This document shows positions 1 through 64,000 of a stretch of 64,000 nucleotides of DNA, one piece after another (the stretch's first letter is position 1; each line of letters opens with the position of its first letter). The notes beneath the pieces were generated by a model that was given only the letters and a program-made list of their open reading frames with translations, had not been told where the DNA came from and made no database searches. Both the position numbers and the translations under genes were made by a program. Location of the stretch: assembly GCA_001314545.1 (NCBI GenBank), contig LIHN01000009.1, positions 124,001 to 188,000 of the forward strand, read 5' to 3'. Source of the stretch: Bacteroidetes bacterium HLUCCA01. Lineage in GTDB: Bacteria; Bacteroidota; Rhodothermia; Balneolales; HLUCCA01.

Positions 1-441
1 GGCATTCAGTGTGTTTTTGATCCCATCCACACCCTGACGAAAAAACGTTACGGCAAAAACATCGTTCTCACCGCGCAATGGCATGGCAAATGCACCGTAA
101 TCGTACGCAACGATACCACCAAACCGCTCGCTGTGCATATACGCAATTTCACGATGGGTAAGGCGGGAAAGTCCGGCAGGGTTCCAGAAGGCCGCGGTCA
201 CATCCCCGACGAGGGCAACCTGGGCCCCGCCCATACCCATGGCACGGGCTCCGCCTCCTACGGAAAACAGGTCATCGGCGTTGGATACACGCTGAAATTG
301 CTGGGCATACCCCTGACTGTACTGCAAAAAAAACAGTACGAAGGTTACCATCAATAACCTGCAGACACCGGAAGATATCCGATGCGAGGTAAATCGATGT
401 GGGTGAAAACGATGGAAAACAGATGAGCGTGAAAGCCGCAT
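1..441 (-). CDS. PorV/PorQ-family outer-membrane protein, N-terminal part (runs off the left edge)
   Basis: The minus frame open from 441 to the window edge encodes a secretory signal (basic stretch, then hydrophobic VTFVLFFLQYSQGYAQQ) followed by GGGARAMGMGGAQVAL and AAFWNPAGL. These are hallmarks of the PorV/PorQ (UPF0164, FadL-like beta-barrel) family. In Bacteroidota, PorV-type barrels act in type IX secretion and related members are uncharacterised barrels. Only about 147 residues are visible and the C-terminus lies outside the window. The start is uncertain: ATG at 441 gives a long basic n-region, while ATG at 351 gives a short hydrophobic start without basic residues, so I prefer 441. 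The gene lies downstream of the dipeptidase gene but a terminator separates them. Confidence 0.75.
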   Translation of the reverse strand, partial: MRLSRSSVFHRFHPHRFTSHRISSGVCRLLMVTFVLFFLQYSQGYAQQFQRVSNADDLFSVGGGARAMGMGGAQVALVGDVTAAFWNPAGLSRLTHREIAYMHSERFGGIVAYDYGAFAMPLRGENDVFAVTFFRQGVDGIKNTLNA

Positions 442-492
442 GATAGTTGGTTGCAGTGGCGTGAAACTTCAAACTACTCAGAAAAACCCAAT

Positions 493-528
493 AAAAAAAA
501 GTGCCCGAATACTACGTAACGGACACTT
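493..528 (-). terminator. Rho-independent terminator of the dipeptidase gene
   Basis: Read on the minus strand, a 9-bp stem (AAGTGTCCG / CGGGCACTT, one G-T pair) with a 12-base loop is followed directly by a run of eight T. It lies 130 bases past the dipeptidase stop and before the PorV-like start. There is no T-run on the other side, so it works only for minus-strand transcription. Confidence 0.8.
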
Positions 529-660
529 CTGCGTTCGGAATGGACTACCTGGTCTGTGTCATTTAGCCGATACACCGGCGGGCATCGGTCGACAGATGAT
601 ACAGCTGTACCCGATGCGGAAGAACCCGGCATATTCCGGGCACAGCGTGGTCGTTTTTCA

Positions 661-2037
661 CTACGCTTTCACACCCGCCAACACCTCAAAAAAGCGGGCT
701 GAAGTTTTGATTCCACGATGAAAATCTTCCAGAGAAAACTTCTCATTGGGCGAGTGGATAGCATCGCTGTTAAGACCAAAACCCATAAGAATGGAATCGG
801 CACCCAGCACCTTCTTGAAATCCGCCACGATGGGAATAGACCCACCCTCACGGGTAAACAGCGGCTTGCGACCATAAACATCCTCAAAGGCCTGCGATGC
901 AGCCTCCAGACCGTAAAAGTTCAGATCGGTCATGGCGGCATGCCCCCCGTGATGCTCTTCAACCACTACCGTAACACCTGCGGGCGCTATCTGGTGGACA
1001 TAACGGGTGAACAACGCCGCAATTTTCTTCGGATCCTGATCCGGCACCAGTCGCATACTGATTTTGGCCCCGGCTTTGGCCGGCAGCACCGTCTTGGCAC
1101 CCTCGCCCTGATACCCTCCCCAAATTCCGTTCACATCCAGGGTAGGTCGTGAGGATTTTCGCTCAAGTGTGGTATACCCCTTCTCGCCAAAGACCTGCCC
1201 GATGGCAAGCGAATCCTTAAAAGCCTGCTCGTCAAAGGGCAACCGGGCCGACTCCGCGCGCTCCTCATCCGACAAAGCAATCACATCGTCATAGAACCCC
1301 GGAATCTGAACCACACCGTCCTTATCTTTCAGCCCGGCAATGATTTCGCACAGGGCATTCAGCGGATTCTGAACCGCGCCACCATAGGTTCCCGAATGAA
1401 GGTCGCGGTTCGGACCCTGCACATAGACCTGCATGTAGGCCAGCCCCCGAAGTCCGTAGGTAATACTGGGCACGTCTTTGTCGAACATGGAGGTATCCGA
1501 AATCAGCACCATATCACAGGCCAGCATTTCCTTGTGCTCCTGCAGAAAGGGAACCAGATTGGGCGAACCGATTTCCTCCTCACCCTCTATAATGACCTTG
1601 ACGTTCACCGGGAGCCGACCTTCGGTTTTCAGCCAGGACTCAATGGCCTTCACGTGGGTGTACGCCTGTCCCTTGTCGTCACTGGCGCCCCGCGCATACA
1701 CGTCGCCGTTGCGGACCGTTGGCTCAAAAGGCTCGGTTTCCCACAACTCCAGAGGATCCGGCGGCTGCACGTCATAATGCCCGTAGACCAACACCGTAGG
1801 CTTGTCCCGGCCCGCATCCATATACTCACCGTAAACCACAGGATTTCCCGGGGTCTCAAATAACTGAACCCCATTCAGGCCCATCTGATCGAATTGCTCA
1901 CGGATAAACTCCGCCGCCTGGCGCACATCGCCCTTGTTCGAGCTGACTGCACTGATGCTGGGAATGCGGAGCAGGTCAAATAATTCTTGTTCAAAACGCT
2001 CTTTGTGCTGGTCGATGTACTCGAAATAACGTGCCAT
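661..2037 (-). CDS. M20-family metallo-dipeptidase
   Basis: This 458-residue protein belongs to the M20 (CNDP-like dipeptidase) family: cytosolic, di-zinc hydrolysis of dipeptides. Visible family signatures are VYGHYDVQPPDP near residues 84-95 (metal-binding His87 and the Asp two positions on), RGASDDKGQ near 116-124 (bridging Asp), and EGEEEIGS near 151-158 (general-base Glu and ligand Glu). The central lid/dimerisation domain follows (LRGLAYMQVYVQG, then DLHSGTYGG). Length is normal for the family. It has its own terminator downstream, and a 206-base gap separates it from batE upstream. Substrate range cannot be read from sequence. Confidence 0.93.
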   Translation of the reverse strand: MARYFEYIDQHKERFEQELFDLLRIPSISAVSSNKGDVRQAAEFIREQFDQMGLNGVQLFETPGNPVVYGEYMDAGRDKPTVLVYGHYDVQPPDPLELWETEPFEPTVRNGDVYARGASDDKGQAYTHVKAIESWLKTEGRLPVNVKVIIEGEEEIGSPNLVPFLQEHKEMLACDMVLISDTSMFDKDVPSITYGLRGLAYMQVYVQGPNRDLHSGTYGGAVQNPLNALCEIIAGLKDKDGVVQIPGFYDDVIALSDEERAESARLPFDEQAFKDSLAIGQVFGEKGYTTLERKSSRPTLDVNGIWGGYQGEGAKTVLPAKAGAKISMRLVPDQDPKKIAALFTRYVHQIAPAGVTVVVEEHHGGHAAMTDLNFYGLEAASQAFEDVYGRKPLFTREGGSIPIVADFKKVLGADSILMGFGLNSDAIHSPNEKFSLEDFHRGIKTSARFFEVLAGVKA

Positions 2038-2243
2038 AATATTGGTTTGAAAAGGTTTTTATTCAGGTTGCTTCTGCCCGGTGATGCTTGCGCGCCGCAT
2101 CCGGTTCCGATGAAAGGAATATAGCGGTTTCCCCGCTTCAGTGCCGGCTTTATACCGGGCTGCCGGTCGCCTGCCGGCCCGACCGGAGCTGATTTTGCTC
2201 TGCGTACTATTCCCGGCAACTCCGCCGTGGCGGCATACACGGT

Positions 2244-3023
2244 TCAGTGGCGGTACACCGCTTCTGCTGCAATCCACCCTCGTGAACCGTTTACCATCCG
2301 AACGCGTAACCAGCCGCTTTCGGGATCGCTCTCCCGCTGATTTACAATGTACCGGAATCCCTCAAAGCCTGTCTGTATAACTTCCGCATTGACATTGGGC
2401 ATTTCATGGACCTGAGTTTCCCGGACTATTTGCACAGCCTGACTGTAGCCCCGGCTGTAAACCGTCAGGCTCAGACTTACGGTCAGCAGCAAAAGTCCCA
2501 GAACCCCAAGTGAAATTCCTGCAAGCCGGCCACCCTGCCGGAAGCGTTCGCGCAGCCATCCGACGATGAACAGCAATACCCCCGTATTGATCAGCACGAT
2601 GCCTGCAACACTCAGACTGAGGTAGTTGACGTCAAACAAAACCCATTGATTGAGACGTATCCAGGCGAGTTCCGGTAAACGGGCACCGCGACGGGCCAGC
2701 TGTTCCTCCACAAAGTCCATCCCTTCACGGGCAGCAACCGCTGTTTCACTAAATCCTGAGGACTTGTAGAAACTAACCCATGCCAGTCCCAGGCTGTCGA
2801 GACGAACCGCGGCGATTCCTGCGTTCAAGTGCAGAGCGCCACTATGAAATCCCGATTCCTCGATAGCCTGGTATTCGGCCAGCGCCTCGGCCGTACGACC
2901 CTCGCCGAGAAGGTCGTTGGCAAGGACAAATCGTTGCTGGGGGCCGACTATGTCCGAAAGCGCCATCAACGGTGAACTGGCAACTACAAGAAAGCATATC
3001 ATCTGGCACAAAATCCGGTTCAC
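2244..3023 (-). CDS. batE: BatE-like TPR/SH3 membrane protein
   Basis: This 259-residue protein has an N-terminal signal peptide, a TPR-like region (FVLANDLLGEGRTAEALAEY and following), two hydrophobic segments around residues 135-157 and 166-188, and a C-terminal bacterial SH3-like region ending GWIAAEAVYRH. This layout matches BatE of the Bacteroides aerotolerance cluster. The start codon overlaps the batD stop by 4 bases, so the genes are translationally coupled. Bat proteins are thought to form a cell-envelope complex with a MoxR ATPase and VWA proteins; their biochemical role is not settled. Neither moxR nor batA/batB is present in this neighbourhood. Confidence 0.8.
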   Translation of the reverse strand: MNRILCQMICFLVVASSPLMALSDIVGPQQRFVLANDLLGEGRTAEALAEYQAIEESGFHSGALHLNAGIAAVRLDSLGLAWVSFYKSSGFSETAVAAREGMDFVEEQLARRGARLPELAWIRLNQWVLFDVNYLSLSVAGIVLINTGVLLFIVGWLRERFRQGGRLAGISLGVLGLLLLTVSLSLTVYSRGYSQAVQIVRETQVHEMPNVNAEVIQTGFEGFRYIVNQRESDPESGWLRVRMVNGSRGWIAAEAVYRH

Positions 3024-4825
3024 AAGGCCTCCGTAAGTGATCGGACCAGTACCTGAGCCTGCTCCAGTTCATAGCTTAAGTTCTCCCTGGCCGTCACGGG
3101 TGCAAAACGAATGGTACTGCACTTGGTGAGAATGCGCTCAACCTGGCGAATAACGGCCTGATCAACGTTCTTTTCACGCAAATAACGCAGGATATCCTGA
3201 TCGGAATGTCCGGCCTCCGGAAGGTCTAACCGATCGGTAACCACCCGGTAAACAACGGTATGAATTCCGGCCATGACCTGTTTTACATCGCCGGATTGCC
3301 CCGCCAGCTCCCGGAGTCGTTTCAGTTCAGCCAATGCCGCCTCGCCGGCCCGCACCCGTCGGGCATAGGAGGTATCGTTGCGAAGCCGGTCATCTTCCTG
3401 CTTTTTCTTCCAGGCAAGTACCAGCAGCAGCATCGGAACCAGCACGCCGGCGTACAGCCACCACTGTTCCCAGACCGGCACTGCAGCCACAGGTCGCCAT
3501 CGCACAACGCCGCTGACCGGACCCACTCCCAGGCGTTGTTCACGGGTCGAAGTCACGGCCGCACCGGCATCCTCGGCTACATTGATTACCCCCGCCGGCA
3601 ACGTCACCGTTACATAGCTTCGCCGGTCGGGATTGTAGTAGGCCATCTGCGTGGCCGGAATTTCATAGGTACCGGGTCGGCGCACAATCATGATATCACG
3701 GAAGGTCCGGGTTCCGCTCAACCCGTTCACCGACCGGTTCAGGTTCAGGTTTTCCTGAGGCTGAAATATCTCAAAAACATCAGGAAGCTCGTATTCCGGT
3801 TTACTGATGAGTGCGAGGTTGCCGTTGCCGGAGATTTCGGTGATGATTTCAAGGGCTTCGCCGGTAGTAACCGTCGAGGGCGTGATACGCCGGGTCATGG
3901 TGAAATTGCCTACCGCTCCGATGGTGGCGCGGTTTCCGGCGTCGGGCAGTCGGCGCACGGTCACTTCAACGGGCTGGGTTTTGAGCTCAACGGTGCGCTG
4001 ATTGGTACCAAACCCTCCGAAAAAGCTTCCGAAAGGATCGTTGGCACGGGCTCCGGTGCGAAGCGTGGTGGTTACGGTCGCCTCGCCAATGGTCAACGGT
4101 CCGGACCTGCTGGCAAACAGGGCATGGCGCAAAAGGACCGCTTTTCGGTAACGTTCACCTCCCAGAATGACGGATTCAGCCTGCGGCGAGGACCCGTCGC
4201 TCAGATTCTCCTTCCAGAACCCGTCGGTTGCCCAGGAGCTGCCGGTCTGGTAACTCACAATCTCAATGGAATTCCTGAAATAAATCACCAGATCTGCAAA
4301 AATCTGCTGCCCGACCACAGGATTTTGCTCTGACACCTCCATCTGCACATAGATATCGGGGCGTTGCTGCCCGGCCGATCCCTGCTGCGCAGTCCCCTGC
4401 TGATTGCCCGCTGGATTATTACGGTCTACAATCGTGTATGAGACCGGTTCGGTCTGCATGCGGTCTCCATCCACAGTGACCGTCACCGATGGGAACTCAA
4501 AGGTACCGGCCGTTTCAGCCACAAACGACCAGGTATAACTGTAGCTGCGGGTGGCCACGCCGTTGATCAGGGAATACTGCGTACTGGTGGATGGCTGCAC
4601 TGAGATAGACCGCAGCCCCGGGATGAGCGCTGGAAGAGTGGGCCGGGAAACATTGCGGAAGCTGTCGCCCCGAACCTCAATGCGAATAGTGACGCGTTCA
4701 CCTGTCAGAATCCGGGTCTCGCTGAAACTGGTAACCACACGCACATCGTTGGCCTGCGCGCTCACAGCAAGCAGCCCTAGAATCAGCGTAAACAGAACAG
4801 TGTAAGTCCTACCAGTCTTTGGCAT
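3020..4825 (-). CDS. batD: BatD-like periplasmic protein
   Basis: This 601-residue protein has a signal peptide (LFTLILGLLAVSAQA), a long beta-rich periplasmic region starting VRVVTSFSETRILTGERVTI (the typical BatD opening), one membrane segment near residues 455-472 (WWLYAGVLVPMLLLVLAW) and a cytoplasmic tail of about 125 residues. Length and order of parts match BatD of Bacteroidota. Its start lies inside the 3-prime end of batC (17-base overlap) and its stop overlaps the batE start, so batC-batD-batE form one tightly packed operon. A structural or adaptor role in the envelope is inferred from the family. Confidence 0.88.
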   Translation of the reverse strand: MPKTGRTYTVLFTLILGLLAVSAQANDVRVVTSFSETRILTGERVTIRIEVRGDSFRNVSRPTLPALIPGLRSISVQPSTSTQYSLINGVATRSYSYTWSFVAETAGTFEFPSVTVTVDGDRMQTEPVSYTIVDRNNPAGNQQGTAQQGSAGQQRPDIYVQMEVSEQNPVVGQQIFADLVIYFRNSIEIVSYQTGSSWATDGFWKENLSDGSSPQAESVILGGERYRKAVLLRHALFASRSGPLTIGEATVTTTLRTGARANDPFGSFFGGFGTNQRTVELKTQPVEVTVRRLPDAGNRATIGAVGNFTMTRRITPSTVTTGEALEIITEISGNGNLALISKPEYELPDVFEIFQPQENLNLNRSVNGLSGTRTFRDIMIVRRPGTYEIPATQMAYYNPDRRSYVTVTLPAGVINVAEDAGAAVTSTREQRLGVGPVSGVVRWRPVAAVPVWEQWWLYAGVLVPMLLLVLAWKKKQEDDRLRNDTSYARRVRAGEAALAELKRLRELAGQSGDVKQVMAGIHTVVYRVVTDRLDLPEAGHSDQDILRYLREKNVDQAVIRQVERILTKCSTIRFAPVTARENLSYELEQAQVLVRSLTEAL

Positions 4826-5543
4826 GACGTTGGTTTTGCGGGACCTGGTTTTTGTGGAAATCTTTGAGGAGATCTTCTTCTTTGTTGTTCAGCGCATTCA
4901 ACAGACGTTCTGCATCTTCCCGGGTCATTTCGTCGGGGTTTGGCTCACCCGACTGCTGGTTTTGGTCGGTTGAATCCTGCTGATCACCTTCTTGCTCCGA
5001 CTCAGAATCCTGCTGGTTTTCATCCTCACCCTGCTGGTCATTCTGGTCTTGCTGTTGCTGCTGCGACGGCTGCTCATCGTTTTGCTGCTGTTCCTGATCC
5101 TCGTCGCTGTTGTCCTGCGGCTGGTTTTGCTGCTGCTGTTGCTGCTGTTGTAGGTTTCGATTGGCCAGCTCGAAATTAAACTTCGCCTCTTCATCATCCG
5201 GGTTTTGGCGCAGTGCACGGCGGAAGCTTTCAGCGGCCTGATCCCACTGCTGCTGCTCACCCAGAATATTTCCGATGTTGTAGTCGGCCAGGGCCCGGTC
5301 CTGAGGCGAATTGGTCTGACTCCGGAATTGCTCGTAGGCTTCCACAGCTTCCTGAAATTTCTGCTGCCTGGCGAGCGCATTACCCAGGTTGAAATGCAGC
5401 CTCGCGTCATCCGGGTTTTCATCAATAGCTTGCCGGAACGCCTGCTCAGCAGCCGCAAAGTCACCCCGTTCATAGGCTTCATTCCCGTTTCGGGCCCCAT
5501 CCGGCGTGAGCAACAACATCGATAGTATCAGCAGTAATTTCAT
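4809..5543 (-). CDS. batC: BatC-like TPR protein with Gln/acid-rich tail
   Basis: This 244-residue protein has a signal peptide and then three tetratricopeptide repeats (GNEAYERGDFAAAEQAFRQA; LGNALARQQKFQEAVEAY; NIGNILGEQQQWDQAAESF). A low-complexity segment from about residue 132 to 205, made of Gln, Asp, Glu and Asn, follows, and the C-terminus is NQRHAKDW. TPR plus acidic/polar tail in front of batD is the standard BatC layout. The glutamine run is encoded by mixed CAG/CAA codons at 5041-5160, visible on the plus strand as CTG/TTG repeats, which may be prone to length changes. It is the first gene of the bat operon, 81 bases after yebC. Confidence 0.82.
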   Translation of the reverse strand: MKLLLILSMLLLTPDGARNGNEAYERGDFAAAEQAFRQAIDENPDDARLHFNLGNALARQQKFQEAVEAYEQFRSQTNSPQDRALADYNIGNILGEQQQWDQAAESFRRALRQNPDDEEAKFNFELANRNLQQQQQQQQNQPQDNSDEDQEQQQNDEQPSQQQQQDQNDQQGEDENQQDSESEQEGDQQDSTDQNQQSGEPNPDEMTREDAERLLNALNNKEEDLLKDFHKNQVPQNQRHAKDW

Positions 5544-5624
5544 AGCATTGCGTTAACGTTGCAGCAGGCATTTTATGATAGAAACTCCACCATAGAAACG
5601 CCTGCAGGCATCAACTTTTTTCCA

Positions 5625-6380
5625 TCACATTTTTTCGGCGGCGGCAATGGCGATCTCGTCCATCTCCATATTATTGAACACATTGGCCACATCGTCATTG
5701 TCTTCCAGCTTCTCCATCAACCGGAAGTTGGCCGTGGCCGTTTCTTCATCCACTTTAACCATGGTTCCGGGAATGTACTGGAGCTCTGCGGAAGCAACGG
5801 TGTAACCCGCCTGTTCCAGGGCTGTACGCACCACAAACAAATCTTCACGAAGGGTGTGTATTTCAAAGACATCGTCTTCAGACCTGATGTCTTGTGCACC
5901 GGCATCGATGGCGGCAAGGGTGAGTTCATCTTCATCAACCCCATCCTGCTTCACCGTAATAATCCCCTTACGCTCAAACATATAGGCGACCGAACCGCTG
6001 GTACCCATACTGGCTCCGTACTTTGAAAAAATATGACGGACTTCGCCGGCCGTCCGGTTGGTGTTGTCGGAGGTGGCCTCTACCATATAGGCAATACCAC
6101 CGGGGCCGTATCCCTCGTAGAGAAGTTCAACGTACTGCGCCGCGTCTTTATCGTCGCCAACACCCTTTTTGACAGCCCGTTCGATGTTGTCTTTGGGCAT
6201 ATTGGCAGCCTTGGCAGCCTCAATGGCAAGGCTCAGTCTGGGATTTCCGGCGGGATCTCCACCGCCTTCCCGGGCCGAAACGTTGATTTCACGGATGATT
6301 TTGGTCCATACCTTCGATTTTGCCGCGTCTACTACGGCTTTTCTGCGTTTGATATTGGCCCATTTTGAGTGTCCTGCCAT
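5625..6380 (-). CDS. yebC: YebC/PmpR-family protein
   Basis: This 251-residue protein opens with MAGHSKWANIKRRKA, the nearly invariant start of YebC/PmpR/TACO1 proteins, and continues with AREGGGDPAGNPRL and AKAANMPKDNIERAVKKG. Members have been described as DNA-binding regulators and, more recently, as translation factors that help ribosomes at difficult proline stretches; sequence alone does not choose between the two. Full length, and it leads the minus-strand group ahead of batC. The distance to batC is short enough for shared transcription. Confidence 0.95.
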   Translation of the reverse strand: MAGHSKWANIKRRKAVVDAAKSKVWTKIIREINVSAREGGGDPAGNPRLSLAIEAAKAANMPKDNIERAVKKGVGDDKDAAQYVELLYEGYGPGGIAYMVEATSDNTNRTAGEVRHIFSKYGASMGTSGSVAYMFERKGIITVKQDGVDEDELTLAAIDAGAQDIRSEDDVFEIHTLREDLFVVRTALEQAGYTVASAELQYIPGTMVKVDEETATANFRLMEKLEDNDDVANVFNNMEMDEIAIAAAEKM

Positions 6381-6959
6381 AATGTATCAGAGAAATTTGA
6401 TTGAAAGTTGGAGGGCGTGCTGTGCGGGAGTGCTCCGCTTCGACCTGCACCGTGTCTCCGGATTAATCCGCCCTGCGGACAGGGTCAACTTCGCTGTGCA
6501 CCCCGGGAAGTTCTGCGCGTGCGGGTGTTCACCTTCATGAATCAGCTGCTCCACAGATATGTTGAAACCCCTGCCGGTGCGACCACTGCAGCCCGGGTGG
6601 CTAAGATACACAATAAGGACAACATCGTCGAGGTTCCCGGCGGAACTTTACGTTCAGGATTGCAATCAGGTCTTGCACCGCCTCGCAAGGTCACCTCGCC
6701 GGGTAAGCTCACCAGCTCGCCGGATCATCCCAAGCTTACCCCGCCTCGCAGGGTCACCACACAGGGTAAGCTCATCAGCTCACCTCGCCGGGTCACCCCA
6801 AGCAAACGCCGCCTCGCCGGATCACATCAGCGGGTCAGCTAAACCCGGGTCACCTCGCCCTTGCACTTCCTCACCGGAACGAAATCGACCGGAGTCTTGT
6901 GTTAACTAATGGTATATTTAGAAGGTATGATTCAGACTTCAGCATAAACCCAGCGTTTT
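6381..6959. repeat. Gene-free spacer with a degenerate GC-rich repeat cluster (about 6650-6870)
   Basis: The spacer separates divergent yebC and bshA. Between about 6675 and 6870 a motif of the form CCTCGCMRGGTCACC recurs at least five times with variants (for example CGCCTCGCAAGGTCACC, CGCCTCGCAGGGTCACC, ACCTCGCCGGGTCACC). It is interleaved with GGGTAAGCTCA copies and one inverted AGCTTACCC. Short open frames through it show no family features and look like repeat translations. I see no tRNA or riboswitch here. The bases just before bshA are AT-rich and likely hold its promoter. Confidence 0.6.
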
Positions 6960-8117
6960 ATGAATATAGGAATAGTAGGATACCCTACCTATGGTGGAAG
7001 TGGTGTTGTTGCCACGGAACTCAGCAAGGGACTGGCCCGGCGCGGTCACAAAGTGCACTTCATGAGCTACGCCCGTCCGCACCGACTCAACGGATTTGAA
7101 ACCAACATCTCCTTCCATGAAGTCACCATCAATGCCTATCCGCTGTTTGAGTACCCGCCCTACGACCTTGCCCTGGCCAGCCACATGGTCAACCTGATTG
7201 AATACCAGAAACTCGACCTTCTGCACGTACACTACGCCATTCCCCATACCACCAGTGCGTTTCTGGCCAAACAGATACTAGGTCCCAAAGCCGCCCACGT
7301 ACCCATCATTACCACCCTGCACGGAACCGATATCACCATTGTAGGCAGTGATCCCAGTTACCTGCCGGTCGTGAATTTCTCCATTAATCAAAGCGACGGC
7401 GTTACCGCGGTGTCCGGCTACCTTCGGGATGAAACCTACATGCGTTTCGAGATCGACAACGCCATCGAGGTAATACCCAATTTCGTTGACCTCGAGCGTT
7501 TCAAACGGGATGCCAAAGAACGTTGCCGCAAATCTATCGTTCAGGGCGATGAAAAAATCATCACCCATGTCAGCAACTTCCGCAAGGTAAAACGCGTGAC
7601 CGATGTGGCCGAGACCTTCAGTCGGGTGCTGAAGTCCGGCATCCGGGCTAAACTGCTGTTTGTAGGCGACGGTCCGGAGCGCTCGACGGTAGAAGCGATG
7701 TGCCGCGACCTGGGCTGCTGTGAGCACGTCCGTTTTCTGGGCAAACAGGAAAACGTAGAAGAGATTCTGTCCATTTCAGACGCTTTCATGATGCCCTCCG
7801 CCTCCGAAACCTTCGGTCTGGCCGCCCTGGAGGCCATGAGCTGCGGTGTACCGGTCATTAGTTCCGATGTGGGCGGACTGCCGGAACTTAACCTGGACGG
7901 CAAAACTGGTTTTGTTTGCAAATTAGGCGATGTAGATGCCATGGCCGACCGCGCCATAGCCATGCTGAGTAATCCGGAACTGCATCAAAAAATGCAGCTT
8001 GCAGCACGGAAACGCGCCGAAGATTTCGAGCAGGATCACGTTGTGGCCATGTATGAAGCCTACTATCAGAAGGTCACAGAACGTCTTAAAAAAAGAGCAG
8101 GGCTTACAGCCGGCTGA
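6960..8117 (+). CDS. bshA: N-acetyl-alpha-D-glucosaminyl L-malate synthase BshA
   Basis: This 385-residue GT4-family glycosyltransferase catalyses the first step of bacillithiol synthesis, joining GlcNAc from UDP-GlcNAc to L-malate in the cytosol. It has the BshA opening NIGIVGYPTYGGSGVVAT, the segment HVHYAIPHTTSAFLA, and the C-terminal donor-site motif SASETFGLAALEAMSCGVPV. Length matches the family. The next gene, 58 bases downstream, is a GCS2-type carboxylate-amine ligase, so the pair may share a transcript. bshB and bshC are not in the window. Confidence 0.93.
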   Translation: MNIGIVGYPTYGGSGVVATELSKGLARRGHKVHFMSYARPHRLNGFETNISFHEVTINAYPLFEYPPYDLALASHMVNLIEYQKLDLLHVHYAIPHTTSAFLAKQILGPKAAHVPIITTLHGTDITIVGSDPSYLPVVNFSINQSDGVTAVSGYLRDETYMRFEIDNAIEVIPNFVDLERFKRDAKERCRKSIVQGDEKIITHVSNFRKVKRVTDVAETFSRVLKSGIRAKLLFVGDGPERSTVEAMCRDLGCCEHVRFLGKQENVEEILSISDAFMMPSASETFGLAALEAMSCGVPVISSDVGGLPELNLDGKTGFVCKLGDVDAMADRAIAMLSNPELHQKMQLAARKRAEDFEQDHVVAMYEAYYQKVTERLKKRAGLTAG

Positions 8118-8175
8118 CAGCTTGCTTTTCGCACTCCTTTACCTATATTAATCCGATCGGTCCAGAAGTCACACC

Positions 8176-9297
8176 ATGAAAGTCATGTCAAGGCAAATCA
8201 ACAACTTCTCCATCGGCATTGAGGAGGAGTACCTTATTGTAGATCCCAATACCGGGGAGCTCAGCTCGGCTATTGAAAACATCCTTAAAGACGGGCATGA
8301 CAAACTGGGCAACCATATAGCCACCGAAATGTTGCAGTGTCAGGTAGAGGTTGCAACGCCCGTGGCCGACTCCATACAGGAAGCCCGTGAGAAAATCATC
8401 CATGCCCGCAAAACCGTGCATGACATAGCGCAAAGCCACGGTCTGGCCATCATCGCAGCAGGAACCCATCCCTTTTCCAAGTGGGCCAATCAGAATATCA
8501 CCGAACGGACCCGCTACCTGGGGCTGGTCACCGAGAACAAGGTCCTCGCCCGACAGCTGCTCATCTGCGGCATGCACATGCATGTCGGTCTTGAAGACGA
8601 CGATCTGCGAATTGATCTGATGAACCAGCTCAGTTACTTCTGCCCGCATTTACTGGCGTTATCTGCCAGCTCACCCTTCTGGGATGGCTATGATACCGGC
8701 CTTCAATCGTACCGTTCGGTCGTTTTCGAAGCCCTTCCGCGTACCGGTATCCCGCCGCGGCTGCGCTCCTGGGGCGATTACATGGAATACATTGACGTAG
8801 CCATGAAAACCAACTGCATCGACGAACCCACCAAAATACGCTGGGATCTGCGTCCCTCGCCCAAGTTCCCGACGCTGGAATACCGTATCTGCGATGTATG
8901 CACCAAGGTTGACGAAGCCATTGCTATTTGTGCACTTAAGATTGCTCTGGTAGCAAAACTTCTGAAGCTCAGAAGGAATAATATGTCGTGGCGGGTGTAC
9001 CGCAAGGAGCTCATTCAGGAAAACAAATGGAGGGCGGTACGCTATGGTTTGAACGGCAAACTGCTGGATCTGGGTCGCAAACGCGAAGTTGATGCCAAAA
9101 AATTGATATTTGAACTGCTTACTTTTGTGGATGACGTGCTGGATGAAGTTGGCATTCGCGATGAAGTTTCCTACATCCACAACATCGTGACGGAAGGAAA
9201 CTCGGCCGACCGGCAGCTGCGTGTTTTTGAGCAAACCGGCGAAATGAAGGCCGTGGTTGACCACCTCATAAAAGAAACGGTGCAAGGGGTAGCGTAG
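8176..9297 (+). CDS. Carboxylate-amine ligase, GCS2/YbdK family
   Basis: This 373-residue protein has the YbdK-type opening FSIGIEEEYLIVDPNTGEL and conserved segments GTHPFSKWANQNIT, GMHMHVGLEDDDLRID and EYRICDVCTKVDEAIA. The family (glutamate-cysteine ligase type 2 fold) forms amide bonds with ATP; YbdK itself has weak glutamate-cysteine ligase activity and most members have unknown substrates. Placement directly after bshA hints at low-molecular-weight thiol metabolism, but that is inference. A second ATG three codons in (MSRQINN) is an equally good start. Confidence 0.88.
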   Translation: MKVMSRQINNFSIGIEEEYLIVDPNTGELSSAIENILKDGHDKLGNHIATEMLQCQVEVATPVADSIQEAREKIIHARKTVHDIAQSHGLAIIAAGTHPFSKWANQNITERTRYLGLVTENKVLARQLLICGMHMHVGLEDDDLRIDLMNQLSYFCPHLLALSASSPFWDGYDTGLQSYRSVVFEALPRTGIPPRLRSWGDYMEYIDVAMKTNCIDEPTKIRWDLRPSPKFPTLEYRICDVCTKVDEAIAICALKIALVAKLLKLRRNNMSWRVYRKELIQENKWRAVRYGLNGKLLDLGRKREVDAKKLIFELLTFVDDVLDEVGIRDEVSYIHNIVTEGNSADRQLRVFEQTGEMKAVVDHLIKETVQGVA

Positions 9298-9636
9298 GGG
9301 GAATCCAGCTGCGAAACCACCGTTTGCCAGCCATACCGGGCAGCGTATAAACACGCCTTCTTGCCTGAAGTTGATGTGCCGGGTCCAATGCGCCGGCTTC
9401 TGCAGGCAGATTCTTTAACCCGGGCCGATGTCATCTCAGCTATGGCCGCCGCCAGCTCCTGTATACAGACGCAACTTTTCCGGGCCATATCGTAATTGAT
9501 CCAACTTGTAGCTACATGTTAATATAATTTTTCAAAATCGGCGTTTCCTGCACACTAAGGCTACAGACAGCAACCTGAAAAAGTCGTATCTTTACGCCGT
9601 TACAAAAATATCATTCTATACTATTACGTAAAAATT
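9298..9636. other. Intergenic region before trxB
   Basis: 339 bases between the carboxylate-amine ligase and trxB. No recognisable gene: the open frame on the minus strand overlapping 9171-9488 has no family features. The last 60 bases are AT-rich and include TATCTTTA at 9587-9594, which resembles the Bacteroidota minus-7 element, but I do not see a convincing minus-33 partner. Confidence 0.4.
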
Positions 9637-10584
9637 ATGAGCGATTTCAAAGGAAAAACATTTGATGTAGTTATTGTAGGAAGCGGTCCTGCCGGACTCA
9701 CCGCAGCGCTGTACGCTGCCCGCGCTGATCTGGCCCCCATCGTATTTGAAGGTCCGGAACCCGGTGGCCAGCTGACCACCACCACCGATGTTGAAAACTT
9801 CCCGGGATACCCCGAGGGTGTTATGGGTCCGAAAATGATGCAGGACTTCCGCGAGCAGGCAACCCGCTTCGGAGCCGACTGCCGATGGGGTGTGGTAACC
9901 GATATCGATATGAGCCAACGTCCATTCCGACTGGTGGTTGACGAGGAAAATGAACTCTTTGCGAAGTCCGTCATTATTGCCACCGGTGCATCGGCCAAAT
10001 GGCTCGGATTACCCAATGAGCAGCGCCTGCGAGGCAAAGGGGTAACCGCCTGTGCCACCTGCGACGGAGCCTTCTTCCGCAATCAGCATGTTATTGTAAT
10101 CGGTGGCGGTGACACGGCCATGGAGGAAGCAACCTTCCTCACCAAATTTGCCAGCAAAGTGACTGTAGTGCACCGTCGTGATGAGTTTCGTGCCTCCAAA
10201 GTCATGCAGCAACGCCTGTTCGACAACCCCAAAGTACAGGTGAAATGGAACAGCACCGTGGATGACGTTCTTGGTGAAGATGTGGTACAAGGGGTACGAC
10301 TCAAAAACGTTCTGACCAACGAAACCGAAGTTCTTGAGGATGTTACCGGTGTTTTTCTGGCGATTGGCCACAAACCAAACACTGATTTATTCAAGGGCGT
10401 GGTGGATATGGATGAAACCGGATACATCGTTACCAAAGACAAGTCCAGCTTCACCAATGTGGAAGGTGTTTTTGCCTGCGGTGACGCTCAGGATCACACC
10501 TACCGTCAGGCTATAACCGCTGCCGGCAGCGGATGTATGGCCGCAATTGATGCGGAGCGCTGGCTGGAGTCGCAGCACGATTAA
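9637..10584 (+). CDS. trxB: Thioredoxin-disulfide reductase
   Basis: This 315-residue flavoprotein transfers electrons from NADPH via FAD to thioredoxin. Seen in order: FAD-binding GSGPAGLTAA near residues 16-25, PGGQLTTTTDVENFPGYP, the redox-active CATC at residues 139-142, the NADPH-binding VIGGGDTAMEEA, and the C-terminal FAD motif GVFACGDAQDHTYRQA. Full length with no anomalies. It is transcribed alone and faces the histidine kinase gene, with a strong hairpin between the two stops. Confidence 0.97.
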   Translation: MSDFKGKTFDVVIVGSGPAGLTAALYAARADLAPIVFEGPEPGGQLTTTTDVENFPGYPEGVMGPKMMQDFREQATRFGADCRWGVVTDIDMSQRPFRLVVDEENELFAKSVIIATGASAKWLGLPNEQRLRGKGVTACATCDGAFFRNQHVIVIGGGDTAMEEATFLTKFASKVTVVHRRDEFRASKVMQQRLFDNPKVQVKWNSTVDDVLGEDVVQGVRLKNVLTNETEVLEDVTGVFLAIGHKPNTDLFKGVVDMDETGYIVTKDKSSFTNVEGVFACGDAQDHTYRQAITAAGSGCMAAIDAERWLESQHD

Positions 10585-10592
10585 CGGCAAGA

Positions 10593-10626
10593 CCGGTATC
10601 GGTCGTTGATCAACGACCGGTACCGG
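10593..10626. terminator. Long hairpin between convergent genes
   Basis: The two 15-base arms (10593-10607 and 10612-10626) pair at 14 of 15 positions around a GATC loop. It lies 9 bases after the trxB stop and 37 bases from the kinase stop. No T-run follows on either strand, so it may be a bidirectional terminator of the weak or Rho-assisted kind, or a transcript-stabilising hairpin. Confidence 0.6.
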
Positions 10627-10662
10627 ATTCTGCTGACTACGCTATCAGCGCATCCGCCCGAC

Positions 10663-12984
10663 TTAGTTATCAACCAGAATGGTGAAACGAGTGCCTTCCC
10701 TGCTCTCAATGGCTATCTCACCATCCAGCTGCTGAACCAAAGCATGCACCAGCTCCAGGCCAAGGGTTGAAGAATTGCCATTGCGAACCGCCTCGGGCAA
10801 TCCCACGCCGTCATCCTCAACCACCAGCTCCAGCTTGTCTCCGGAATCGCGCATGGTGATGTAAATTTTGCCCTGATTCCCATTGGGGAAAGCGTATTTC
10901 AGGCTGTTGGTAACCAGCTCATTAACAATGATACCCAGAGGAACAGCTGTGTCGATGTTCACCATAATGTTCTCAGCCTCAATAACGGGATTGACGTTTT
11001 TGGGCATGTACGACTCAAACAAATAGGTTATGAGCTGCTCAAGGTAGTCGTTGTAGTTGATACTGGCGAGGTCGTTTGACTGATAAATCTTCTCGTGAAC
11101 CATGGCCATGGAACGAACCCGGGTCTGACTCTCACTAAACAGCAACCGCACGGCAGGATCCTGTAACTGAAACGTTTGCAGCTCCAGTAAACTGCTCACA
11201 ATCTGCAGGTTGTTTTTAACACGATGGTGAATTTCCTTGAGCATTACTTCTTTTTCCTGAAGTGAATGCAATAGCACGTCTTCGGATTGTTTGCGCTGCA
11301 AGGCAACGGAAGCTACGCTGATAAAGGTCTGAATAACGCCGGTGTTAACCCGGGGCGCTTTTTCGAATGCAATAATAACCACATTGCCATAGAGCTTGCC
11401 TTTCCAGACCAGGCCCATAGAGTAAACATCCCGGATGCCCACAATATCCTGCACATAATCACACACACGTTTGGGATACATCCCGAAGAGCAATTTATAC
11501 AGGCCCTGCTGCAGGTGAATCAACTTGCCCGAGCGAAGCTCTTCTGTTGATTCCTGGTTCGGGGTAAACACCGTACCCTTGGTAATCTGTGTCGCATACC
11601 GTGAAATGCTTTTGTTGAGCGGCTCAATGCCGTAGAGCGACTCACACACCAGTACATTATCTTCCTCGTTGAAGCGGTTCACCACAACAACAGAATGCGG
11701 GATAATATCAGTCAGCTGCCGGCCGATGTAATCGTAGTGATTGTCTGAAACCGACAGATTCAGGTAACCGATGGTCGCTTCCGACAGTTTCTCGATATTA
11801 TGCTCCTGATAAGCTACCTGCTGCTCTGAAAGAATTCGTTTTGTGATATCCCGTGTACTGACCACTACAGCGTTGATATCAGGGTCGTCAAGCTGATTAT
11901 TGATCTTGGACTCGAAATACAGGAAGCGACCGTCTGCCGTTCGGAAACGGTACACATCCAGCTGCAGTGTACCGTCGGATTCCAGGGCTTCATTAAATTG
12001 CTTCTGCATCCGCTCCCGGTCCTGAACGTGCAGAAATTCGAAAGCCGACTTGTTGAGGGCGTCCCTTTCCGTATACCCGGTCAGGGCGTAAAAAGCAGGA
12101 CTGTGATACTGTACGTTCCCGTCAGAGCCGACCAGGGAAAATATATCCGTTGAATTTTCGATGAGTACTTTAAAACGCTTTTCACTGGCAGCCAATGCCT
12201 GTTCCGCATTCTTTACCTTGGTGATATTCTTACTGGTACAGATCAGATCGCGCGTATTCATGCGTCGGTCTACCACCAGCCGGGCTTTGGTTTCCAGCCA
12301 GATAAAATACCCCTCGCCATGCTGAAACCGGTACTGTATACTACGGGTGGTCCCCCCTTCACCAACCATCTTCTCCAAAAAATCCCGCATCAGCTTATGA
12401 TCGTCCGGATGCACAAAATCCAGGTACGACTTTCCCACGAGTTCTTCGTCGGATATACCGAACACGTCTTTGCAAGACGGGCTCACATAGCTGATCGTTC
12501 CGTCTGTAGATTTGGTGCAGATTATATCGTCCACATTTTCCAGGTAAACGCGGAGCAGGTCGGCCGTTTTTCCCGCTTTTTCCCGCGATGTTTTCAGAGA
12601 CCGACGGGTGCGGGAATTAATAAACTCATTGCGTACGGCATACGGAAGCCGCTGCAGATTATCTTTCATCACATAGTCGCTGGCACCCCGCTCAAGGGCT
12701 TTCATGACCTGCTCTTCGGTAATGGTGCCGGAAACTACAATTACGCTGGCATCAGAGTCATAACTTTTGATAATGTCGAGGAAATCGTAAATGTGATATC
12801 CGGGGATGTCATAATCGAGGATGTACAAGTCAAACAGCTGGGATTTCAGCATTTCCCGAAGCGTTTCGGTCTGTTGAACGCGTTCGCACAGCACGGGGTT
12901 CTCCAGGTGCTGCAAAGACAATTTCATAAGAAGAAAATCGTCGGTGCTGTCCTCGCAAAATAGTACGGAAATATGTTCTTGCAT
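10663..12984 (-). CDS. Receiver-PAS-PAS hybrid histidine kinase (HisKA_2 type)
   Basis: This 773-residue cytosolic sensor kinase has no membrane segments. It starts with a receiver domain (residues about 1-125) with acidic pocket FCEDSTDD and phospho-acceptor Asp57 in LYILDYDIPG. Two PAS domains follow (about 145-260 and 270-390), then a roughly 170-residue GAF-like region. The kinase core is of the HisKA_2/HWE class: EIHHRVKNNLQIVSSLLELQ carries the phosphorylated His, and NELVTNSLKYAFPNG with DDGVGLP forms the ATP-binding domain. A receiver at the N-terminus suggests it takes input from another kinase. No output regulator is adjacent, so its partners are unknown. Confidence 0.9.
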   Translation of the reverse strand: MQEHISVLFCEDSTDDFLLMKLSLQHLENPVLCERVQQTETLREMLKSQLFDLYILDYDIPGYHIYDFLDIIKSYDSDASVIVVSGTITEEQVMKALERGASDYVMKDNLQRLPYAVRNEFINSRTRRSLKTSREKAGKTADLLRVYLENVDDIICTKSTDGTISYVSPSCKDVFGISDEELVGKSYLDFVHPDDHKLMRDFLEKMVGEGGTTRSIQYRFQHGEGYFIWLETKARLVVDRRMNTRDLICTSKNITKVKNAEQALAASEKRFKVLIENSTDIFSLVGSDGNVQYHSPAFYALTGYTERDALNKSAFEFLHVQDRERMQKQFNEALESDGTLQLDVYRFRTADGRFLYFESKINNQLDDPDINAVVVSTRDITKRILSEQQVAYQEHNIEKLSEATIGYLNLSVSDNHYDYIGRQLTDIIPHSVVVVNRFNEEDNVLVCESLYGIEPLNKSISRYATQITKGTVFTPNQESTEELRSGKLIHLQQGLYKLLFGMYPKRVCDYVQDIVGIRDVYSMGLVWKGKLYGNVVIIAFEKAPRVNTGVIQTFISVASVALQRKQSEDVLLHSLQEKEVMLKEIHHRVKNNLQIVSSLLELQTFQLQDPAVRLLFSESQTRVRSMAMVHEKIYQSNDLASINYNDYLEQLITYLFESYMPKNVNPVIEAENIMVNIDTAVPLGIIVNELVTNSLKYAFPNGNQGKIYITMRDSGDKLELVVEDDGVGLPEAVRNGNSSTLGLELVHALVQQLDGEIAIESREGTRFTILVDN

Positions 12985-13270
12985 GGGCTACGAAGGCCAT
13001 AAATTGCTAAATGAAACGGTAATCCTGCATGTATAAGACCCTTTCACAGGCCACGTCCAATGCCCCCATTGAATGAAGTGGTTCACCGATGTTTGAAAAT
13101 CCAGCCAGACAGCACCAACCCTCTGACCAGACTTTGCAATATAAAGAATAGTTAAACCAATCGCTTTTTTTTCCGGCAGTTCAGATAACAAGAAAAATCA
13201 ACAGGTTATAGTGGCATAGTCGACCGATTCCGGGTATAACGGCTGAAACGCCTCCGGGATGTACAGTACA

Positions 13271-14149
13271 TCAGTTGGTCGATTGCTTCCGGTATCCCGT
13301 GGGCGTCTCACCGGTAATTTTTTTAAACGTACGGTTAAAGTCGGTCACACTGTTGAAGCCGGTATCAAAAGCGATATGGGTCATGGTGTAGTTACTCTCG
13401 AGCAACATTTTTTTTGCTTTTTCAACACGAACCCGGGCCACATACTCCGAAAAGTTCATATCCGTGGCTTTTTTGAAAACCCGGCAAAAGTGACTGGCGC
13501 TCATATTGGCCACAGACGCTACCTGGTCCAGTGAAATGCGGTCATCACTATTTTTCCGGATGTATTCACGTGAGCGGCGTATGGCATCGGGTTCCGACAT
13601 TTCGGGTATGACGGAAATCCGGGCTGCAAGCTCAGATATGTGTCTGGCAAAAATCTCCAGCATTTTCAAAACAGCCTCGTACTGCTTGGGCGACAAAATA
13701 GGACCGCCCTCCAGCAGCATCTCCATGTCTTTATTGTCCAGCTTAATCCCCCACTTGAGCAACTGCTCCGTTGCCTCATCCAACTTCTCAGCCGTCGGCT
13801 TCTCCAAAAGAACCTCCCCGGTCTGCAGATAGCCGATGACCTCCTTATTCACCCGTATGGGAACTGCGGCAACATTAACACCGGCAAAACATACATGGCG
13901 GAGCACCTCCTGATGATCAGGATGTTGCGCACTCAGATGCATACAGGTCCGGCAGCTGTCATTGTGTTTGCGCATGAATGCACAAAACTCATGTTCATTT
14001 TCAACCCCTTCCGGAATCAGGTCATCGGCATTTTTCGACCGCAAAACTAGCGGGAGTTTGGTTACCTCGGCATAGGCTTGCTCATACTCTCTGAAAACGT
14101 CGGTTTCCTTAATTTCATCCAGCAGTCGGTCAATGGCCTTTTGTTCCAT
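13271..14149 (-). CDS. PocR-domain AraC-family transcriptional regulator
   Basis: The likely product is 292 residues, starting at MEQKAIDRLLDEI; a longer frame to 14227 adds residues with no family support. Residues about 1-165 form a PocR sensory domain with the cysteine cluster typical of this domain (FCAFMRKHNDSCRTCMHLS and the later VCFAGVNVAAVPI). The C-terminal 100 residues are an AraC double helix-turn-helix (DQVASVANMSASHFCRVFKK and THIAFDTGFNSVTDFNRTFK, ending with a typical GETPTGYRKQ). It is divergent from the aromatic amino acid hydroxylase across about 300 bases, so it may control that gene; this is inference. Confidence 0.88.
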   Translation of the reverse strand: MEQKAIDRLLDEIKETDVFREYEQAYAEVTKLPLVLRSKNADDLIPEGVENEHEFCAFMRKHNDSCRTCMHLSAQHPDHQEVLRHVCFAGVNVAAVPIRVNKEVIGYLQTGEVLLEKPTAEKLDEATEQLLKWGIKLDNKDMEMLLEGGPILSPKQYEAVLKMLEIFARHISELAARISVIPEMSEPDAIRRSREYIRKNSDDRISLDQVASVANMSASHFCRVFKKATDMNFSEYVARVRVEKAKKMLLESNYTMTHIAFDTGFNSVTDFNRTFKKITGETPTGYRKQSTN

Positions 14150-14453
14150 AGTAGATTGTCGGGGAGCGTGCCGGCATAAGACAAACTCCGGTAAAACGGC
14201 ATCATTAGTTAACACCATACAATACAAATCAACGAGCTTATTGTAAAGCCGGATAGCAGGGATTCATGGTATACTTTTACGATTTAGACCCATTCTAGTA
14301 AGTATATTTTGATGCCCCGGCCATCTGATTTCAGGAGCAGCAGGCGGTTATGCACCCCTGATGCACTATCAAGCCCATAGTGAAACACGTAGCCAGCACA
14401 GCCGGGTTACATCATTTCTTTTTCACCGATCATCATTAACCCAGCAGCAGCGT
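14150..14453. promoter_or_regulatory. Divergent spacer between the AraC regulator and the aromatic hydroxylase
   Basis: 304 bases that must hold the promoters of both genes. I see no obvious long palindrome or riboswitch fold. The frame upstream of the chosen hydroxylase start (14361-14453) is open but its translation is polar and unlike the family. Confidence 0.4.
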
Positions 14454-16208
14454 ATGTCGTTTAGCCAGGATGCCATTATTGCCTCAATCCCATCTCACCT
14501 CCGCCAGTTTGTGGTTCATCAGCATTACGATGAGTACACCCCGCAGGATCAGGCCGTTTGGCGATATATTATGCGACGCAATCTGGATTTCCTCAGTCAG
14601 GTTGCCCACCCGGCCTACCTGACCGGACTGGAAAAAACGGGAATCAGTCTGGATGCCATCCCGGATATTGAAGACATGAACCGCCGCTTAAGTAAAATCG
14701 GCTGGAAAGCTGTAGTAGTTGACGGATTCGTCCCGCCGGCGGCATTCATGGAGTTTCAGGCACATAAAATCCTGGTCATTTCCGCTGAAATCCGCAACAT
14801 CAAGAACCTTCTGTACACACCCGCTCCGGACATTGTGCACGAGGCAGCCGGTCACGCACCCATCATTGCCGACGAGACCTACGCCTCATACCTGCAAAAA
14901 ATCGGGGAATACGGGGCCAAATCCGTGTTCTCCAAGCTTGACTATGAAATTTACGAGGCTATCCGGCAGCTTTCTATCATCAAAGAATACCCGGACGCGA
15001 CCCCCGCAGAAATTGAGTCGGCCGAACGTGAACTGGAGGCGAAGGTAGCGGCCAACACCGTACCGTCAGAATCAGCCTACCTCGCCCGACTCCACTGGTG
15101 GACCGTCGAATATGGGCTCATCGGCCGGCCGGACGATTTCAAAATTTTCGGTGCCGGCATCCTGTCTTCGGTCGGGGAAAGCAAAGCCTGCCTGAGTCCG
15201 GAAGTACGCAAAATTCCGCTCTCGGTTAAAACGGCTGAGGTTGACTACGACATTACCCGCATGCAGCCGCAGCTGTTCGTAGCCGCATCCTTCCAGCATC
15301 TGCTGGATGTACTCGAGGAATTTGCGGATACCATGTGCTTCCGCAGGGGGGGGCTCGAATCAGTCAGGCAGGTCATGGCTTCCGAAAACGTAGCTACTAT
15401 TGAACTTGATTCGGGCCTTCAGATTTCCGGTGTGATTACCGAAGCACTAACCGATAATCAGGGCAACCTGGCTTTTATCCGGACCGCCGGCCCGACCGCT
15501 ATGGCATTCGGGGACACGGAGCTGGATGGTCATGGCATTGAATGGCACAAAGACGGATTTTCATCGCCGGTTGGCGAGCTTCGCTCTGGTGGAAAACAAC
15601 TGCATTCATGCAGTCCGGACGAACTGGCCGGAGCCGGAATCCGTGAAGGTGAACACGTCTGCCTTACATTCACCTCCGGCTACACCGCCGAGGGTGTTGT
15701 GAGCGGATACACCTATGGAGGCGGCAATCTGCTCTTAATCAGTTTTTCGGAGTGCACTGTGACCAGTCCGGACGGCGATGTTGTTTACAATCCGGCATGG
15801 GGACCTTTCGACATGGCGGTGGGAACCAGGGTCGTTTCGGCATACTCCGGCAGTGCCGATAAGGAAAAATTCAATGTCTATCCGCCGAAATCTGAGAAAA
15901 AAGCCATTAAAGTGACCTATACAGCGCATCAAAAGGCTTTGTTTGCAATCTACGCGGACATTGACGCCCTGCGTCGCGCGGGAACCAATGCTGCACCGGA
16001 GAAATTGGATGAGGCCTATTCAGCACTTCAGCAGCATCCCGATGCCTGGCTTGCCCGGCTCGAGCTGCTTGAGGCCAGCCGGAACGCCGGTGCCGTCGAG
16101 CTTCGGGACAAATTAGAGCGCGAACTGGCATCCATCGGATCGGCCAACCCGGAAATTGGTGAACTGATTGACTCAGGACTGGCGTTTCTGGCCAACCCCT
16201 CTGACTAA
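14454..16208 (+). CDS. Aromatic amino acid hydroxylase with long C-terminal extension
   Basis: This 584-residue protein begins MSFSQDAIIASIPSHL. Residues about 1-330 form a pterin-dependent aromatic amino acid hydroxylase (the phenylalanine 4-monooxygenase family, which oxidises Phe with O2 and tetrahydropterin). It has the iron ligands in DIVHEAAGHAPII (two His four residues apart) and in WWTVEYGLIG (Glu). The remaining 250 residues are beta-rich and then helical (LDSGLQISGVITEALTDN; later helices YADIDALRRAGTN). Bacterial enzymes of the short type are about 260-300 residues, so the C-terminal half is extra; similar long forms occur in Bacteroidota. Substrate (Phe, Tyr or Trp) is not decided by sequence. 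The 3-prime end lies in a 13-bp tandem repeat. Confidence 0.87.
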   Translation: MSFSQDAIIASIPSHLRQFVVHQHYDEYTPQDQAVWRYIMRRNLDFLSQVAHPAYLTGLEKTGISLDAIPDIEDMNRRLSKIGWKAVVVDGFVPPAAFMEFQAHKILVISAEIRNIKNLLYTPAPDIVHEAAGHAPIIADETYASYLQKIGEYGAKSVFSKLDYEIYEAIRQLSIIKEYPDATPAEIESAERELEAKVAANTVPSESAYLARLHWWTVEYGLIGRPDDFKIFGAGILSSVGESKACLSPEVRKIPLSVKTAEVDYDITRMQPQLFVAASFQHLLDVLEEFADTMCFRRGGLESVRQVMASENVATIELDSGLQISGVITEALTDNQGNLAFIRTAGPTAMAFGDTELDGHGIEWHKDGFSSPVGELRSGGKQLHSCSPDELAGAGIREGEHVCLTFTSGYTAEGVVSGYTYGGGNLLLISFSECTVTSPDGDVVYNPAWGPFDMAVGTRVVSAYSGSADKEKFNVYPPKSEKKAIKVTYTAHQKALFAIYADIDALRRAGTNAAPEKLDEAYSALQQHPDAWLARLELLEASRNAGAVELRDKLERELASIGSANPEIGELIDSGLAFLANPSD

Positions 16209-16250
16209 CCACTCTGGCCAACCGCTCTGACTAATCCCTCTGACTAACCC
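16186..16250. repeat. 13-bp tandem repeat spanning two stop codons
   Basis: Five consecutive 13-base units (starts 16186, 16199, 16212, 16225, 16238) of the form CTCTGACTAACCN or CTCTGGCCAACCN. Unit 1 encodes the last residues of the aromatic hydroxylase, unit 2 contains its TAA stop, and unit 5 overlaps the stop of convergent yifB. Confidence 0.85.
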
Positions 16251-17785
16251 AGCCACCCTTCCCGATCCAGATTCCGGTACCCGATAGCCTCGGCTATATG
16301 GTGTGCCGCCACCGAATCCGAGCCGTCGAGGTCGGCAATGGTCCGGCTTACCTTCAGAATCCGGTCATGTGCGCGGGCCGATAACCCCAGGGTGTCCATC
16401 GCTTTGCGCAGCAAAGCCGTACCCGCCGGGTCCGGTGTGCAGTAGGACTTCAGCAGTTTGCCATCCATCTGGGCGTTGCAGAAAACACCCTTCATTCCCA
16501 AAAAACGCTGCGACTGTCGTTCACGACATAGAAACACCCGTTCACGAATCCGTTTGGAACTCTCCCCTGATTCGTAGGTCATCAGTTCATTGTACGGCAC
16601 TTTGCGCACTTCAATATGCATGTCGATTCGGTCCAGCAACGGTCCGCTGATTTTATGCAGGTACCGCTGCATCTGCAACCGGTCTGTAGTGGAGGCCAGG
16701 TCAGGATCAATCCAGTCGCCGCTGTGGGAGGGATTCATCGATGCAACCAGCATAACCCGTGAGGGATAGCGAACCCTGAATCGCGCCCGGGAAATGGTTA
16801 CAAAGCCATCTTCAAGCGGTTGGCGCATGACCTCCAGTGCTGTTCGCTGAAACTCAGGGAGCTCATCCAGGAACAGAATTCCGTTATGGGCCAGCGAAAG
16901 CTCACCGGGCATAGGTACGCTCCCGCCGCCCACCAGGGCAATACCCGAAATGGTATGGTGCGGGGCACGGAATGGTCGCGCTGTCACCAGTGAGCCTGTA
17001 GCAGCCGTCAGCCCTGAAACGGAGTGGATTTTACTGGTTTCGAGGGCTTCCTCCACGGTCAACGGGGGTAAGATGGAGGGCAACCTTCGGGCCATCATGG
17101 TTTTACCCGAGCCCGGCGGGCCCACCAGGATGATGTTATGGCCACCGGCGGCAGCTATTTCAAGGGCTCGCTTCACGTTTTCCTGCCCGCGTACATCGCC
17201 AAAGTCGCCTCCCTGGCGATTTTTTGATGCGGCAAACAGCGATTCGATATCGGTTTGAACGGCTTTGCCTGTATCAGGCATTTCCAGCCAGGAACACACC
17301 TGTTCCAGGGTATCGAAACCGAAGACACGGATACCACGCACTACGGATGCCTCCCGGGCATTGGCTGCAGGTAACAGAATATGGCGAAATCCACGTTCGC
17401 GGGCCTCAAGGGCTACCGGCAACACCCCTTTTACCGGTCGGAGTGTACCGTCAAGGGCAAGCTCGCCCAGAAGTACGCTTCCTGCAAGCTGGGCCGTACG
17501 CAGCTGACCGGAGGCTACCAGAAGCCCGACGGCAATAGGCAGGTCGAAGGCACTGCCCTCTTTGGGAAGGTCGGCCGGGGCCAGGTTTACGGTTATCCGG
17601 CCCCTGGGAAACTCCCTGCCGCTGTTCTTGAGTGCGGCTTCTACGCGGTTGGCCGACTCACTGACGGCCCGGTCCGGCAGTCCGGAAAGAAAAAAGCGCG
17701 GCAGACCAAAGGCAACATTGGTCTCAACACTAACAATATGTGCTTCAACACCATAGGTTGTTGCACACGGAACAGTTGCTAACAT
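16244..17785 (-). CDS. yifB: YifB/ComM-family AAA ATPase
   Basis: This 513-residue protein starts at MLATVPCATTYGVEAHIV; the open frame reaches 17842 but the added residues are unlike the family. It has an N-terminal Lon-protease-like S5 fold (SVETNVAFGLPRFFLSGLPD; ITVNLAPADLPKEGSAFDLP), then a magnesium-chelatase-type AAA core with Walker A VGPPGSGKT, Walker B FLDELPEF, and the C-terminal Mg_chelatase_C region (LSARAHDRILKVSRTIADLD). ComM in naturally competent bacteria is a hexameric helicase that promotes branch migration during DNA uptake. No competence genes are nearby. Confidence 0.95.
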   Translation of the reverse strand: MLATVPCATTYGVEAHIVSVETNVAFGLPRFFLSGLPDRAVSESANRVEAALKNSGREFPRGRITVNLAPADLPKEGSAFDLPIAVGLLVASGQLRTAQLAGSVLLGELALDGTLRPVKGVLPVALEARERGFRHILLPAANAREASVVRGIRVFGFDTLEQVCSWLEMPDTGKAVQTDIESLFAASKNRQGGDFGDVRGQENVKRALEIAAAGGHNIILVGPPGSGKTMMARRLPSILPPLTVEEALETSKIHSVSGLTAATGSLVTARPFRAPHHTISGIALVGGGSVPMPGELSLAHNGILFLDELPEFQRTALEVMRQPLEDGFVTISRARFRVRYPSRVMLVASMNPSHSGDWIDPDLASTTDRLQMQRYLHKISGPLLDRIDMHIEVRKVPYNELMTYESGESSKRIRERVFLCRERQSQRFLGMKGVFCNAQMDGKLLKSYCTPDPAGTALLRKAMDTLGLSARAHDRILKVSRTIADLDGSDSVAAHHIAEAIGYRNLDREGWLG

Positions 17786-17922
17786 AATACTGGGTATGGG
17801 TTCAGGTTGAACCGCACGGCTTGTCAGGTAACAATCCGACATACTGTGCGTACTATATAGAGTACTTAAAGTCCCGTTTCTTACATTTTTTGCACAAATT
17901 TCACACTAAAAGGAGTTTTGTT

Positions 17923-18231
17923 ATGGGGAAAACCATTTTTGAAGAGATTATCGTAACCGGTGAGGACCTGCTCAGACAGGTCAAAGATCTCATCCGCAAG
18001 GGAAACATCCGTCGACTCATGATTAAGAATAATCGGGGCCACGTCCTGCTGGAAACCTCCCTGACCATGGGTGCGGCGGGAATCGGGGGATTCATCCTGC
18101 TTGCTCCGTTTTTGTCGGCAGTAGCCTTCGTTGCCCTGATGGTCACCGAAGCCCGCATCGTGGTAGAGCGCGACCCTTCAGTTGACGACAAGGAAGTTGA
18201 GGCGGAGAATATTGAAGTAGTGGATGGATGA
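17923..18231 (+). CDS. DUF4342 protein
   Basis: This 102-residue protein starts at ATG 17923 behind a clear AGGAG site (17911-17915), which is unusual in this window and decides the start over the longer frame to 17821. Sequence MGKTIFEEIIVTGEDLLRQV, then KNNRGHVLLETSLTMGAAGIGGF, matches the DUF4342 family. A hydrophobic segment spans about residues 51-72. Function is unknown; a UBA-like helical part followed by a membrane-associated segment is the usual description. It stands alone, divergent from yifB, and is followed by a bidirectional terminator. Confidence 0.85.
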   Translation: MGKTIFEEIIVTGEDLLRQVKDLIRKGNIRRLMIKNNRGHVLLETSLTMGAAGIGGFILLAPFLSAVAFVALMVTEARIVVERDPSVDDKEVEAENIEVVDG

Positions 18232-18396
18232 GGCTTGTGGCCGATAGTTACTGATGTACGCAATGCGCTGCATACAGCAAACCCGGCCCGTTACGAATCA
18301 CAAATAAGCCCGGCATAATTCGAAGCAAAAGCAAATGCTTCGTAATCCACCCGAAAAAAACCACCCCGGGCGAACAAAGTACCGCTTCCATAACTG

Positions 18397-18434
18397 AAAA
18401 AAGCCCTGATAGCAATCGCTTTCAGGGCTTTTTT
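18397..18434. terminator. Bidirectional terminator
   Basis: A perfect 13-base inverted repeat (arms 18397-18409 and 18422-18434) with A-run and T-run at its two edges (AAAAAAGCCCTGA / TCAGGGCTTTTTT). It serves both the DUF4342 gene on the plus strand and secA on the minus strand. Confidence 0.92.
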
Positions 18435-18465
18435 GATGCAATACCGTCATAGCCGGTTCTTGTGC

Positions 18466-21825
<3,360 letters not shown>

Positions 21826-22207
21826 GATGGTTTTGATGGAATCAATAAAAAATAGTACAGCATTGTAAGGTACGGCCAAATCGGGGCTTCATCAAACGCC
21901 GGACCGGGGGTTTTACTGTGAAAATTGTGGTTTTGAAGGTAACTGCATCCGCCGTTCTGCCTGCAACAGGGGTACGGGCGTGGTGGTTCGGGCGAGTCTT
22001 GCACCGGTTTAGGATGCGGGCAGACCGGCATCCGGTAAAAAAGGTGTACGAAATTAGAAATATTTGTCGTATTTTCGATGTCTTTCGGCAAAACGCACCT
22101 GCCACCCGGCGGGTATTCTTGCAGTTACAGATTTGAAACGGGATGCAGGATGCGGGTATTGCTGCCGGCTGAAGATTTTAACAACGTATTTATAACTGAC
22201 GAAATCC
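21826..22207. other. Divergent spacer between secA and rpmH
   Basis: 382 bases holding the promoters for secA and the rpmH operon. I searched it by eye for DnaA boxes (TTATCCACA-like) because rpmH often lies near oriC, and found none; dnaA is not in the window. Open frames through it lack family features. Confidence 0.45.
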
Positions 22208-22363
22208 ATGAAACGCACGTTCCAACCCAGCAGAAGAAAACGCACAAACAAGCACGGCTTCCGCACGCGCATGGCAACGGCTAATGGTCGCAACGTACTG
22301 TCCCGCCGCAGAGCGAAGGGCCGTCACAAGCTCACCGTTAGCGATGAACGCGGGCCTAAGTAA
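22208..22363 (+). CDS. rpmH: 50S ribosomal protein L34
   Basis: A 51-residue protein, [18 protein letters not shown] then [20 protein letters not shown], the standard L34 sequence with a slightly longer C-terminus ([12 protein letters not shown]). It is part of the large ribosomal subunit. First gene of the conserved rpmH-rnpA-yidD-yidC order; its 3-prime end overlaps the likely rnpA start by 20 bases. Confidence 0.98.
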
Positions 22364-22763
22364 GCGGTCTGCGGGTGCCTTCCGTCTGCCCCGGAGGTCT
22401 GTACTCCGGGGAAAAGATGCCTTTTCCGGGCTATTTAAAAACGGAACCCGCATTGCCGGTACGTTCACGGATCTTCGGTTCGTGGTAACTGAAGGTCCTG
22501 CACCGGATATCCGTGTTGCTTTCATCGCCGGCCGCCGTCTCGGCAATGCAGTACGTCGCAATCGCGGCAAACGCCTCCTGCGGGAGGCTTACCGGCTCCA
22601 ACAGCACTTCCTGGATCCGGTCAAACAATCGTCAGCTACTGTTTTGCATATAGGATTTATACTCAAAAACTCTCGTGCCACCTACCCCCAGCTGCACGAA
22701 GAAACCGGCCGTTTAGTACAGAAACTGGCCAAAATGCTGACGGACAACCCTGAAGAATCATGA
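22344..22763 (+). CDS. rnpA: Ribonuclease P protein component
   Basis: About 139 residues if translation begins at the ATG inside the end of rpmH ([13 protein letters not shown]). The core has [21 protein letters not shown] and the RNA-binding motif [20 protein letters not shown] typical of RnpA, which assists the RNase P RNA in maturing tRNA 5-prime ends. The overlap with rpmH is common in this operon. The stop overlaps the yidD ATG by 4 bases. Confidence 0.95.
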
Positions 22764-23056
22764 AATTTGTACTAAAGGCGCTGGTTCGTGCCTATCAGCT
22801 CATGATTTCCCCGTATTTTCCCCCGAGTTGTCGCTACACCCCCACCTGCAGTCACTACGCCATTCAGGCGCTGGACAAGCACGGGGCGTTGAAAGGCTCC
22901 TGGCTTGCCATCAAACGCATCGGCCGGTGTCATCCGTGGAGCGACGGGGGCTATGATCCGGTTCCCGAACCCGAAAATGCCCGCAGCGGCACCCCGGGTG
23001 AAACCAGCACGCCGCCTGAAAACCGGCCACAACCTACTGTTAACGACCCGAATTAA
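22760..23056 (+). CDS. yidD: Membrane protein insertion efficiency factor YidD
   Basis: This 98-residue protein contains the family core [35 protein letters not shown] and [20 protein letters not shown]. YidD is a small amphipathic inner-membrane-associated protein that helps YidC-dependent insertion. Overlap with rnpA (ATGA) and a 20-base gap to yidC put it firmly in the operon. The last 25 residues are Pro/Thr-rich and not conserved. Confidence 0.96.
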
Positions 23057-23076
23057 ACCATTATACCGGAGTAGTT

Positions 23077-24927
23077 TTGGATAGAAATACTGTTATTGGA
23101 TTAACCCTGATGTTCGGAATCATGATGGCATGGTTCGTCTACATGACCCCCAGTCAGGAAGAAATGGAGCGGATGCGGGAGGAGCGCCGCGTGCAGGACA
23201 GCATCCGGGCCGTCCAGGCCGAAACCGGCATCCTTCCTGATGATATCAACGACCTGCCGGGCGCGCAGATTACCGGATCAACGCCCGATGCACAGGAAAT
23301 GCGTGATCAGCTCGGCATCTTCGGCACATCCGCAGTTACAGATACGCTCTATTACACCATTCAGACCCCATTCTACACCGCTGTTTTCTCCAATTTGGGC
23401 GCCGGTCCGGTAGAATTCACCCTGAATCAGTACAATAAGTGGGACGGTCGGCCGGTGCAGCTGATTGCAGACAGTTCCCGCTCCACCTACTCCATCGGGT
23501 TTCTTTCTGCCCAGAACTACAATATTGAAACCAATCAGATTCTGTTCGCCCAGCAAAATGACGGTAACGGAGCCCGACTGGCCGAAGACGGCCGGCAGAA
23601 TTACGAACTTCGTTATGTGCTGGAGCTGGAAGACGGCTCGAGGATGACCTATATCTACCGGTTCAATGCCATCAATTACGATGTGATTCTTGATATCGAA
23701 TTTGAGGGCATTCAAAATCACCTCGGCGACCGCAATATCGAGTTTGCCTGGCGTTCACCGCTGAATACCACCGAGCAGAGTCGCGCCTCCGAAGCCCTGT
23801 ATAACGGGGCGTACGTCTACTCCGGCGGTGTACTTGAGAACTACAATCTGAGCGATGCGGGCAGGGAAGAGAGCATCATCACCGGATCGGTTGACTGGCT
23901 GGCCACCAAAACCAAGTTTTTCACCCAGATTATTAAGCCGGAAGAGCCCGGCACCGGCGCCATTGTTACCAGCGAAGTTACCGGCGACCCTACCAGTGAG
24001 CTGACCAATCACAACTACGCTACCGCGCTGAGAACACGCGTACCCGAAACCGGTGCCCTTCGCCTGAACCTGTATGTTGGTCCGCTGGAATACTACACCA
24101 TCCGGGAGTTCGCCTACAACGCCTATGATATGGTGGATGTTGGATACAGCCTGTTGAACTGGTTCTCCAAACCCTTCGTGAAATGGGTCATCATTCCCGT
24201 AATCACCACCCTGGGCGACTGGACCGGCAACTATGGTCTGGCGATTATCCTGTTTGCCCTGCTGATCAAAATAGCCCTGTATCCGCTTACCAAAAAGAGC
24301 TTCGAAAGCATGGCGGCGATGCGTGAGCTGCAGCCCGAAATGAAAGCGCTGCAGGAGAAATACAAAGACGAGCCCCAGAAACAGCAGGAAGCCACTCTGA
24401 AGTTATTCAAGAAGGCCAAGGTGAATCCGCTGGGCGGATGTTTGCCCAACCTGCTGCAGCTTCCGGTACTGGTTACCCTGTGGAAATTCTTCCAGAATGC
24501 CATTGAAATCCGCGGGGAGTCGTTCCTGTGGGCCAATGATCTTTCGGCTCCGGATGTTGTGCTGAATCTGCCCTTTGAAATCCCCTTCTTCGGCGATTTT
24601 GTTGCCGGGTTTGTACTGCTGATGACCGCTGCGATGGTGGTACAGATGCAGGTTTCCGGGCAGGGCGGTGCGGCCAATCCGCAGATGAAGATTCTGCAGT
24701 ATGTGTTCCCGGTCATGTTGCTGGTTATTTTCAACCGCTTCGCCTCCGGACTCTCGCTGTACTACCTCGTATATAACGTCTTGTCCATCGCTCAGCAATT
24801 CATGATCAATAAAAAAATTGATCACGTGAAAATGATGGAGGGCATTGACAAGAAGAAAGCCCGTGAGATGGAAAAAGAGCAGAAGCAAGAACAGAAAAAA
24901 GCACTGAACGCCAAAAAAGGCAAGTAA
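23077..24927 (+). CDS. yidC: Membrane protein insertase YidC
   Basis: This 616-residue protein uses a TTG start (DRNTVIGLTLMFGIMMAW follows directly) with GGAG at 23068-23071 as a possible ribosome site. It has a first membrane helix, a large periplasmic domain (residues about 60-345) and the conserved insertase core: WVIIPVITTLGDWTGNYGLA, ALLIKIALYPLTKKS, MRELQPEMKALQEKYKD and the later LPVLVTLWKFFQNAIE and FNRFASGLSLYYLVYN. A Lys-rich cytoplasmic tail ends the protein. It inserts membrane proteins alone or with SecYEG. Last gene of the rpmH cluster. Confidence 0.97.
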   Translation: MDRNTVIGLTLMFGIMMAWFVYMTPSQEEMERMREERRVQDSIRAVQAETGILPDDINDLPGAQITGSTPDAQEMRDQLGIFGTSAVTDTLYYTIQTPFYTAVFSNLGAGPVEFTLNQYNKWDGRPVQLIADSSRSTYSIGFLSAQNYNIETNQILFAQQNDGNGARLAEDGRQNYELRYVLELEDGSRMTYIYRFNAINYDVILDIEFEGIQNHLGDRNIEFAWRSPLNTTEQSRASEALYNGAYVYSGGVLENYNLSDAGREESIITGSVDWLATKTKFFTQIIKPEEPGTGAIVTSEVTGDPTSELTNHNYATALRTRVPETGALRLNLYVGPLEYYTIREFAYNAYDMVDVGYSLLNWFSKPFVKWVIIPVITTLGDWTGNYGLAIILFALLIKIALYPLTKKSFESMAAMRELQPEMKALQEKYKDEPQKQQEATLKLFKKAKVNPLGGCLPNLLQLPVLVTLWKFFQNAIEIRGESFLWANDLSAPDVVLNLPFEIPFFGDFVAGFVLLMTAAMVVQMQVSGQGGAANPQMKILQYVFPVMLLVIFNRFASGLSLYYLVYNVLSIAQQFMINKKIDHVKMMEGIDKKKAREMEKEQKQEQKKALNAKKGK

Positions 24928-25098
24928 ACCCTGCCGGCGGCCGGCTGTTTTTACAGGCAAGCAACCGGGTGACAGATGGCTCTTTTTTAGGCGAACAAGC
25001 TGCCGACGGCGGGTTTTACAGGGAACCATGCAGAGGTGGCATCGCAATCGTGACAGCCTCTTCGGTTAGCCCTGGTCTTATTGTTATATTGGCTTCCT

Positions 25099-26055
25099 AT
25101 GGGCTCACTAATTACCAACCATTTCCCCATCGTACGCTTTGAAAACGGTGTGCGAAAGTGGTTCAATCCCGTGACGCGCACGCGGGCGGCCGACCGACCG
25201 GAAGAGCGGGTTCGATTGCGCATGATTGAATATCTGGTCCGGGAGGCGGGGTTTTCGGCGAACCGGATGAGTACAGAGCCCCCGGTTCCCATGCAGTCAA
25301 CCGATCATGCCGGCCGGGCAGACATTCTGTGTTTCGATGAATTTCACCGGCCGCTGCTGCTGGTGGAATGCAAAGCCGAATCGGTCAAGCTGACCGAGCA
25401 GACCGCGGTGCAGGCCGCCCGCTACAATCGCCAGATTCGTGCACCCTACATCCTGCTCACCAACGGTGTGCGCGACCTGCTCTTCGCCATTCAGGAGGAT
25501 GGAAACACCCGTTACGTTGCCGACTTTACGTCGGTTTTTCCGCTGGTGAACGACGGTGATTCTACAGATAATGAAACCACAAAGAGTATGAATTCAGCCA
25601 ACATGATGGTAACACACGGCGAACGCACCCGCAGGGTTACACAAACCGGCGAGAATTCACACCCACGTCCCAGACCCCTGTTGTACTGGCAGGAACGCGG
25701 ACTTTGGTCCACAAAAGAACGGCATGATACTCCCTCCACACATGAGGAGCATACTCTTGCGTCCTTCCTCACCCGATTCTGGACCACCTCCGCATTTGGC
25801 GAATCGACGCAATTCATTCCTGTGACAGATTCTCAGATTGCCGGCATAACCGGCACGTTTGTACGTACTCTCAAAACCGGGTCCGGGCACCTGGCAGCAG
25901 GAATCTTCGCGGACGCAGCCGGGCATCTTTGGCTGTTGCATGCAATAGCCAATTCGTCCGAAAACACGACTATCCGATACAAACTTTTGAGGAATACCGA
26001 TATTTCGTTGCTTTGCAAATTTTCTGGAATAACGGATATAATTTATTGCAATTGA
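25099..26055 (+). CDS. HsdR N-terminal-domain protein (PD-(D/E)xK nuclease fold)
   Basis: About 318 residues. The first 150 match the free-standing type I restriction HsdR_N domain seen in many Bacteroidota: NGVRKWFNPVTRTRAADRPEERVR, then the nuclease-fold core RADILCFDEFHRPLLLVECKAE (Asp and the Glu-x-Lys pair) and AARYNRQIRAPYILLTNG. Residues 160-318 have no family I recognise. There are no hsdM or hsdS genes, so it is not a working type I system. The role is unknown; the family is often found single-copy in this phylum. Followed 11 bases later by the CYTH gene. Confidence 0.8.
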   Translation: MGSLITNHFPIVRFENGVRKWFNPVTRTRAADRPEERVRLRMIEYLVREAGFSANRMSTEPPVPMQSTDHAGRADILCFDEFHRPLLLVECKAESVKLTEQTAVQAARYNRQIRAPYILLTNGVRDLLFAIQEDGNTRYVADFTSVFPLVNDGDSTDNETTKSMNSANMMVTHGERTRRVTQTGENSHPRPRPLLYWQERGLWSTKERHDTPSTHEEHTLASFLTRFWTTSAFGESTQFIPVTDSQIAGITGTFVRTLKTGSGHLAAGIFADAAGHLWLLHAIANSSENTTIRYKLLRNTDISLLCKFSGITDIIYCN

Positions 26056-26066
26056 ATAAATTAGAT

Positions 26067-26585
26067 ATGCCACAAAACATCGAAATCAAAGCGCGAATCC
26101 CTTCGGTAAAGGCCATTGAACCTCTGGCTGCCGCCATCGCCACGGAGGATCCCCTGGACCTGGAGCAGGACGATACGTTTTTTCAGGGTGCAGACGGGCG
26201 GATCAAGCTGCGGGAATTTGCCGACGGCTCGGCCGAGCTGATTTTTTACCGGCGCGATGATGCCAAGGGTCCGAAATCCTCGTTCTATATTCGAACGCCG
26301 GTGCCTGATCCGGCCGGGATGCGACAGGCCCTGACCCTGGCATGGGGTGAGCAGGGGCGGGTTCGGAAAAAACGCAGGCTGTATCGGGTTGGTCGCACCC
26401 GCATCCACCTGGATAACGTAGAAGGGCTCGGAGCTTACCTCGAGCTGGAAGTCGTTCTGGCGGATGCAGATGCATACGAGTCCGGTGTGGATGAAGCCCA
26501 ACGTATCATGAAACAGCTGGGTATTGCAGTCGAATGGCTGGTGGAAGGGGCGTACATCGATCTGCTGGCCGCTTCACGGGGGTGA
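26067..26585 (+). CDS. CYTH-domain protein (class IV adenylate cyclase/thiamine-triphosphatase fold)
   Basis: This 172-residue protein starts MPQNIEIKARIPSV, which holds the CYTH signature (a Glu-x-Lys pair here within NIEIK). It continues with basic residues lining the tunnel (GRIKLREF, AELIFYRRDD, VRKKRRLYRVGRTRIHLDNV) and the acidic YLELEVVL. CYTH enzymes act on triphosphate-bearing substrates; some make cAMP and others hydrolyse tripolyphosphate or thiamine triphosphate. The first Glu of the canonical ExExK is Asn, as in many bacterial members, so substrate is open. Confidence 0.88.
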   Translation: MPQNIEIKARIPSVKAIEPLAAAIATEDPLDLEQDDTFFQGADGRIKLREFADGSAELIFYRRDDAKGPKSSFYIRTPVPDPAGMRQALTLAWGEQGRVRKKRRLYRVGRTRIHLDNVEGLGAYLELEVVLADADAYESGVDEAQRIMKQLGIAVEWLVEGAYIDLLAASRG

Positions 26586-26662
26586 AAACGAATGCTCAAT
26601 CCGACATCGATTTCCAGAAGAGTCATGTGTAGACCTGCCAAAGGCAGCGTTTCGAAACCGCC

Positions 26663-27850
26663 TCAATGGTCCCCATCCAATACATTGCACCCAAATTCAA
26701 GTTCAAACAACTCCCAACCATACCGGATGTGGTCACTCAACCTTCGCGCGAAGGATCGGGCGCCATCACGTGAAAGATGCACACCATCCATCAGGTACCC
26801 GGGTTCGGAAAAATCAGGTCCGTGAATGAGATGAAGCCGTTCATTTGCAGATTCTTGTCTGATATTGACCAATCGTTCGATTTCGTTACGCCACGCCTCC
26901 AGCGTAAATGGCGCGCCCATAGCAGGCTCCTCCACTGTAGTTACCAGTGGCGTAATGACCCAGATTTCAGCCTCAGGCTGTACGATAAGCAAGGTATCGA
27001 GCATTGCGGCATAGCGCACCGATGCCTCATTCAAAGAATTGTCACTCCACATCCAGTCGTTGAATCCGGTCGATATGGTGATGATGTCGACTTTTCTACC
27101 TCGAAGCATGGATGGAATCACCCAGCTGCTGCGTGCTCCCGCAACGGCCATATTGTACAGGTTGACATCGGCATACATCGCAAAAAGATGCGGCCATGTA
27201 TGGGGGGTAGCTGACTCAACACCGGTACCATGCGCTATAGAATTACCGATGGCAACATATACATCGCGATTATCTTCAGGTAGTGGGAAAATATTGGCGT
27301 GTTCTCTGATCTCGACAGAATAAAGATCAACCCCAAAATGTGTGGGAAGATGTACCGTGATTTCAGCGGGAGTAGTCGATTTATCGTTGCGGACGTTAGC
27401 CACTATAAAATCAAGTGTATCAAATGACTGATGGCTGTTATTGTCGAATTTCTCGTACCTGGTTTCTACATCGGTCCGGAATACATAAACCCCGAAAGCA
27501 TCACGAAGTGAAGATTGAGCTGCATCTTCACGAGCTTTAAAAATGAAACGAATGGAGTCAGAGTCGGTTCTGAAGCGGATACGCATGCCCGTTTGAGTAA
27601 ATGCATAGGGCATGGAGGCATCACTGATTCCGGACTCCGGATGTTCGAGTAGTTCGTTGTCGAAACGGTTCAAATGCCGATAATTCTCAGCATAGTTGAT
27701 ATAGAAACCACCCTCGTACACTATATCGGGGTGAGGTAAGTATATGGGCAGAAACCGACCGTCGGTTGAACCCGAAACGCTGGATGTGTCCGAAAAACCT
27801 CCTATATCGGTGCTTAGCGTTACAAGTAGGATTAGAAATAGTGTATTCAT
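26663..27850 (-). CDS. Secreted SGNH/GDSL-family hydrolase
   Basis: This 395-residue protein starts at MNTLFLILLVTLSTDIGGF, a clean signal peptide; the open frame upstream to 27967 is ignored. An N-terminal beta-sandwich-like region of about 190 residues precedes an SGNH hydrolase domain: VYVAIGNSIAHGTG (nucleophile Ser block, GNS in place of GDS), NMAVAGARSSWV (Gly block), ISTGFNDWMW (Asn block), and DGVHLSRDGARSFA (Asp and His). The two-domain layout resembles carbohydrate or acetyl esterases that act outside the cytoplasm. No polysaccharide genes flank it. Confidence 0.85.
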   Translation of the reverse strand: MNTLFLILLVTLSTDIGGFSDTSSVSGSTDGRFLPIYLPHPDIVYEGGFYINYAENYRHLNRFDNELLEHPESGISDASMPYAFTQTGMRIRFRTDSDSIRFIFKAREDAAQSSLRDAFGVYVFRTDVETRYEKFDNNSHQSFDTLDFIVANVRNDKSTTPAEITVHLPTHFGVDLYSVEIREHANIFPLPEDNRDVYVAIGNSIAHGTGVESATPHTWPHLFAMYADVNLYNMAVAGARSSWVIPSMLRGRKVDIITISTGFNDWMWSDNSLNEASVRYAAMLDTLLIVQPEAEIWVITPLVTTVEEPAMGAPFTLEAWRNEIERLVNIRQESANERLHLIHGPDFSEPGYLMDGVHLSRDGARSFARRLSDHIRYGWELFELEFGCNVLDGDH

Positions 27851-28014
27851 GGTTTGCGCACAAAAAGTGTTGAATCTGTTAGACGCTGTAGATCTTACTA
27901 CATTGGATAAAGTAGTCCAATCGCAGTAAAGTGCAAAATCATGTAACCTTTCCGGCGCGGAGATCATCTAAGGGTTAAAGCACACAACAACAGCCTCCAA
28001 AAAACCACCATATT

Positions 28015-28383
28015 ATGCTATATATAACCATTCTCGGCGTCACCCTTATCGCCGCATTCTTCGCATCCTGGTACCTTATGCACGCCGCACGCAGCAAAGA
28101 ACGTATGCTTCTGCTGGAAAAAGGCTACGATCCGGCTCAGCTGCCCGGCCATGAACTTCCCGCACTTCCCGCGTTGAAAGGTATCCGCATAGCCTGGAAG
28201 AAGATTGGAATTTTGCTCATCTTCGTAGCATTGGGGCTGGTAACCGCATCCATATTGCACGAAATTTCCGGTGGATTTGATCCATCTTTCGGCTTCGGCA
28301 TTTTATTCTTGTTCGCAGGATTCGGGTTCTATTTCGCAGGCAAAATCAAAGACACCGACGGGAACTCCGAAAAGTCAAACTGA
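28015..28383 (+). CDS. DUF6249-like small membrane protein
   Basis: This 122-residue protein has three hydrophobic segments (about 1-22, 62-82 and 91-111) and a conserved cytoplasmic stretch RSKERMLLLEKGYDPAQL. This resembles the small DUF6249 membrane proteins that often precede an ECF sigma factor gene in Bacteroidota. Its TGA stop shares a base with the ATG of the sigma gene (TGATG), indicating translational coupling. Function unknown; by position it likely belongs to the signalling unit of the sigma factor. Confidence 0.75.
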   Translation: MLYITILGVTLIAAFFASWYLMHAARSKERMLLLEKGYDPAQLPGHELPALPALKGIRIAWKKIGILLIFVALGLVTASILHEISGGFDPSFGFGILFLFAGFGFYFAGKIKDTDGNSEKSN

Positions 28384-28952
28384 TGTCCGATGAAACGGAA
28401 TTACTGAATCGATGTCGGGATGGCGACCCCAACGCATTCCGAATCCTCGTTAATCGGGAAAAGGGCATGGCGTGGTCGGTCACGGCAGGACTACTCTCCT
28501 CCCCCGACCTGCGCTCCGAAGCCGTGCAACGGGCCTTTATCAAAGCCTGGAAAGGACTGTCCACATTCAGCGGGCAGTCCTCTTTTCGTACATGGCTGGT
28601 GCGTATTGTAATCAATGAATGCCTGATGCTGCTCAAAGAAGAGAAGCGTCTGGCCGTGCGTTATCCCTCCATCGATAGTCTGGAGGGAGCGCTACCACAA
28701 GAGCTCACCGATCCGTTTGAGGACCTCGATCACAGTGAGCATCTGCAGGCATGCATCGCCGAAGCTCTGAAGGAAATCCCGGAGGCGGAGCAGTTGGCCA
28801 TTCGGCTGTTCTACCTCGAATCGTTATCGACCCGCGAAATTGTAGGCGCTACCGGATGGAGCCTTCCGAACACGAAAGTGCTGCTGCACCGGGGACGGCA
28901 GTCGCTTCGAAACGTACTCGATACCAAAATGCGTAAACACCAGGAGCTGTAA
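28383..28952 (+). CDS. ECF-type RNA polymerase sigma factor
   Basis: This 189-residue protein has sigma region 2 (LLNRCRDGDPNAFRILVNRE; AFIKAWKGLSTFSGQSSFRTWL) and region 4 (EQLAIRLFYLESLSTREIVG then a helix-turn-helix ATGWSLPNTKVLLHRGRQSL). It directs RNA polymerase to a small regulon, probably including its own operon. It sits between the DUF6249-like gene (1-base overlap) and a membrane protein of unknown family 6 bases downstream that is in the usual anti-sigma position. Confidence 0.93.
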   Translation: MSDETELLNRCRDGDPNAFRILVNREKGMAWSVTAGLLSSPDLRSEAVQRAFIKAWKGLSTFSGQSSFRTWLVRIVINECLMLLKEEKRLAVRYPSIDSLEGALPQELTDPFEDLDHSEHLQACIAEALKEIPEAEQLAIRLFYLESLSTREIVGATGWSLPNTKVLLHRGRQSLRNVLDTKMRKHQEL

Positions 28953-28958
28953 CCTCTG

Positions 28959-29525
28959 ATGAAAACTCCCTCGAAACCATATACTGACCAACATCAATCC
29001 TTCGACCAGCGCATGCGCTGTGGAAACCTGTCGAAACTGCTTGGTTCGGCAGCGGAAATCCCCATCCCACCTGACCTGGAGGATGACATCTTGATGAAAA
29101 TGACGCAGGTGTATCCTGAATTTGGTGCAGCTGCTACGCCAGGTACCGCGCCTGAAAGTACAGGTATGGCATCTGAACCCGCGCGTGCGTTGTCGGGGCC
29201 CCTTTATGCAGCATCCGATACCATGCGTATTGAGACCCCCATCACAAAGGATATTACCGAACAAACCATCGCGGCGACATCCCCGCACAAAAACCGTCCA
29301 TTGGTACTCGTTGCATCGGTTTTTCTGCTCATTGGGGTGATTTCGGGGATAAGCCTCACGTTGATTCTGCAGCAAATGAACTTCAGCGTACTGGGCATTC
29401 CGGGCGAGTGGCTCACTCCGGTTATTCAGATGGTCGCGGCAGTGGTCATTTTAACGCAATTCAACACCTTCGTGCGCTACACCCGCGATGTCTTTCCCGA
29501 TAGCATATTCTCCCGACTGAAATAA
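28959..29525 (+). CDS. Predicted membrane partner of the ECF sigma factor
   Basis: This 188-residue protein matches no family I recognise. Residues 1-60 are soluble and partly helical (PIPPDLEDDILMKMTQVYPE). A low-complexity Ala/Pro/Thr linker follows, and two membrane helices lie near 114-137 (LVLVASVFLLIGVISGISLT) and 151-168. Position and layout suggest an anti-sigma factor or sensor, with the N-terminal part holding the sigma factor, but no zinc-binding anti-sigma motif is present. Same operon as the two preceding genes. Confidence 0.65.
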   Translation: MKTPSKPYTDQHQSFDQRMRCGNLSKLLGSAAEIPIPPDLEDDILMKMTQVYPEFGAAATPGTAPESTGMASEPARALSGPLYAASDTMRIETPITKDITEQTIAATSPHKNRPLVLVASVFLLIGVISGISLTLILQQMNFSVLGIPGEWLTPVIQMVAAVVILTQFNTFVRYTRDVFPDSIFSRLK

Positions 29526-29752
29526 AATCTTTTCACAATATTCAGATGTATGCTTTACGCAAGTCGGACAATCTTTTACGATAATCGACGGTTTCTGACG
29601 TGCACAGTGCCTAAATTTACAGTCATTAACAGCGTGTATGACTTCTGCCAATCAGAGGGTCGAAACAGGTGATGCAGGAACCCTCCCAAAAACAAGGCCT
29701 CATCCACATACGAGGTATTAGAGACCTATAATTTTACCGGGATAGTCCTTAG

Positions 29753-32002
<2,250 letters not shown>

Positions 32003-32051
32003 CGATTGGGTCCGCTGGTCCCTACATGGACTATCGGCTCACAACTTTTAC

Positions 32052-32091
32052 AGCCCGGTTCAGTTCTCAAACTGGCCGGGCTTTTTTTTTT
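32052..32091 (+). terminator. Rho-independent terminator after katG
   Basis: Stem AGCCCGG (32052-32058) with CCGGGCT (32076-32082), extended inside by CAGTT/AACTG, followed by ten T. Located 50 bases past the katG stop. Confidence 0.93.
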
Positions 32092-32705
32092 AGAGCGCCA
32101 ACCTAGAGCATCTAACCTCGGTCAGGAAAATTCCTGGTCGCTTGGCATCGGCCGGATCTGCGCTGCTGTGGTCAAGCGTCTGCGTTTAATAGGTTAGAAT
32201 ATGTTACTTAGGTTGAAGACCCACGGCAACGTGCAGCACCGCTTAGGTAGAGGAAGGATCGGTCATGGAACGAATATAGGCCTCATCCAGACCGGTAAGC
32301 GGGTGTACCGGTCTCCATAACAAAGTTCATGATTCCGATGAAATACACCTTCTCAAGCTCGAAATTCCACCTACTCCCGTGATTTTTTTTCGCCAGGGCA
32401 GCCTGATGCTGAACAGGCCCCAATTACATCTATATTAGAGAGTCAAAAAACCACATACTCTTTCACCACTTTCACATATTTCACAGTAAAAGTTCAGTAA
32501 TTCGCCAGGCCTGCACGACAAACCACATCCAGACGCAGGTCAAAAACACTAAAACCACCCGCCCTTTCATGTTTTAAAACCCTCGCGAAAACTAGCTCGG
32601 GCGTAACCCATCCATACCCCTTCCAACCATAAAACCCCGGAATAACCCACATTTTTGCCGGTACAAATCCCGTCACAACCCCTGAATCACCGTTCAAATC
32701 CACCC
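32092..32705. other. Gene-free spacer with one inverted repeat
   Basis: 614 bases without a recognisable gene. It contains a 9-bp perfect inverted repeat, AGACCGGTA (32289-32297) and TACCGGTCT (32306-32314), which could be an operator or the base of an RNA hairpin. The last 200 bases become C-rich, matching the skew of the following gene. No mobile element ends were found. Confidence 0.4.
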
Positions 32706-33542
32706 ATGCCCCCATTACCAGCCATCATCGAACCCATCCAACTGTCCGGCCTGACAAACTTCCTCCTGTTCGATGCCGGAGGAAGCCCGGAATCGCGCCA
32801 ACGCTACAGCGAGATTCACCTTAAAGACGCCGTCTACGTCGACCTTGACACCCAGCTTTCAGCCATCCCCGCAGACGCCGCCAACGGTGGCCGGCACCCC
32901 CTGCCCCACATACACACCTTCGCACAGACCATCACCAACCTCGGTATACAACCTGACAGCCACGTCATCATCTATGACGACAAGAACGGCTCCAACGCCG
33001 CCGCCCGATTCTGGTGGATGCTCCGTGCCTTCGGCCACCAAAACGTTCAGGTACTCAACGGTGGACTGCAGCACGCGCGGCACCAAAACTATCCCACTGA
33101 AACAGGATGGCAGCTTCCCCAATCAGCCCCCACCCTGTACCCTGTATCAACGTGGCAACTTCCAATCATGCACCTTGACGAGGTAGCCCTCGCTGCACAA
33201 AATCCGGAATTCCGGGTGGTCGATGTGCGCTCCGAAGAACGGTACAACGGCATCACCGAACCCATCGACCTGATCGCCGGACATATCCCCGGTGCCATCA
33301 ACATCCCCTTCACCGATAATCTGGATAAAGACGGGTGTTTCCTGCCAGGCGAAACCCTGCGCGAAAAACTTAACCGGCAACTAGACCATGTACCCATGGA
33401 AAACGTGGCTGTGCATTGCGGCTCAGGTGTTACCGCCTGCCACACCCTGCTTGCAGCGGCCCATGCCGGCCTACCTATACCCGCTCTTTATGTAGGATCG
33501 TGGAGCGAGTGGAGCCGTAACGACAAACCCATCGCGCCGTGA
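32706..33542 (+). CDS. Two-domain sulfurtransferase (rhodanese family)
   Basis: This 278-residue protein starts at MPPLPAIIEPIQL. Two rhodanese domains: the first has HLKDAVYVDLDTQLSA and IIYDDKNGSNAAARFWWML without a catalytic Cys, and the second has FRVVDVRSEERYNG, GHIPGAINIPF and the active-site loop VHCGSGVTAC with the catalytic Cys. The CGSGVTA loop is of the 3-mercaptopyruvate/thiosulfate sulfurtransferase type; the exact donor is not certain. The coding strand is unusually C-rich compared with its neighbours. Confidence 0.9.
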   Translation: MPPLPAIIEPIQLSGLTNFLLFDAGGSPESRQRYSEIHLKDAVYVDLDTQLSAIPADAANGGRHPLPHIHTFAQTITNLGIQPDSHVIIYDDKNGSNAAARFWWMLRAFGHQNVQVLNGGLQHARHQNYPTETGWQLPQSAPTLYPVSTWQLPIMHLDEVALAAQNPEFRVVDVRSEERYNGITEPIDLIAGHIPGAINIPFTDNLDKDGCFLPGETLREKLNRQLDHVPMENVAVHCGSGVTACHTLLAAAHAGLPIPALYVGSWSEWSRNDKPIAP

Positions 33543-33694
33543 CCCGCGGAAAGTAGCCGCGACGCAACATTCACCAATGAAAACACACACTGGGGTAACT
33601 TGTCACAAGGTAATGTCCCCGGGCGGGCACATCATGCAGCCTATGGGATGGCACATGCCATACCGGCAACCTCGCCCACGGCCCTGGCAACAGC

Positions 33695-34309
33695 CTATTT
33701 CGCACCCTCAGCCGAACCCTGCTCATGCAGGCCGGCCACGCCCCCTGATACAATAAACTTCATCACATCCCCGGGGGGCAGATCTACCGGTCGCACCCGG
33801 CCCGCCGGCACGATAAACATCTCGCCGGAAAAGTTATACGAGTGCGGGAAATACACCGCCACTTTGCCGTCCTCACCCAACCGACGCAGATCGGGCTCCG
33901 TCAAAAACCCCAGCTTCTCCAACCCCACATCCGGATTCACCACCACCAGGACCGGTCGGTTGAATTTGCGCTGATTACCCAGCAGCGATGAAAACAAATC
34001 GGCAAACGCCGTGTAAATGAAATTCAATAACGGAATCTTCGCCAGAAGTCGATCAATCCAGGATTTCAGGGGCTTGCCGATGATGGTCTGTGCAAAAAAA
34101 CCCAGCAGCATCAACACCAGCACCACAACTACAAACCCCAGGCCGGGAATCAACAGACCCAGCACCGGCTCAAGAACCCGCTGCAGCAGACTGTCAATAA
34201 AAGTGAAGGAGATGTAAATAATATAACCGGTCACCGTCAGCGGCGCGATGAACAGCAACCCCTGCAGGAAGTAACGAAACAACTGTTTTTGAACGGGAGG
34301 ATTGGACAT
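33695..34309 (-). CDS. DUF502 membrane protein
   Basis: This 204-residue protein opens with MSNPPVQKQLFRYFLQGLLF and has two membrane helices (about 15-35 and 50-77). It then has the DUF502 core: WIDRLLAKIPLLNFIYTAF, LVVVNPDVGLEKLGFLTE and VAVYFPHSYNFSGEMFIVP. The family is widespread in Gram-negative bacteria and plants and its role is unknown. Convergent with the sulfurtransferase. Confidence 0.92.
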   Translation of the reverse strand: MSNPPVQKQLFRYFLQGLLFIAPLTVTGYIIYISFTFIDSLLQRVLEPVLGLLIPGLGFVVVVLVLMLLGFFAQTIIGKPLKSWIDRLLAKIPLLNFIYTAFADLFSSLLGNQRKFNRPVLVVVNPDVGLEKLGFLTEPDLRRLGEDGKVAVYFPHSYNFSGEMFIVPAGRVRPVDLPPGDVMKFIVSGGVAGLHEQGSAEGAK

Positions 34310-34869
34310 CAGGATAGCATTTAGTTCGGGTTTGCAGGGTTGGTCGGGAGGCAGCGATCGGAGACATGCCTGCGATATTGTTAAACTAACGAATTAGAAC
34401 CTCCAAACTGATATACCCCGAACACAAATACACTTGCTCTCACAATCAAACAAGTGTCGGCGCCCCGGCACAGGCGCGACCCCGACGATACAACGGATGC
34501 CGGTGACGTTACAGACGCCGACCGTAACAAGCTGCTGAACCCGACACTAAAATCATTGCATACATTTATTTGACATTCTTCAGAATTCGTTCAGTTTCTG
34601 CCGGTAGTTTTAGTGCATTCTTACAAAGAGCGCATGCCGGGCACCCCCGGCAGACGGCACACTCCGCAGACGTGTGCCTGACAGGAGTCCCCCCTCGCCA
34701 ACAAAACTATAAACGGCAGTAAAGGTCCTCCCCCGAGATTGCCCGGCAACACAGCAAATTGCCGGGCACCCCCTTCACGGTAGCACATACGGTACCGCGA
34801 CCCGGGCCTCAATCCGGAAACAAACCTGAACCCTGACCGGGCTCCAATCCGGAAAAACCATTCAAAACC
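34310..34869. repeat. Gene-free spacer with two related GC-rich hairpins
   Basis: 560 bases without a supported gene. Hairpin one: TGCCGGG (34635-34641) with CCCGGCA (34646-34652). Hairpin two: TGCCCGGCAA (34740-34749) with TTGCCGGGCA (34759-34768). Both contain TGCCGGGCACCCCC, an exact 14-base match, so they look like copies of a small REP-type element. Closer to the next gene, a 20-base direct repeat of the form CCGGGCYYCAATCCGGAAA occurs twice (34803 and 34838 areas). Confidence 0.5.
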
Positions 34870-35238
34870 ATGAAATACATCCTTCTATTCTTCATCCTGT
34901 TCACGATAACCTACCAGTCCAACGCCCAGTACACAGGTCCCTCCGCCTCTGCCGACCGGCAAATGAACGTCGAGGAGGTCCTGAATAATGCCCGGCTCCT
35001 GCAAATCCGCGATATAGAGGTACAGCTTCGCGGCTACATTACCCAGCACATCCGTGAAGACTACTACCTTTTTGAAGACGCTTCCGGTGATCTCCTCATC
35101 GAAATTGACCGTGAGGTCATGCCAACCTTCCCCTTTGATGATACCACGGAAATCATCATGACGGGCGAGGTGGACTTTGACGTGCTGCGCGGAACCTACA
35201 TCTGGGTCCGGAACATCCAGCGGGCACGAATTGAATAG
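34870..35238 (+). CDS. BOF (OB-fold) periplasmic protein, YgiW/YdeI type
   Basis: This 122-residue protein has a signal peptide (ILLFFILFTITYQSNAQY) and a single OB-fold of the BOF family: MNVEEVLNNARLLQIRDIEV, LRGYITQHIREDYYLFEDA, GDLLIEIDREV and IIMTGEVDF. YgiW/YdeI proteins are periplasmic stress-tolerance proteins of unknown ligand. Length is typical and it appears to be transcribed alone. Confidence 0.9.
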   Translation: MKYILLFFILFTITYQSNAQYTGPSASADRQMNVEEVLNNARLLQIRDIEVQLRGYITQHIREDYYLFEDASGDLLIEIDREVMPTFPFDDTTEIIMTGEVDFDVLRGTYIWVRNIQRARIE

Positions 35239-35307
35239 GAAGTCTGACAAGTTTTCTGCATACTTGAAAACGTCAGCTTCCACTTCGATATTCCCGTTAT
35301 TCAAGGC

Positions 35308-35397
35308 ATGAACCCAATCACAGACCGGACGTACCACAACCTCGGCCTGCTTTTCCTGGCCATTACCCTGACCGCCTGCTCCGGCACTTTGAACTGA
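35308..35397 (+). CDS. Possible 29-residue lipoprotein or truncated lipoprotein start
   Basis: The frame MNPITDRTYHNLGL then LFLAITLTACSGTLN is a complete type II signal peptide with a good lipobox (LTAC). Translation stops six residues after and including the lipidated Cys. Either it is a genuine tiny lipopeptide or the 5-prime stub of a lost lipoprotein gene; nothing after the stop in any frame continues as a protein. Confidence 0.4.
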   Translation: MNPITDRTYHNLGLLFLAITLTACSGTLN

Positions 35398-35548
35398 TTA
35401 GTTTTCTGAATAATTTCGATTATCAGGAACATCGCTACAGCGTGCATGTATGTTTGTGTTGTGTTGTGTTCGTCTTTACGATGCATGATGCAGGACGATG
35501 TACCCGTGTATACAGCTTCACTACACCGTCCACGTAACATATAATGCT

Positions 35549-36073
35549 ATGCGCTCAATCGTTGCTGCCGTAAGTCTTATGGTATGTTCGGTATGCGCCG
35601 GGCCGCTGCAGGCCCAGTCGCTCAACGCTGCAACCATCGGCTTCGCCGGCGGCTTTGTATCCGCTCCCGGAGTCTCGGTGAGTTTTTCGGCCGGCGATGT
35701 GGTTACCGGAACCCTCAGTGCTGAAGGAGTCAGTCTGGTTCAGGGGTTCCCGAACAGCTTTAACATCACCCCCACTTCGCTGGATGATCTTGCTGCCGAA
35801 ATACCGCTCTTCTTTTCGCTGGATCAAAATTATCCGAACCCGTTCAACCCCTCCACCCGGATTCGCTACACCGTAGCCTCACCGGCAACCATCCGACTCG
35901 CCGTGTACGATCTGCTCGGACGGGAACTGGAGGTGCTGGTGAACGATGCGCGTACAGCCGGGGTGTACACTGCGAACTTCGATGCTTCACGGTTCGCCAG
36001 CGGGGTGTACGTGTATATGCTCCAGATCGACGGTCGCGTCCACAGCACCCGCAAAATGATGCTGGTTAAATAA
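35549..36073 (+). CDS. Small secreted protein with type IX-style C-terminal sorting domain
   Basis: This 174-residue protein has a signal peptide (IVAAVSLMVCSVCAGPLQAQ), a Gly/Ser/Val-rich middle of only about 60 residues, and an 80-residue C-terminal domain: DQNYPNPFNPSTRIRYTV, then IRLAVYDLLGRELEVLV and FASGVYVYMLQIDGRV. This C-terminal domain targets proteins for export and surface attachment in FCB-group bacteria (type A sorting family, FlgD-like Ig fold). It suggests outer-surface display. The body is too short for an enzyme. Start chosen for the signal peptide. Confidence 0.82.
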   Translation: MRSIVAAVSLMVCSVCAGPLQAQSLNAATIGFAGGFVSAPGVSVSFSAGDVVTGTLSAEGVSLVQGFPNSFNITPTSLDDLAAEIPLFFSLDQNYPNPFNPSTRIRYTVASPATIRLAVYDLLGRELEVLVNDARTAGVYTANFDASRFASGVYVYMLQIDGRVHSTRKMMLVK

Positions 36074-36231
36074 AGCTCCGTTCGACCAACGCTCGCCTCA
36101 CGATGTATACCACGTTAACGCTCGCCTCGCAACGTGCTCATCGCCTACGGTCGTTCTGGTCGGGCAACGATAATCGTTTTACACCACCCATTTTTTTATC
36201 CATTCCTTCAATCCATGTTTCAGGAGACCCT

Positions 36232-37014
36232 ATGAAATCACTCTACCATCTTGTTTTTTCTGTGTTTATCATGTTTATGCTGGCCGATCTTGCCCTGGCG
36301 AATAATGTCGGACTTGATGCCTTAGTATTCGGTTCGCCAGCGAATAACTACGGGCTACGCGGAAACATCTTCTCGGCCGGCGTAGAGAACTATGGGGTCG
36401 CCCTGTCGGTGCGTGAGGGAACCAGCAACATCGGGCTGCAGGCCAGCGTTGATGGAACGGGCCAAAACACGGGCCTTCGTCTGTATGTCAACCGCGACGG
36501 GGCGTCCAGTATCGGTGCTGAAATCCATGCTGACACTGCCCTGGTGCTGCATGGCTATACCACCTCCGATTTTGGTGCCACTTTCAGTGGACTCCAGGTC
36601 AACGGCGACATCAACTACAGCGGCTCCCTCAACAACACCTCCGACCGTAATCTCAAGGAAAACATCCGGCCGCTCGGCAATGCCCTGGGCGTGGTCATGC
36701 AGCTGAATCCTGCATCGTACACCTTCCGCGGGAACGGGTCGTGGAACGGACTCCCCCTGAGCACAGGAACCCATTATGGCCTCATCGCACAGGAAGTTGA
36801 AGCTGTATTGCCGGATCTGGTGCGCGATAATGTACATACCTACACCGAACCCTCCGAAGAGGTGGGCCCGTCGGGCGGTGATATGACCATAACCATGGAA
36901 TACAAATCCCTGAATTACACCGAGCTGATTCCGTTCCTGATCAAAGCCATACAGGAGCAGCAAACCCAGATTGAAGCCTTGCAGGCTGAAATCGAGCGAC
37001 TGAATCGCGAATAG
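36232..37014 (+). CDS. Secreted repeat protein with peptidase S74 (tail-fibre chaperone) domain
   Basis: This 260-residue protein starts at MKSLYHLVFSVFIMFML behind AGGAG; the first 22 residues are a signal peptide. Residues about 23-125 are imperfect 13-17-residue repeats of the form N-x-G-L plus beta strand (NVGLDALVFG, NYGLRGNIFS, NYGVALSVRE, NIGLQASVDG, NTGLRLYVNR). The C-terminal half begins NTSDRNLKENIRPLGNALG, the classic S74 intramolecular chaperone start with its Ser-Asp dyad, continues YGLIAQEVEAVLPDLV, and ends in a coiled coil (QEQQTQIEALQAEIERLN). S74 domains trimerise beta-helical fibres and then cleave themselves off. No phage genes are near, so this is probably a chromosomal surface fibre. 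Confidence 0.85.
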   Translation: MKSLYHLVFSVFIMFMLADLALANNVGLDALVFGSPANNYGLRGNIFSAGVENYGVALSVREGTSNIGLQASVDGTGQNTGLRLYVNRDGASSIGAEIHADTALVLHGYTTSDFGATFSGLQVNGDINYSGSLNNTSDRNLKENIRPLGNALGVVMQLNPASYTFRGNGSWNGLPLSTGTHYGLIAQEVEAVLPDLVRDNVHTYTEPSEEVGPSGGDMTITMEYKSLNYTELIPFLIKAIQEQQTQIEALQAEIERLNRE

Positions 37015-37118
37015 GTTCCGTCGCTTGACAGATCGACATATTCGTTATAGAATTGAGCAGAAAATAACACTCAATAGTAGGGAAAAACATACACTCACTA
37101 ACGAAGAAGAAAAAACAA

Positions 37119-37193
37119 CCGCCTCTTTGCGGTAATAAAACAGCATAAGAACCGCATATTTGCGGTGATAAATCCGTATATTTGCCGCAAATA
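37119..37193. promoter_or_regulatory. Iterated operator-like repeats upstream of the Fic gene
   Basis: Two direct repeats of about 22 bases start at 37119 and 37152 (CCGCCTCTTTGCGGTAATAAAA and CCGCATATTTGCGGTGATAAAT read as CCGC-N6-GCGGTRATAAAW), each with its own CCGC/GCGG inverted arms. A third, diverged copy at 37174-37193 (CCGTATATTTGCCGCAAATA) ends 12 bases before the Fic ATG. Position and symmetry fit binding sites of a repressor, possibly the Fic protein itself through its C-terminal winged helix. Confidence 0.65.
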
Positions 37194-37205
37194 TGATTTA
37201 AAGCA

Positions 37206-38312
37206 ATGGCAAAATACATCTATCAACATAAAAACTGGACGGAATTTACCTGGAATGACAAAGCCATAAATGCACTATTTGGGGAAGTTCGCCTGATGCA
37301 AGGTAAAATCATCGGACAAATGAACGCTTTGGGTTTTTCTGCAAAGGAAGAAGCTACACTTACTACCCTAACGTTAGACGTAGTGAAATCATCTGAGATT
37401 GAAGGGGAACTACTCAACTTTGACCAGGTGCGTTCATCCATAGCAAGGCGTTTGGGTATCAACACCGCAGGACTTGTGCCAAGCAGCCGTCATATTGAAG
37501 GCATCGTAGAAATGATGCTCGATGCTACCCAACGTCATAATTTACCATTGACAAAAAAACGTTTGTTTGGTTGGCATGCAGCACTTTTTCCAACTGGATA
37601 CAGCGGACCTTATGAAATAGAAGTGGGCAGATACCGTACCGGGGAAATACAGGTTGTTTCGGGAGCAATGGGTAAAGAAAAAGTGCATTACGAAGCTGTA
37701 AAAGCGGAACTTGTAAAAGCGGAAATGGACAAGTTTCTAGACTGGTTCAATAATGACAATCAACTTGACCCTGTATTAAAAGCAGCAATAGCCCACTTTT
37801 GGTTTATCATCATTCACCCTTTTGATGACGGCAACGGTCGAATTGTTCGTGCCATAACTGATATGGTGCTTGCTCGTGCGGAAAATAGTAGCGAACGTTT
37901 TTACAGTATGTCAAGCCAAATTTTAGTAGAACGCAAACATTATTACGGCATATTGCAGAAAGTTCAACACAGTACAGGTGACATTACTGAATGGCTCGAA
38001 TGGTTTTTACTTTGCTTGAAAAACGCAATGCTTGCTACTGAAAGCACCACGCAAAGAATATTGCGTAAAGCCGAATTTTGGAAACTGCACGAACAAACGC
38101 CTGTCAATGAAAGACAACGACTCATGCTCAACAAACTTTTTGACGGTTTTGACGGTAAATTACAAACCTCAAAATGGGCAAAAATTACCAAGACCTCTGC
38201 CGACACCGCTTTACGAGATATAAAAGACTTAATTGAAAAAGGAATATTAAAACAAACAGACGAAGCTGGACGAAACGCAAGTTACGTGTTAACTGACTTC
38301 AGACTAGAGTAA
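37206..38312 (+). CDS. Fic-family AMP transferase with N-terminal inhibitory motif
   Basis: This 368-residue protein has an N-terminal DUF4172 region with the inhibitory helix motif SSEIEG (S/T-x-x-x-E-G, residues 62-67), which blocks ATP in the closed state. The Fic core carries the catalytic loop HPFDDGNGRIVR (about residues 204-215). A C-terminal winged helix follows (SKWAKITKTSADTALRDIKD; RNASYVLTD). Such proteins transfer AMP from ATP to hydroxyl groups of target proteins and often regulate themselves. The gene is more AT-rich than the core to its left, marking the start of the accessory island. Confidence 0.93.
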   Translation: MAKYIYQHKNWTEFTWNDKAINALFGEVRLMQGKIIGQMNALGFSAKEEATLTTLTLDVVKSSEIEGELLNFDQVRSSIARRLGINTAGLVPSSRHIEGIVEMMLDATQRHNLPLTKKRLFGWHAALFPTGYSGPYEIEVGRYRTGEIQVVSGAMGKEKVHYEAVKAELVKAEMDKFLDWFNNDNQLDPVLKAAIAHFWFIIIHPFDDGNGRIVRAITDMVLARAENSSERFYSMSSQILVERKHYYGILQKVQHSTGDITEWLEWFLLCLKNAMLATESTTQRILRKAEFWKLHEQTPVNERQRLMLNKLFDGFDGKLQTSKWAKITKTSADTALRDIKDLIEKGILKQTDEAGRNASYVLTDFRLE

Positions 38313-38348
38313 CCAGTGGCCATAACAGACGTTTGGCTTATTAGTTTT

Positions 38349-38514
38349 TAGCATACGGCATCTGGCATCTGGCACTTGCTACCTGCTACATTGCCGCTTG
38401 ACACTTGCCACTTGCTACCTTGCCGCTTGCTGCTTGCCGCTTGCTACCTTGCCGCTTGACACTTGCTACTTGCTACCTTGCCGCCTGCCCCCTGCCGCCT
38501 GCCATTCGCGGCGG
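38349..38514. repeat. Heptamer-based degenerate tandem repeat
   Basis: About 165 bases built from CTTGCNN-like heptamers (CTTGCTA, CTTGCCG, CTTGACA, CTTGCCA), arranged in higher-order blocks such as CTTGCCGCTTGACACTTGCT repeated with changes. It fills the gap between the Fic and TetR genes. The frames through it are low-complexity Leu/Ala/Cys peptides and not genes. Confidence 0.75.
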
Positions 38515-38608
38515 GTCCTGCAGCTGAAGGAACGCCCTGCACGACCACTACGGAACCGCATACCGGAATACGCCCGAATATTGCTATGTTTTCGGAAAAC
38601 ACAACGCG

Positions 38609-39085
38609 ATGAAACCCATAGAAAAACCCTGGATCGACGCCGGGTACCACATCTTCGCCCGGGAAGGTCCCCGGGGACTTAACATAGAGCGACTCGCCCG
38701 GACGGTCGGCAAAAACAAAGCGTCCTTTTATCACCTATTTGCAGACCTTCACCTCTTCACAGAGCGACTGCTCCAGTATCATCAGCAGCGGGCGAACATC
38801 ATTGCCGGGAAAGAGTCGCAATCAACCCGTGAAGCTGAGCTGATCGAGGTCATCCTGGAACACCGTATCGACCTTTTATTCAACCGAGAGCTGCGTTTTC
38901 ACCGGGAAAATCCGGATTTCGAACGCTGTTTCACCGCCATCAATCAACGTTCGGTTCCGGCCATCCTCCCTGTCTGGAAAAAAATAATCGGTATATCCGA
39001 AAACACCTCGCTGGCCCGGATGGTCCTGATGCTTAGTCTGGACAATTTTTACCGGATCACATCAAAAACTTGGGGATTGAGCTGA
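38609..39085 (+). CDS. TetR/AcrR-family regulator, short C-terminus
   Basis: A 158-residue protein with a TetR DNA-binding domain at residues 10-55 (YHIFAREGPRGLNIERLARTVG, KNKASFYHLFADLHLF). The ligand-binding part is short: family members usually have 185-200 residues. The last codons and the stop are part of a strong terminator hairpin, so the end may have been trimmed by rearrangement. No obvious target gene is adjacent; hipB lies 234 bases downstream. Confidence 0.8.
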   Translation: MKPIEKPWIDAGYHIFAREGPRGLNIERLARTVGKNKASFYHLFADLHLFTERLLQYHQQRANIIAGKESQSTREAELIEVILEHRIDLLFNRELRFHRENPDFERCFTAINQRSVPAILPVWKKIIGISENTSLARMVLMLSLDNFYRITSKTWGLS

Positions 39086-39118
39086 AGTTAGTAACTTCGG
39101 TTCAATCCCCAGTTTTTT
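39071..39118 (+). terminator. Strong terminator overlapping the tetR stop codon
   Basis: A 19-pair hairpin: TGGGGATTGA (39071-39080) with TCAATCCCCA (39102-39111), then CTGAAGTT (39082-39089) with AACTTCGG (39093-39100), loop AGT, followed by six T. The tetR stop at 39083-39085 is inside the stem. Confidence 0.88.
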
Positions 39119-39186
39119 GATTTTATCACACTATAGCCTTATTTCACGCATTTATAGTGTATTCTTACGCGCGACATACTGAAATT

Positions 39187-39264
39187 TCACACCATAGTGT
39201 GATTTTACCCACTATTACCGAATATCCTACGGCACACACATTAAAATATCACACTATATTGTGA
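39187..39264. promoter_or_regulatory. Palindromic operator pair upstream of hipB
   Basis: Two 16-bp palindromes, TCACACCATAGTGTGA (39187-39202) and TCACACTATATTGTGA (39249-39264), lie in the AT-rich leader of hipBST. Single TCACAC half-sites also occur at 39126-39131 and 39310-39315, the latter 5 bases before the hipB ATG. Multiple spaced palindromes are how HipB-type repressors autoregulate; the E. coli HipB operator sequence is different, so the assignment rests on position and symmetry. Confidence 0.75.
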
Positions 39265-39319
39265 TTTTTGCCATATATTTATAGCCACATCGTATCGTTT
39301 ACACTAAAATCACACGATA

Positions 39320-39532
39320 ATGTTAGCTAAGACGCTTGGTGAAACCATAAAAAACCGCCGAAAGGAACTGAGAATCACGCAACCTCACCTGGCCGAACTG
39401 GCAAACGTCAGCACCAATACCTTGTATAAAGTAGAACGGGGACAAGGAAATCCTTCCTTAGATGTGCTCAACAAGCTGACTGAAGTATTAGGAATGGAAC
39501 TAACCCTCGAAGTAAAGAAAAATAATACATGA
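39320..39532 (+). CDS. hipB: HipB-like helix-turn-helix antitoxin/repressor
   Basis: A 70-residue XRE-family protein: LGETIKNRRKELRITQPHLAELANVS then TLYKVERGQGNPSLDVLNKL, a complete five-helix DNA-binding domain with little else. It ends VLGMELTLEVKKNNT. Its stop overlaps the start of hipS by 4 bases. In HipBST modules HipB binds DNA and holds the complex but is not the main antitoxin. Confidence 0.9.
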   Translation: MLAKTLGETIKNRRKELRITQPHLAELANVSTNTLYKVERGQGNPSLDVLNKLTEVLGMELTLEVKKNNT

Positions 39533-39858
39533 GAGCGATGGAAATATACTACAAGGGGATGTTAGCAGGAACACTGAAGGAAATACATCGCACGCAGTAT
39601 GTGTTCAGGTATGATGATATCTATTTTAATGATTCCAATAAGCCGGCAATAAGTCTGACATTGCCCAAAAATCAGCAGGAATATAGCAGCCCCTATCTAT
39701 TTCCGGTTTTCTTCAACATGCTAAGCGAAGGCGTGAACCGAACATTGCAATGCACCCATTTGAGAATCGACGAAGATGATCATTTCGGCTTACTGGCTGC
39801 AACAGCGCAATACGACACCATTGGTGCGCTAACCGTCAAACCCATGGTGGATGGATGA
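39529..39858 (+). CDS. hipS: HipS-like protein (HipA N-terminal subdomain as a separate gene)
   Basis: This 109-residue protein corresponds to the N-subdomain 1 of HipA (IYYKGMLAGTLKEIHRTQYVF; ISLTLPKNQQEYSS; FPVFFNMLSEGVNRT; DHFGLLAATAQYDTIGALTV). In classical HipA this part is fused to the kinase. Here it is a separate gene overlapping hipB and hipT by 4 bases each. In the characterised E. coli HipBST module, HipS is the antitoxin that neutralises the HipT kinase. The split is clean, with good start and stop overlaps and no sign of a frameshift. Confidence 0.88.
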   Translation: MRAMEIYYKGMLAGTLKEIHRTQYVFRYDDIYFNDSNKPAISLTLPKNQQEYSSPYLFPVFFNMLSEGVNRTLQCTHLRIDEDDHFGLLAATAQYDTIGALTVKPMVDG

Positions 39859-40889
39859 AAACAGGTGATGAAACATATTGTCCGGGAACACTGGCAGGAG
39901 GTTTTACTACGTATAGTCCGGCCTGCTTACGGAATGTATTTAGTGGCAAAAAGGTCAGCCATATATTGCCCTACGAACAGCCCCGGCAAAACGAGGACGT
40001 TGCCGAACAATTCTTTGAAAATCGAAAACGCATCTCCATATCGGGTGTTCAGGAGAAATTGAGCCTCCTGTTAGATAAAAACGTTTTGCGGCTAACCGTA
40101 GAAGGGGAGCAGGGAACCTACATCCTCAAACCTATACCAAGAGATTTGAAAAAGGTCGACCAGGTTCCTGCCAACGAACACCTGACCATGCAAATAGCAA
40201 AACAAGTATATGGACTGAATACGGCAGAAAACGCTATGATTTTCTTCCGGGATGGTTCCCCTGCCTACATCACCAAACGATTTGACGTAAAAACCGATGT
40301 CCGCCTGAGGGATGGACACGTTAGTAAATGGGGCAAGGAAGATTTCGCAACGCTGGCCGGAAAAACGACCGACAATGCGGGTGCACAGTTCAAATACACC
40401 TACAGCTACGAAGAGGCCGGACAACTCATACAGAAGTTTGTTCCTGCATGGCGGATAGAAATAGAAAAGTATGTTTCCCTGGTAGTCTTCAATTTTCTGT
40501 TTTCAAACGGAGATGCTCATTTAAAGAACTTTTCCTTGCTTGAGTCCCCCAGTGGAGATTATCTGTTAAGTCCTGCGTATGATCTGGTAAATACCAAACT
40601 GCATGTGAACGATACCGATTTTGCATTAGATAAGGGCCTGTTTGCAGACGATTTCAAGAGTGGATACTACAAGAAAAGCGGACACCCATGCAAAAGCGAT
40701 TTTACCGAATTGGCCTTGAGAGTTGGCGTTGCAGAAACCCGGATTGAGAAACTGCTGCATCCCTTCATAGAAAAGCAGCCTTTTGTGGAAACATTAATTC
40801 GTCGATCTTTCTTAACAGAAGCCAACAAAAGAGCCTACCTGCTGATGTACAACACAAAGAGAAATCACCTCAACAACATCGCGCCATGA
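39855..40889 (+). CDS. hipT: HipT-like serine/threonine kinase toxin
   Basis: This 344-residue protein has the HipA kinase core without the N-terminal subdomain. The Gly-rich loop segment is RISISGVQEKLSLLL, with Ser61-Ile-Ser63 matching the autophosphorylated SIS motif described for HipT. The catalytic segment is FSNGDAHLKNFSLL (about residues 215-228), followed by the metal-binding PAYDLVNT. The N-terminus (YCPGTLAGGFTTYSPACL) is typical of the compact HipT group. Toxins of this class phosphorylate aminoacyl-tRNA synthetases (HipA on GltX, E. coli HipT on TrpS); the target here is unknown. Confidence 0.9.
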   Translation: MKTGDETYCPGTLAGGFTTYSPACLRNVFSGKKVSHILPYEQPRQNEDVAEQFFENRKRISISGVQEKLSLLLDKNVLRLTVEGEQGTYILKPIPRDLKKVDQVPANEHLTMQIAKQVYGLNTAENAMIFFRDGSPAYITKRFDVKTDVRLRDGHVSKWGKEDFATLAGKTTDNAGAQFKYTYSYEEAGQLIQKFVPAWRIEIEKYVSLVVFNFLFSNGDAHLKNFSLLESPSGDYLLSPAYDLVNTKLHVNDTDFALDKGLFADDFKSGYYKKSGHPCKSDFTELALRVGVAETRIEKLLHPFIEKQPFVETLIRRSFLTEANKRAYLLMYNTKRNHLNNIAP

Positions 40890-41145
40890 CCTTAAACGAA
40901 GACAACTATGTCGAAATCATCAACGGATACACCCGGGCCGACTGGCAGCCGCTTTTCAAACTCATTCCCGAATTGAATATGCCCCCTCCTGTAGCAAAAT
41001 GAATAGCAGTGAGAGGCGAATTTCATAACTGGACGAATGTCCCATACGGCCACCGTCTCTACATCCGCACAATTAGCGAAGCTCGCATCCACAAAATGTG
41101 CATCCACGTTGCGAAGCTCGCTGCAATAAAAAATGCCCGGTAACT
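40886..41145 (+). pseudogene. Remnant of a small gene after hipT (DUF6508-like start)
   Basis: An ATG overlapping the hipT stop opens 38 codons: MTLNEDNYVEIINGYTRADW then QPLFKLIPEL. This resembles the start of DUF6508 proteins. The frame meets a stop at 41000-41002 and then stays open to 41145 with unrelated-looking sequence (HNWTNVPYGHRLYIRTISEA). I read it as the 5-prime stub of a gene cut off by the junction with the helicase gene. A real 38-residue protein cannot be excluded. Confidence 0.45.
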
Positions 41146-41231
41146 TGCGGATGCGACCCGAATAACCTATACTGCATTTGCTGGCAAGCAAGATAGACGC
41201 AAAAGAACCCGACTGCATCAATACCACCGTC

Positions 41232-44200
41232 ATGGCACCATCCTCCCCGGATATGGAAAACCCACCACCTGAGCGATCCGGTAAGGTCGATGTGGATATA
41301 ACCAGGGGAAGGGCCACGGTATTGGAAACAGATCATGGCAGGAAAGCGGATTTGGCTGCAAACCGGGGAACTTCCAAAGACGCGAAAGCAGATCATGTCG
41401 GGAAGGTCGATGTGGGCAGAAACCAATCGCATCCCAACGCCACCCCAACCGCACAATCCGCGAATAACACCCAACAGCCCGGATCTCAAATCGCCCTCGC
41501 CGCCCCGCCCTCCGGACTCTACGAGCAGCTCATCACCGACCTCCTCGCCCAGCGCCTGGAAACCCTCCCCACCGGCACCTACCACATCCAGACCCACCCC
41601 GTAGAACCCCTCGAAGCCGCGCGCTACCTCACCCAGCACGTCTCCGCCATCCTCCACTACGCCCTCAGCGCCATCCCCGCCAGCCAGCGACCCCTTGGAC
41701 AAATCGACCTGGCCAACAAGATCATCCGACTCCTCGCCCGGGCCATCAACGACAGCGACCTCCACGGCGACCTCATCCACACCGAAGGCCGCCTCCTCGA
41801 AGCCGTCCTCAACCGGCTCCACCACCCCCACGCCGACCTGAAAGCCCGCATCCGCGAGATCATGCCCCACACCCGGCTCTCCCAAAGCGAGCTGTTCACC
41901 GGAAACCGCGCCGGCGTCTCCCTCGAAAGCGAAATCAACAAAGAAATCGCCTCCTCCGACGAAATCTGCTGGCTCGTCTCCTTCATCAAATTCTCCGGCA
42001 TCCGCACCCTGATGCCGGCCCTGCGCGAATTCACCCGTCGCGGCAACCTGCGCATCATCACCACCTCCTACATGGGCGCCACCGACGCCAAAGCCGTCAA
42101 CGTACTCGCCCGCCTGCCCAACACCCAAATCAAGGTCTCCTACAACCCCGAACACGAACGCCTCCACGCCAAAGCCTACCTGTTCCTGCGCAACAGCGGC
42201 TTCCACACCGGCTACATTGGCTCGTCCAACCTCTCGCGCTCGGCCCTGACCAACGGCCTGGAGTGGAACATGAAAATCACCACGCGGGAGGTGGCCCACA
42301 TCATCGACAAATTCCGCAAAACCTTCGACACCTACTGGGCCGACAACGAATTCGACCTGTACGATGTGGACCGGGATGGAGATCGACTCCAACGCGCCCT
42401 GACCCAGCAACGCATGCGGTCCACGGGGAACACCAGCGACCAGGCCGGACCCGGCGGCGCCATCACCACCTTTTTCGAAGTCAGACCCTACGCGTTTCAA
42501 CAAGAAATCCTGGATAAACTCCACGCCGAACGCACCCTGCACCATCGCACACGTAATCTGGTGGTCGCCGCCACGGGCACGGGCAAAACCGTCATCTCCG
42601 CCTTCGATTTCAAGCGGTATCGCGCGGCCCACCCCGAAGCCCGCCTCCTGTTTATCGCCCACCGCAAGGAAATTCTGCACCAGTCGCGCACCACGTTTCG
42701 GCATATCCTGCGCGATGGAAACTTCGGCGAAATCTGGGTTGACGGCGCCACGCCCGACCGCTTTGAATGCGTCTTCGCCTCGGTGCAGACCTTCAATTCC
42801 CAGCAGGACCGCCTCGCCCACCTGCCGCCCGACTACTTCGATATGGTGATCATCGATGAAGTGCATCACCTCACCGCCGCCAGCTACCGCACCGTACTCG
42901 AGCGATTTCAACCGGATGTGCTGCTCGGACTCACCGCCACGCCCGAACGCATGGACGGGGGCGACATCACCGAGGACTTCGACGGTCGTATTGCTGCGGA
43001 AATCCGCCTTCCGGAAGCCCTCAACCGCAAACTGCTTTGTCCGTTTCAGTACTTTGGCGTCACCGATGCGGTCGATTTACGCGATGTAGCCTGGAAAAAC
43101 GGTAAATACGACGCGGCGGCCCTCACCCGGATCTACACCGCGGGGGATATGGTCGCCCGACAGCGGGTGCAGTCCATCATGGATGCCCTCGAACAGTATT
43201 GCACCGATCCTGCCGGGGTGCGCGCCCTTGGGTTCTGCGTCACCAAAGACCATGCCCGGTACATGAGCGATGCGTTTCAGCAGGCCGGATTCAAGGCCGA
43301 TGTGCTGGTTGGCGAAACTCCGCGTGAGCAGCGGGAGGCGATGCGGGCCCGACTTCAGCGCGGGGAGCTGAACTACCTGTTTGTGGTCGATGTGTTCAAC
43401 GAGGGGGTCGACATTCCGGAAATTGATACCGTCTTGTTTTTACGTCCGACCGAGAGTTTGACCGTGTTTTTGCAGCAGCTGGGTCGGGGATTGCGACTGG
43501 CCGATGGTAAAGATGTGCTCACCGTGCTCGATTTTGTAGGCAATGCCCGGGAAGAATACGACTTCGAACACAAATTCCGGGCCTTGATTGGTCGCACCCG
43601 GCAGTCGGTGCTCAAAGAACTGGAACACGACTTCCCCCACCTGCCCCTGGGCTGCTCCATCGTGCTGGAGCGACAAGCCCGGGAGTACATCCTGGAGAAT
43701 ATACGTCGGGCTACGTCGCTCAAACGACCGAAAATGGTGCAGAAGATTCAAGGGTTCCGGCATCAAAGCGACCGTCCTCTCACCTGGCGTAACTTCATGG
43801 AATTTCATCACATGGAAGCGCCCATGCTGTACAAATTCAAGATCGGCGGGAAGTTGATCGGATGGAATCGACTTTGTGTGGAAGCGGGCGTGCTCGAAGA
43901 CTTCCGGGAGCCGCTGGAGATGGAGCTATCGCGGTACATCGGTACGCGACTGCTCACCACCCAATCGGAAAGTTACTTCCGTTTTGTGCTCGCGCTGTTG
44001 GATGCAGGGTGTGATGTGGAGGTTTTGATGAAGGATACGTATTCACAAAATGTGAATACCGATGTCAACAACAGTCGGTCCAAAAGTTCACATAATGTGA
44101 ACATGAATAATGAGGGCAAGCAACGAGAATATTCACAAAATGTGAACATCTATGTTGCCAAAAGCCACCCCAATAGTTCACAAAATGTGAATACTGATAC

Positions 44201-45017
44201 CAACAACAGCCGGTCCGGTAGTTCACATAATGTGAATATCGATATCAACAACAGCCACCTCAATAGTTCACATAATGTGAATACCGGCACCGTCAGCAGT
44301 CGGCCCAAAAGTTCACAAATTGTGAACTTCTTCAGCCCTGCCGAGACCGAAAAGTTCGCACTCATGCTCCACTACGACATCTGGCAAACGGATGGTCCGG
44401 CCAGCGGAGCAGCGAATCTACGTGAGAGTCTGCTTCGACTCAACAACAATCCCGTGATGCTAAATGAAATTCGGGAAGTCACCAACTACCTGCTCGACCA
44501 GCTTGACGTCATCGAAAAACCGACCGAAAGCATTACCGATTTCCCCCTTCGTATCCACGGTCGATACAACCGCGACCAGATTTTAGTCGCCATGCAGATG
44601 CACACCTGGGAGAAGTCCTCCAGCAATCGCGAAGGCGTTGCGGAAAACCGGGATCTCGGCGCCGAAGCCCTCTTCGTCACCCTCAACAAAAACGAAGAAG
44701 ACTACTCCTCCAGCACCATGTACGAAGACTACGCCGTCAACGAAAACACCTTCCACTGGCAAAGTCAAAATGCTTCACGGCCCGAACGTGGTCGCGGCCT
44801 CTCCTACATCCAACACAAAGAAAACGGCAAACAGATGCTCCTGTTCGTCCGTGAACACAACAACGACCCGTACGGAAACACCCTGAGCTACGTCTTCTTA
44901 GGTCCCTGCGACTACATCGACCATTCCGGCGCCAAACCCATGAACATCAAATGGAACCTCCACGAACCCATTCCCGGCCACCTCCTCAACGAAAGCCGAA
45001 AACTCGCGGCGGGGTGA
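41232..45017 (+). CDS. PLD-nuclease/SF2-helicase/DUF3427 protein with two internal repeat arrays
   Basis: About 1,261 residues from ATG 41232; a TTG at 41178 is possible. In order: a 60-bp-repeat leader (residues about 14-73), the conserved start [19 protein letters not shown] (about residue 95), a phospholipase-D nuclease domain ([26 protein letters not shown]), an SF2 helicase with Walker [14 protein letters not shown] (about 442) and VIIDEVHHL (about 539), helicase motif [13 protein letters not shown], then the DUF3427 region. The latter is interrupted by seven 15-residue repeats (about 937-1032). The ending [20 protein letters not shown] is typical of DUF3427 helicases found in defence islands. 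The 5-prime half is far more C-rich than its neighbours. A nuclease-helicase attack on foreign DNA is likely but inferred. Confidence 0.85.
41271..41450 (+). repeat. Three in-frame 60-bp repeats
   Basis: Units start at 41271, 41331 and 41391, with the best match in the first 24 bases (GAGCGATCCGGTAAGGTCGA, GATCATGGCAGGAAAGCGGA, GATCATGTCGGGAAGGTCGA). They encode 20-residue repeats beginning [18 protein letters not shown] and DHVGKVDVG. Confidence 0.75.
44042..44326 (+). repeat. Seven 15-bp palindromes at exact 45-bp spacing
   Basis: Palindromes TTCACAAAATGTGAA or TTCACATAATGTGAA (the last is TTCACAAATTGTGAA) start at 44042, 44087, 44132, 44177, 44222, 44267 and 44312, each exactly 45 bases apart. 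The 30-base intervals are related but diverged (for example ACCGATGTCAACAACAGTCG against ACTGATACCAACAACAGCCG; interval 2 is unrelated). The array is in frame in the helicase gene and encodes 15-residue repeats with SSHNVN or YSQNVN. Confidence 0.95.
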
Positions 45018-45021
45018 TTAT

Positions 45022-45414
45022 ATGAGCAAATTATACCGTATAGTACAGTCGAAAGGAGCAAAAGACAGAGAGAATCCTTTATCTCAAAAAGCATTAGAAC
45101 AATTAAGAATCTACTACAAACAATACAAACCTACGACCTACTTATTTGAAGGCCAGTTTGGCGGGATGTATTCTGCAACAAGTATTCAGACCCTATTTCG
45201 GAAAGCCTTGAAAGAATGCAAGATCAACAAAAAAGCAACGGTTCACACCTTGCGACACAGTTATGCAACACATTTATTGGAAAGTGGCACCGATTTACGC
45301 ATTATTCAAGAGCTGTTGGGGCATAAAAGCAGCAAGACGACAGAGATATACACTCATGTGAGTCAGCAAACCAAACAAAAAATACCAAACCCACTTGATC
45401 AACTTGGTCTGTAA
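45022..45414 (+). pseudogene. Truncated tyrosine recombinase (C-terminal catalytic part)
   Basis: 130 residues forming the second half of an XerC/D-like tyrosine recombinase: [13 protein letters not shown] (beta-hairpin with Lys), [20 protein letters not shown] (His-x-x-Arg), [18 protein letters not shown] (His and the nucleophile Tyr). The core-binding N-terminal domain and the first catalytic Arg are missing, cut off 5 bases after the helicase stop, so it cannot be active alone. It lacks the extra patch that marks integron IntI proteins. Its 3-prime end points at the attI-like site and cassette that follow. Confidence 0.85.
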
Positions 45415-45422
45415 TAATGCAC

Positions 45423-45494
45423 AATAAACATGCGTATATACATCTATATAGGTCATATATACGCATATTTATTGCGTATATAAACAAGTTGGGC
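45423..45494. other. Recombination-site-like hairpin and GTTGGGC boundary
   Basis: An 18-base inverted repeat, AATAAACATGCGTATATA (45423-45440) with TATATACGCATATTTATT (45456-45473), pairs at 17 of 18 positions. It is followed by a third GCGTATATA copy (45474-45482) and then ACAAGTTGGGC ending at 45494. GTTGGGC fits the integron core GTTRRRY. Three copies of a GCGTATATA motif next to a recombination core, just downstream of an integrase gene, resemble an attI-type site. Confidence 0.55.
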
Positions 45495-45507
45495 ATAATT
45501 TGTGAAA

Positions 45508-46539
45508 ATGGAAGAATTAGTAAACAGAATAGTTGAAATAATTGGAGATTATCGATCAGGTAGCGAAGCTGAGATTGACAGGGATCGTGTAATTTCATGG
45601 GTCGAACAGTTTGACGAATCAGATAGAGAGTTTTTATTGACAGAACTGATCCACATATTACCAAAATCATATATATCAGAAAAAGAAGCGAGAGAGACTT
45701 TGGGTGGCTCATTCGAATATTTAAGAAAGAAATACAATCAAGAATCAATTGATGAATTTTTACAAAACTCCAAGTTTTTGAGTTGTCAAGGGCTACATAA
45801 AAGTCAAACAAAACTTCTTGAGTTTTTACGAGAGTATGCCGAAGAAGAACTGAATTTTAATTTCGATGATTGTGGTATTGAAAGTGAAAAATATTGGGTT
45901 TATCTTGACGATGTTCTAGCTTCAGGTGGTACTTTCAGAAGAGAAATCATTGAAAAAATTAATGATTATGGTACGGAACGGTTCGTGGAAGACGACATTA
46001 AAATTATTTCAATCTTCTTTTTTCTTCATAGTTGGGGATGTGCCAATTCAAAGTATGTCATTCTAAAAGATTTAGGGAAGAATATTGCTTCTAGGATTGA
46101 TTTCCATAGAGTTTTTGAAATTGAAAATGACCCCCGAATTAACTATTTCAATCCTAATCCGGCTTTTAACCACGCATTCCCTATGGATAGTTCTGAATCT
46201 TGGAGGGAATTTTTAGAAACCCTTGATGCTGACAGGCAAGCACAATATGCATTTAGGCCTCCAGAAAAACCAAATAAAGAAAGCTTTTATTCTTCCGCTG
46301 AAAATCGGAATAGATATGAACAAATTGTTTTAAACAAAGGAATTGAAATTATTGAAAGAATTCATAATGTAGGCGCTCCAGTTCGACCTTTGGGTTTCAC
46401 TAGTCCTAGTTACAAAACTTTAGGAGCAGGTAGTCATGCATTCACATGGAGAAATATTTCTAACACTTGTCCACTAGTTTATTGGTGGGAGAGCAATGGT
46501 TGGTTTCCTTTATTTTCAGTAGCAAACCGTGGAATCTAA
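45508..46539 (+). CDS. Phosphoribosyltransferase-like (PRTase-CE type) protein
   Basis: 343 residues from ATG 45508; a GTG two codons earlier is also possible. The signature is KYWVYLDDVLASGGTF (about residues 129-144), a PRPP-binding loop of type I phosphoribosyltransferases: hydrophobic strand, two Asp, then SGGT. It is preceded by a helical N-terminal part and followed by a region with no family I know (HRVFEIENDPRINYFNPNPA; TCPLVYWWESNGW). It resembles the PRTase-CE group proposed from conflict-system genomics. The coding DNA is strongly AT-rich. It overlaps the NADAR gene by 11 bases, so the two act together. Confidence 0.75.
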   Translation: MEELVNRIVEIIGDYRSGSEAEIDRDRVISWVEQFDESDREFLLTELIHILPKSYISEKEARETLGGSFEYLRKKYNQESIDEFLQNSKFLSCQGLHKSQTKLLEFLREYAEEELNFNFDDCGIESEKYWVYLDDVLASGGTFRREIIEKINDYGTERFVEDDIKIISIFFFLHSWGCANSKYVILKDLGKNIASRIDFHRVFEIENDPRINYFNPNPAFNHAFPMDSSESWREFLETLDADRQAQYAFRPPEKPNKESFYSSAENRNRYEQIVLNKGIEIIERIHNVGAPVRPLGFTSPSYKTLGAGSHAFTWRNISNTCPLVYWWESNGWFPLFSVANRGI

Positions 46540-47119
46540 GAATAACACTAGAAAATATCATAAATCAGAATGCATCGCATTTAGAAGTACTAAAGAAGAA
46601 TTCGGTGCTCTTTCTAATATGGCGGGTGGATTTCCTATAAAAATTGAAGAACACTGGATCAAAAATTCAGAAGTGCTTTATCAAGCTTTGAAATACCCAA
46701 ATTATCCTGAGATTCAAAAACATATTTTTCACGTAAAAAGTCCAATTTTCGCAAAAAGAGTTTCCCGGAAATATAGAGAATATGAAAGAAATGATTGGTT
46801 AAGAGTAAGGTTCAAAATCATGAAGTATTGCCTAGAGTTAAAACTTCAAAACAACTTTCAACGATTTTCAAAGGTTTTATTGTCTACTAATGACAAACCT
46901 ATTGTTGAGTACTCCAAGAAAGATAAAGTTTGGGGTGCTGTTGATTCAGGAGAATATTACGAAGGTGTGAACGCATTAGGGAGACTTCTTATGGAGCTTC
47001 GCGAAAAAATAAAAGATTCAGATACCGAGTTTGTAGCTACCCCACCAGACGTGGAAGGTTTACGAATATTGAATATAGATTTAAAAAAAACTATGCCCAA
47101 CAATGGGTATAAAACATAG
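46529..47119 (+). CDS. NADAR-family protein
   Basis: A 196-residue protein from a GTG start that overlaps the previous stop. It carries NADAR (YbiA-like) features: CIAFRSTKEEFGALSNMAGG, then WIKNSEVLYQALKYPNYPEI, then KVWGAVDSGEYYEGVNALGRLLMELR. NADAR enzymes are N-glycosidases; YbiA-type members act on riboflavin intermediates, and others remove ADP-ribose from guanine in DNA and serve as antitoxins to DarT-type toxins. Coupling to a phosphoribosyltransferase-like gene suggests the pair makes and erases, or senses, a ribosyl modification. Function here is inference. Confidence 0.82.
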   Translation: MESKNNTRKYHKSECIAFRSTKEEFGALSNMAGGFPIKIEEHWIKNSEVLYQALKYPNYPEIQKHIFHVKSPIFAKRVSRKYREYERNDWLRVRFKIMKYCLELKLQNNFQRFSKVLLSTNDKPIVEYSKKDKVWGAVDSGEYYEGVNALGRLLMELREKIKDSDTEFVATPPDVEGLRILNIDLKKTMPNNGYKT

Positions 47120-47225
47120 GGCAGACAGTGGTTTCCGCAAGTTTCGGGTTCTTAGCAAGCTTGGTTTTGGGCGGACATTTAAGTGCTTTGAAATGCCCTA
47201 CGTTTCATACCCGAGAACGTTAGCG
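47095..47225. other. attC-like recombination site at the end of the cassette
   Basis: GCCCAAC (47095-47101, matching RYYYAAC) is followed by a 19-base arm (47105-47123) that pairs with 47194-47212 at 17 of 19 positions. After a short unpaired segment comes GTTAGCG (47219-47225), which matches the invariant GTT but only partly RRRY. The 70-base interior has further self-pairing potential. Size, core triplets and palindromic arms are those of an integron attC site. Confidence 0.6.
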
Positions 47226-47245
47226 CTGAATCAAACACCTAACCA

Positions 47246-49783
47246 ATGAAAGCCACCGAAACAACTATTTCATCTTTTCTTCAGCAGCCGAATGTGCAGT
47301 TTGTGATTCCGGTGTATCAGAGAAATTACGATTGGACACATTCGGAGTGTAGACAACTTTTCCAGGATATCCTCTCGGTAGCGCAGGAACAGCGAACCTC
47401 GCATTTTATCGGTAGCATCGTGTACATTCATGAGGGACCAATCGTCTTTGGCGATATTCATGAACTGGTGATCATCGACGGTCAACAGCGCCTTACGACC
47501 CTCACGCTCCTTTATGTGGCATTATATCGATTTGCCAAAGAAAACAAGGATGGAGCTACCGCGGAACGCATTTTTAATATGTGCTTGGTGAACCAGTACG
47601 CTCGCAAAGAGGAAGGCAAACGAAAACTTCGGCAGAACGACGTAAATGCAGCGGCCTACCTCGCCGTACTGAACGAATCGGAGCATACCTTCGAGCCCTA
47701 TTCAAATGTGAAGGAGAATTTCCTGTTCTTTCGAAATCTTATCACTGAAACGAACTTCGAGCAGATTGAAAACGGCCTTAATCGCCTAATCTTCGTGTCG
47801 GTTTCCCTCGAACGCGGAAAAGATGATTCCCAGCGTATTTTCGAGAGCCTGAACTCCACCGGGCTCGAATTGTCGCAGTCCGACCTCATCCGAAATTACA
47901 TCCTTATGGACCTCCCTCCGGAGGAACAACGCACCATTTACACCACCATCTGGAAACCGATTGAGCAAAACGCACGGGACCTGGTTAAGCAGCAGTCCCT
48001 CGTTTCCGACTACATCCGCGATTACCTAACCCTCCGAAACAAGAAGATACCGAACAAGAACAAGGTGTATCAGGAATTCAAGACCCTGTATCCAGACAAA
48101 CGGGATCCGGCGTTTATCGAGGAGCTTCGCCATATCAAAGCCTACTCCGATCATTATCGCAAGCTGGTGAATCCGGCCAAAATGGCCAAAACGGAGGACA
48201 TCGACCGTAAAATTCGTCGTGAGCTTCTATACATCCAGCAACTCGAAATCAATGTTGCTTTTCCTTTTCTCCTGCAAGTAATGGAGGATGTGGAGCAGAC
48301 CGACCTGAATAAGCAGGACTTGCTGCAGATTCTTCGATTGATTCAGAGTTATGTGTGGCGGCGTTTTCTGGTCGGTCTGCCAACGAATGCATTGAACAAG
48401 ATTTTCATGACCCTCCACAGTGAAGTGGATACCGAGGATTATGTGGACTCCATCGCGCGGGCATTGCTCAGTAAAAAGGGCAGCGGAAAGTTTCCGAGTG
48501 ATGAGGATGTTAAACTGGCCCTGCGCGACAAAGATGTGTACAACACCCAAGCCAAGAATCGGCGGTACTTATTCGAGCGTCTCGAGAACTATGCCCAGTC
48601 GGAACTGGTGGATGTAACCAGCGAAAGCATCACCATCGAGCATATTTTTCCGCAACATCCCGCTCAGGAATGGTTTAGCGAGCTTTCAGATGAGGAGATT
48701 TTCCTGTTTAGAGAGAAATATTTGAATACGGTCGGGAACCTCACGTTGTCGGGGAATAACGGTGCGCTGGGGAATCGGTCCTTTACCGAGAAAAAGACGA
48801 TGCGGGATGAAGATCGGGAGATGGGGTATGATTATAGTCCACTTTGGTTAAATCGTTACCTCCGTGAAATAAATCACTGGAACATCACGGAGTTTGAAAA
48901 CCGCCTTCAGATTATAACCGATCGTTTTTTGAAGGTTTGGCCGTTTCCGCAGGTCGAAATTCCGGTAGAGTCCGATGGTGAAGAGCTCAATCTTTTTGAT
49001 GCCGAGCCGCCAACCTTCCGGAAGTTGGAGTATTTCATATTTGAGGACACCCGTGTTGAGGAGGTTCACTTTGCGCGGATGTACTTTTATGTGCTGAGCA
49101 AACTGTATGAGAGGAACTCCCAGTTGTTGGTCGCCGGACAGGAAATTTTGAAGATTACACGGAATGCTTCGGATTTTCGTAGTGCGCAGGAAGTCGTCAA
49201 CGGCTGGTATGTGGAGTCGAACATCGACAGCAATACCAAGTACGTGGTGCTTAAGAAATTGCTCACCCTGTATGAAATGGAAGATGAGTTGATGGTTAAG
49301 TATCAGCCTGCGGATGGTGTTGATCGGGGTCGGGGCAGTGGTTCTACCCAGAGGAAGAATTTCTTAAAAGATTACTGGGCGCAGCTCTTTCCATCGTTGG
49401 AGGGTACCACGTTGTTCAAAAACACTACGCCATCCAAGGGAAACTGGGTTTCAGCGGGTGCTGGTATTAGTGGTATATCCTTTACCATGATAGTGTACAA
49501 GGCGCATGTTCGCGTGGAACTATCGATAGCTTCGGCCGACAAAGACACGAATAAGCGCTACTACAAGAAGCTCTTGCAATATAAATCGGAAATCGAGCAT
49601 CTCTTTGGAGCACCCCTTGAGTGGGAAGAGCTTCCCGACAAGAAAATGAGTCGGATTAAATATCAACGCTCCGATCTCAACATGATTTCCGAAACGGATT
49701 GGCCCGGCATCAACGACTTTTTCAACGATGTGATGCCGCGCTTCGAGCAAGCATTTCGGGGGTATGTGGCGCGGGTTAAGTAA
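47246..49783 (+). CDS. DUF262/DUF1524 GmrSD-like nuclease with DUF4268 C-terminus
   Basis: This 845-residue protein has an N-terminal DUF262 (ParB-like NTPase fold) domain, FVIPVYQRNYDWTHSECRQL and the conserved IIDGQQRLTTLTLLY. A long helical region follows. The DUF1524 HNH nuclease domain is ITIEHIFPQHPAQEW then YLNTVGNLTLSGNNGALGN, and residues after about 700 fit DUF4268 (RKNFLKDYWAQLFPSLEG; VRVELSIASADKDTNKRYY). GmrSD is a type IV restriction enzyme against glucosylated hydroxymethylcytosine DNA; this fused single-chain form is probably an anti-phage nuclease. Its ATG is 20 bases after the attC-like site. Confidence 0.9.
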   Translation: MKATETTISSFLQQPNVQFVIPVYQRNYDWTHSECRQLFQDILSVAQEQRTSHFIGSIVYIHEGPIVFGDIHELVIIDGQQRLTTLTLLYVALYRFAKENKDGATAERIFNMCLVNQYARKEEGKRKLRQNDVNAAAYLAVLNESEHTFEPYSNVKENFLFFRNLITETNFEQIENGLNRLIFVSVSLERGKDDSQRIFESLNSTGLELSQSDLIRNYILMDLPPEEQRTIYTTIWKPIEQNARDLVKQQSLVSDYIRDYLTLRNKKIPNKNKVYQEFKTLYPDKRDPAFIEELRHIKAYSDHYRKLVNPAKMAKTEDIDRKIRRELLYIQQLEINVAFPFLLQVMEDVEQTDLNKQDLLQILRLIQSYVWRRFLVGLPTNALNKIFMTLHSEVDTEDYVDSIARALLSKKGSGKFPSDEDVKLALRDKDVYNTQAKNRRYLFERLENYAQSELVDVTSESITIEHIFPQHPAQEWFSELSDEEIFLFREKYLNTVGNLTLSGNNGALGNRSFTEKKTMRDEDREMGYDYSPLWLNRYLREINHWNITEFENRLQIITDRFLKVWPFPQVEIPVESDGEELNLFDAEPPTFRKLEYFIFEDTRVEEVHFARMYFYVLSKLYERNSQLLVAGQEILKITRNASDFRSAQEVVNGWYVESNIDSNTKYVVLKKLLTLYEMEDELMVKYQPADGVDRGRGSGSTQRKNFLKDYWAQLFPSLEGTTLFKNTTPSKGNWVSAGAGISGISFTMIVYKAHVRVELSIASADKDTNKRYYKKLLQYKSEIEHLFGAPLEWEELPDKKMSRIKYQRSDLNMISETDWPGINDFFNDVMPRFEQAFRGYVARVK

Positions 49784-49841
49784 GGGATGGATCCAGCAAT
49801 AAATATCATAGCCTTACCCAAGATGGTGGTTTTGTACAAAA

Positions 49842-49900
49842 ATGGCAATTTCAGTGTAAACTGACCCACCCGTTTCACTCGAAGCTGACCCACCCCTCGG
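49842..49900. mobile_element. Likely insertion sequence end remnant
   Basis: Contains AATTTCAGTGTAAACTGACCC, then two ACTGACCCACCC/GCTGACCCACCC copies separated by about 17 bases. Iterated TGACCCACC motifs are typical of IS21-family terminal repeats. No transposase frames remain, so this is a solo end or scar. Confidence 0.4.
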
Positions 49901-50023
49901 AATAATGTACCTTTTTAACTAAACCAAGGCATACCGTAGCGAAACCACTAATTAAAGTGTAATTCAAAACGAATGTAGTTTATATTGTCTGATCTGCATT
50001 GTGTTCAACGGAATTGATTATTC

Positions 50024-53000
50024 ATGCAAAACATTACCTTCTTCGATACTGAGGTTGATCAACGGAATCAGACAGTAGTAGACTTTGGTGCGATAAAAGG
50101 CAACGATAGCTATTTCCATGGTGCTTCTGTACATGGATTTGAAAACTTCCTTAATGGAACCGAATATCTGTGTGGACACAACGTAGTACACCATGATGTA
50201 CAATACATCCGCAACCTCCTTCAACGAGTCGGTATTGGTCCTAACAATATTATTGATACGCTTTTCTTGTCGCCTTTACTCTTTCCAAAGAATCCATATC
50301 ATGCGTTGGTAAAGGATGACAAGCTTCAAACGGAGGAGTTAAATAACCCATTAAATGACTCCAAGAAAGCCAGATACTTATTTCAAGATGAGGTTGATGC
50401 ATACCAAAAACTAGATTCAGATTTAGCTCATATTTACTTTTTGCTCCTTCACCAAACGGGTGAATTTCGCGGGTTTTTTAGGTTCATGGGTAGCGTTCAC
50501 CCAAAGCTCGAACTTGTTGATCTGATAAAGAGACGCTTTAAAAATGAAGTGTGTGATGGGATCAACTGGAGCAGATTGGCCGACTCAGAGCCAATAGCGC
50601 TGGCCTATGCCTTGTCACTTATTGAAGCAATGAAAGACGGTGAAGGCCAAGCATCGATAACTCCACCATGGGTTTTAAAAAACTTCCCGGATGTTGAACG
50701 GATTCTTTCTCAACTAAGAAACACGCCGTGTGTTCAAGGCTGTTCCTACTGCGATAGTAAGCTTGATATACATCTGGGTTTAAAAAAGTTCTTCGGATTT
50801 GAGTCCTATCGAAAGTATGATGATGAGCCTCTTCAGGAGCAAGCCGTTGCAGCCGCTGTTAATCATAAGTCTATCATTGCAGTATTCCCAACTGGTGGCG
50901 GAAAATCGATCACTTTTCAAGTACCGGCTTTAATAAGTGGTGAATCTTCACGGAGCCTAACGGTGATTATTTCACCGTTGCAATCGTTGATGAAAGATCA
51001 AGTTGACAATCTTGAAGAGCACGGTATCACCCAAGCTGTTACCATAAATGGGCTATTGGATCCGATTGAACGCGCGAAATCGTTTCAACGAGTTGAAGAT
51101 GGCTCAGCTACACTTTTGTATATATCCCCAGAATCTCTGCGATCACGAACGATTGAGAAACTGTTACTCGGTCGCAAAATAGCTCGGTTTGTTATTGATG
51201 AAGCGCACTGTTTCTCAGCATGGGGACAAGATTTTAGGGTTGATTATCTCTATATCGGCGACTTCATCAAGTCTCTTCAAGAAAAGAAGAAATTATCTGA
51301 GGGAATACCTGTATCCTGTTTTACCGCTACCGCTAAACGCAAAGTAATTGAAGACATAAAAGATTACTTTCGTGATAAATTAGGGCTTGATTTAGACGTT
51401 TTTTCGTCAAGTTCATCCAGAAAAAACCTGACGTATCGTGTTTTTCAAAAGGATAGCAACGACGATAAGTATTTTGCTCTCCGTGACTTAATAGAGGAGA
51501 AGAACTGCCCAACGATTGTCTACGCATCTAGGACGAAAACAACCGAGTCACTTGCGAAACGGCTAAGTGATGATGGGTTTAATGCGCGTGCATATCACGG
51601 AAAGATGGAAGCCAAGGTCAAGACATTGAATCAGAATGAGTTCATTGCTGGAAATGTGGGCATTATGGTGGCGACCTCTGCTTTTGGAATGGGGGTTGAC
51701 AAAAAAGACGTGGGTTTGGTTGTGCACTACGAAATCTCGGATTCGTTGGAAAACTATGTTCAGGAAGCTGGTCGTGCAGGAAGAGATGAAAATATCGTGG
51801 CCGATTGCTACGTACTCTACAATGAAGAAGACCTTGGAAAGCACTTTGTAATGTTAAACCAGACAAAGCTATCCATCAAGGAAATTCAGCAGGTTTGGCG
51901 AGCCATTAAAGACTTGACGAAATTGAGGTCAAAAGTTTCTAACTCAGCGCTTGAAATCGCACGTAAAGCAGGTTGGGATGATGCCGTTGCTGAAATAGAA
52001 ACCAGAGTAAAAACGGCAATAGCTGCTTTGGAAGGTGCTGGGTACTTAAAAAGGAGTCAGAATGTACCCCGTGTTTTCGCAAATAGTATTCTGGCTAAAA
52101 ACGCACAAGATGCTATCGACAAAATTGAGGCATCAAACAGATTTGATCAAAAGCAAAAAGTAACTGCTACCCGTATCATTAAAAAACTTATTGCGAGTAG
52201 GAGTCGGAAAGGTAGTCCTGATGATCAAGCTGAATCTCGTATTGACTATATCAGCGATCATCTGGGAATTACTAAAGAAGAGGTAATTAACACCGTAGGC
52301 TTACTCCGTGAAGAAAAAATCTTAGCCGATGATCAGGACTTGGCTGCTTATATAAGGAGAACCGAGCAAAAAAATCGATCCCTTCAAATTCTAAAGACCT
52401 TCATCAAACTGGAAAGCTTTCTTTTAGATCGCGTGAAGGTACCCGATGCTGTCGTTAATATTAAAGAGCTTAATGAGCTAGCAGAGCAAGAGGGATTACT
52501 GGATATTAGTACGCAAAAGATTAAACGTATTTTAAACTTCTGGGTGATTCGGAAACAGATAACACAAAAAATATCCAGGCAATCAAAGAATCATTTGAAA
52601 TTAGAGCCTCGTATCAAGCTTCAAGAAATGAGAGAACGGCTCGAAAAACGTCAAGAATTATCTGCTTTTATTTTATCACACTTGTTTGAACAAATTCCCG
52701 AGAGTGATTTGGACGCTACCGATTCTCAGACAGAAGAAGTTTTGGTGGAATTCTCAGTTCATGCTTTGAAAAAAGCATATCTAGCTAGTGAATCGCTGTT
52801 TAAAGTGGATGTAGACATCGCTGATATCGAGGATGCCCTTTTTTATTTGTCACGCATCGAGGCCATTAAAATCGAAGGTGGTTTCATGGTCATACACAAT
52901 TCATTGACAATTGAACGGCTGGAAGAAAACACAAAAAAACAGTATACAAAAGACGATTATCAAAAGCTTAACGATCATTATGAGAACAAGACGCAGCAAA

Positions 53001-54907
53001 TTCACATTGTAGGTGAATACGCGAAAAAAATGATCGAGGATTATTCCGGGGCTCTGCAGTTTGTTGAAGACTATTTTCAACTAAATTATTCTGCTTTTTT
53101 GAAACGGTATTTCCCTGGAAGTAAGCTAGATAACCTCAAATTGAAAATGACTCCGGCAAAGTTTCAGCAGCTTTTCGGGGATCTATCTCCTCCTCAGCTA
53201 AGTATAATAAAAGATAATGAGGCGAGATATATCGTAATTGCTGCAGGTCCCGGCAGTGGCAAGACGAAGGTCCTGGTACACAAATTGGCATCGTTATTAC
53301 TAATGGAGGATGTGAAACACGAGCAACTACTTATGCTCACATTCTCGAGGGCAGCCGCAACTGAATTTAAAAAACGCTTAATTCATCTGATAGGAAACGC
53401 AGCTAATTTTGTCGAGATAAAAACCTTCCATTCCTATTGTTTTGACTTACTCGGGAAAGTAGGGGACCTCGATAAATCCAATTCGATTCTCAAAGTAGCT
53501 ACGCAAAAAATAATCGATAATGAGGTCGAGCAGAGTCGAATTACAAAAACGGTACTGGTTATCGATGAAGCGCAGGACATGAATGAAGATGAATTTGGAC
53601 TTATCCGAGCGTTAATGTCAAAAAATGAGGAGATGCGTGTAATTGCTGTTGGTGATGACGACCAGAATATCTTTGCGTTTCGAGGATCAAGCAGTGAATA
53701 CCTTCAGCGTCTTATCAGTCATCACGATGCTGCAACGTATGAACTACTCGACAACTATCGAAGTAGTGTTGAATTGGTCCAATATTTTAACAGCTTTGTG
53801 TCGAAAATTAATCATCGTCTCAAGAAAAACCCGATCATATCTCGAAAGTCAACCGGTGGTAAAATTCGAATCATTAAACATGACGAGCAAACACAGAGAA
53901 ATTCCACGCTGATGATTCCGCCATTAGTGGATGATATTATCTCTATCGGTCTAAGTGGAACATGTGGCGTGTTAGTGAAGACCAATTATGAGGCGTTGCA
54001 GATAACAGGCCAGCTGCTCAAAAACGGATTTCCAGCTAAGCTAATTCAATCCAATGACGGTTTCTTACTTTATAATGTAGATGAGCTTCGCTACTTTTTT
54101 AACCTTTTAAAAAACGGGGATAACGATAAATATTTTATTACAGATGAAGAATGGGAGAATGCTAAGTCTAGGCTTACTACTGTATATGCACGAAGTACCA
54201 AACTTGAGCTGTTGTTAAATCTGACCAATGACTTTGAAGTAACAAACCCGAAAAGAAAGTTTTTGTCAGATCTAGAAGTATTTATTCGAGAGTCCAGCCT
54301 TGAAGACTTACATCGTCATTATGGAGAATCTATACTTGTATCGACTATACACAAAGCCAAGGGAAGGGAATTCGACAATGTTTTCCTCCTATTGGACAAC
54401 TTTAGGATTATTGATGACGCATCAAAACGCTTACTCTATGTGGCGATGTCCCGCGCCAAATCCCTGCTTAACGTTCACACTAACAACGATTGCCTCAAGA
54501 ACACCTTTGCAAATAACCTTCACTTTATCACACATGGAAATGGTTATAACCCGATAAATGAGATTGTTCTGCAGCCTACGCTGAAGGATGTATGGCTAGA
54601 CTTCTTTATCAGCAAGCAACAGTTTTTGAATCGCGCCATATCTGGGGACAAGCTTACAATCAATGGCAATTTGTCTCTATCACTTAGTGGCCAAGAGGTA
54701 GTTCGTTTTTCAAAAAAGTTTACCAATGATAGCATATTGCCCCTACTGGGTGATGGGTATAGAATGAAAGAGGCCAAAGTCAACTTTGTCCTCTGGTGGC
54801 AAAAAGAGGATAGTAATCGGGAAATCAAGGTTATTCTACCTGAAATAATTCTGGAAAAAAGTGGTGACCGGGGCGATGAGCATCGGATTGGTTTGAATGG
54901 GGTTTAA
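50024..54907 (+). CDS. Exonuclease-RecQ-UvrD fusion protein
   Basis: A 1,627-residue protein. Residues 1-150 form a DEDD-type 3-prime exonuclease fold: FFDTEVD (Asp8, Glu10), GHNVVHHD (Asp58) and AYQKLD (Y-x3-D). Residues about 270-900 are a RecQ-like helicase: VFPTGGGKSITFQVPAL, VIDEAHCFSAWGQDFRVDYL, QEAGRAGRDE, and a long helical RecQ C-terminal part. Residues about 1050-1520 are an SF1 UvrD-type helicase: IAAGPGSGKTKVLVHKLAS, VIDEAQDMNEDEF, VGDDDQNIFAFRGSS, VSTIHKAKGREFDNVFLL, LLYVAMSRAKSLL. Two helicase motors of opposite usual classes plus an exonuclease in one chain point to DNA processing, most likely in phage defence given the neighbours. AT-rich relative to flanks, stand-alone. Confidence 0.9.
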   Translation: MQNITFFDTEVDQRNQTVVDFGAIKGNDSYFHGASVHGFENFLNGTEYLCGHNVVHHDVQYIRNLLQRVGIGPNNIIDTLFLSPLLFPKNPYHALVKDDKLQTEELNNPLNDSKKARYLFQDEVDAYQKLDSDLAHIYFLLLHQTGEFRGFFRFMGSVHPKLELVDLIKRRFKNEVCDGINWSRLADSEPIALAYALSLIEAMKDGEGQASITPPWVLKNFPDVERILSQLRNTPCVQGCSYCDSKLDIHLGLKKFFGFESYRKYDDEPLQEQAVAAAVNHKSIIAVFPTGGGKSITFQVPALISGESSRSLTVIISPLQSLMKDQVDNLEEHGITQAVTINGLLDPIERAKSFQRVEDGSATLLYISPESLRSRTIEKLLLGRKIARFVIDEAHCFSAWGQDFRVDYLYIGDFIKSLQEKKKLSEGIPVSCFTATAKRKVIEDIKDYFRDKLGLDLDVFSSSSSRKNLTYRVFQKDSNDDKYFALRDLIEEKNCPTIVYASRTKTTESLAKRLSDDGFNARAYHGKMEAKVKTLNQNEFIAGNVGIMVATSAFGMGVDKKDVGLVVHYEISDSLENYVQEAGRAGRDENIVADCYVLYNEEDLGKHFVMLNQTKLSIKEIQQVWRAIKDLTKLRSKVSNSALEIARKAGWDDAVAEIETRVKTAIAALEGAGYLKRSQNVPRVFANSILAKNAQDAIDKIEASNRFDQKQKVTATRIIKKLIASRSRKGSPDDQAESRIDYISDHLGITKEEVINTVGLLREEKILADDQDLAAYIRRTEQKNRSLQILKTFIKLESFLLDRVKVPDAVVNIKELNELAEQEGLLDISTQKIKRILNFWVIRKQITQKISRQSKNHLKLEPRIKLQEMRERLEKRQELSAFILSHLFEQIPESDLDATDSQTEEVLVEFSVHALKKAYLASESLFKVDVDIADIEDALFYLSRIEAIKIEGGFMVIHNSLTIERLEENTKKQYTKDDYQKLNDHYENKTQQIHIVGEYAKKMIEDYSGALQFVEDYFQLNYSAFLKRYFPGSKLDNLKLKMTPAKFQQLFGDLSPPQLSIIKDNEARYIVIAAGPGSGKTKVLVHKLASLLLMEDVKHEQLLMLTFSRAAATEFKKRLIHLIGNAANFVEIKTFHSYCFDLLGKVGDLDKSNSILKVATQKIIDNEVEQSRITKTVLVIDEAQDMNEDEFGLIRALMSKNEEMRVIAVGDDDQNIFAFRGSSSEYLQRLISHHDAATYELLDNYRSSVELVQYFNSFVSKINHRLKKNPIISRKSTGGKIRIIKHDEQTQRNSTLMIPPLVDDIISIGLSGTCGVLVKTNYEALQITGQLLKNGFPAKLIQSNDGFLLYNVDELRYFFNLLKNGDNDKYFITDEEWENAKSRLTTVYARSTKLELLLNLTNDFEVTNPKRKFLSDLEVFIRESSLEDLHRHYGESILVSTIHKAKGREFDNVFLLLDNFRIIDDASKRLLYVAMSRAKSLLNVHTNNDCLKNTFANNLHFITHGNGYNPINEIVLQPTLKDVWLDFFISKQQFLNRAISGDKLTINGNLSLSLSGQEVVRFSKKFTNDSILPLLGDGYRMKEAKVNFVLWWQKEDSNREIKVILPEIILEKSGDRGDEHRIGLNGV

Positions 54908-54995
54908 TGATTACATATTCCGATTCATTTTGGCTACCTGTTTCAGGCAAACTTTTATTTTTTTGAAGTGTGTTAGCTGTTGATCAAGCTTGACC

Positions 54996-55443
54996 CTACC
55001 CCCGAAACAATACCTGTTGGTGGTATTCTAAATTCTCACGGCTGGGCCAGTGCTGGGGGTCTCCGGGTAGCCAGATTTTGCGGTTTTCCAGTTCGTAGTA
55101 GGTTTTGCCGTTGTTGAATTCGTCTTTGAGCCGGGGGCTGACGCGGAAGGTGTAGTCCGGATCCACAGTGACATATCCGCGATCGTAGAGTTTATGGATG
55201 TCCGACCGCAACAATATCCCATTTTGAATATCGTGACTTCCCTCCTGGGCATACGGTTTAATGTGTGCCGCTGGTTTCCCCAAGGTGGGCTTTTTGAGTT
55301 TAAAGAAAAAAGAGTTCGCCTTCTTTGAGGGTGCTGAACCCGGCGTTACCCATGGTTCGCCAGAAGTTGAGCTCCTCCACATCGGTTCTGCGCACGTGGT
55401 AGCTGTACCAGTCGAAATCGGTATTTCCGACGAATAGATTCAT
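54996..55443 (-). pseudogene. Decayed HNH endonuclease gene
   Basis: The minus strand from ATG 55443 reads MNLFVGNTDFDWYSYHVRRT then DVEELNFWRTMGNAGFSTLKEGELFF, the start of a well-known HNH endonuclease family. It then meets a stop because a run of six A (55306-55311 on the plus strand) shifts the frame by one. The other frame continues FKLKKPTLGKPAAHIKPYAQ and NGILLRSDIHKLYDRGYVTV to 54996, the C-terminal HNH core. The roughly 150-residue central part is deleted. Both a frameshift and a deletion make it non-functional. Confidence 0.85.
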
Positions 55444-55547
55444 GCTTTCTTTGTTAGTGGGGTGCACGTTGAAGCGGCATCTAGGCCAATACGCTCCAAT
55501 CTTTATTTACTTAACGACGATACGATATAATGGCCAACGTTTCAATG

Positions 55548-55967
55548 TCAATAATCGCCTTTGCCTGGTATACAGTGGCGGATTCCGCCTCGCGGATTGG
55601 GAGTATCTCCAGTGTATCGCGGAATTACATGGCAGTGGAAGTGCATGATGGTTTGTCCGGCAGCGGTGCCGCAGTTCATGCCGATGTTGTAGCCGTCGGG
55701 CGGGTTGTCAAGCAAGACTTCGAGGCCGGATTCAGGTCGTTCACCAACCAGGCGCATCCTTCCGGATTCAATAAGTTTCCGGGCTTCGCGAATCGTTTCG
55801 GGCAGCATCGACTGTTCCTCCATCGTCAGGTCGAAAAAATCCGCCACTTCCCGCTTGCTCACAATCAGCAGATGTCCCGGACTCACCGGGAACCCATCGT
55901 TCATAATGTAAAAGTGTTCGTTTTCGAAGAGTCGCTCTTCGTTGGATTTCGCGCTGAATACACTCAT
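55548..55967 (-). CDS. HIT-family hydrolase
   Basis: A 139-residue protein starting MSVFSAKSNEERLFENEHFY; the frame to 56018 adds no family residues. Contains NDGFPVSPGHLLIVSKREVA and the histidine triad QTIMHFHCHVIPRY. HIT proteins hydrolyse or transfer nucleotides from substrates such as diadenosine polyphosphates or AMP-lysine adducts. This subtype often sits beside DUF3427 helicases in defence islands. Divergent from the HNH gene with a 95-base gap, so they may share control. Confidence 0.92.
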   Translation of the reverse strand: MSVFSAKSNEERLFENEHFYIMNDGFPVSPGHLLIVSKREVADFFDLTMEEQSMLPETIREARKLIESGRMRLVGERPESGLEVLLDNPPDGYNIGMNCGTAAGQTIMHFHCHVIPRYTGDTPNPRGGIRHCIPGKGDY

Positions 55968-56062
55968 CGTTGGTGCCGTCCTCCCGTGCACGGATTTTCG
56001 TTTACTTTGTACCGGCAAGTTCGTTATTTGCCTTCACTCCCACAACGCAACTATAGGACTTC

Positions 56063-57337
56063 GTGAAGATTAACGCTCATATCATTAACGCGATTCTCCG
56101 ACGAGACGCCAAGGACTCGACCTATAAGTTCGCGCTGCTCCGGGCTTTGGTGCAGATTATTACCGAACAAATGGCGCATAAACGGTGGTCGGATAACCTA
56201 TTTACAGGTAATGCCGATGGACTAAATCCCGCTTATCGGAATAGTATCAACGCCGCCGAACTCCATGACAACCAACGGTTCGATGACGAAAGTCATCCTC
56301 CAACTGATACTTCCAGCTCTTCCATTATAACCGGAGGTCCACTACGAACAGCGCCCTATTTGTACCGTTACCCGTTCGGACTACTCGTTTGGTATTGGCT
56401 TCAGTACTACTACCCAATTTTCGAGCACGATGCGTTCATTCCTCAGAAAAACGGCGAATCGAGTCGCTTGGAGAAGGGAAAAACGATGGCCATTCGCCGG
56501 GACTTCACGGCGGTGATATCCTATTACACGTCGAGGGGTGGATTCGCGCAGCTGTACTTTGATCTGTTGAGAGACCAGGTTCCGGAGGCGGTTTGTCCTG
56601 AGGTTCGGGCTATGCTTCGCAAAATCGCCGACACGATCTACAAGATGCCCATGTTTCACTTGGGGTATTCCGTGTTTAATGAGCCCTACTCTCTGGTTCA
56701 TGCGCAGAAAGGAAGTATCAAAGGACTGAGTTACGGGTCGCTGCTTAAGGAGGCTGGCGATGTGTACATCCATCCCGAATTGCATGAAGTCATTGACGCG
56801 TTGGGCGGGTTGCTGGTTGGAGAGGATTCCATTTTATCGGGATGGGCGTCGTTTACGGCATCCATTTCGCGACGGAGTGAGGGCGCCGAGGTGGTTTCCG
56901 AAGAAACGGTTTTGACGCTGTTGCGAGCGGATCCGATTGGCGACCGGGATGTGGTGCTGGCCAGGAAGGTATTCGAGCAGTCGGTTCAGCGCTGTGTGTG
57001 GACCGGTCGACCGGCCGATATTCGCCATATCGATCACATGTTACCGTTTACTCTGACCCGGAATAACAGTCTTTGGAATTTGGTTCCGGTCACGCCCGCG
57101 GTGAATGCCCAGAAATCCGATAAGATTCCGGCGCCTGAATTGGTATGGCGCAGTGCGGATCGGATTGGGGTAGTGTGGAAGCAATTCGAGTCGAGTTACG
57201 AGGCCCTATTTTGGCAGGAAGTGTACGAAGGACTGGGCGTTGCTCGGGAGGCTGGCGTTGATGGAGCGCTTCAGTCGCTGCAGAAGCGGTGTGCATATTT
57301 GATTGATACGCGGGGGATGGAGGCGTTTCGGGGGTGA
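56063..57337 (+). CDS. HNH endonuclease-domain protein
   Basis: This 424-residue protein uses a GTG start (KINAHIINAILRRDAKDSTY). The first 300 residues are helical with no family I recognise (YKFALLRALVQIITEQMAHK opens a conserved-looking region). The C-terminal HNH motif is CVWTGRPADIRHIDHMLPFT then NNSLWNLVPVTPAVNAQKSD (Cys, His-x-Asp-His, Asn-x-x-x-Asn pattern). HNH nucleases of this kind occur as restriction-type effectors. Neighbours are the HIT gene and the NUDIX-helicase pair. Confidence 0.8.
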   Translation: MKINAHIINAILRRDAKDSTYKFALLRALVQIITEQMAHKRWSDNLFTGNADGLNPAYRNSINAAELHDNQRFDDESHPPTDTSSSSIITGGPLRTAPYLYRYPFGLLVWYWLQYYYPIFEHDAFIPQKNGESSRLEKGKTMAIRRDFTAVISYYTSRGGFAQLYFDLLRDQVPEAVCPEVRAMLRKIADTIYKMPMFHLGYSVFNEPYSLVHAQKGSIKGLSYGSLLKEAGDVYIHPELHEVIDALGGLLVGEDSILSGWASFTASISRRSEGAEVVSEETVLTLLRADPIGDRDVVLARKVFEQSVQRCVWTGRPADIRHIDHMLPFTLTRNNSLWNLVPVTPAVNAQKSDKIPAPELVWRSADRIGVVWKQFESSYEALFWQEVYEGLGVAREAGVDGALQSLQKRCAYLIDTRGMEAFRG

Positions 57338-57446
57338 TGGGGTTAACGCACTATAACAATCTCGCGATATCGTCCAACTTTTACTATATAAAGAGATGTG
57401 CAGTATATATATTGCCAACTTAACATAGATCACGAGTTTAAACGTA

Positions 57447-57860
57447 TTGTCAGTGAAACAAATTGAAGTAGTAGCAGCTATCATCACGCATCAAAATCGC
57501 TATCTCTGCGTGCGTCGTGGAGAATCTTATTTAGATTACATTTCTAAAAAATGGGAGTTTCCGGGCGGAAAAATCGAACAAGACGAAACAAGAACGAGTG
57601 CATTAACTCGGGAAATACGCGAAGAGCTCGAAATGAACATCGGGAACCTAGAATATTTTACGACCGTCACACACACCTATCCTGATTTCAAGCTCACCAT
57701 GCATGCCTACCTGTGTACATCCATTGAGCAAGATCCCACTTTAAGTGAACATATCGACTTCAAATGGCTTCCCAAAGAAGAGCTTTCATCGATAGACTGG
57801 GCCGCAGCCGACATCCCAATTGTGCATAAGATTGTAAACGACCAAGACAGGTTAACGTGA
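57447..57860 (+). CDS. NUDIX hydrolase, MutT-like
   Basis: 137 residues from TTG 57447, or 135 from GTG 57453 (VKQIEVVAAIITHQNRYLCV). The Nudix box is GGKIEQDETRTSALTREIREELE with the conserved Gly-x5-Glu-x7-Arg-Glu-x-x-Glu-Glu spacing. MutT-type enzymes hydrolyse nucleoside triphosphates to monophosphates. Only 4 bases separate it from the helicase gene, so the two are an operon; a role in making or removing a nucleotide used by the helicase module is possible. Confidence 0.92.
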   Translation: MSVKQIEVVAAIITHQNRYLCVRRGESYLDYISKKWEFPGGKIEQDETRTSALTREIREELEMNIGNLEYFTTVTHTYPDFKLTMHAYLCTSIEQDPTLSEHIDFKWLPKEELSSIDWAAADIPIVHKIVNDQDRLT

Positions 57861-57864
57861 ATAG

Positions 57865-60819
57865 ATGAATACCTATCACAATCTAATTCAAAGTCTTCAC
57901 ACTGGATTCGTTAACCGGAAACTTGAGTCAAATCAAGCGTTCAGACCGTATCTCATTCTGAATGACCATCGTGCTGGAAAGAAAGTTCTTGCCACAATTC
58001 TAAAAGAGCTAAAAAATTGCGATGAATTCTGGTTTTCGGTCGCCTTTATTACAACAAGTGGCGTTGCAACCATTGTAGAAACGTTGAAAGAGCTTAACGA
58101 CGCAAATATCAAGGGTAAAATATTAACCTCACAATATTTGAACTTTACCCAACCCGAAGCCCTTCGTCGACTAAAGCAATTCAAGAATATCGAGCTTCGC
58201 ATTGCTACGGAGGGGAATTTTCATTCTAAAGGCTATCTCTTCCGAAAGGGAGACCTTTTCGACCTGATCATTGGTAGCAGCAATCTTACCGCATCCGCGC
58301 TCAGCTCAAATAGAGAGTGGAACCTTAAGGTTACGGCTACGGAACATAGTGATCTCATTTCCCAAACCGCACGTGAATTTGCTTTGGACTTTAAACAGTC
58401 TACGGTAGTAGATGATGCATTCATTGATCGCTATGAAAAACAATTTCAACAGCTAATTGAGCACAACAAACGATTACGCGAGAAAATGTATGACATTGAG
58501 TATCGCGAGATCAAGCCTAATTTGATGCAACGTGATGCATTATCCAATATTCGTCATCTCCGAGAAGCGGGAAAAAAGAAAGCCTTGCTGATTTCGGCCA
58601 CGGGTACAGGAAAAACCTATCTGTCAGCATTTGATGTGCGTGAATCGAAACCGAGAAAGCTTCTTTTTGTTGTGCATCGTCGAAATATCGCAGAAGCTTC
58701 CATGAAAGCATATGAGGCTTTGTTCAAAGGCAAAATCACAACCGGCCTTTATTCCGGTAGTGAACAAGATATGTATGCCGATTTTATTTTTAGCACTGTT
58801 CAAACGCTTTCTAAGGATGAACACCTTAAGCGTTTCACTAAGAATCATTTTGACTACATCGTCATAGACGAGACTCATCGTGCTGGCGCAACCTCGTACC
58901 AAAAAATCCTGGGCTATTTTGAGCCGGATTTCTTATTAGGCATGACCGCTACGCCCGAGCGAACGGATGGATTAGATGTGTTCAAGTTATTTGATTACAA
59001 CATCGCCTATGAAATCCGTTTGCACAAGGCTATGGAAGAAGATATGCTGAGTCCCTTCCATTATTATGGGGTTTCGGACTTATCCATTGACGGAAACTTG
59101 GTCGATGACGCTGCAGATTTCAATTTACTAACTGCTGAAGAACGTGTTAACAGGATTATAGATAAAGCAACGTTTTATGGCTGTGATGATGGAAACGTTC
59201 GAGGCCTAATTTTTTGCTCCAGAAAAGACGAGTGCCGTGCTTTGTCTGCGTTGTTCAATGAGAGAGGATATAAAACCATTGCGTTAACCGGCGAAGATCA
59301 AGAAGAAGCACGATCAAAGGCTATTTTGCGATTGGAAAGCGATGATCCAGCTGTCAAAATAGACTACATATTTACGGTAGACATCTTTAACGAGGGAATT
59401 GATATTCCGCGCGTTAATCAGATCATTATGCTTCGTCCTACCCAATCGGCTATCATTTTTGTGCAACAGCTTGGTAGAGGACTTCGAAAGATCGATGGCA
59501 AGGAATACTTAACTGTAATTGACTTCATTGGTAATTATCAGCGAAACTACTTGGTGCCAATAGCCCTTTACGGCGATAACAGCTACAACAAAGACACCCT
59601 TCGGAAGCTGATGTCTACTGGAAGTCAGTCCATCCCTGGTAGTTCTACGATTAACTTCGACAAGATTACCAAAGAGCGGATTTATGAAGCGATTGATAGT
59701 GCGAAGCTGAATCTTTCGAAGGATATGAAGAATGATTATCAGCTCTTGAAATATAAGTTGGGGCACATCCCAAGTATGTGCGACTTTGTAGAACATGGAT
59801 CAAGGGATCCGTTTACGTTTGTTGATGCAAAGAAATCGTATTTCAATTTTGTGAAGTCCGTTGAGCGTGATATCGAGTTTAATATTGACGATGAATCCAG
59901 TCGCCTCCTTGCGTTTTTGTCTACTGAAGTAAATAACACAAAGCGTATAGAAGAATCGCATCTCCTTCATTTACTCATCACACATGGATCTATAACCCAT
60001 GATGATTTTCGGGCATTTATAAAGGAACGCTATGGATACCAACCATCCGATGCGACTATAGCTTCCGCTGTGAATAATGTCAATTTGAGCTTTGTCACCC
60101 AAAACTTCGAAGGCAAGCTTAAGCGGATATCTGACATATTTGGGTTTAAAAACCTGTCCTACGATGGCAATAGCATTGAATTGCATGAATCGCTCGTAGA
60201 TAGACTCCGAAATGAGCAATTCAAAGCATACCTGTTAGACAACATTCGTTGTGCCATCAAATTATATGATGCGGATTTCAATAGTGATCATTTTTTTGAT
60301 GGTTTTCAGCTGTATCGCAAGTATTCGCGAAAGGACGTATTCCGAATTCTAAACTGGGATAAGAATCCGTTAGCACAGAATGTAGGTGGTTATATAATTG
60401 CTCCGAATAAAGAGAATTGTCCGGTATTTGTGAATTATCATAAGCATGACAACATCTCTGCCACAACCAATTATGATGATGTGTTTATTAATAGACAAGA
60501 ATTTCAATGGATGTCTAAATCCAATCGAAATTTAAAGAGTCCTGATGTGGTCGCAATTCGCAATAGCCATAGTGATTCGAATGACTTATTTGGCAGCAAT
60601 GAAGCTTCTGGAATGCGTATTCCACTATTCATCAAAAAAAGCAACGATGAGGGAACCGACTTCTATTTCATGGGAGATGTGAAACCTATTGACGAGTCCT
60701 TTGAAGAAACCCATCTGAAGGATTATAATGGTAATAAGGTCTCAGTGGTTAAGTTAGTCTTCAAGCTCGATCGGGCTGTGGATGATAATATTTATGAGTA
60801 TATAGCGGATACTGTTTAA
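57865..60819 (+). CDS. PLD-nuclease/SF2-helicase/DUF3427 protein (second copy type)
   Basis: This 984-residue protein has the same domain order as the larger helicase at 41232 but without internal repeats. It has a phospholipase-D nuclease (GNFHSKGYLFRKGDLFDLI, GSSNLTASALSSN, about residues 118-150), an SF2 helicase (ISATGTGKTYLSAFD about 244, VIDETHRAGATSY about 332, [19 protein letters not shown]), then a 380-residue C-terminal DUF3427 part ending VSVVKLVFKLDRAVDD. AT-rich, unlike its C-rich counterpart, so the two were acquired separately. With the NUDIX gene it forms a likely DNA-targeting defence unit. Confidence 0.9.
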   Translation: MNTYHNLIQSLHTGFVNRKLESNQAFRPYLILNDHRAGKKVLATILKELKNCDEFWFSVAFITTSGVATIVETLKELNDANIKGKILTSQYLNFTQPEALRRLKQFKNIELRIATEGNFHSKGYLFRKGDLFDLIIGSSNLTASALSSNREWNLKVTATEHSDLISQTAREFALDFKQSTVVDDAFIDRYEKQFQQLIEHNKRLREKMYDIEYREIKPNLMQRDALSNIRHLREAGKKKALLISATGTGKTYLSAFDVRESKPRKLLFVVHRRNIAEASMKAYEALFKGKITTGLYSGSEQDMYADFIFSTVQTLSKDEHLKRFTKNHFDYIVIDETHRAGATSYQKILGYFEPDFLLGMTATPERTDGLDVFKLFDYNIAYEIRLHKAMEEDMLSPFHYYGVSDLSIDGNLVDDAADFNLLTAEERVNRIIDKATFYGCDDGNVRGLIFCSRKDECRALSALFNERGYKTIALTGEDQEEARSKAILRLESDDPAVKIDYIFTVDIFNEGIDIPRVNQIIMLRPTQSAIIFVQQLGRGLRKIDGKEYLTVIDFIGNYQRNYLVPIALYGDNSYNKDTLRKLMSTGSQSIPGSSTINFDKITKERIYEAIDSAKLNLSKDMKNDYQLLKYKLGHIPSMCDFVEHGSRDPFTFVDAKKSYFNFVKSVERDIEFNIDDESSRLLAFLSTEVNNTKRIEESHLLHLLITHGSITHDDFRAFIKERYGYQPSDATIASAVNNVNLSFVTQNFEGKLKRISDIFGFKNLSYDGNSIELHESLVDRLRNEQFKAYLLDNIRCAIKLYDADFNSDHFFDGFQLYRKYSRKDVFRILNWDKNPLAQNVGGYIIAPNKENCPVFVNYHKHDNISATTNYDDVFINRQEFQWMSKSNRNLKSPDVVAIRNSHSDSNDLFGSNEASGMRIPLFIKKSNDEGTDFYFMGDVKPIDESFEETHLKDYNGNKVSVVKLVFKLDRAVDDNIYEYIADTV

Positions 60820-60946
60820 GAGTGATTGTATATCTTTTTGTGTATCAATGCTTAATTGATTCGACTGTTAACGATTATGTAGCAAAGATCATATCAATTA
60901 TATTGCTGCAACCATTCGCATCCCCTTTAACAAAACGTCTTTGTGT

Positions 60947-63085
60947 ATGAATAAACTACGGCAAGTCATCCAACGACTAGAGCGAGAAGAGCACCTCATC
61001 CATTTTTTAGATGCTGCTGAAAAACTCTACCACCATCTTGGCTTGACTAGGGATAACCCCAAAACCGCCGTGACAGTACTAAACAACCCAAAATGGAGGC
61101 TGGGTGTTAACCTCCATGCCCGGCTTGTTCTGGCTCTGTATAACAAACAGGGGAAAGACAAACTCTGGATAACAATGCGCAAATCTGACGCAATTAAGAT
61201 TAAAGAGATTGAACGAATTAGCGACAACTCTTTTGCACTTCAGAAGGGTGAAGATGACGATGTGGTTGCCGTTACGGTCAGTGCCAAACAGTTTATTCGC
61301 CAGAAAGATGAACTACTAAGTGGGTTGCTAGCAATGGCAGGGATTTACAGCGACCTCAGGAAATCTACCAACTATAAAAAGTACCATAACCACGAATTGG
61401 AAGAGCTTATCACCAGTCCTACTTTACGTGAAGAACTGCTAAAGGATTCTGAAACATTCTATTTCAAGCATCTAATACATCGATATAAAGAGTACTGGGG
61501 AACAGCTCCGGTAGACGATGAGATATTTAAGTGGAAAGCTATCTCTCATTTTCAACGCCATTTTGACATGGATGCCGAAAACTTTGGTGCTATGTTAAAA
61601 GAGTGTTTCTCTGAACATACCAGGTTGTTTTATCACATCGGCTTAAGCGCTTTTCACTACATGGCAAGCTACAATCCGGATGCGATTAAAGACATTTTCA
61701 CCACGATTTCAAATCATGAAATGAGCCTATCAGCTCGTTTTAGTGCGGCCAGGCAAATGGCGGAAGAAATTGCCCGGCAGATATCAGACGATACGGCTAA
61801 ACCATTCAAACAACACTTCGATGAACGTCAGATGTCGGTAATCCTTGCATCTATGTTCCCAGATCGATATCCCATTTACAAAAATGACATCTACCAATTA
61901 CTCCTGGAACAGGTTTCCGGTGATAAACCTGCTTTGGCAGGGCTTAAGTACGAGCACTACTCCCAGCTGGCTGAACAATTTCGAGATACTATTAGTCGCG
62001 ACAAGGAACTGCAGTCACTCATCGATGAACGCATTGATGGCCATCCATTTAACTGGGATTCTTCCTTACTCATATTCCAAGATATTTTGTGGGTAAATAA
62101 ACGCATGAACGACACTGAGCCGGATGAATATGGGGAGAAAGATGATAGTAATGGAAATACTTCTGGCGAGTCGCAGGAATTGGATGTGGCAAAACTTGAA
62201 TTGACTGGTGAGAATATCCTCTATACCCGTGATGATATCCAAAATGACCTCTTCATGGATATCGGCAAGGTAGATGAAATTGTCGAATTACTCCTGTATA
62301 AAAAGAACATCATTCTTCAAGGTCCACCCGGTACCGGAAAAACATTCTTTGCAAAGCGTTTAGCCTGGTATATCATGGGTGAAAAAGATAACGATCGTAT
62401 CACGACCGTTCAGTTTCATCCATCATACTCTTATGAAGACTTCATCCGGGGGTACCGTCCGGTCAAAGATAAATTTGAGCTACGCGATGGATTGTTCATG
62501 GACGTATGCGAACAGGCACGTGCAAATCCGGAACTGAAGTACTTCATGGTAATAGATGAAATTAACAGAGGCAACCTGAGCAAGGTGTTTGGCGAACTGA
62601 TGCTTTTGATTGAGCATGATAAGCGAGGACCAGCTCACGCACTCACCCTGCCTTATTTCCGGGATAATGAGCCCGAATTCTACATACCGGAGAATGTGTA
62701 TCTGATTGGAACTATGAATACAGCTGATCGTTCCTTGGCAATGGTAGACTATGCACTTAGACGCAGGTTTGTGTTTATAACGATGGACCCCCAGCTGAAT
62801 GCTGCATTTAAAAAATATCTACAGCACTTGGGGCTGAATGAGGGTATTGCTGAAAAATGGGTTGAAAAAATCGAGTGGCTTAATGAACAGATTCGGTCAG
62901 ATTCAAGTCTAGGCGAGTCATTTTGTATTGGTCAAAGCTATTTCTGTACAGGTCAACCTATTGATGACCCTAAACGAAAGTTTGAACAAATAATCCGTTT
63001 TGAAATCGAGCCTCTTCTGCATGAATATTGGTTCGACGACGAGAAAAAAGTACGTCGTTTAATCACGGAGTTGTTGATGGCATGA
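60947..63085 (+). CDS. mcrB: McrB-like AAA+ GTPase/ATPase of a modification-dependent restriction system
   Basis: 712 residues from ATG 60947; a TTG two codons earlier is less likely. The N-terminal 440 residues are a target-recognition region of no family I can name (KLRQVIQRLEREEHLIHFLD). The AAA+ motor has Walker A LQGPPGTGKTFFAKRL (about 456), FHPSYSYEDFIRGYRPV, Walker B FMVIDEINRGNLSKVFGELM and the signature YLIGTMNTADRSLAMVDYAL then RRRFVF. McrB hexamers drive the McrC nuclease on methylated DNA. The stop overlaps the mcrC ATG by 4 bases. Confidence 0.94.
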   Translation: MNKLRQVIQRLEREEHLIHFLDAAEKLYHHLGLTRDNPKTAVTVLNNPKWRLGVNLHARLVLALYNKQGKDKLWITMRKSDAIKIKEIERISDNSFALQKGEDDDVVAVTVSAKQFIRQKDELLSGLLAMAGIYSDLRKSTNYKKYHNHELEELITSPTLREELLKDSETFYFKHLIHRYKEYWGTAPVDDEIFKWKAISHFQRHFDMDAENFGAMLKECFSEHTRLFYHIGLSAFHYMASYNPDAIKDIFTTISNHEMSLSARFSAARQMAEEIARQISDDTAKPFKQHFDERQMSVILASMFPDRYPIYKNDIYQLLLEQVSGDKPALAGLKYEHYSQLAEQFRDTISRDKELQSLIDERIDGHPFNWDSSLLIFQDILWVNKRMNDTEPDEYGEKDDSNGNTSGESQELDVAKLELTGENILYTRDDIQNDLFMDIGKVDEIVELLLYKKNIILQGPPGTGKTFFAKRLAWYIMGEKDNDRITTVQFHPSYSYEDFIRGYRPVKDKFELRDGLFMDVCEQARANPELKYFMVIDEINRGNLSKVFGELMLLIEHDKRGPAHALTLPYFRDNEPEFYIPENVYLIGTMNTADRSLAMVDYALRRRFVFITMDPQLNAAFKKYLQHLGLNEGIAEKWVEKIEWLNEQIRSDSSLGESFCIGQSYFCTGQPIDDPKRKFEQIIRFEIEPLLHEYWFDDEKKVRRLITELLMA

Positions 63086-64000
63086 GTTCAGCTATACCAA
63101 TTGAGAACCTATGTTATATGCTTAGCTATGCATGGGATATTCCGATTACAAGCAAGCACAAGGAATCGGGCATTGACGACTTTGAATCCCCTATTGAGTG
63201 GTTTTCCAGGTTACTATTGGTTGAGTGCAGTTACATATTCAGAAAAGGACTGCAAGTTGATTACAAGCCTGAGTTTGACGTTCTAAAAAAGGTGAGAGGT
63301 AGAATCAATGTTCGTGAAACAGCGCGTTTGATGTATCTCAAACATACTAGTGTATCATGTAATTTTGATGAGCTTTCAACACATACTACACTAAATATCA
63401 TTTTAAAATCGACTTTAACTTATTTATTGAGATCATATGATATCACAGCCTCCACAAGAAAACAACTTCGTGGCTTTTTCATCAAATTGGGTGATGTACC
63501 AATTCTGGATCCTTCTGGAATCGTATCTATAAACATTGGATACACCCGAAGCAACCGCTACTACCAACTGGCGATACATATCTGCAAATTAATCGCCTCC
63601 CAAATCTCTGTACACCAAGTAGGGAATGCTACTCTTTTCATCGACTACGAACGTGATCACGCAGCTTTAGCCCGGCTGTTCGAAAGTTTTGTACGAAATT
63701 ATTACACCCGCCACTTGACTGATGCTAAGGTTGGAGCGACAAACATCCACTGGAATTTTAATCCCACGGATGCAGCATCACGAGATATACTGCCCATCAT
63801 GCGTACAGATATTGTAATTGAAAAATCAGATCAGATAGTTATTGCTGACACCAAATTTTATGGAAGAGCCACCGGATTCAGGGAATATGAATCAGGAAAC
63901 AGGGAATCTTTACATTCTGGTCATTTGTATCAGCTAACTAGCTATATGACCCATTTTGCAAATGGCCATAACAAAGCATTAAAGGGTTTATTACTCTATG
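63082..64000 (+). CDS. mcrC: McrC-like nuclease subunit (runs off the right edge)
   Basis: The frame starting MSSAIPIENLCYMLSYAWD is the typical McrC/DUF2357 opening and stays open to the window end (306 codons seen). The PD-(D/E)xK nuclease core is visible: MRTDIVIEKSDQIVIADTKF, with Asp near residue 242 and Asp-Thr-Lys near 256-258. Together with McrB it cleaves modified DNA. The C-terminus lies outside the window. Confidence 0.92.
   Translation, partial: MSSAIPIENLCYMLSYAWDIPITSKHKESGIDDFESPIEWFSRLLLVECSYIFRKGLQVDYKPEFDVLKKVRGRINVRETARLMYLKHTSVSCNFDELSTHTTLNIILKSTLTYLLRSYDITASTRKQLRGFFIKLGDVPILDPSGIVSINIGYTRSNRYYQLAIHICKLIASQISVHQVGNATLFIDYERDHAALARLFESFVRNYYTRHLTDAKVGATNIHWNFNPTDAASRDILPIMRTDIVIEKSDQIVIADTKFYGRATGFREYESGNRESLHSGHLYQLTSYMTHFANGHNKALKGLLLY

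Follow-up and report, generated by a model that had tools for sequence, protein, structure and literature searches.

A decayed single-cassette integron in Bacteroidetes bacterium HLUCCA01 points to a Bacteroidota-wide integron family with XerA-like integrases

Integrons are a classic gene-capture platform, and a 64-kb stretch of DNA from Bacteroidetes bacterium HLUCCA01 (contig LIHN01000009.1; hereafter, the window) raises the question of whether a recombinase relic lying beside an AT-rich gene pair and a palindromic site is what remains of one and, if so, of which kind. Positions 45022 to 47221 hold a truncated integrase gene, an attI site, a single gene cassette, and an attC site. The original prediction had proposed this layout, with all parts in the same orientation, and architecture and junction comparisons bear it out. 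We conclude, with a probability of about 0.92, that what survives here is a decayed integron with one cassette, from a Bacteroidota-wide family in which a XerA-like integrase would join attI to the folded bottom strand of attC at G^TT, and that a DS32 cassette became trapped in it. The family is integron-like in each feature examined, yet it is not an IntI integron.

The relic (45022..45414, plus strand) encodes the C-terminal 130 amino acids of a tyrosine recombinase, covering positions 55 to 171 of the 172 in profile PF00589. The catalytic Lys, HxxR, His, and Tyr motifs are still in place; the N-terminal domain and the first catalytic Arg are missing. The attI site, at about 45412..45490 on the same strand, is a palindromic region with GCGTATATA motifs that ends in TATTGCGTATATAAACAAGTT, and crossover is expected after G45488. 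An inverted repeat of 18 bases had been described here; the repeat is present, but its arms (45417-45440 and 45456-45479) are 24 nt long and 88% complementary. A second integrase remnant, 97 kb upstream on the same contig, is 90% identical to the relic and carries an internal deletion, and the two loci agree up to ...TATTGCGTATATAAACAAGTTG and thereafter run into unrelated genes. Altogether, four attI copies in this genome are conserved to GTT, diverge exactly after it, and have different genes next to them; those on contigs C19 and C7 are each followed by two cassettes that obey the pairing rule set out below. The same holds in nine loci of related genomes, where the attI region is kept up to GTT and diverges beyond. 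No intact integrase of this family was found in the HLUCCA01 genome, its remaining homologues being Xer-like or other recombinases. Because the window's integrase gene lacks its 5' half, this copy should be unable to change unless some other integrase works on it. In a second array of the genome (L012, 6838-11014), reading by eye assigns three genes to the first cassette, including one for a possible nuclease-like protein, and a Crp-like regulator, an NAD(P)-epimerase-like protein, and a membrane protein to the second.

The cassette (45489..47219, plus strand; 1,731 bp) is recognized by GTT at either end, by a start that pairs with the 5' arm of its own attC, and by composition. As had been noted, the unit between the cores is AT rich (35% G+C, against 49.5% for the window) and contains two genes, which overlap, and the core positions proposed earlier are correct (GTTGGGC at 45488-45494, GCCCAAC at 47095-47101, and GTTAGCG at 47219-47225). 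A cassette that began as a circle cut at G^TT has to start with bases complementary to the outer arm of the attC that it carries. The window cassette does so: its 5' end, GTTGGGCATAATTTG (45488..45502, plus strand), which is the R' half of the circular attC, pairs with 47087-47101. Cassette bases 1 to 10, GTTGGGCATA, give as their reverse complement TATGCCCAAC, the outermost 10 nt of the attC, and this 10/10 match is followed by an A/G mismatch and then TTT, the pattern of the family. This pairing, which the original prediction had not mentioned, is the strongest indication that the unit is a cassette. The right core matches the canonical consensus only in part, as had been observed, and this is expected, since the right-hand GTT belongs to whatever comes next and the family conserves GTT-R alone rather than GTTRRRY. 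The GTTAGCG site after the window attC has no partner attC downstream, and GmrSD (47246-49783) was for that reason rejected as a second cassette.

The attC site itself (47085..47221, plus strand) comprises the R'' arm up to AAC at 47099-47101, L'' at 47105-47123, a variable loop, L' at 47194-47212, and GTT at 47219-47221, with 17 of 19 positions paired between the L arms, as claimed. When both strands of the 64 kb were scanned for structure, the site at 47099-47221 scored highest (38.5, compared to 32.5 for the runner-up and 35.5 for the best of ten shuffles). A covariance model built in this analysis, the kind of check that had been suggested, matches the site at 82.1 bits and E=2.6e-18, a value to be read knowing that the site is one of the model's 43 training sequences; the next match in the window stands at 0.46. 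The same model finds nine attCs in the genome, of which four were not used in training, while blastn with the window site finds a single copy in its own genome and comes up empty in four relatives of its family, so that sequence similarity is the wrong tool here. Rfam at gathering thresholds gave no match anywhere in the window. In silico, the site forms a hairpin whose central spacer stays unpaired, and folding of the bottom strand is favored.

Searching species genomes with a full-length integrase homologue yielded 80 loci, mostly from Bacteroidota (Flavobacterium, Chitinophagaceae, Saprospiraceae, and others), with the integrase frame intact in 70. Intact relatives have a full-length integrase, attI, and a cassette array in the same order as the window. 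The palindromic attI, ending in TATAnACnAGTT, typically lies ~100 bp past the integrase stop, and the first cassette pairs with attI in 26 of the 43 loci having at least 1.5 kb downstream; some loci with an intact integrase show few or no detectable attCs downstream. With the covariance model, built from bottom-strand attC sequences and applied to genomes at E<=1e-6, sites of this family appear in at least 183 of 393 sampled Bacteroidota genomes (at least 47%) and in at least 106 of 179 genera. Flavobacterium psychrophilum ATCC 49418 has 64 at E<=0.001. Controls were two IntI-bearing plasmids, three other genomes, and unrelated loci; the plasmids gave no match, and in unrelated control DNA, once likely true sites are set aside, no match scored better than E=0.03.

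The most extensive view of the family comes from plasmid pPP2 of Persicobacter psychrovividus, where close copies of the window attC (85% identical) flank unrelated genes, a distribution that the original prediction had proposed to look for. Its array spans ~100 kb, with about 120 cassettes, 128 candidate sites, an attI, and an intact integrase gene that runs across the record origin; the same layout of integrase, attI, and array recurs on a Chryseobacterium plasmid. Pairing between the start and end of a cassette averages 7.2 of 10 positions over 132 pairs in pPP2, compared to 3.6 for mispaired cassettes. Of 99 consecutive cassettes in related loci, 88 pair at no fewer than 6 of 7 positions, where 2.6 would be expected from mispaired ones. 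Cassettes that occur repeatedly in pPP2 (35 pairs) place the junction with precision, as identity ends at GTT in nearly all of them: on the right side it extends 0 to 2 nt beyond GTT in 32/32 measured, and on the left no more than 5 nt in 31/33. Also present in pPP2 (L003, L004, and L005) are many near-identical, apparently geneless cassettes that start with GTTATCTCTGC or GTTGTTCCC and have longer attCs, of ~180 nt. In the Chryseobacterium array (L047, 14609-19409), a 140-nt palindromic site occurs twice with an IS110 transposase gene in between, and the array has a group II intron as its neighbor. IS110-type elements and group II introns are known to target canonical attCs.

From these arrangements, a mechanism can be proposed. 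In intact members, the gene for the XerA-like tyrosine recombinase lies immediately before the array and reads in the same direction, and its product would join double-stranded attI, next to that gene, with the folded bottom strand of a cassette attC at G^TT. Recombination at that point would allow circular cassettes to be captured at attI and stacked into arrays.

The structure of the sites bears on the strand that would be used. Position 4 of the attC core is A or G in all 200 sites and positions 5 to 7 vary, which departs from the canonical RYYYAAC/GTTRRRY. Among the 43 bottom-strand sequences, compensatory changes occur in 16 of 17 predicted stem pairs, and one G-T stem pair is kept in 40. 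A strand-neutral scan of top-strand stem mismatches counted 421 A.C/C.A and 86 G.T/T.G; with this excess, the mismatches pair as wobbles in the bottom strand only. Outer-stem pair 11, which is C.A in the top strand of 151/200 sites, forms in 84% of sites on the bottom strand and in 2% on the top strand. Pairs 4 to 10 entered site selection, and pairs 11 to 15 are independent of it. The bottom strand is also the one used by canonical integrons (PMC2727003).

A competing explanation is that the sites recombine as double strands in the manner of Xer and dif, the hairpin being incidental or transcriptional. It draws on the resemblance of the recombinase to XerA, on its lack of the insert that recognizes single-stranded hairpins, and on the fact that both strands of attC can fold in silico. 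Against it, the arms covary over about 30 positions, the mismatches show the strand bias that folding of the bottom strand predicts, and partner sites do not share their core past GTT. Double-strand exchange by tyrosine recombinases normally needs a shared core. We therefore regard this explanation as unlikely, though it retains some weight, and favor the folded bottom strand as the probable substrate.

Whether the integrase is simply a decayed canonical IntI can be judged from its intact relatives. Such an ordinary integron would have the same overall anatomy, the relic does align to the C terminus of TIGR02249, and sister genomes within the order do have canonical IntI genes that include the additional domain (L024, L026, L029, and L031). 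However, nine family integrases score 201 to 243 bits on TIGR02249, below the cutoff of 265, compared to 433 for a canonical IntI of the same order, and the cutoff is reached by 0 of 41 family members. The alignment of Vibrio cholerae IntI4 (2a3v) with the family breaks into two pieces, at an insert of ~40 residues with no counterpart in the family, while XerA aligns throughout, with no insert, and the IntI-specific additional domain (I2) is absent from every tested relative. In the tree, IntIs form their own 100/100 clade, which excludes all family members. Nor do the canonical IntI loci of sister genomes that were examined (L162 to L164) have attCs of this type nearby, as is true of the two IntI plasmids. 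That the relic is a decayed canonical IntI is thus very improbable. The lack of the IntI patch, which had prompted the suggestion of an unusual or novel recombination system, is more than decay, since intact relatives lack it too, and the suggestion holds. That the whole arrangement is no more than chance repeats beside a recombinase relic, as one site in one window might be, has a negligible probability given all the comparative evidence, with the model score of the site, precise junctions, and close copies in another genus.

The integrases of the family conserve the RKHRHY catalytic residues, and their best sequence and fold matches are XerA and NF040815 tyrosine recombinases (5hxy and 4a8e). 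XerA acts on dif-like sites, whereas the family integrases sit beside attI and arrays. Most members also differ in having an extra N-terminal domain of ~60 residues, which is predicted to adopt a small alpha/beta fold (mean pLDDT, 85) and has no Pfam match. In the L066 integrase, residues 1-60 (DNA 9779-9958) read as beta-beta-alpha-beta-beta-alpha with conserved Trp residues, a candidate for substrate recognition. Integrases of the L025/L028/L037/L038 type were rejected as members, as they form a separate clade; a locus of this type (L161) has no attI motif, no start-paired array, and a single model match.

Compared to canonical integrons (class 1 and the Vibrio superintegron), the family shares a tyrosine integrase with attI beside its gene, cassettes that all point the same way and each close with an imperfect palindrome, the G^TT junction, R'/R'' pairing, the bottom-strand signature, geneless cassettes, and arrays of more than 100. 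It differs in an integrase that falls outside the IntI clade, lacks the IntI insert, and is codirectional with the array, in a core of GTT-R rather than GTTRRRY, and in an L stem of ~20 pairs in which G.T wobbles are conserved and extrahelical bases are usually missing. Extrahelical L-stem bases are absent from 115/161 sites, and the remainder are split between both arms, which is consistent with the absence of I2. The orientation of the integrase gene is likewise reported to be reversed in integrons of Spirochaetota, but theirs are described as IntIs (PMC9668308).

The additional domain of IntI, which docks extrahelical attC bases through its I2 helix, has been described as defining and necessary (PMC9668308, PMC7790495). 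On the prevailing view of their origin, integrons arose when a Xer-like recombinase gained this helix, and no intermediates are known (PMC7790495). The survey with IntegronFinder 2.0 found almost no integrons in Bacteroidetes, with one complete, in Salinibacter ruber (PMC9024848). In the open-licence literature on Bacteroidota or Flavobacterium integrons that our search covered, we found no description of this family. It seems to us fairly likely that it represents a phylum-wide integron lineage without I2, with a XerA-like recombinase and folded bottom-strand attCs mostly free of extrahelical bases, either of independent origin or a surviving relative of an I2-less ancestor. The N-terminal domain or the G.T wobbles would perhaps choose the strand, and I2 would not be required. 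The family offers a natural system for testing whether single-strand recombination needs I2 and, with arrays reaching ~120 cassettes, brings to light a large stock of unannotated cassettes in Bacteroidota.

The cargo of the window cassette is probably, judging from profile matches, the DS32 anti-phage pair of a PRTase-like and a NADAR protein. DS32_1 (45502..46539, plus strand; 345 aa; GTG start, with an ATG at 45508) scores 308.5 bits on NCBIfam NF053875 (cutoff, 250) and 3.8e-46 on Pfam PRTase-CE. DS32_2 (46529..47119, plus strand; 196 aa), the end of which falls inside attC, scores 243.4 bits on NF053876 (cutoff, 240) and 2.9e-25 on Pfam NADAR. With both proteins over the curated cutoffs, the pair matches the known DS32 system, with the difference that here it rides in an integron cassette, and we infer a defense function in this host. 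DS32 is probably DS-32 of the DS-n systems of DefensePredictor, although the number 32 is absent from the main text of that paper (PMC13092281). The finding of anti-phage genes in integron cassettes is thereby extended to another phylum. Close DS32_1 homologues occur in 3 of 117 genomes of the order, which fits a mobile gene. Those of two related genomes (G034 and G015) were considered as cassettes and rejected, as they are not in cassettes. The flanking genes, for a DUF3427 helicase and GmrSD, likewise look defense related. At 44035-44335 of the window, the helicase frame is broken up, in phase, by about seven TTCACA(A/T)AATGTGAA palindromes with short spacers between them.

Follow-up and report, generated by a model that had tools for sequence, protein, structure and literature searches.

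A single open reading frame (positions 50024-54907, plus strand) in the analysed stretch of 64,000 nucleotides from Bacteroidetes bacterium HLUCCA01 (hereafter, the window) encodes, from an ATG start, a protein of 1,627 amino acids in which a DEDD-type exonuclease domain, an SF2 RecQ helicase core and an SF1 UvrD/PcrA-like helicase core are joined in one chain. The gene is an accessory gene that has been transferred between phyla, and we prefer, with about even confidence, to explain it as a single-gene helicase-nuclease, spread by horizontal transfer, that would protect the cell or the carrier mobile element from foreign DNA. The delineation of the whole gene is based on the ORF, Pfam matches and homologue conservation. 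The single chain described in the original prediction is real: a search for the same domain order in other genomes retrieved more than 80 full-length one-chain homologues, most with 54-64% identity, and a chain conserved at full length in that many loci is far beyond chance.

The exonuclease domain (residues 1-125; 50024-50398) was delimited by conservation, the fold order in the predicted model and a weak profile match to PDB. It is followed by a helical linker with a conserved cluster of cysteines (residues 126-250; 50399-50773), the RecQ core (residues 251-620; 50774-51883; Pfam, NCBIfam and fold matches), a mainly helical middle region (residues 621-1045; 51884-53158; model, Pfam scan and cysteine positions), the UvrD/PcrA-like core (residues 1046-1500; 53159-54523; Pfam and fold matches) and a C-terminal region that is beta-rich in the predicted model (residues 1501-1627; 54524-54904), all on the plus strand. 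The middle region gave no Pfam match, and its cysteine positions revealed no post-core RecQ cysteine site. AlphaFold models were built for residues 1-700 (pLDDT 83) and 600-1627 (pLDDT 82.6), each from a 29-sequence alignment, and the PDB matches of both models in the fold search come chiefly from the helicase parts.

DEAD/Helicase_C Pfam matches cover residues 269-587, and the NCBIfam RecQ subfamily model TIGR00614 was matched with 275 bits (cut-off, 219.8), which places the protein in the RecQ family. Motifs I (residues 289-295), II (DEAH, 392-395), III (434-437), V (550-557) and VI (580-588) were located in this core, and its predicted model matches RecQ, BLM and RECQL5 structures with Z scores of about 29-34. 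The protein is not a canonical full-length bacterial RecQ: the match to TIGR01389, the corresponding model, scores 311.9 bits against a cut-off of 640.2 and stops at profile position 360 of 591. No HRDC domain was found in the protein. The UvrD-helicase/UvrD_C Pfam matches span residues 1058-1486, and the scores for PF00580 (107.6 bits; cut-off, 23) and PF13361 (75.6 bits; cut-off, 25.6) assign this part to the UvrD/PcrA-like SF1A helicases. It contains motifs I (1074-1081), Ia (1106-1112), II (DEAQD, 1181-1185), III (GDDDQ, 1210-1214), IV (1244-1247), V (1440-1447) and VI (1473-1478), and the predicted model matches UvrD and PcrA structures with Z scores of about 26-31 (up to 30.9). Walker A and motif II are separated by approximately 100 residues, compared with approximately 185 residues in Escherichia coli UvrD, and this shorter span suggests that the 1B subdomain may be reduced. 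Both helicase assignments of the original prediction are thus borne out by Pfam, motifs and fold, and that of RecQ also by TIGR00614.

The family is widespread but rare. In a scan of genome contigs, 170 relatives were confirmed and the best 80 of the 170 were analysed; nearly all of these are full-length (about 1,580-1,670 amino acids), with identities of 54-63%. The contig relatives belong mainly to Bacteroidota, with others in Bacillota, Fibrobacterota and one Thermodesulfobacteriota MAG, and overall the one-chain architecture is present, patchily, in at least eight phyla. The helicase residues and the acidic exonuclease residues are invariant across phyla. The family is also carried by plasmids and integrative elements: 12 plasmid records have a query coverage of at least 80%, annotated plasmid single-chain homologues occur in Bacteroidota, Campylobacterota, Pseudomonadota, Cyanobacteriota and Deinococcota, and about a dozen IMG/VR contigs contain a member. 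Within the phylum, 14 of the 394 sampled genomes (3.6%) carry the gene, as do 4 of 128 genomes of the order, and all 14 carriers keep at least one further, separate RecQ gene. No copy was found in a genome of the same genus, G380, though the sequence upstream of the genomic island described below is found there. In the tree, the nine classes are intermixed (31 class changes), the Bacillota, Fibrobacterota and Thermodesulfobacteriota members nest among Bacteroidota, and a Fibrobacter copy pairs with a Tannerellaceae copy with full support; the tree was built with FastTree, so that its long branches are uncertain, and binning errors in MAGs could account for single odd placements. Residence chiefly in core genomes alongside repair genes, which the original prediction had regarded as incompatible with defence, is therefore not what is observed, given the 3.6% carriage, the separate RecQ genes, the transfer between phyla and the presence on plasmids and integrative elements.

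The gene lies in an island of low GC content. Near 44.5 kb the GC content of the window drops to about 0.40-0.42, having been about 0.52, and it returns to about 0.5 around 55-57 kb; the gene itself has a value of 0.405, compared with 0.51-0.53 in the initial 41 kb. Matches to G380 occur in parts of the window as far as 45.5 kb and are almost lacking from there on. On its 5′ side the island contains a PLD-helicase-DUF3427 gene, an integrase fragment, a PRTase-CE/NADAR pair and a GmrSD-DUF4268 gene. Beyond the studied gene are HNH genes, a NUDIX gene, a second PLD-helicase-DUF3427 gene (752 bits to a PADLOC type IV restriction model) and a McrB-like AAA_5 gene with an overlapping frame that, judging from its sequence, is probably McrC-like (60941-64000 and L100:29-1129, running past the window end). 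The location among restriction and nuclease genes that had been noted for this protein thus holds, with GmrSD, two PLD-helicase-DUF3427 genes, HNH genes and McrBC in the island. Within the island the gene stands alone, with a gap of 240 bp upstream and a convergent HNH gene downstream, and scans for promoters and terminators yielded no signal above chance.

Several other features of the island were observed. The flanks of the first PLD-helicase-DUF3427 gene (41178-45017; 45022-45502) are directly adjacent to each other at two places in G380, and one of them is the 3′ end of an integrase; this gene apparently represents a 3.8-kb insertion at an integration hotspot. The overlapping PRTase-CE and NADAR genes (45502-47119; PADLOC PRTase_III-A and PDC-M42C) probably form a small conflict-system pair. 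In the gap upstream of the studied gene, positions 49842-49914 contain a relic of an IS21-like terminal repeat (the IS family was judged by eye), and the same sequence recurs in G380 (C7) beside an apparent transposase start. An HNH gene lies beyond the McrC-like frame, past the window end. The short HNH gene at 54996-55382 resembles the longer HNH gene just beyond the window end (L100:1776-2747), which suggests that the former may be a duplicated fragment.

Homologues are often found near restriction genes, integrases or plasmid genes. The near neighbours of homologues (142 proteins) matched 126 PADLOC families at E ≤ 1e-10, and the proteins within about 15-20 kb of five whole-genome copies (119 proteins) matched 207, type I restriction subunits foremost, whereas 131 proteins from elsewhere in carrier genomes (20 regions picked by hand) matched 6; these are counts of families, not proteins, to which one pAgo or HsdS adds many, and they are inflated by redundant models, but the contrast is still large. 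HsdM-type genes were seen within 10 kb in 2 cases, with 0.146 expected (Poisson P = 0.0096); in one genome, G033, a distance of 0.7 kb separates the copy from the HsdM match, which is followed by HsdS. The G033 homologue is also flanked, on the side opposite to this type I restriction operon, by a gene for a TIR-domain protein (L304:1269-2519). By these crude measures (PADLOC families and HsdM proximity), the family is enriched near known defence genes, an enrichment that the original prediction had proposed to score. Other homologues are situated beside genes for plasmid replication or partition (ParA/ParB, replication initiators) or SSB, and some are flanked by beta-lactamase-like, kelch, histidine kinase or peptidase genes. 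The 25 commonest families in the flanks of the IMG/VR copies include integrases, invertases, methyltransferases and ParB-like proteins, with no phage structural genes among them, and the gene was accordingly rejected as a phage core gene. No conserved partner gene was identified; the commonest neighbour cluster is shared by 10 of 82 loci, and its distance from the gene varies.

Defence is the probable function because the family is patchily spread, lies mostly on mobile DNA and often adjoins anti-virus genes. It is likely rather than certain because several homologues have ordinary or plasmid-maintenance neighbours, and the one-protein defence machine of the original prediction stands in the same way, favoured by the island, the enrichment and the accessory spread and weakened by those neighbours. 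The main rival is an enzyme for the recombination, replication or repair of mobile elements, which would process ends or forks or recombine the element on entry without acting in defence. The homologues located by ParA/ParB, replication initiators and SSB on plasmids, and the integrases and ParB-like genes that adjoin the IMG/VR copies, are consistent with such an enzyme, and pairs of a helicase and a 3′-5′ exonuclease are also known to act in repair, e.g. MrfAB in the case of mitomycin (PMC12458937). However, no gene of transfer or replication modules accompanies the family as a conserved partner, and several chromosomal copies reside in restriction islands. A role in mobile elements alone does not predict the enrichment of restriction models, though islands gather both kinds of cargo, and we regard this rival as possible but rather unlikely. 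For an action on recombining DNA, which had also been proposed, there is no specific support.

The exonuclease domain requires separate consideration. No Pfam exonuclease model matched it, even at E 0.1; its profile weakly matched DEDD exonucleases in PDB (best E, 4.5e-4), and the succession of strands and helices that the model shows agrees with a DnaQ-like (DEDD) fold, with pLDDT values of about 90 except in residues 91-110. Conservation was scored over 90 homologues, 89 of which possess the domain, and in these 89 of 90 the residues D8, E10, G51-H52-N53, D58, D78, L80, K97, P109 and D112 are invariant; H93 is nearly so. The resulting pattern (D8xE10, N53-x4-D58 and P109xxD112), with the acidic residues D8, E10, D58 and D112, the fitting fold order and the weak profile match, places the domain in the DEDD superfamily. 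DEDDh enzymes have a His five residues before the last Asp, and DEDDy enzymes have a Tyr four residues before it. At residue 107, the His position, 85 of the 90 homologues have Asn and 4 have Ser, and residue 108, at the Tyr position, is N, D or S. The domain was hence rejected as a member of either subtype. The Y127 to which the original prediction had pointed is Phe in 82 of 90 homologues, and the Y127…D131 motif is unconserved. The DEDDy label was therefore wrong, with N107 in place of the motif III His or Tyr and the exonuclease subtype unconfirmed, and exonuclease activity should not be taken for granted. As for the claim that all key motifs are intact, both helicase sets and the four acidic residues are present, and the DEDDy Tyr is not. 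In the linker before the RecQ core, C177, C236, C240 and C243 are each conserved in 86 of 90 homologues and would probably form a metal site.

A weak or dead exonuclease, serving as a sensor of DNA 3′ ends while the double motor strips or unwinds DNA, would be in keeping with the Asn that nearly all homologues have instead of the general base of motif III, and there is a precedent in pExoDinG, a pseudo-exonuclease fused to a helicase (PMC11981726). Such a sensor would be compatible with a role either in defence or in mobile elements, exonuclease activity being a separate question. The four acidic ligands, D78 and K97 are nevertheless invariant over several phyla, and H93 almost so. Because these residues are kept, catalysis is favoured, the retained acidic set pointing to what may be an active exonuclease site in which H93 could possibly act as a substitute general base; we consider the sensor possible but rather unlikely. 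RecQ and UvrD are both repair families, but a housekeeping host DNA-repair helicase is highly improbable, since the gene is carried by so few genomes of the phylum, is absent from G380 and is accompanied by another RecQ in every carrier, a distribution (14/394 in the phylum, 4/128 in the order) on which a core-repair reading was rejected.

For the preferred defensive helicase-nuclease, the nuclease activity, polarity, substrate, trigger and defence role that we infer would combine as follows. An end, a gap or a fork would be the site at which the protein engages DNA. Its two motors, RecQ and UvrD-like, belong to families that move 3′-5′ and would track along the duplex and open it, and the N-terminal DEDD domain would trim the exposed 3′ ends. 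Incoming or replicating foreign DNA would thereby be unwound and degraded, or kept from circularising. The joining of 3′-5′ motors to an N-terminal 3′-5′ exonuclease suggests an end- or fork-directed unwinding and trimming that may resemble WRN plus a second motor or, functionally, Hna.

Helicase-nuclease machines are among the commonest anti-phage effectors. If the protein is defensive, one gene would constitute a self-contained two-motor DNA degrader and a test case for how coupled SF1/SF2 motors distinguish foreign DNA from the cell's own; if it serves mobile elements, it would represent a RecBCD-like tool for recombination that is portable. The Asn in the DEDD active site poses a specific and checkable enzymological question. 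A full-text search of the open-licence literature found no description of the exonuclease-RecQ-UvrD architecture, an absence that is weak evidence. Databases already contain the sequences under generic names, the homologues being called 'RecQ family ATP-dependent DNA helicase' or 'UvrD-helicase domain-containing protein'. It is only tentatively suggested that they represent an undescribed, widespread defence family with tandem SF2 and SF1 motors in one chain and a non-canonical Asn DEDD exonuclease, a one-protein counterpart of RecBCD carried as mobile-island cargo.

Comparison with known defence-system models, which had been proposed as a check, revealed no dedicated PADLOC or NCBIfam model for this layout among the best matches listed. 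The protein may, with about equal chances for and against, work on foreign DNA in the manner of Hna or Nhi. Hna is a single chain with an SF2 helicase and a nuclease and acts in defence as a 3′-5′ ssDNA exonuclease (PMC13381803), and the likeness consists in having helicase and nuclease in one protein. Hna itself has 845 amino acids, a DinG/XPD-like helicase and a C-terminal PD-(D/E)XK nuclease, whereas the studied protein has RecQ and UvrD and an N-terminal DEDD domain; membership in Hna was rejected, as no PD-(D/E)XK domain was found in the Pfam scan and the helicases are RecQ and UvrD. Nhi is a single-gene nuclease-helicase defence system (PMC12904381), and the likeness is one of description, no Nhi model being among the 25 best PADLOC matches listed. 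The GajB subunit of Gabija resembles the UvrD half in sequence (up to 146 bits) and fold (8sm3), but the studied gene has no GajA partner and adds the RecQ and DEDD domains; Gabija was rejected because a gene for the GajA OLD-type nuclease is absent from the flanks and there is no conserved partner. Gabija and Nhi exemplify how defence by a helicase and nuclease can be tied to DNA ends or to phage SSB (PMC12407980, PMC12904381), and similar triggers would be plausible here.

The RecQ-like helicases DpdF and PsyrT resemble only the RecQ part (326 and 264 bits, respectively, to the RecQ core), and the studied gene is not adjoined by partner genes of either Dpd or PsyrTA. A Dpd system was rejected, since the DpdF match is confined to residues 251-664 and no other Dpd model appears in the listed matches of ten window genes, and so was PsyrTA, for which the PRTase-CE gene (45502-46539) has two genes between it and the studied gene and there is no conserved neighbour. 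In ExoDinG and MrfAB, a 3′-5′ exonuclease is coupled to a helicase, with functions in replication stress or repair (PMC11981726, PMC12458937), but their helicase families differ from those of the studied protein. WRN likewise joins an N-terminal DEDD exonuclease to a RecQ core; the studied protein differs in being encoded by a bacterial accessory gene, in its additional UvrD core and in its DEDD motif III, and the HRDC domain was not found in it. RecBCD, AddAB and AdnAB share with it the combination of two motors and a nuclease for DNA ends, and the UvrD part aligned with AdnB, AddA and RecB in the fold search; in contrast to these complexes, the studied protein unites an SF2 and an SF1 motor in a single chain and carries a DEDD rather than a RecB-type nuclease.
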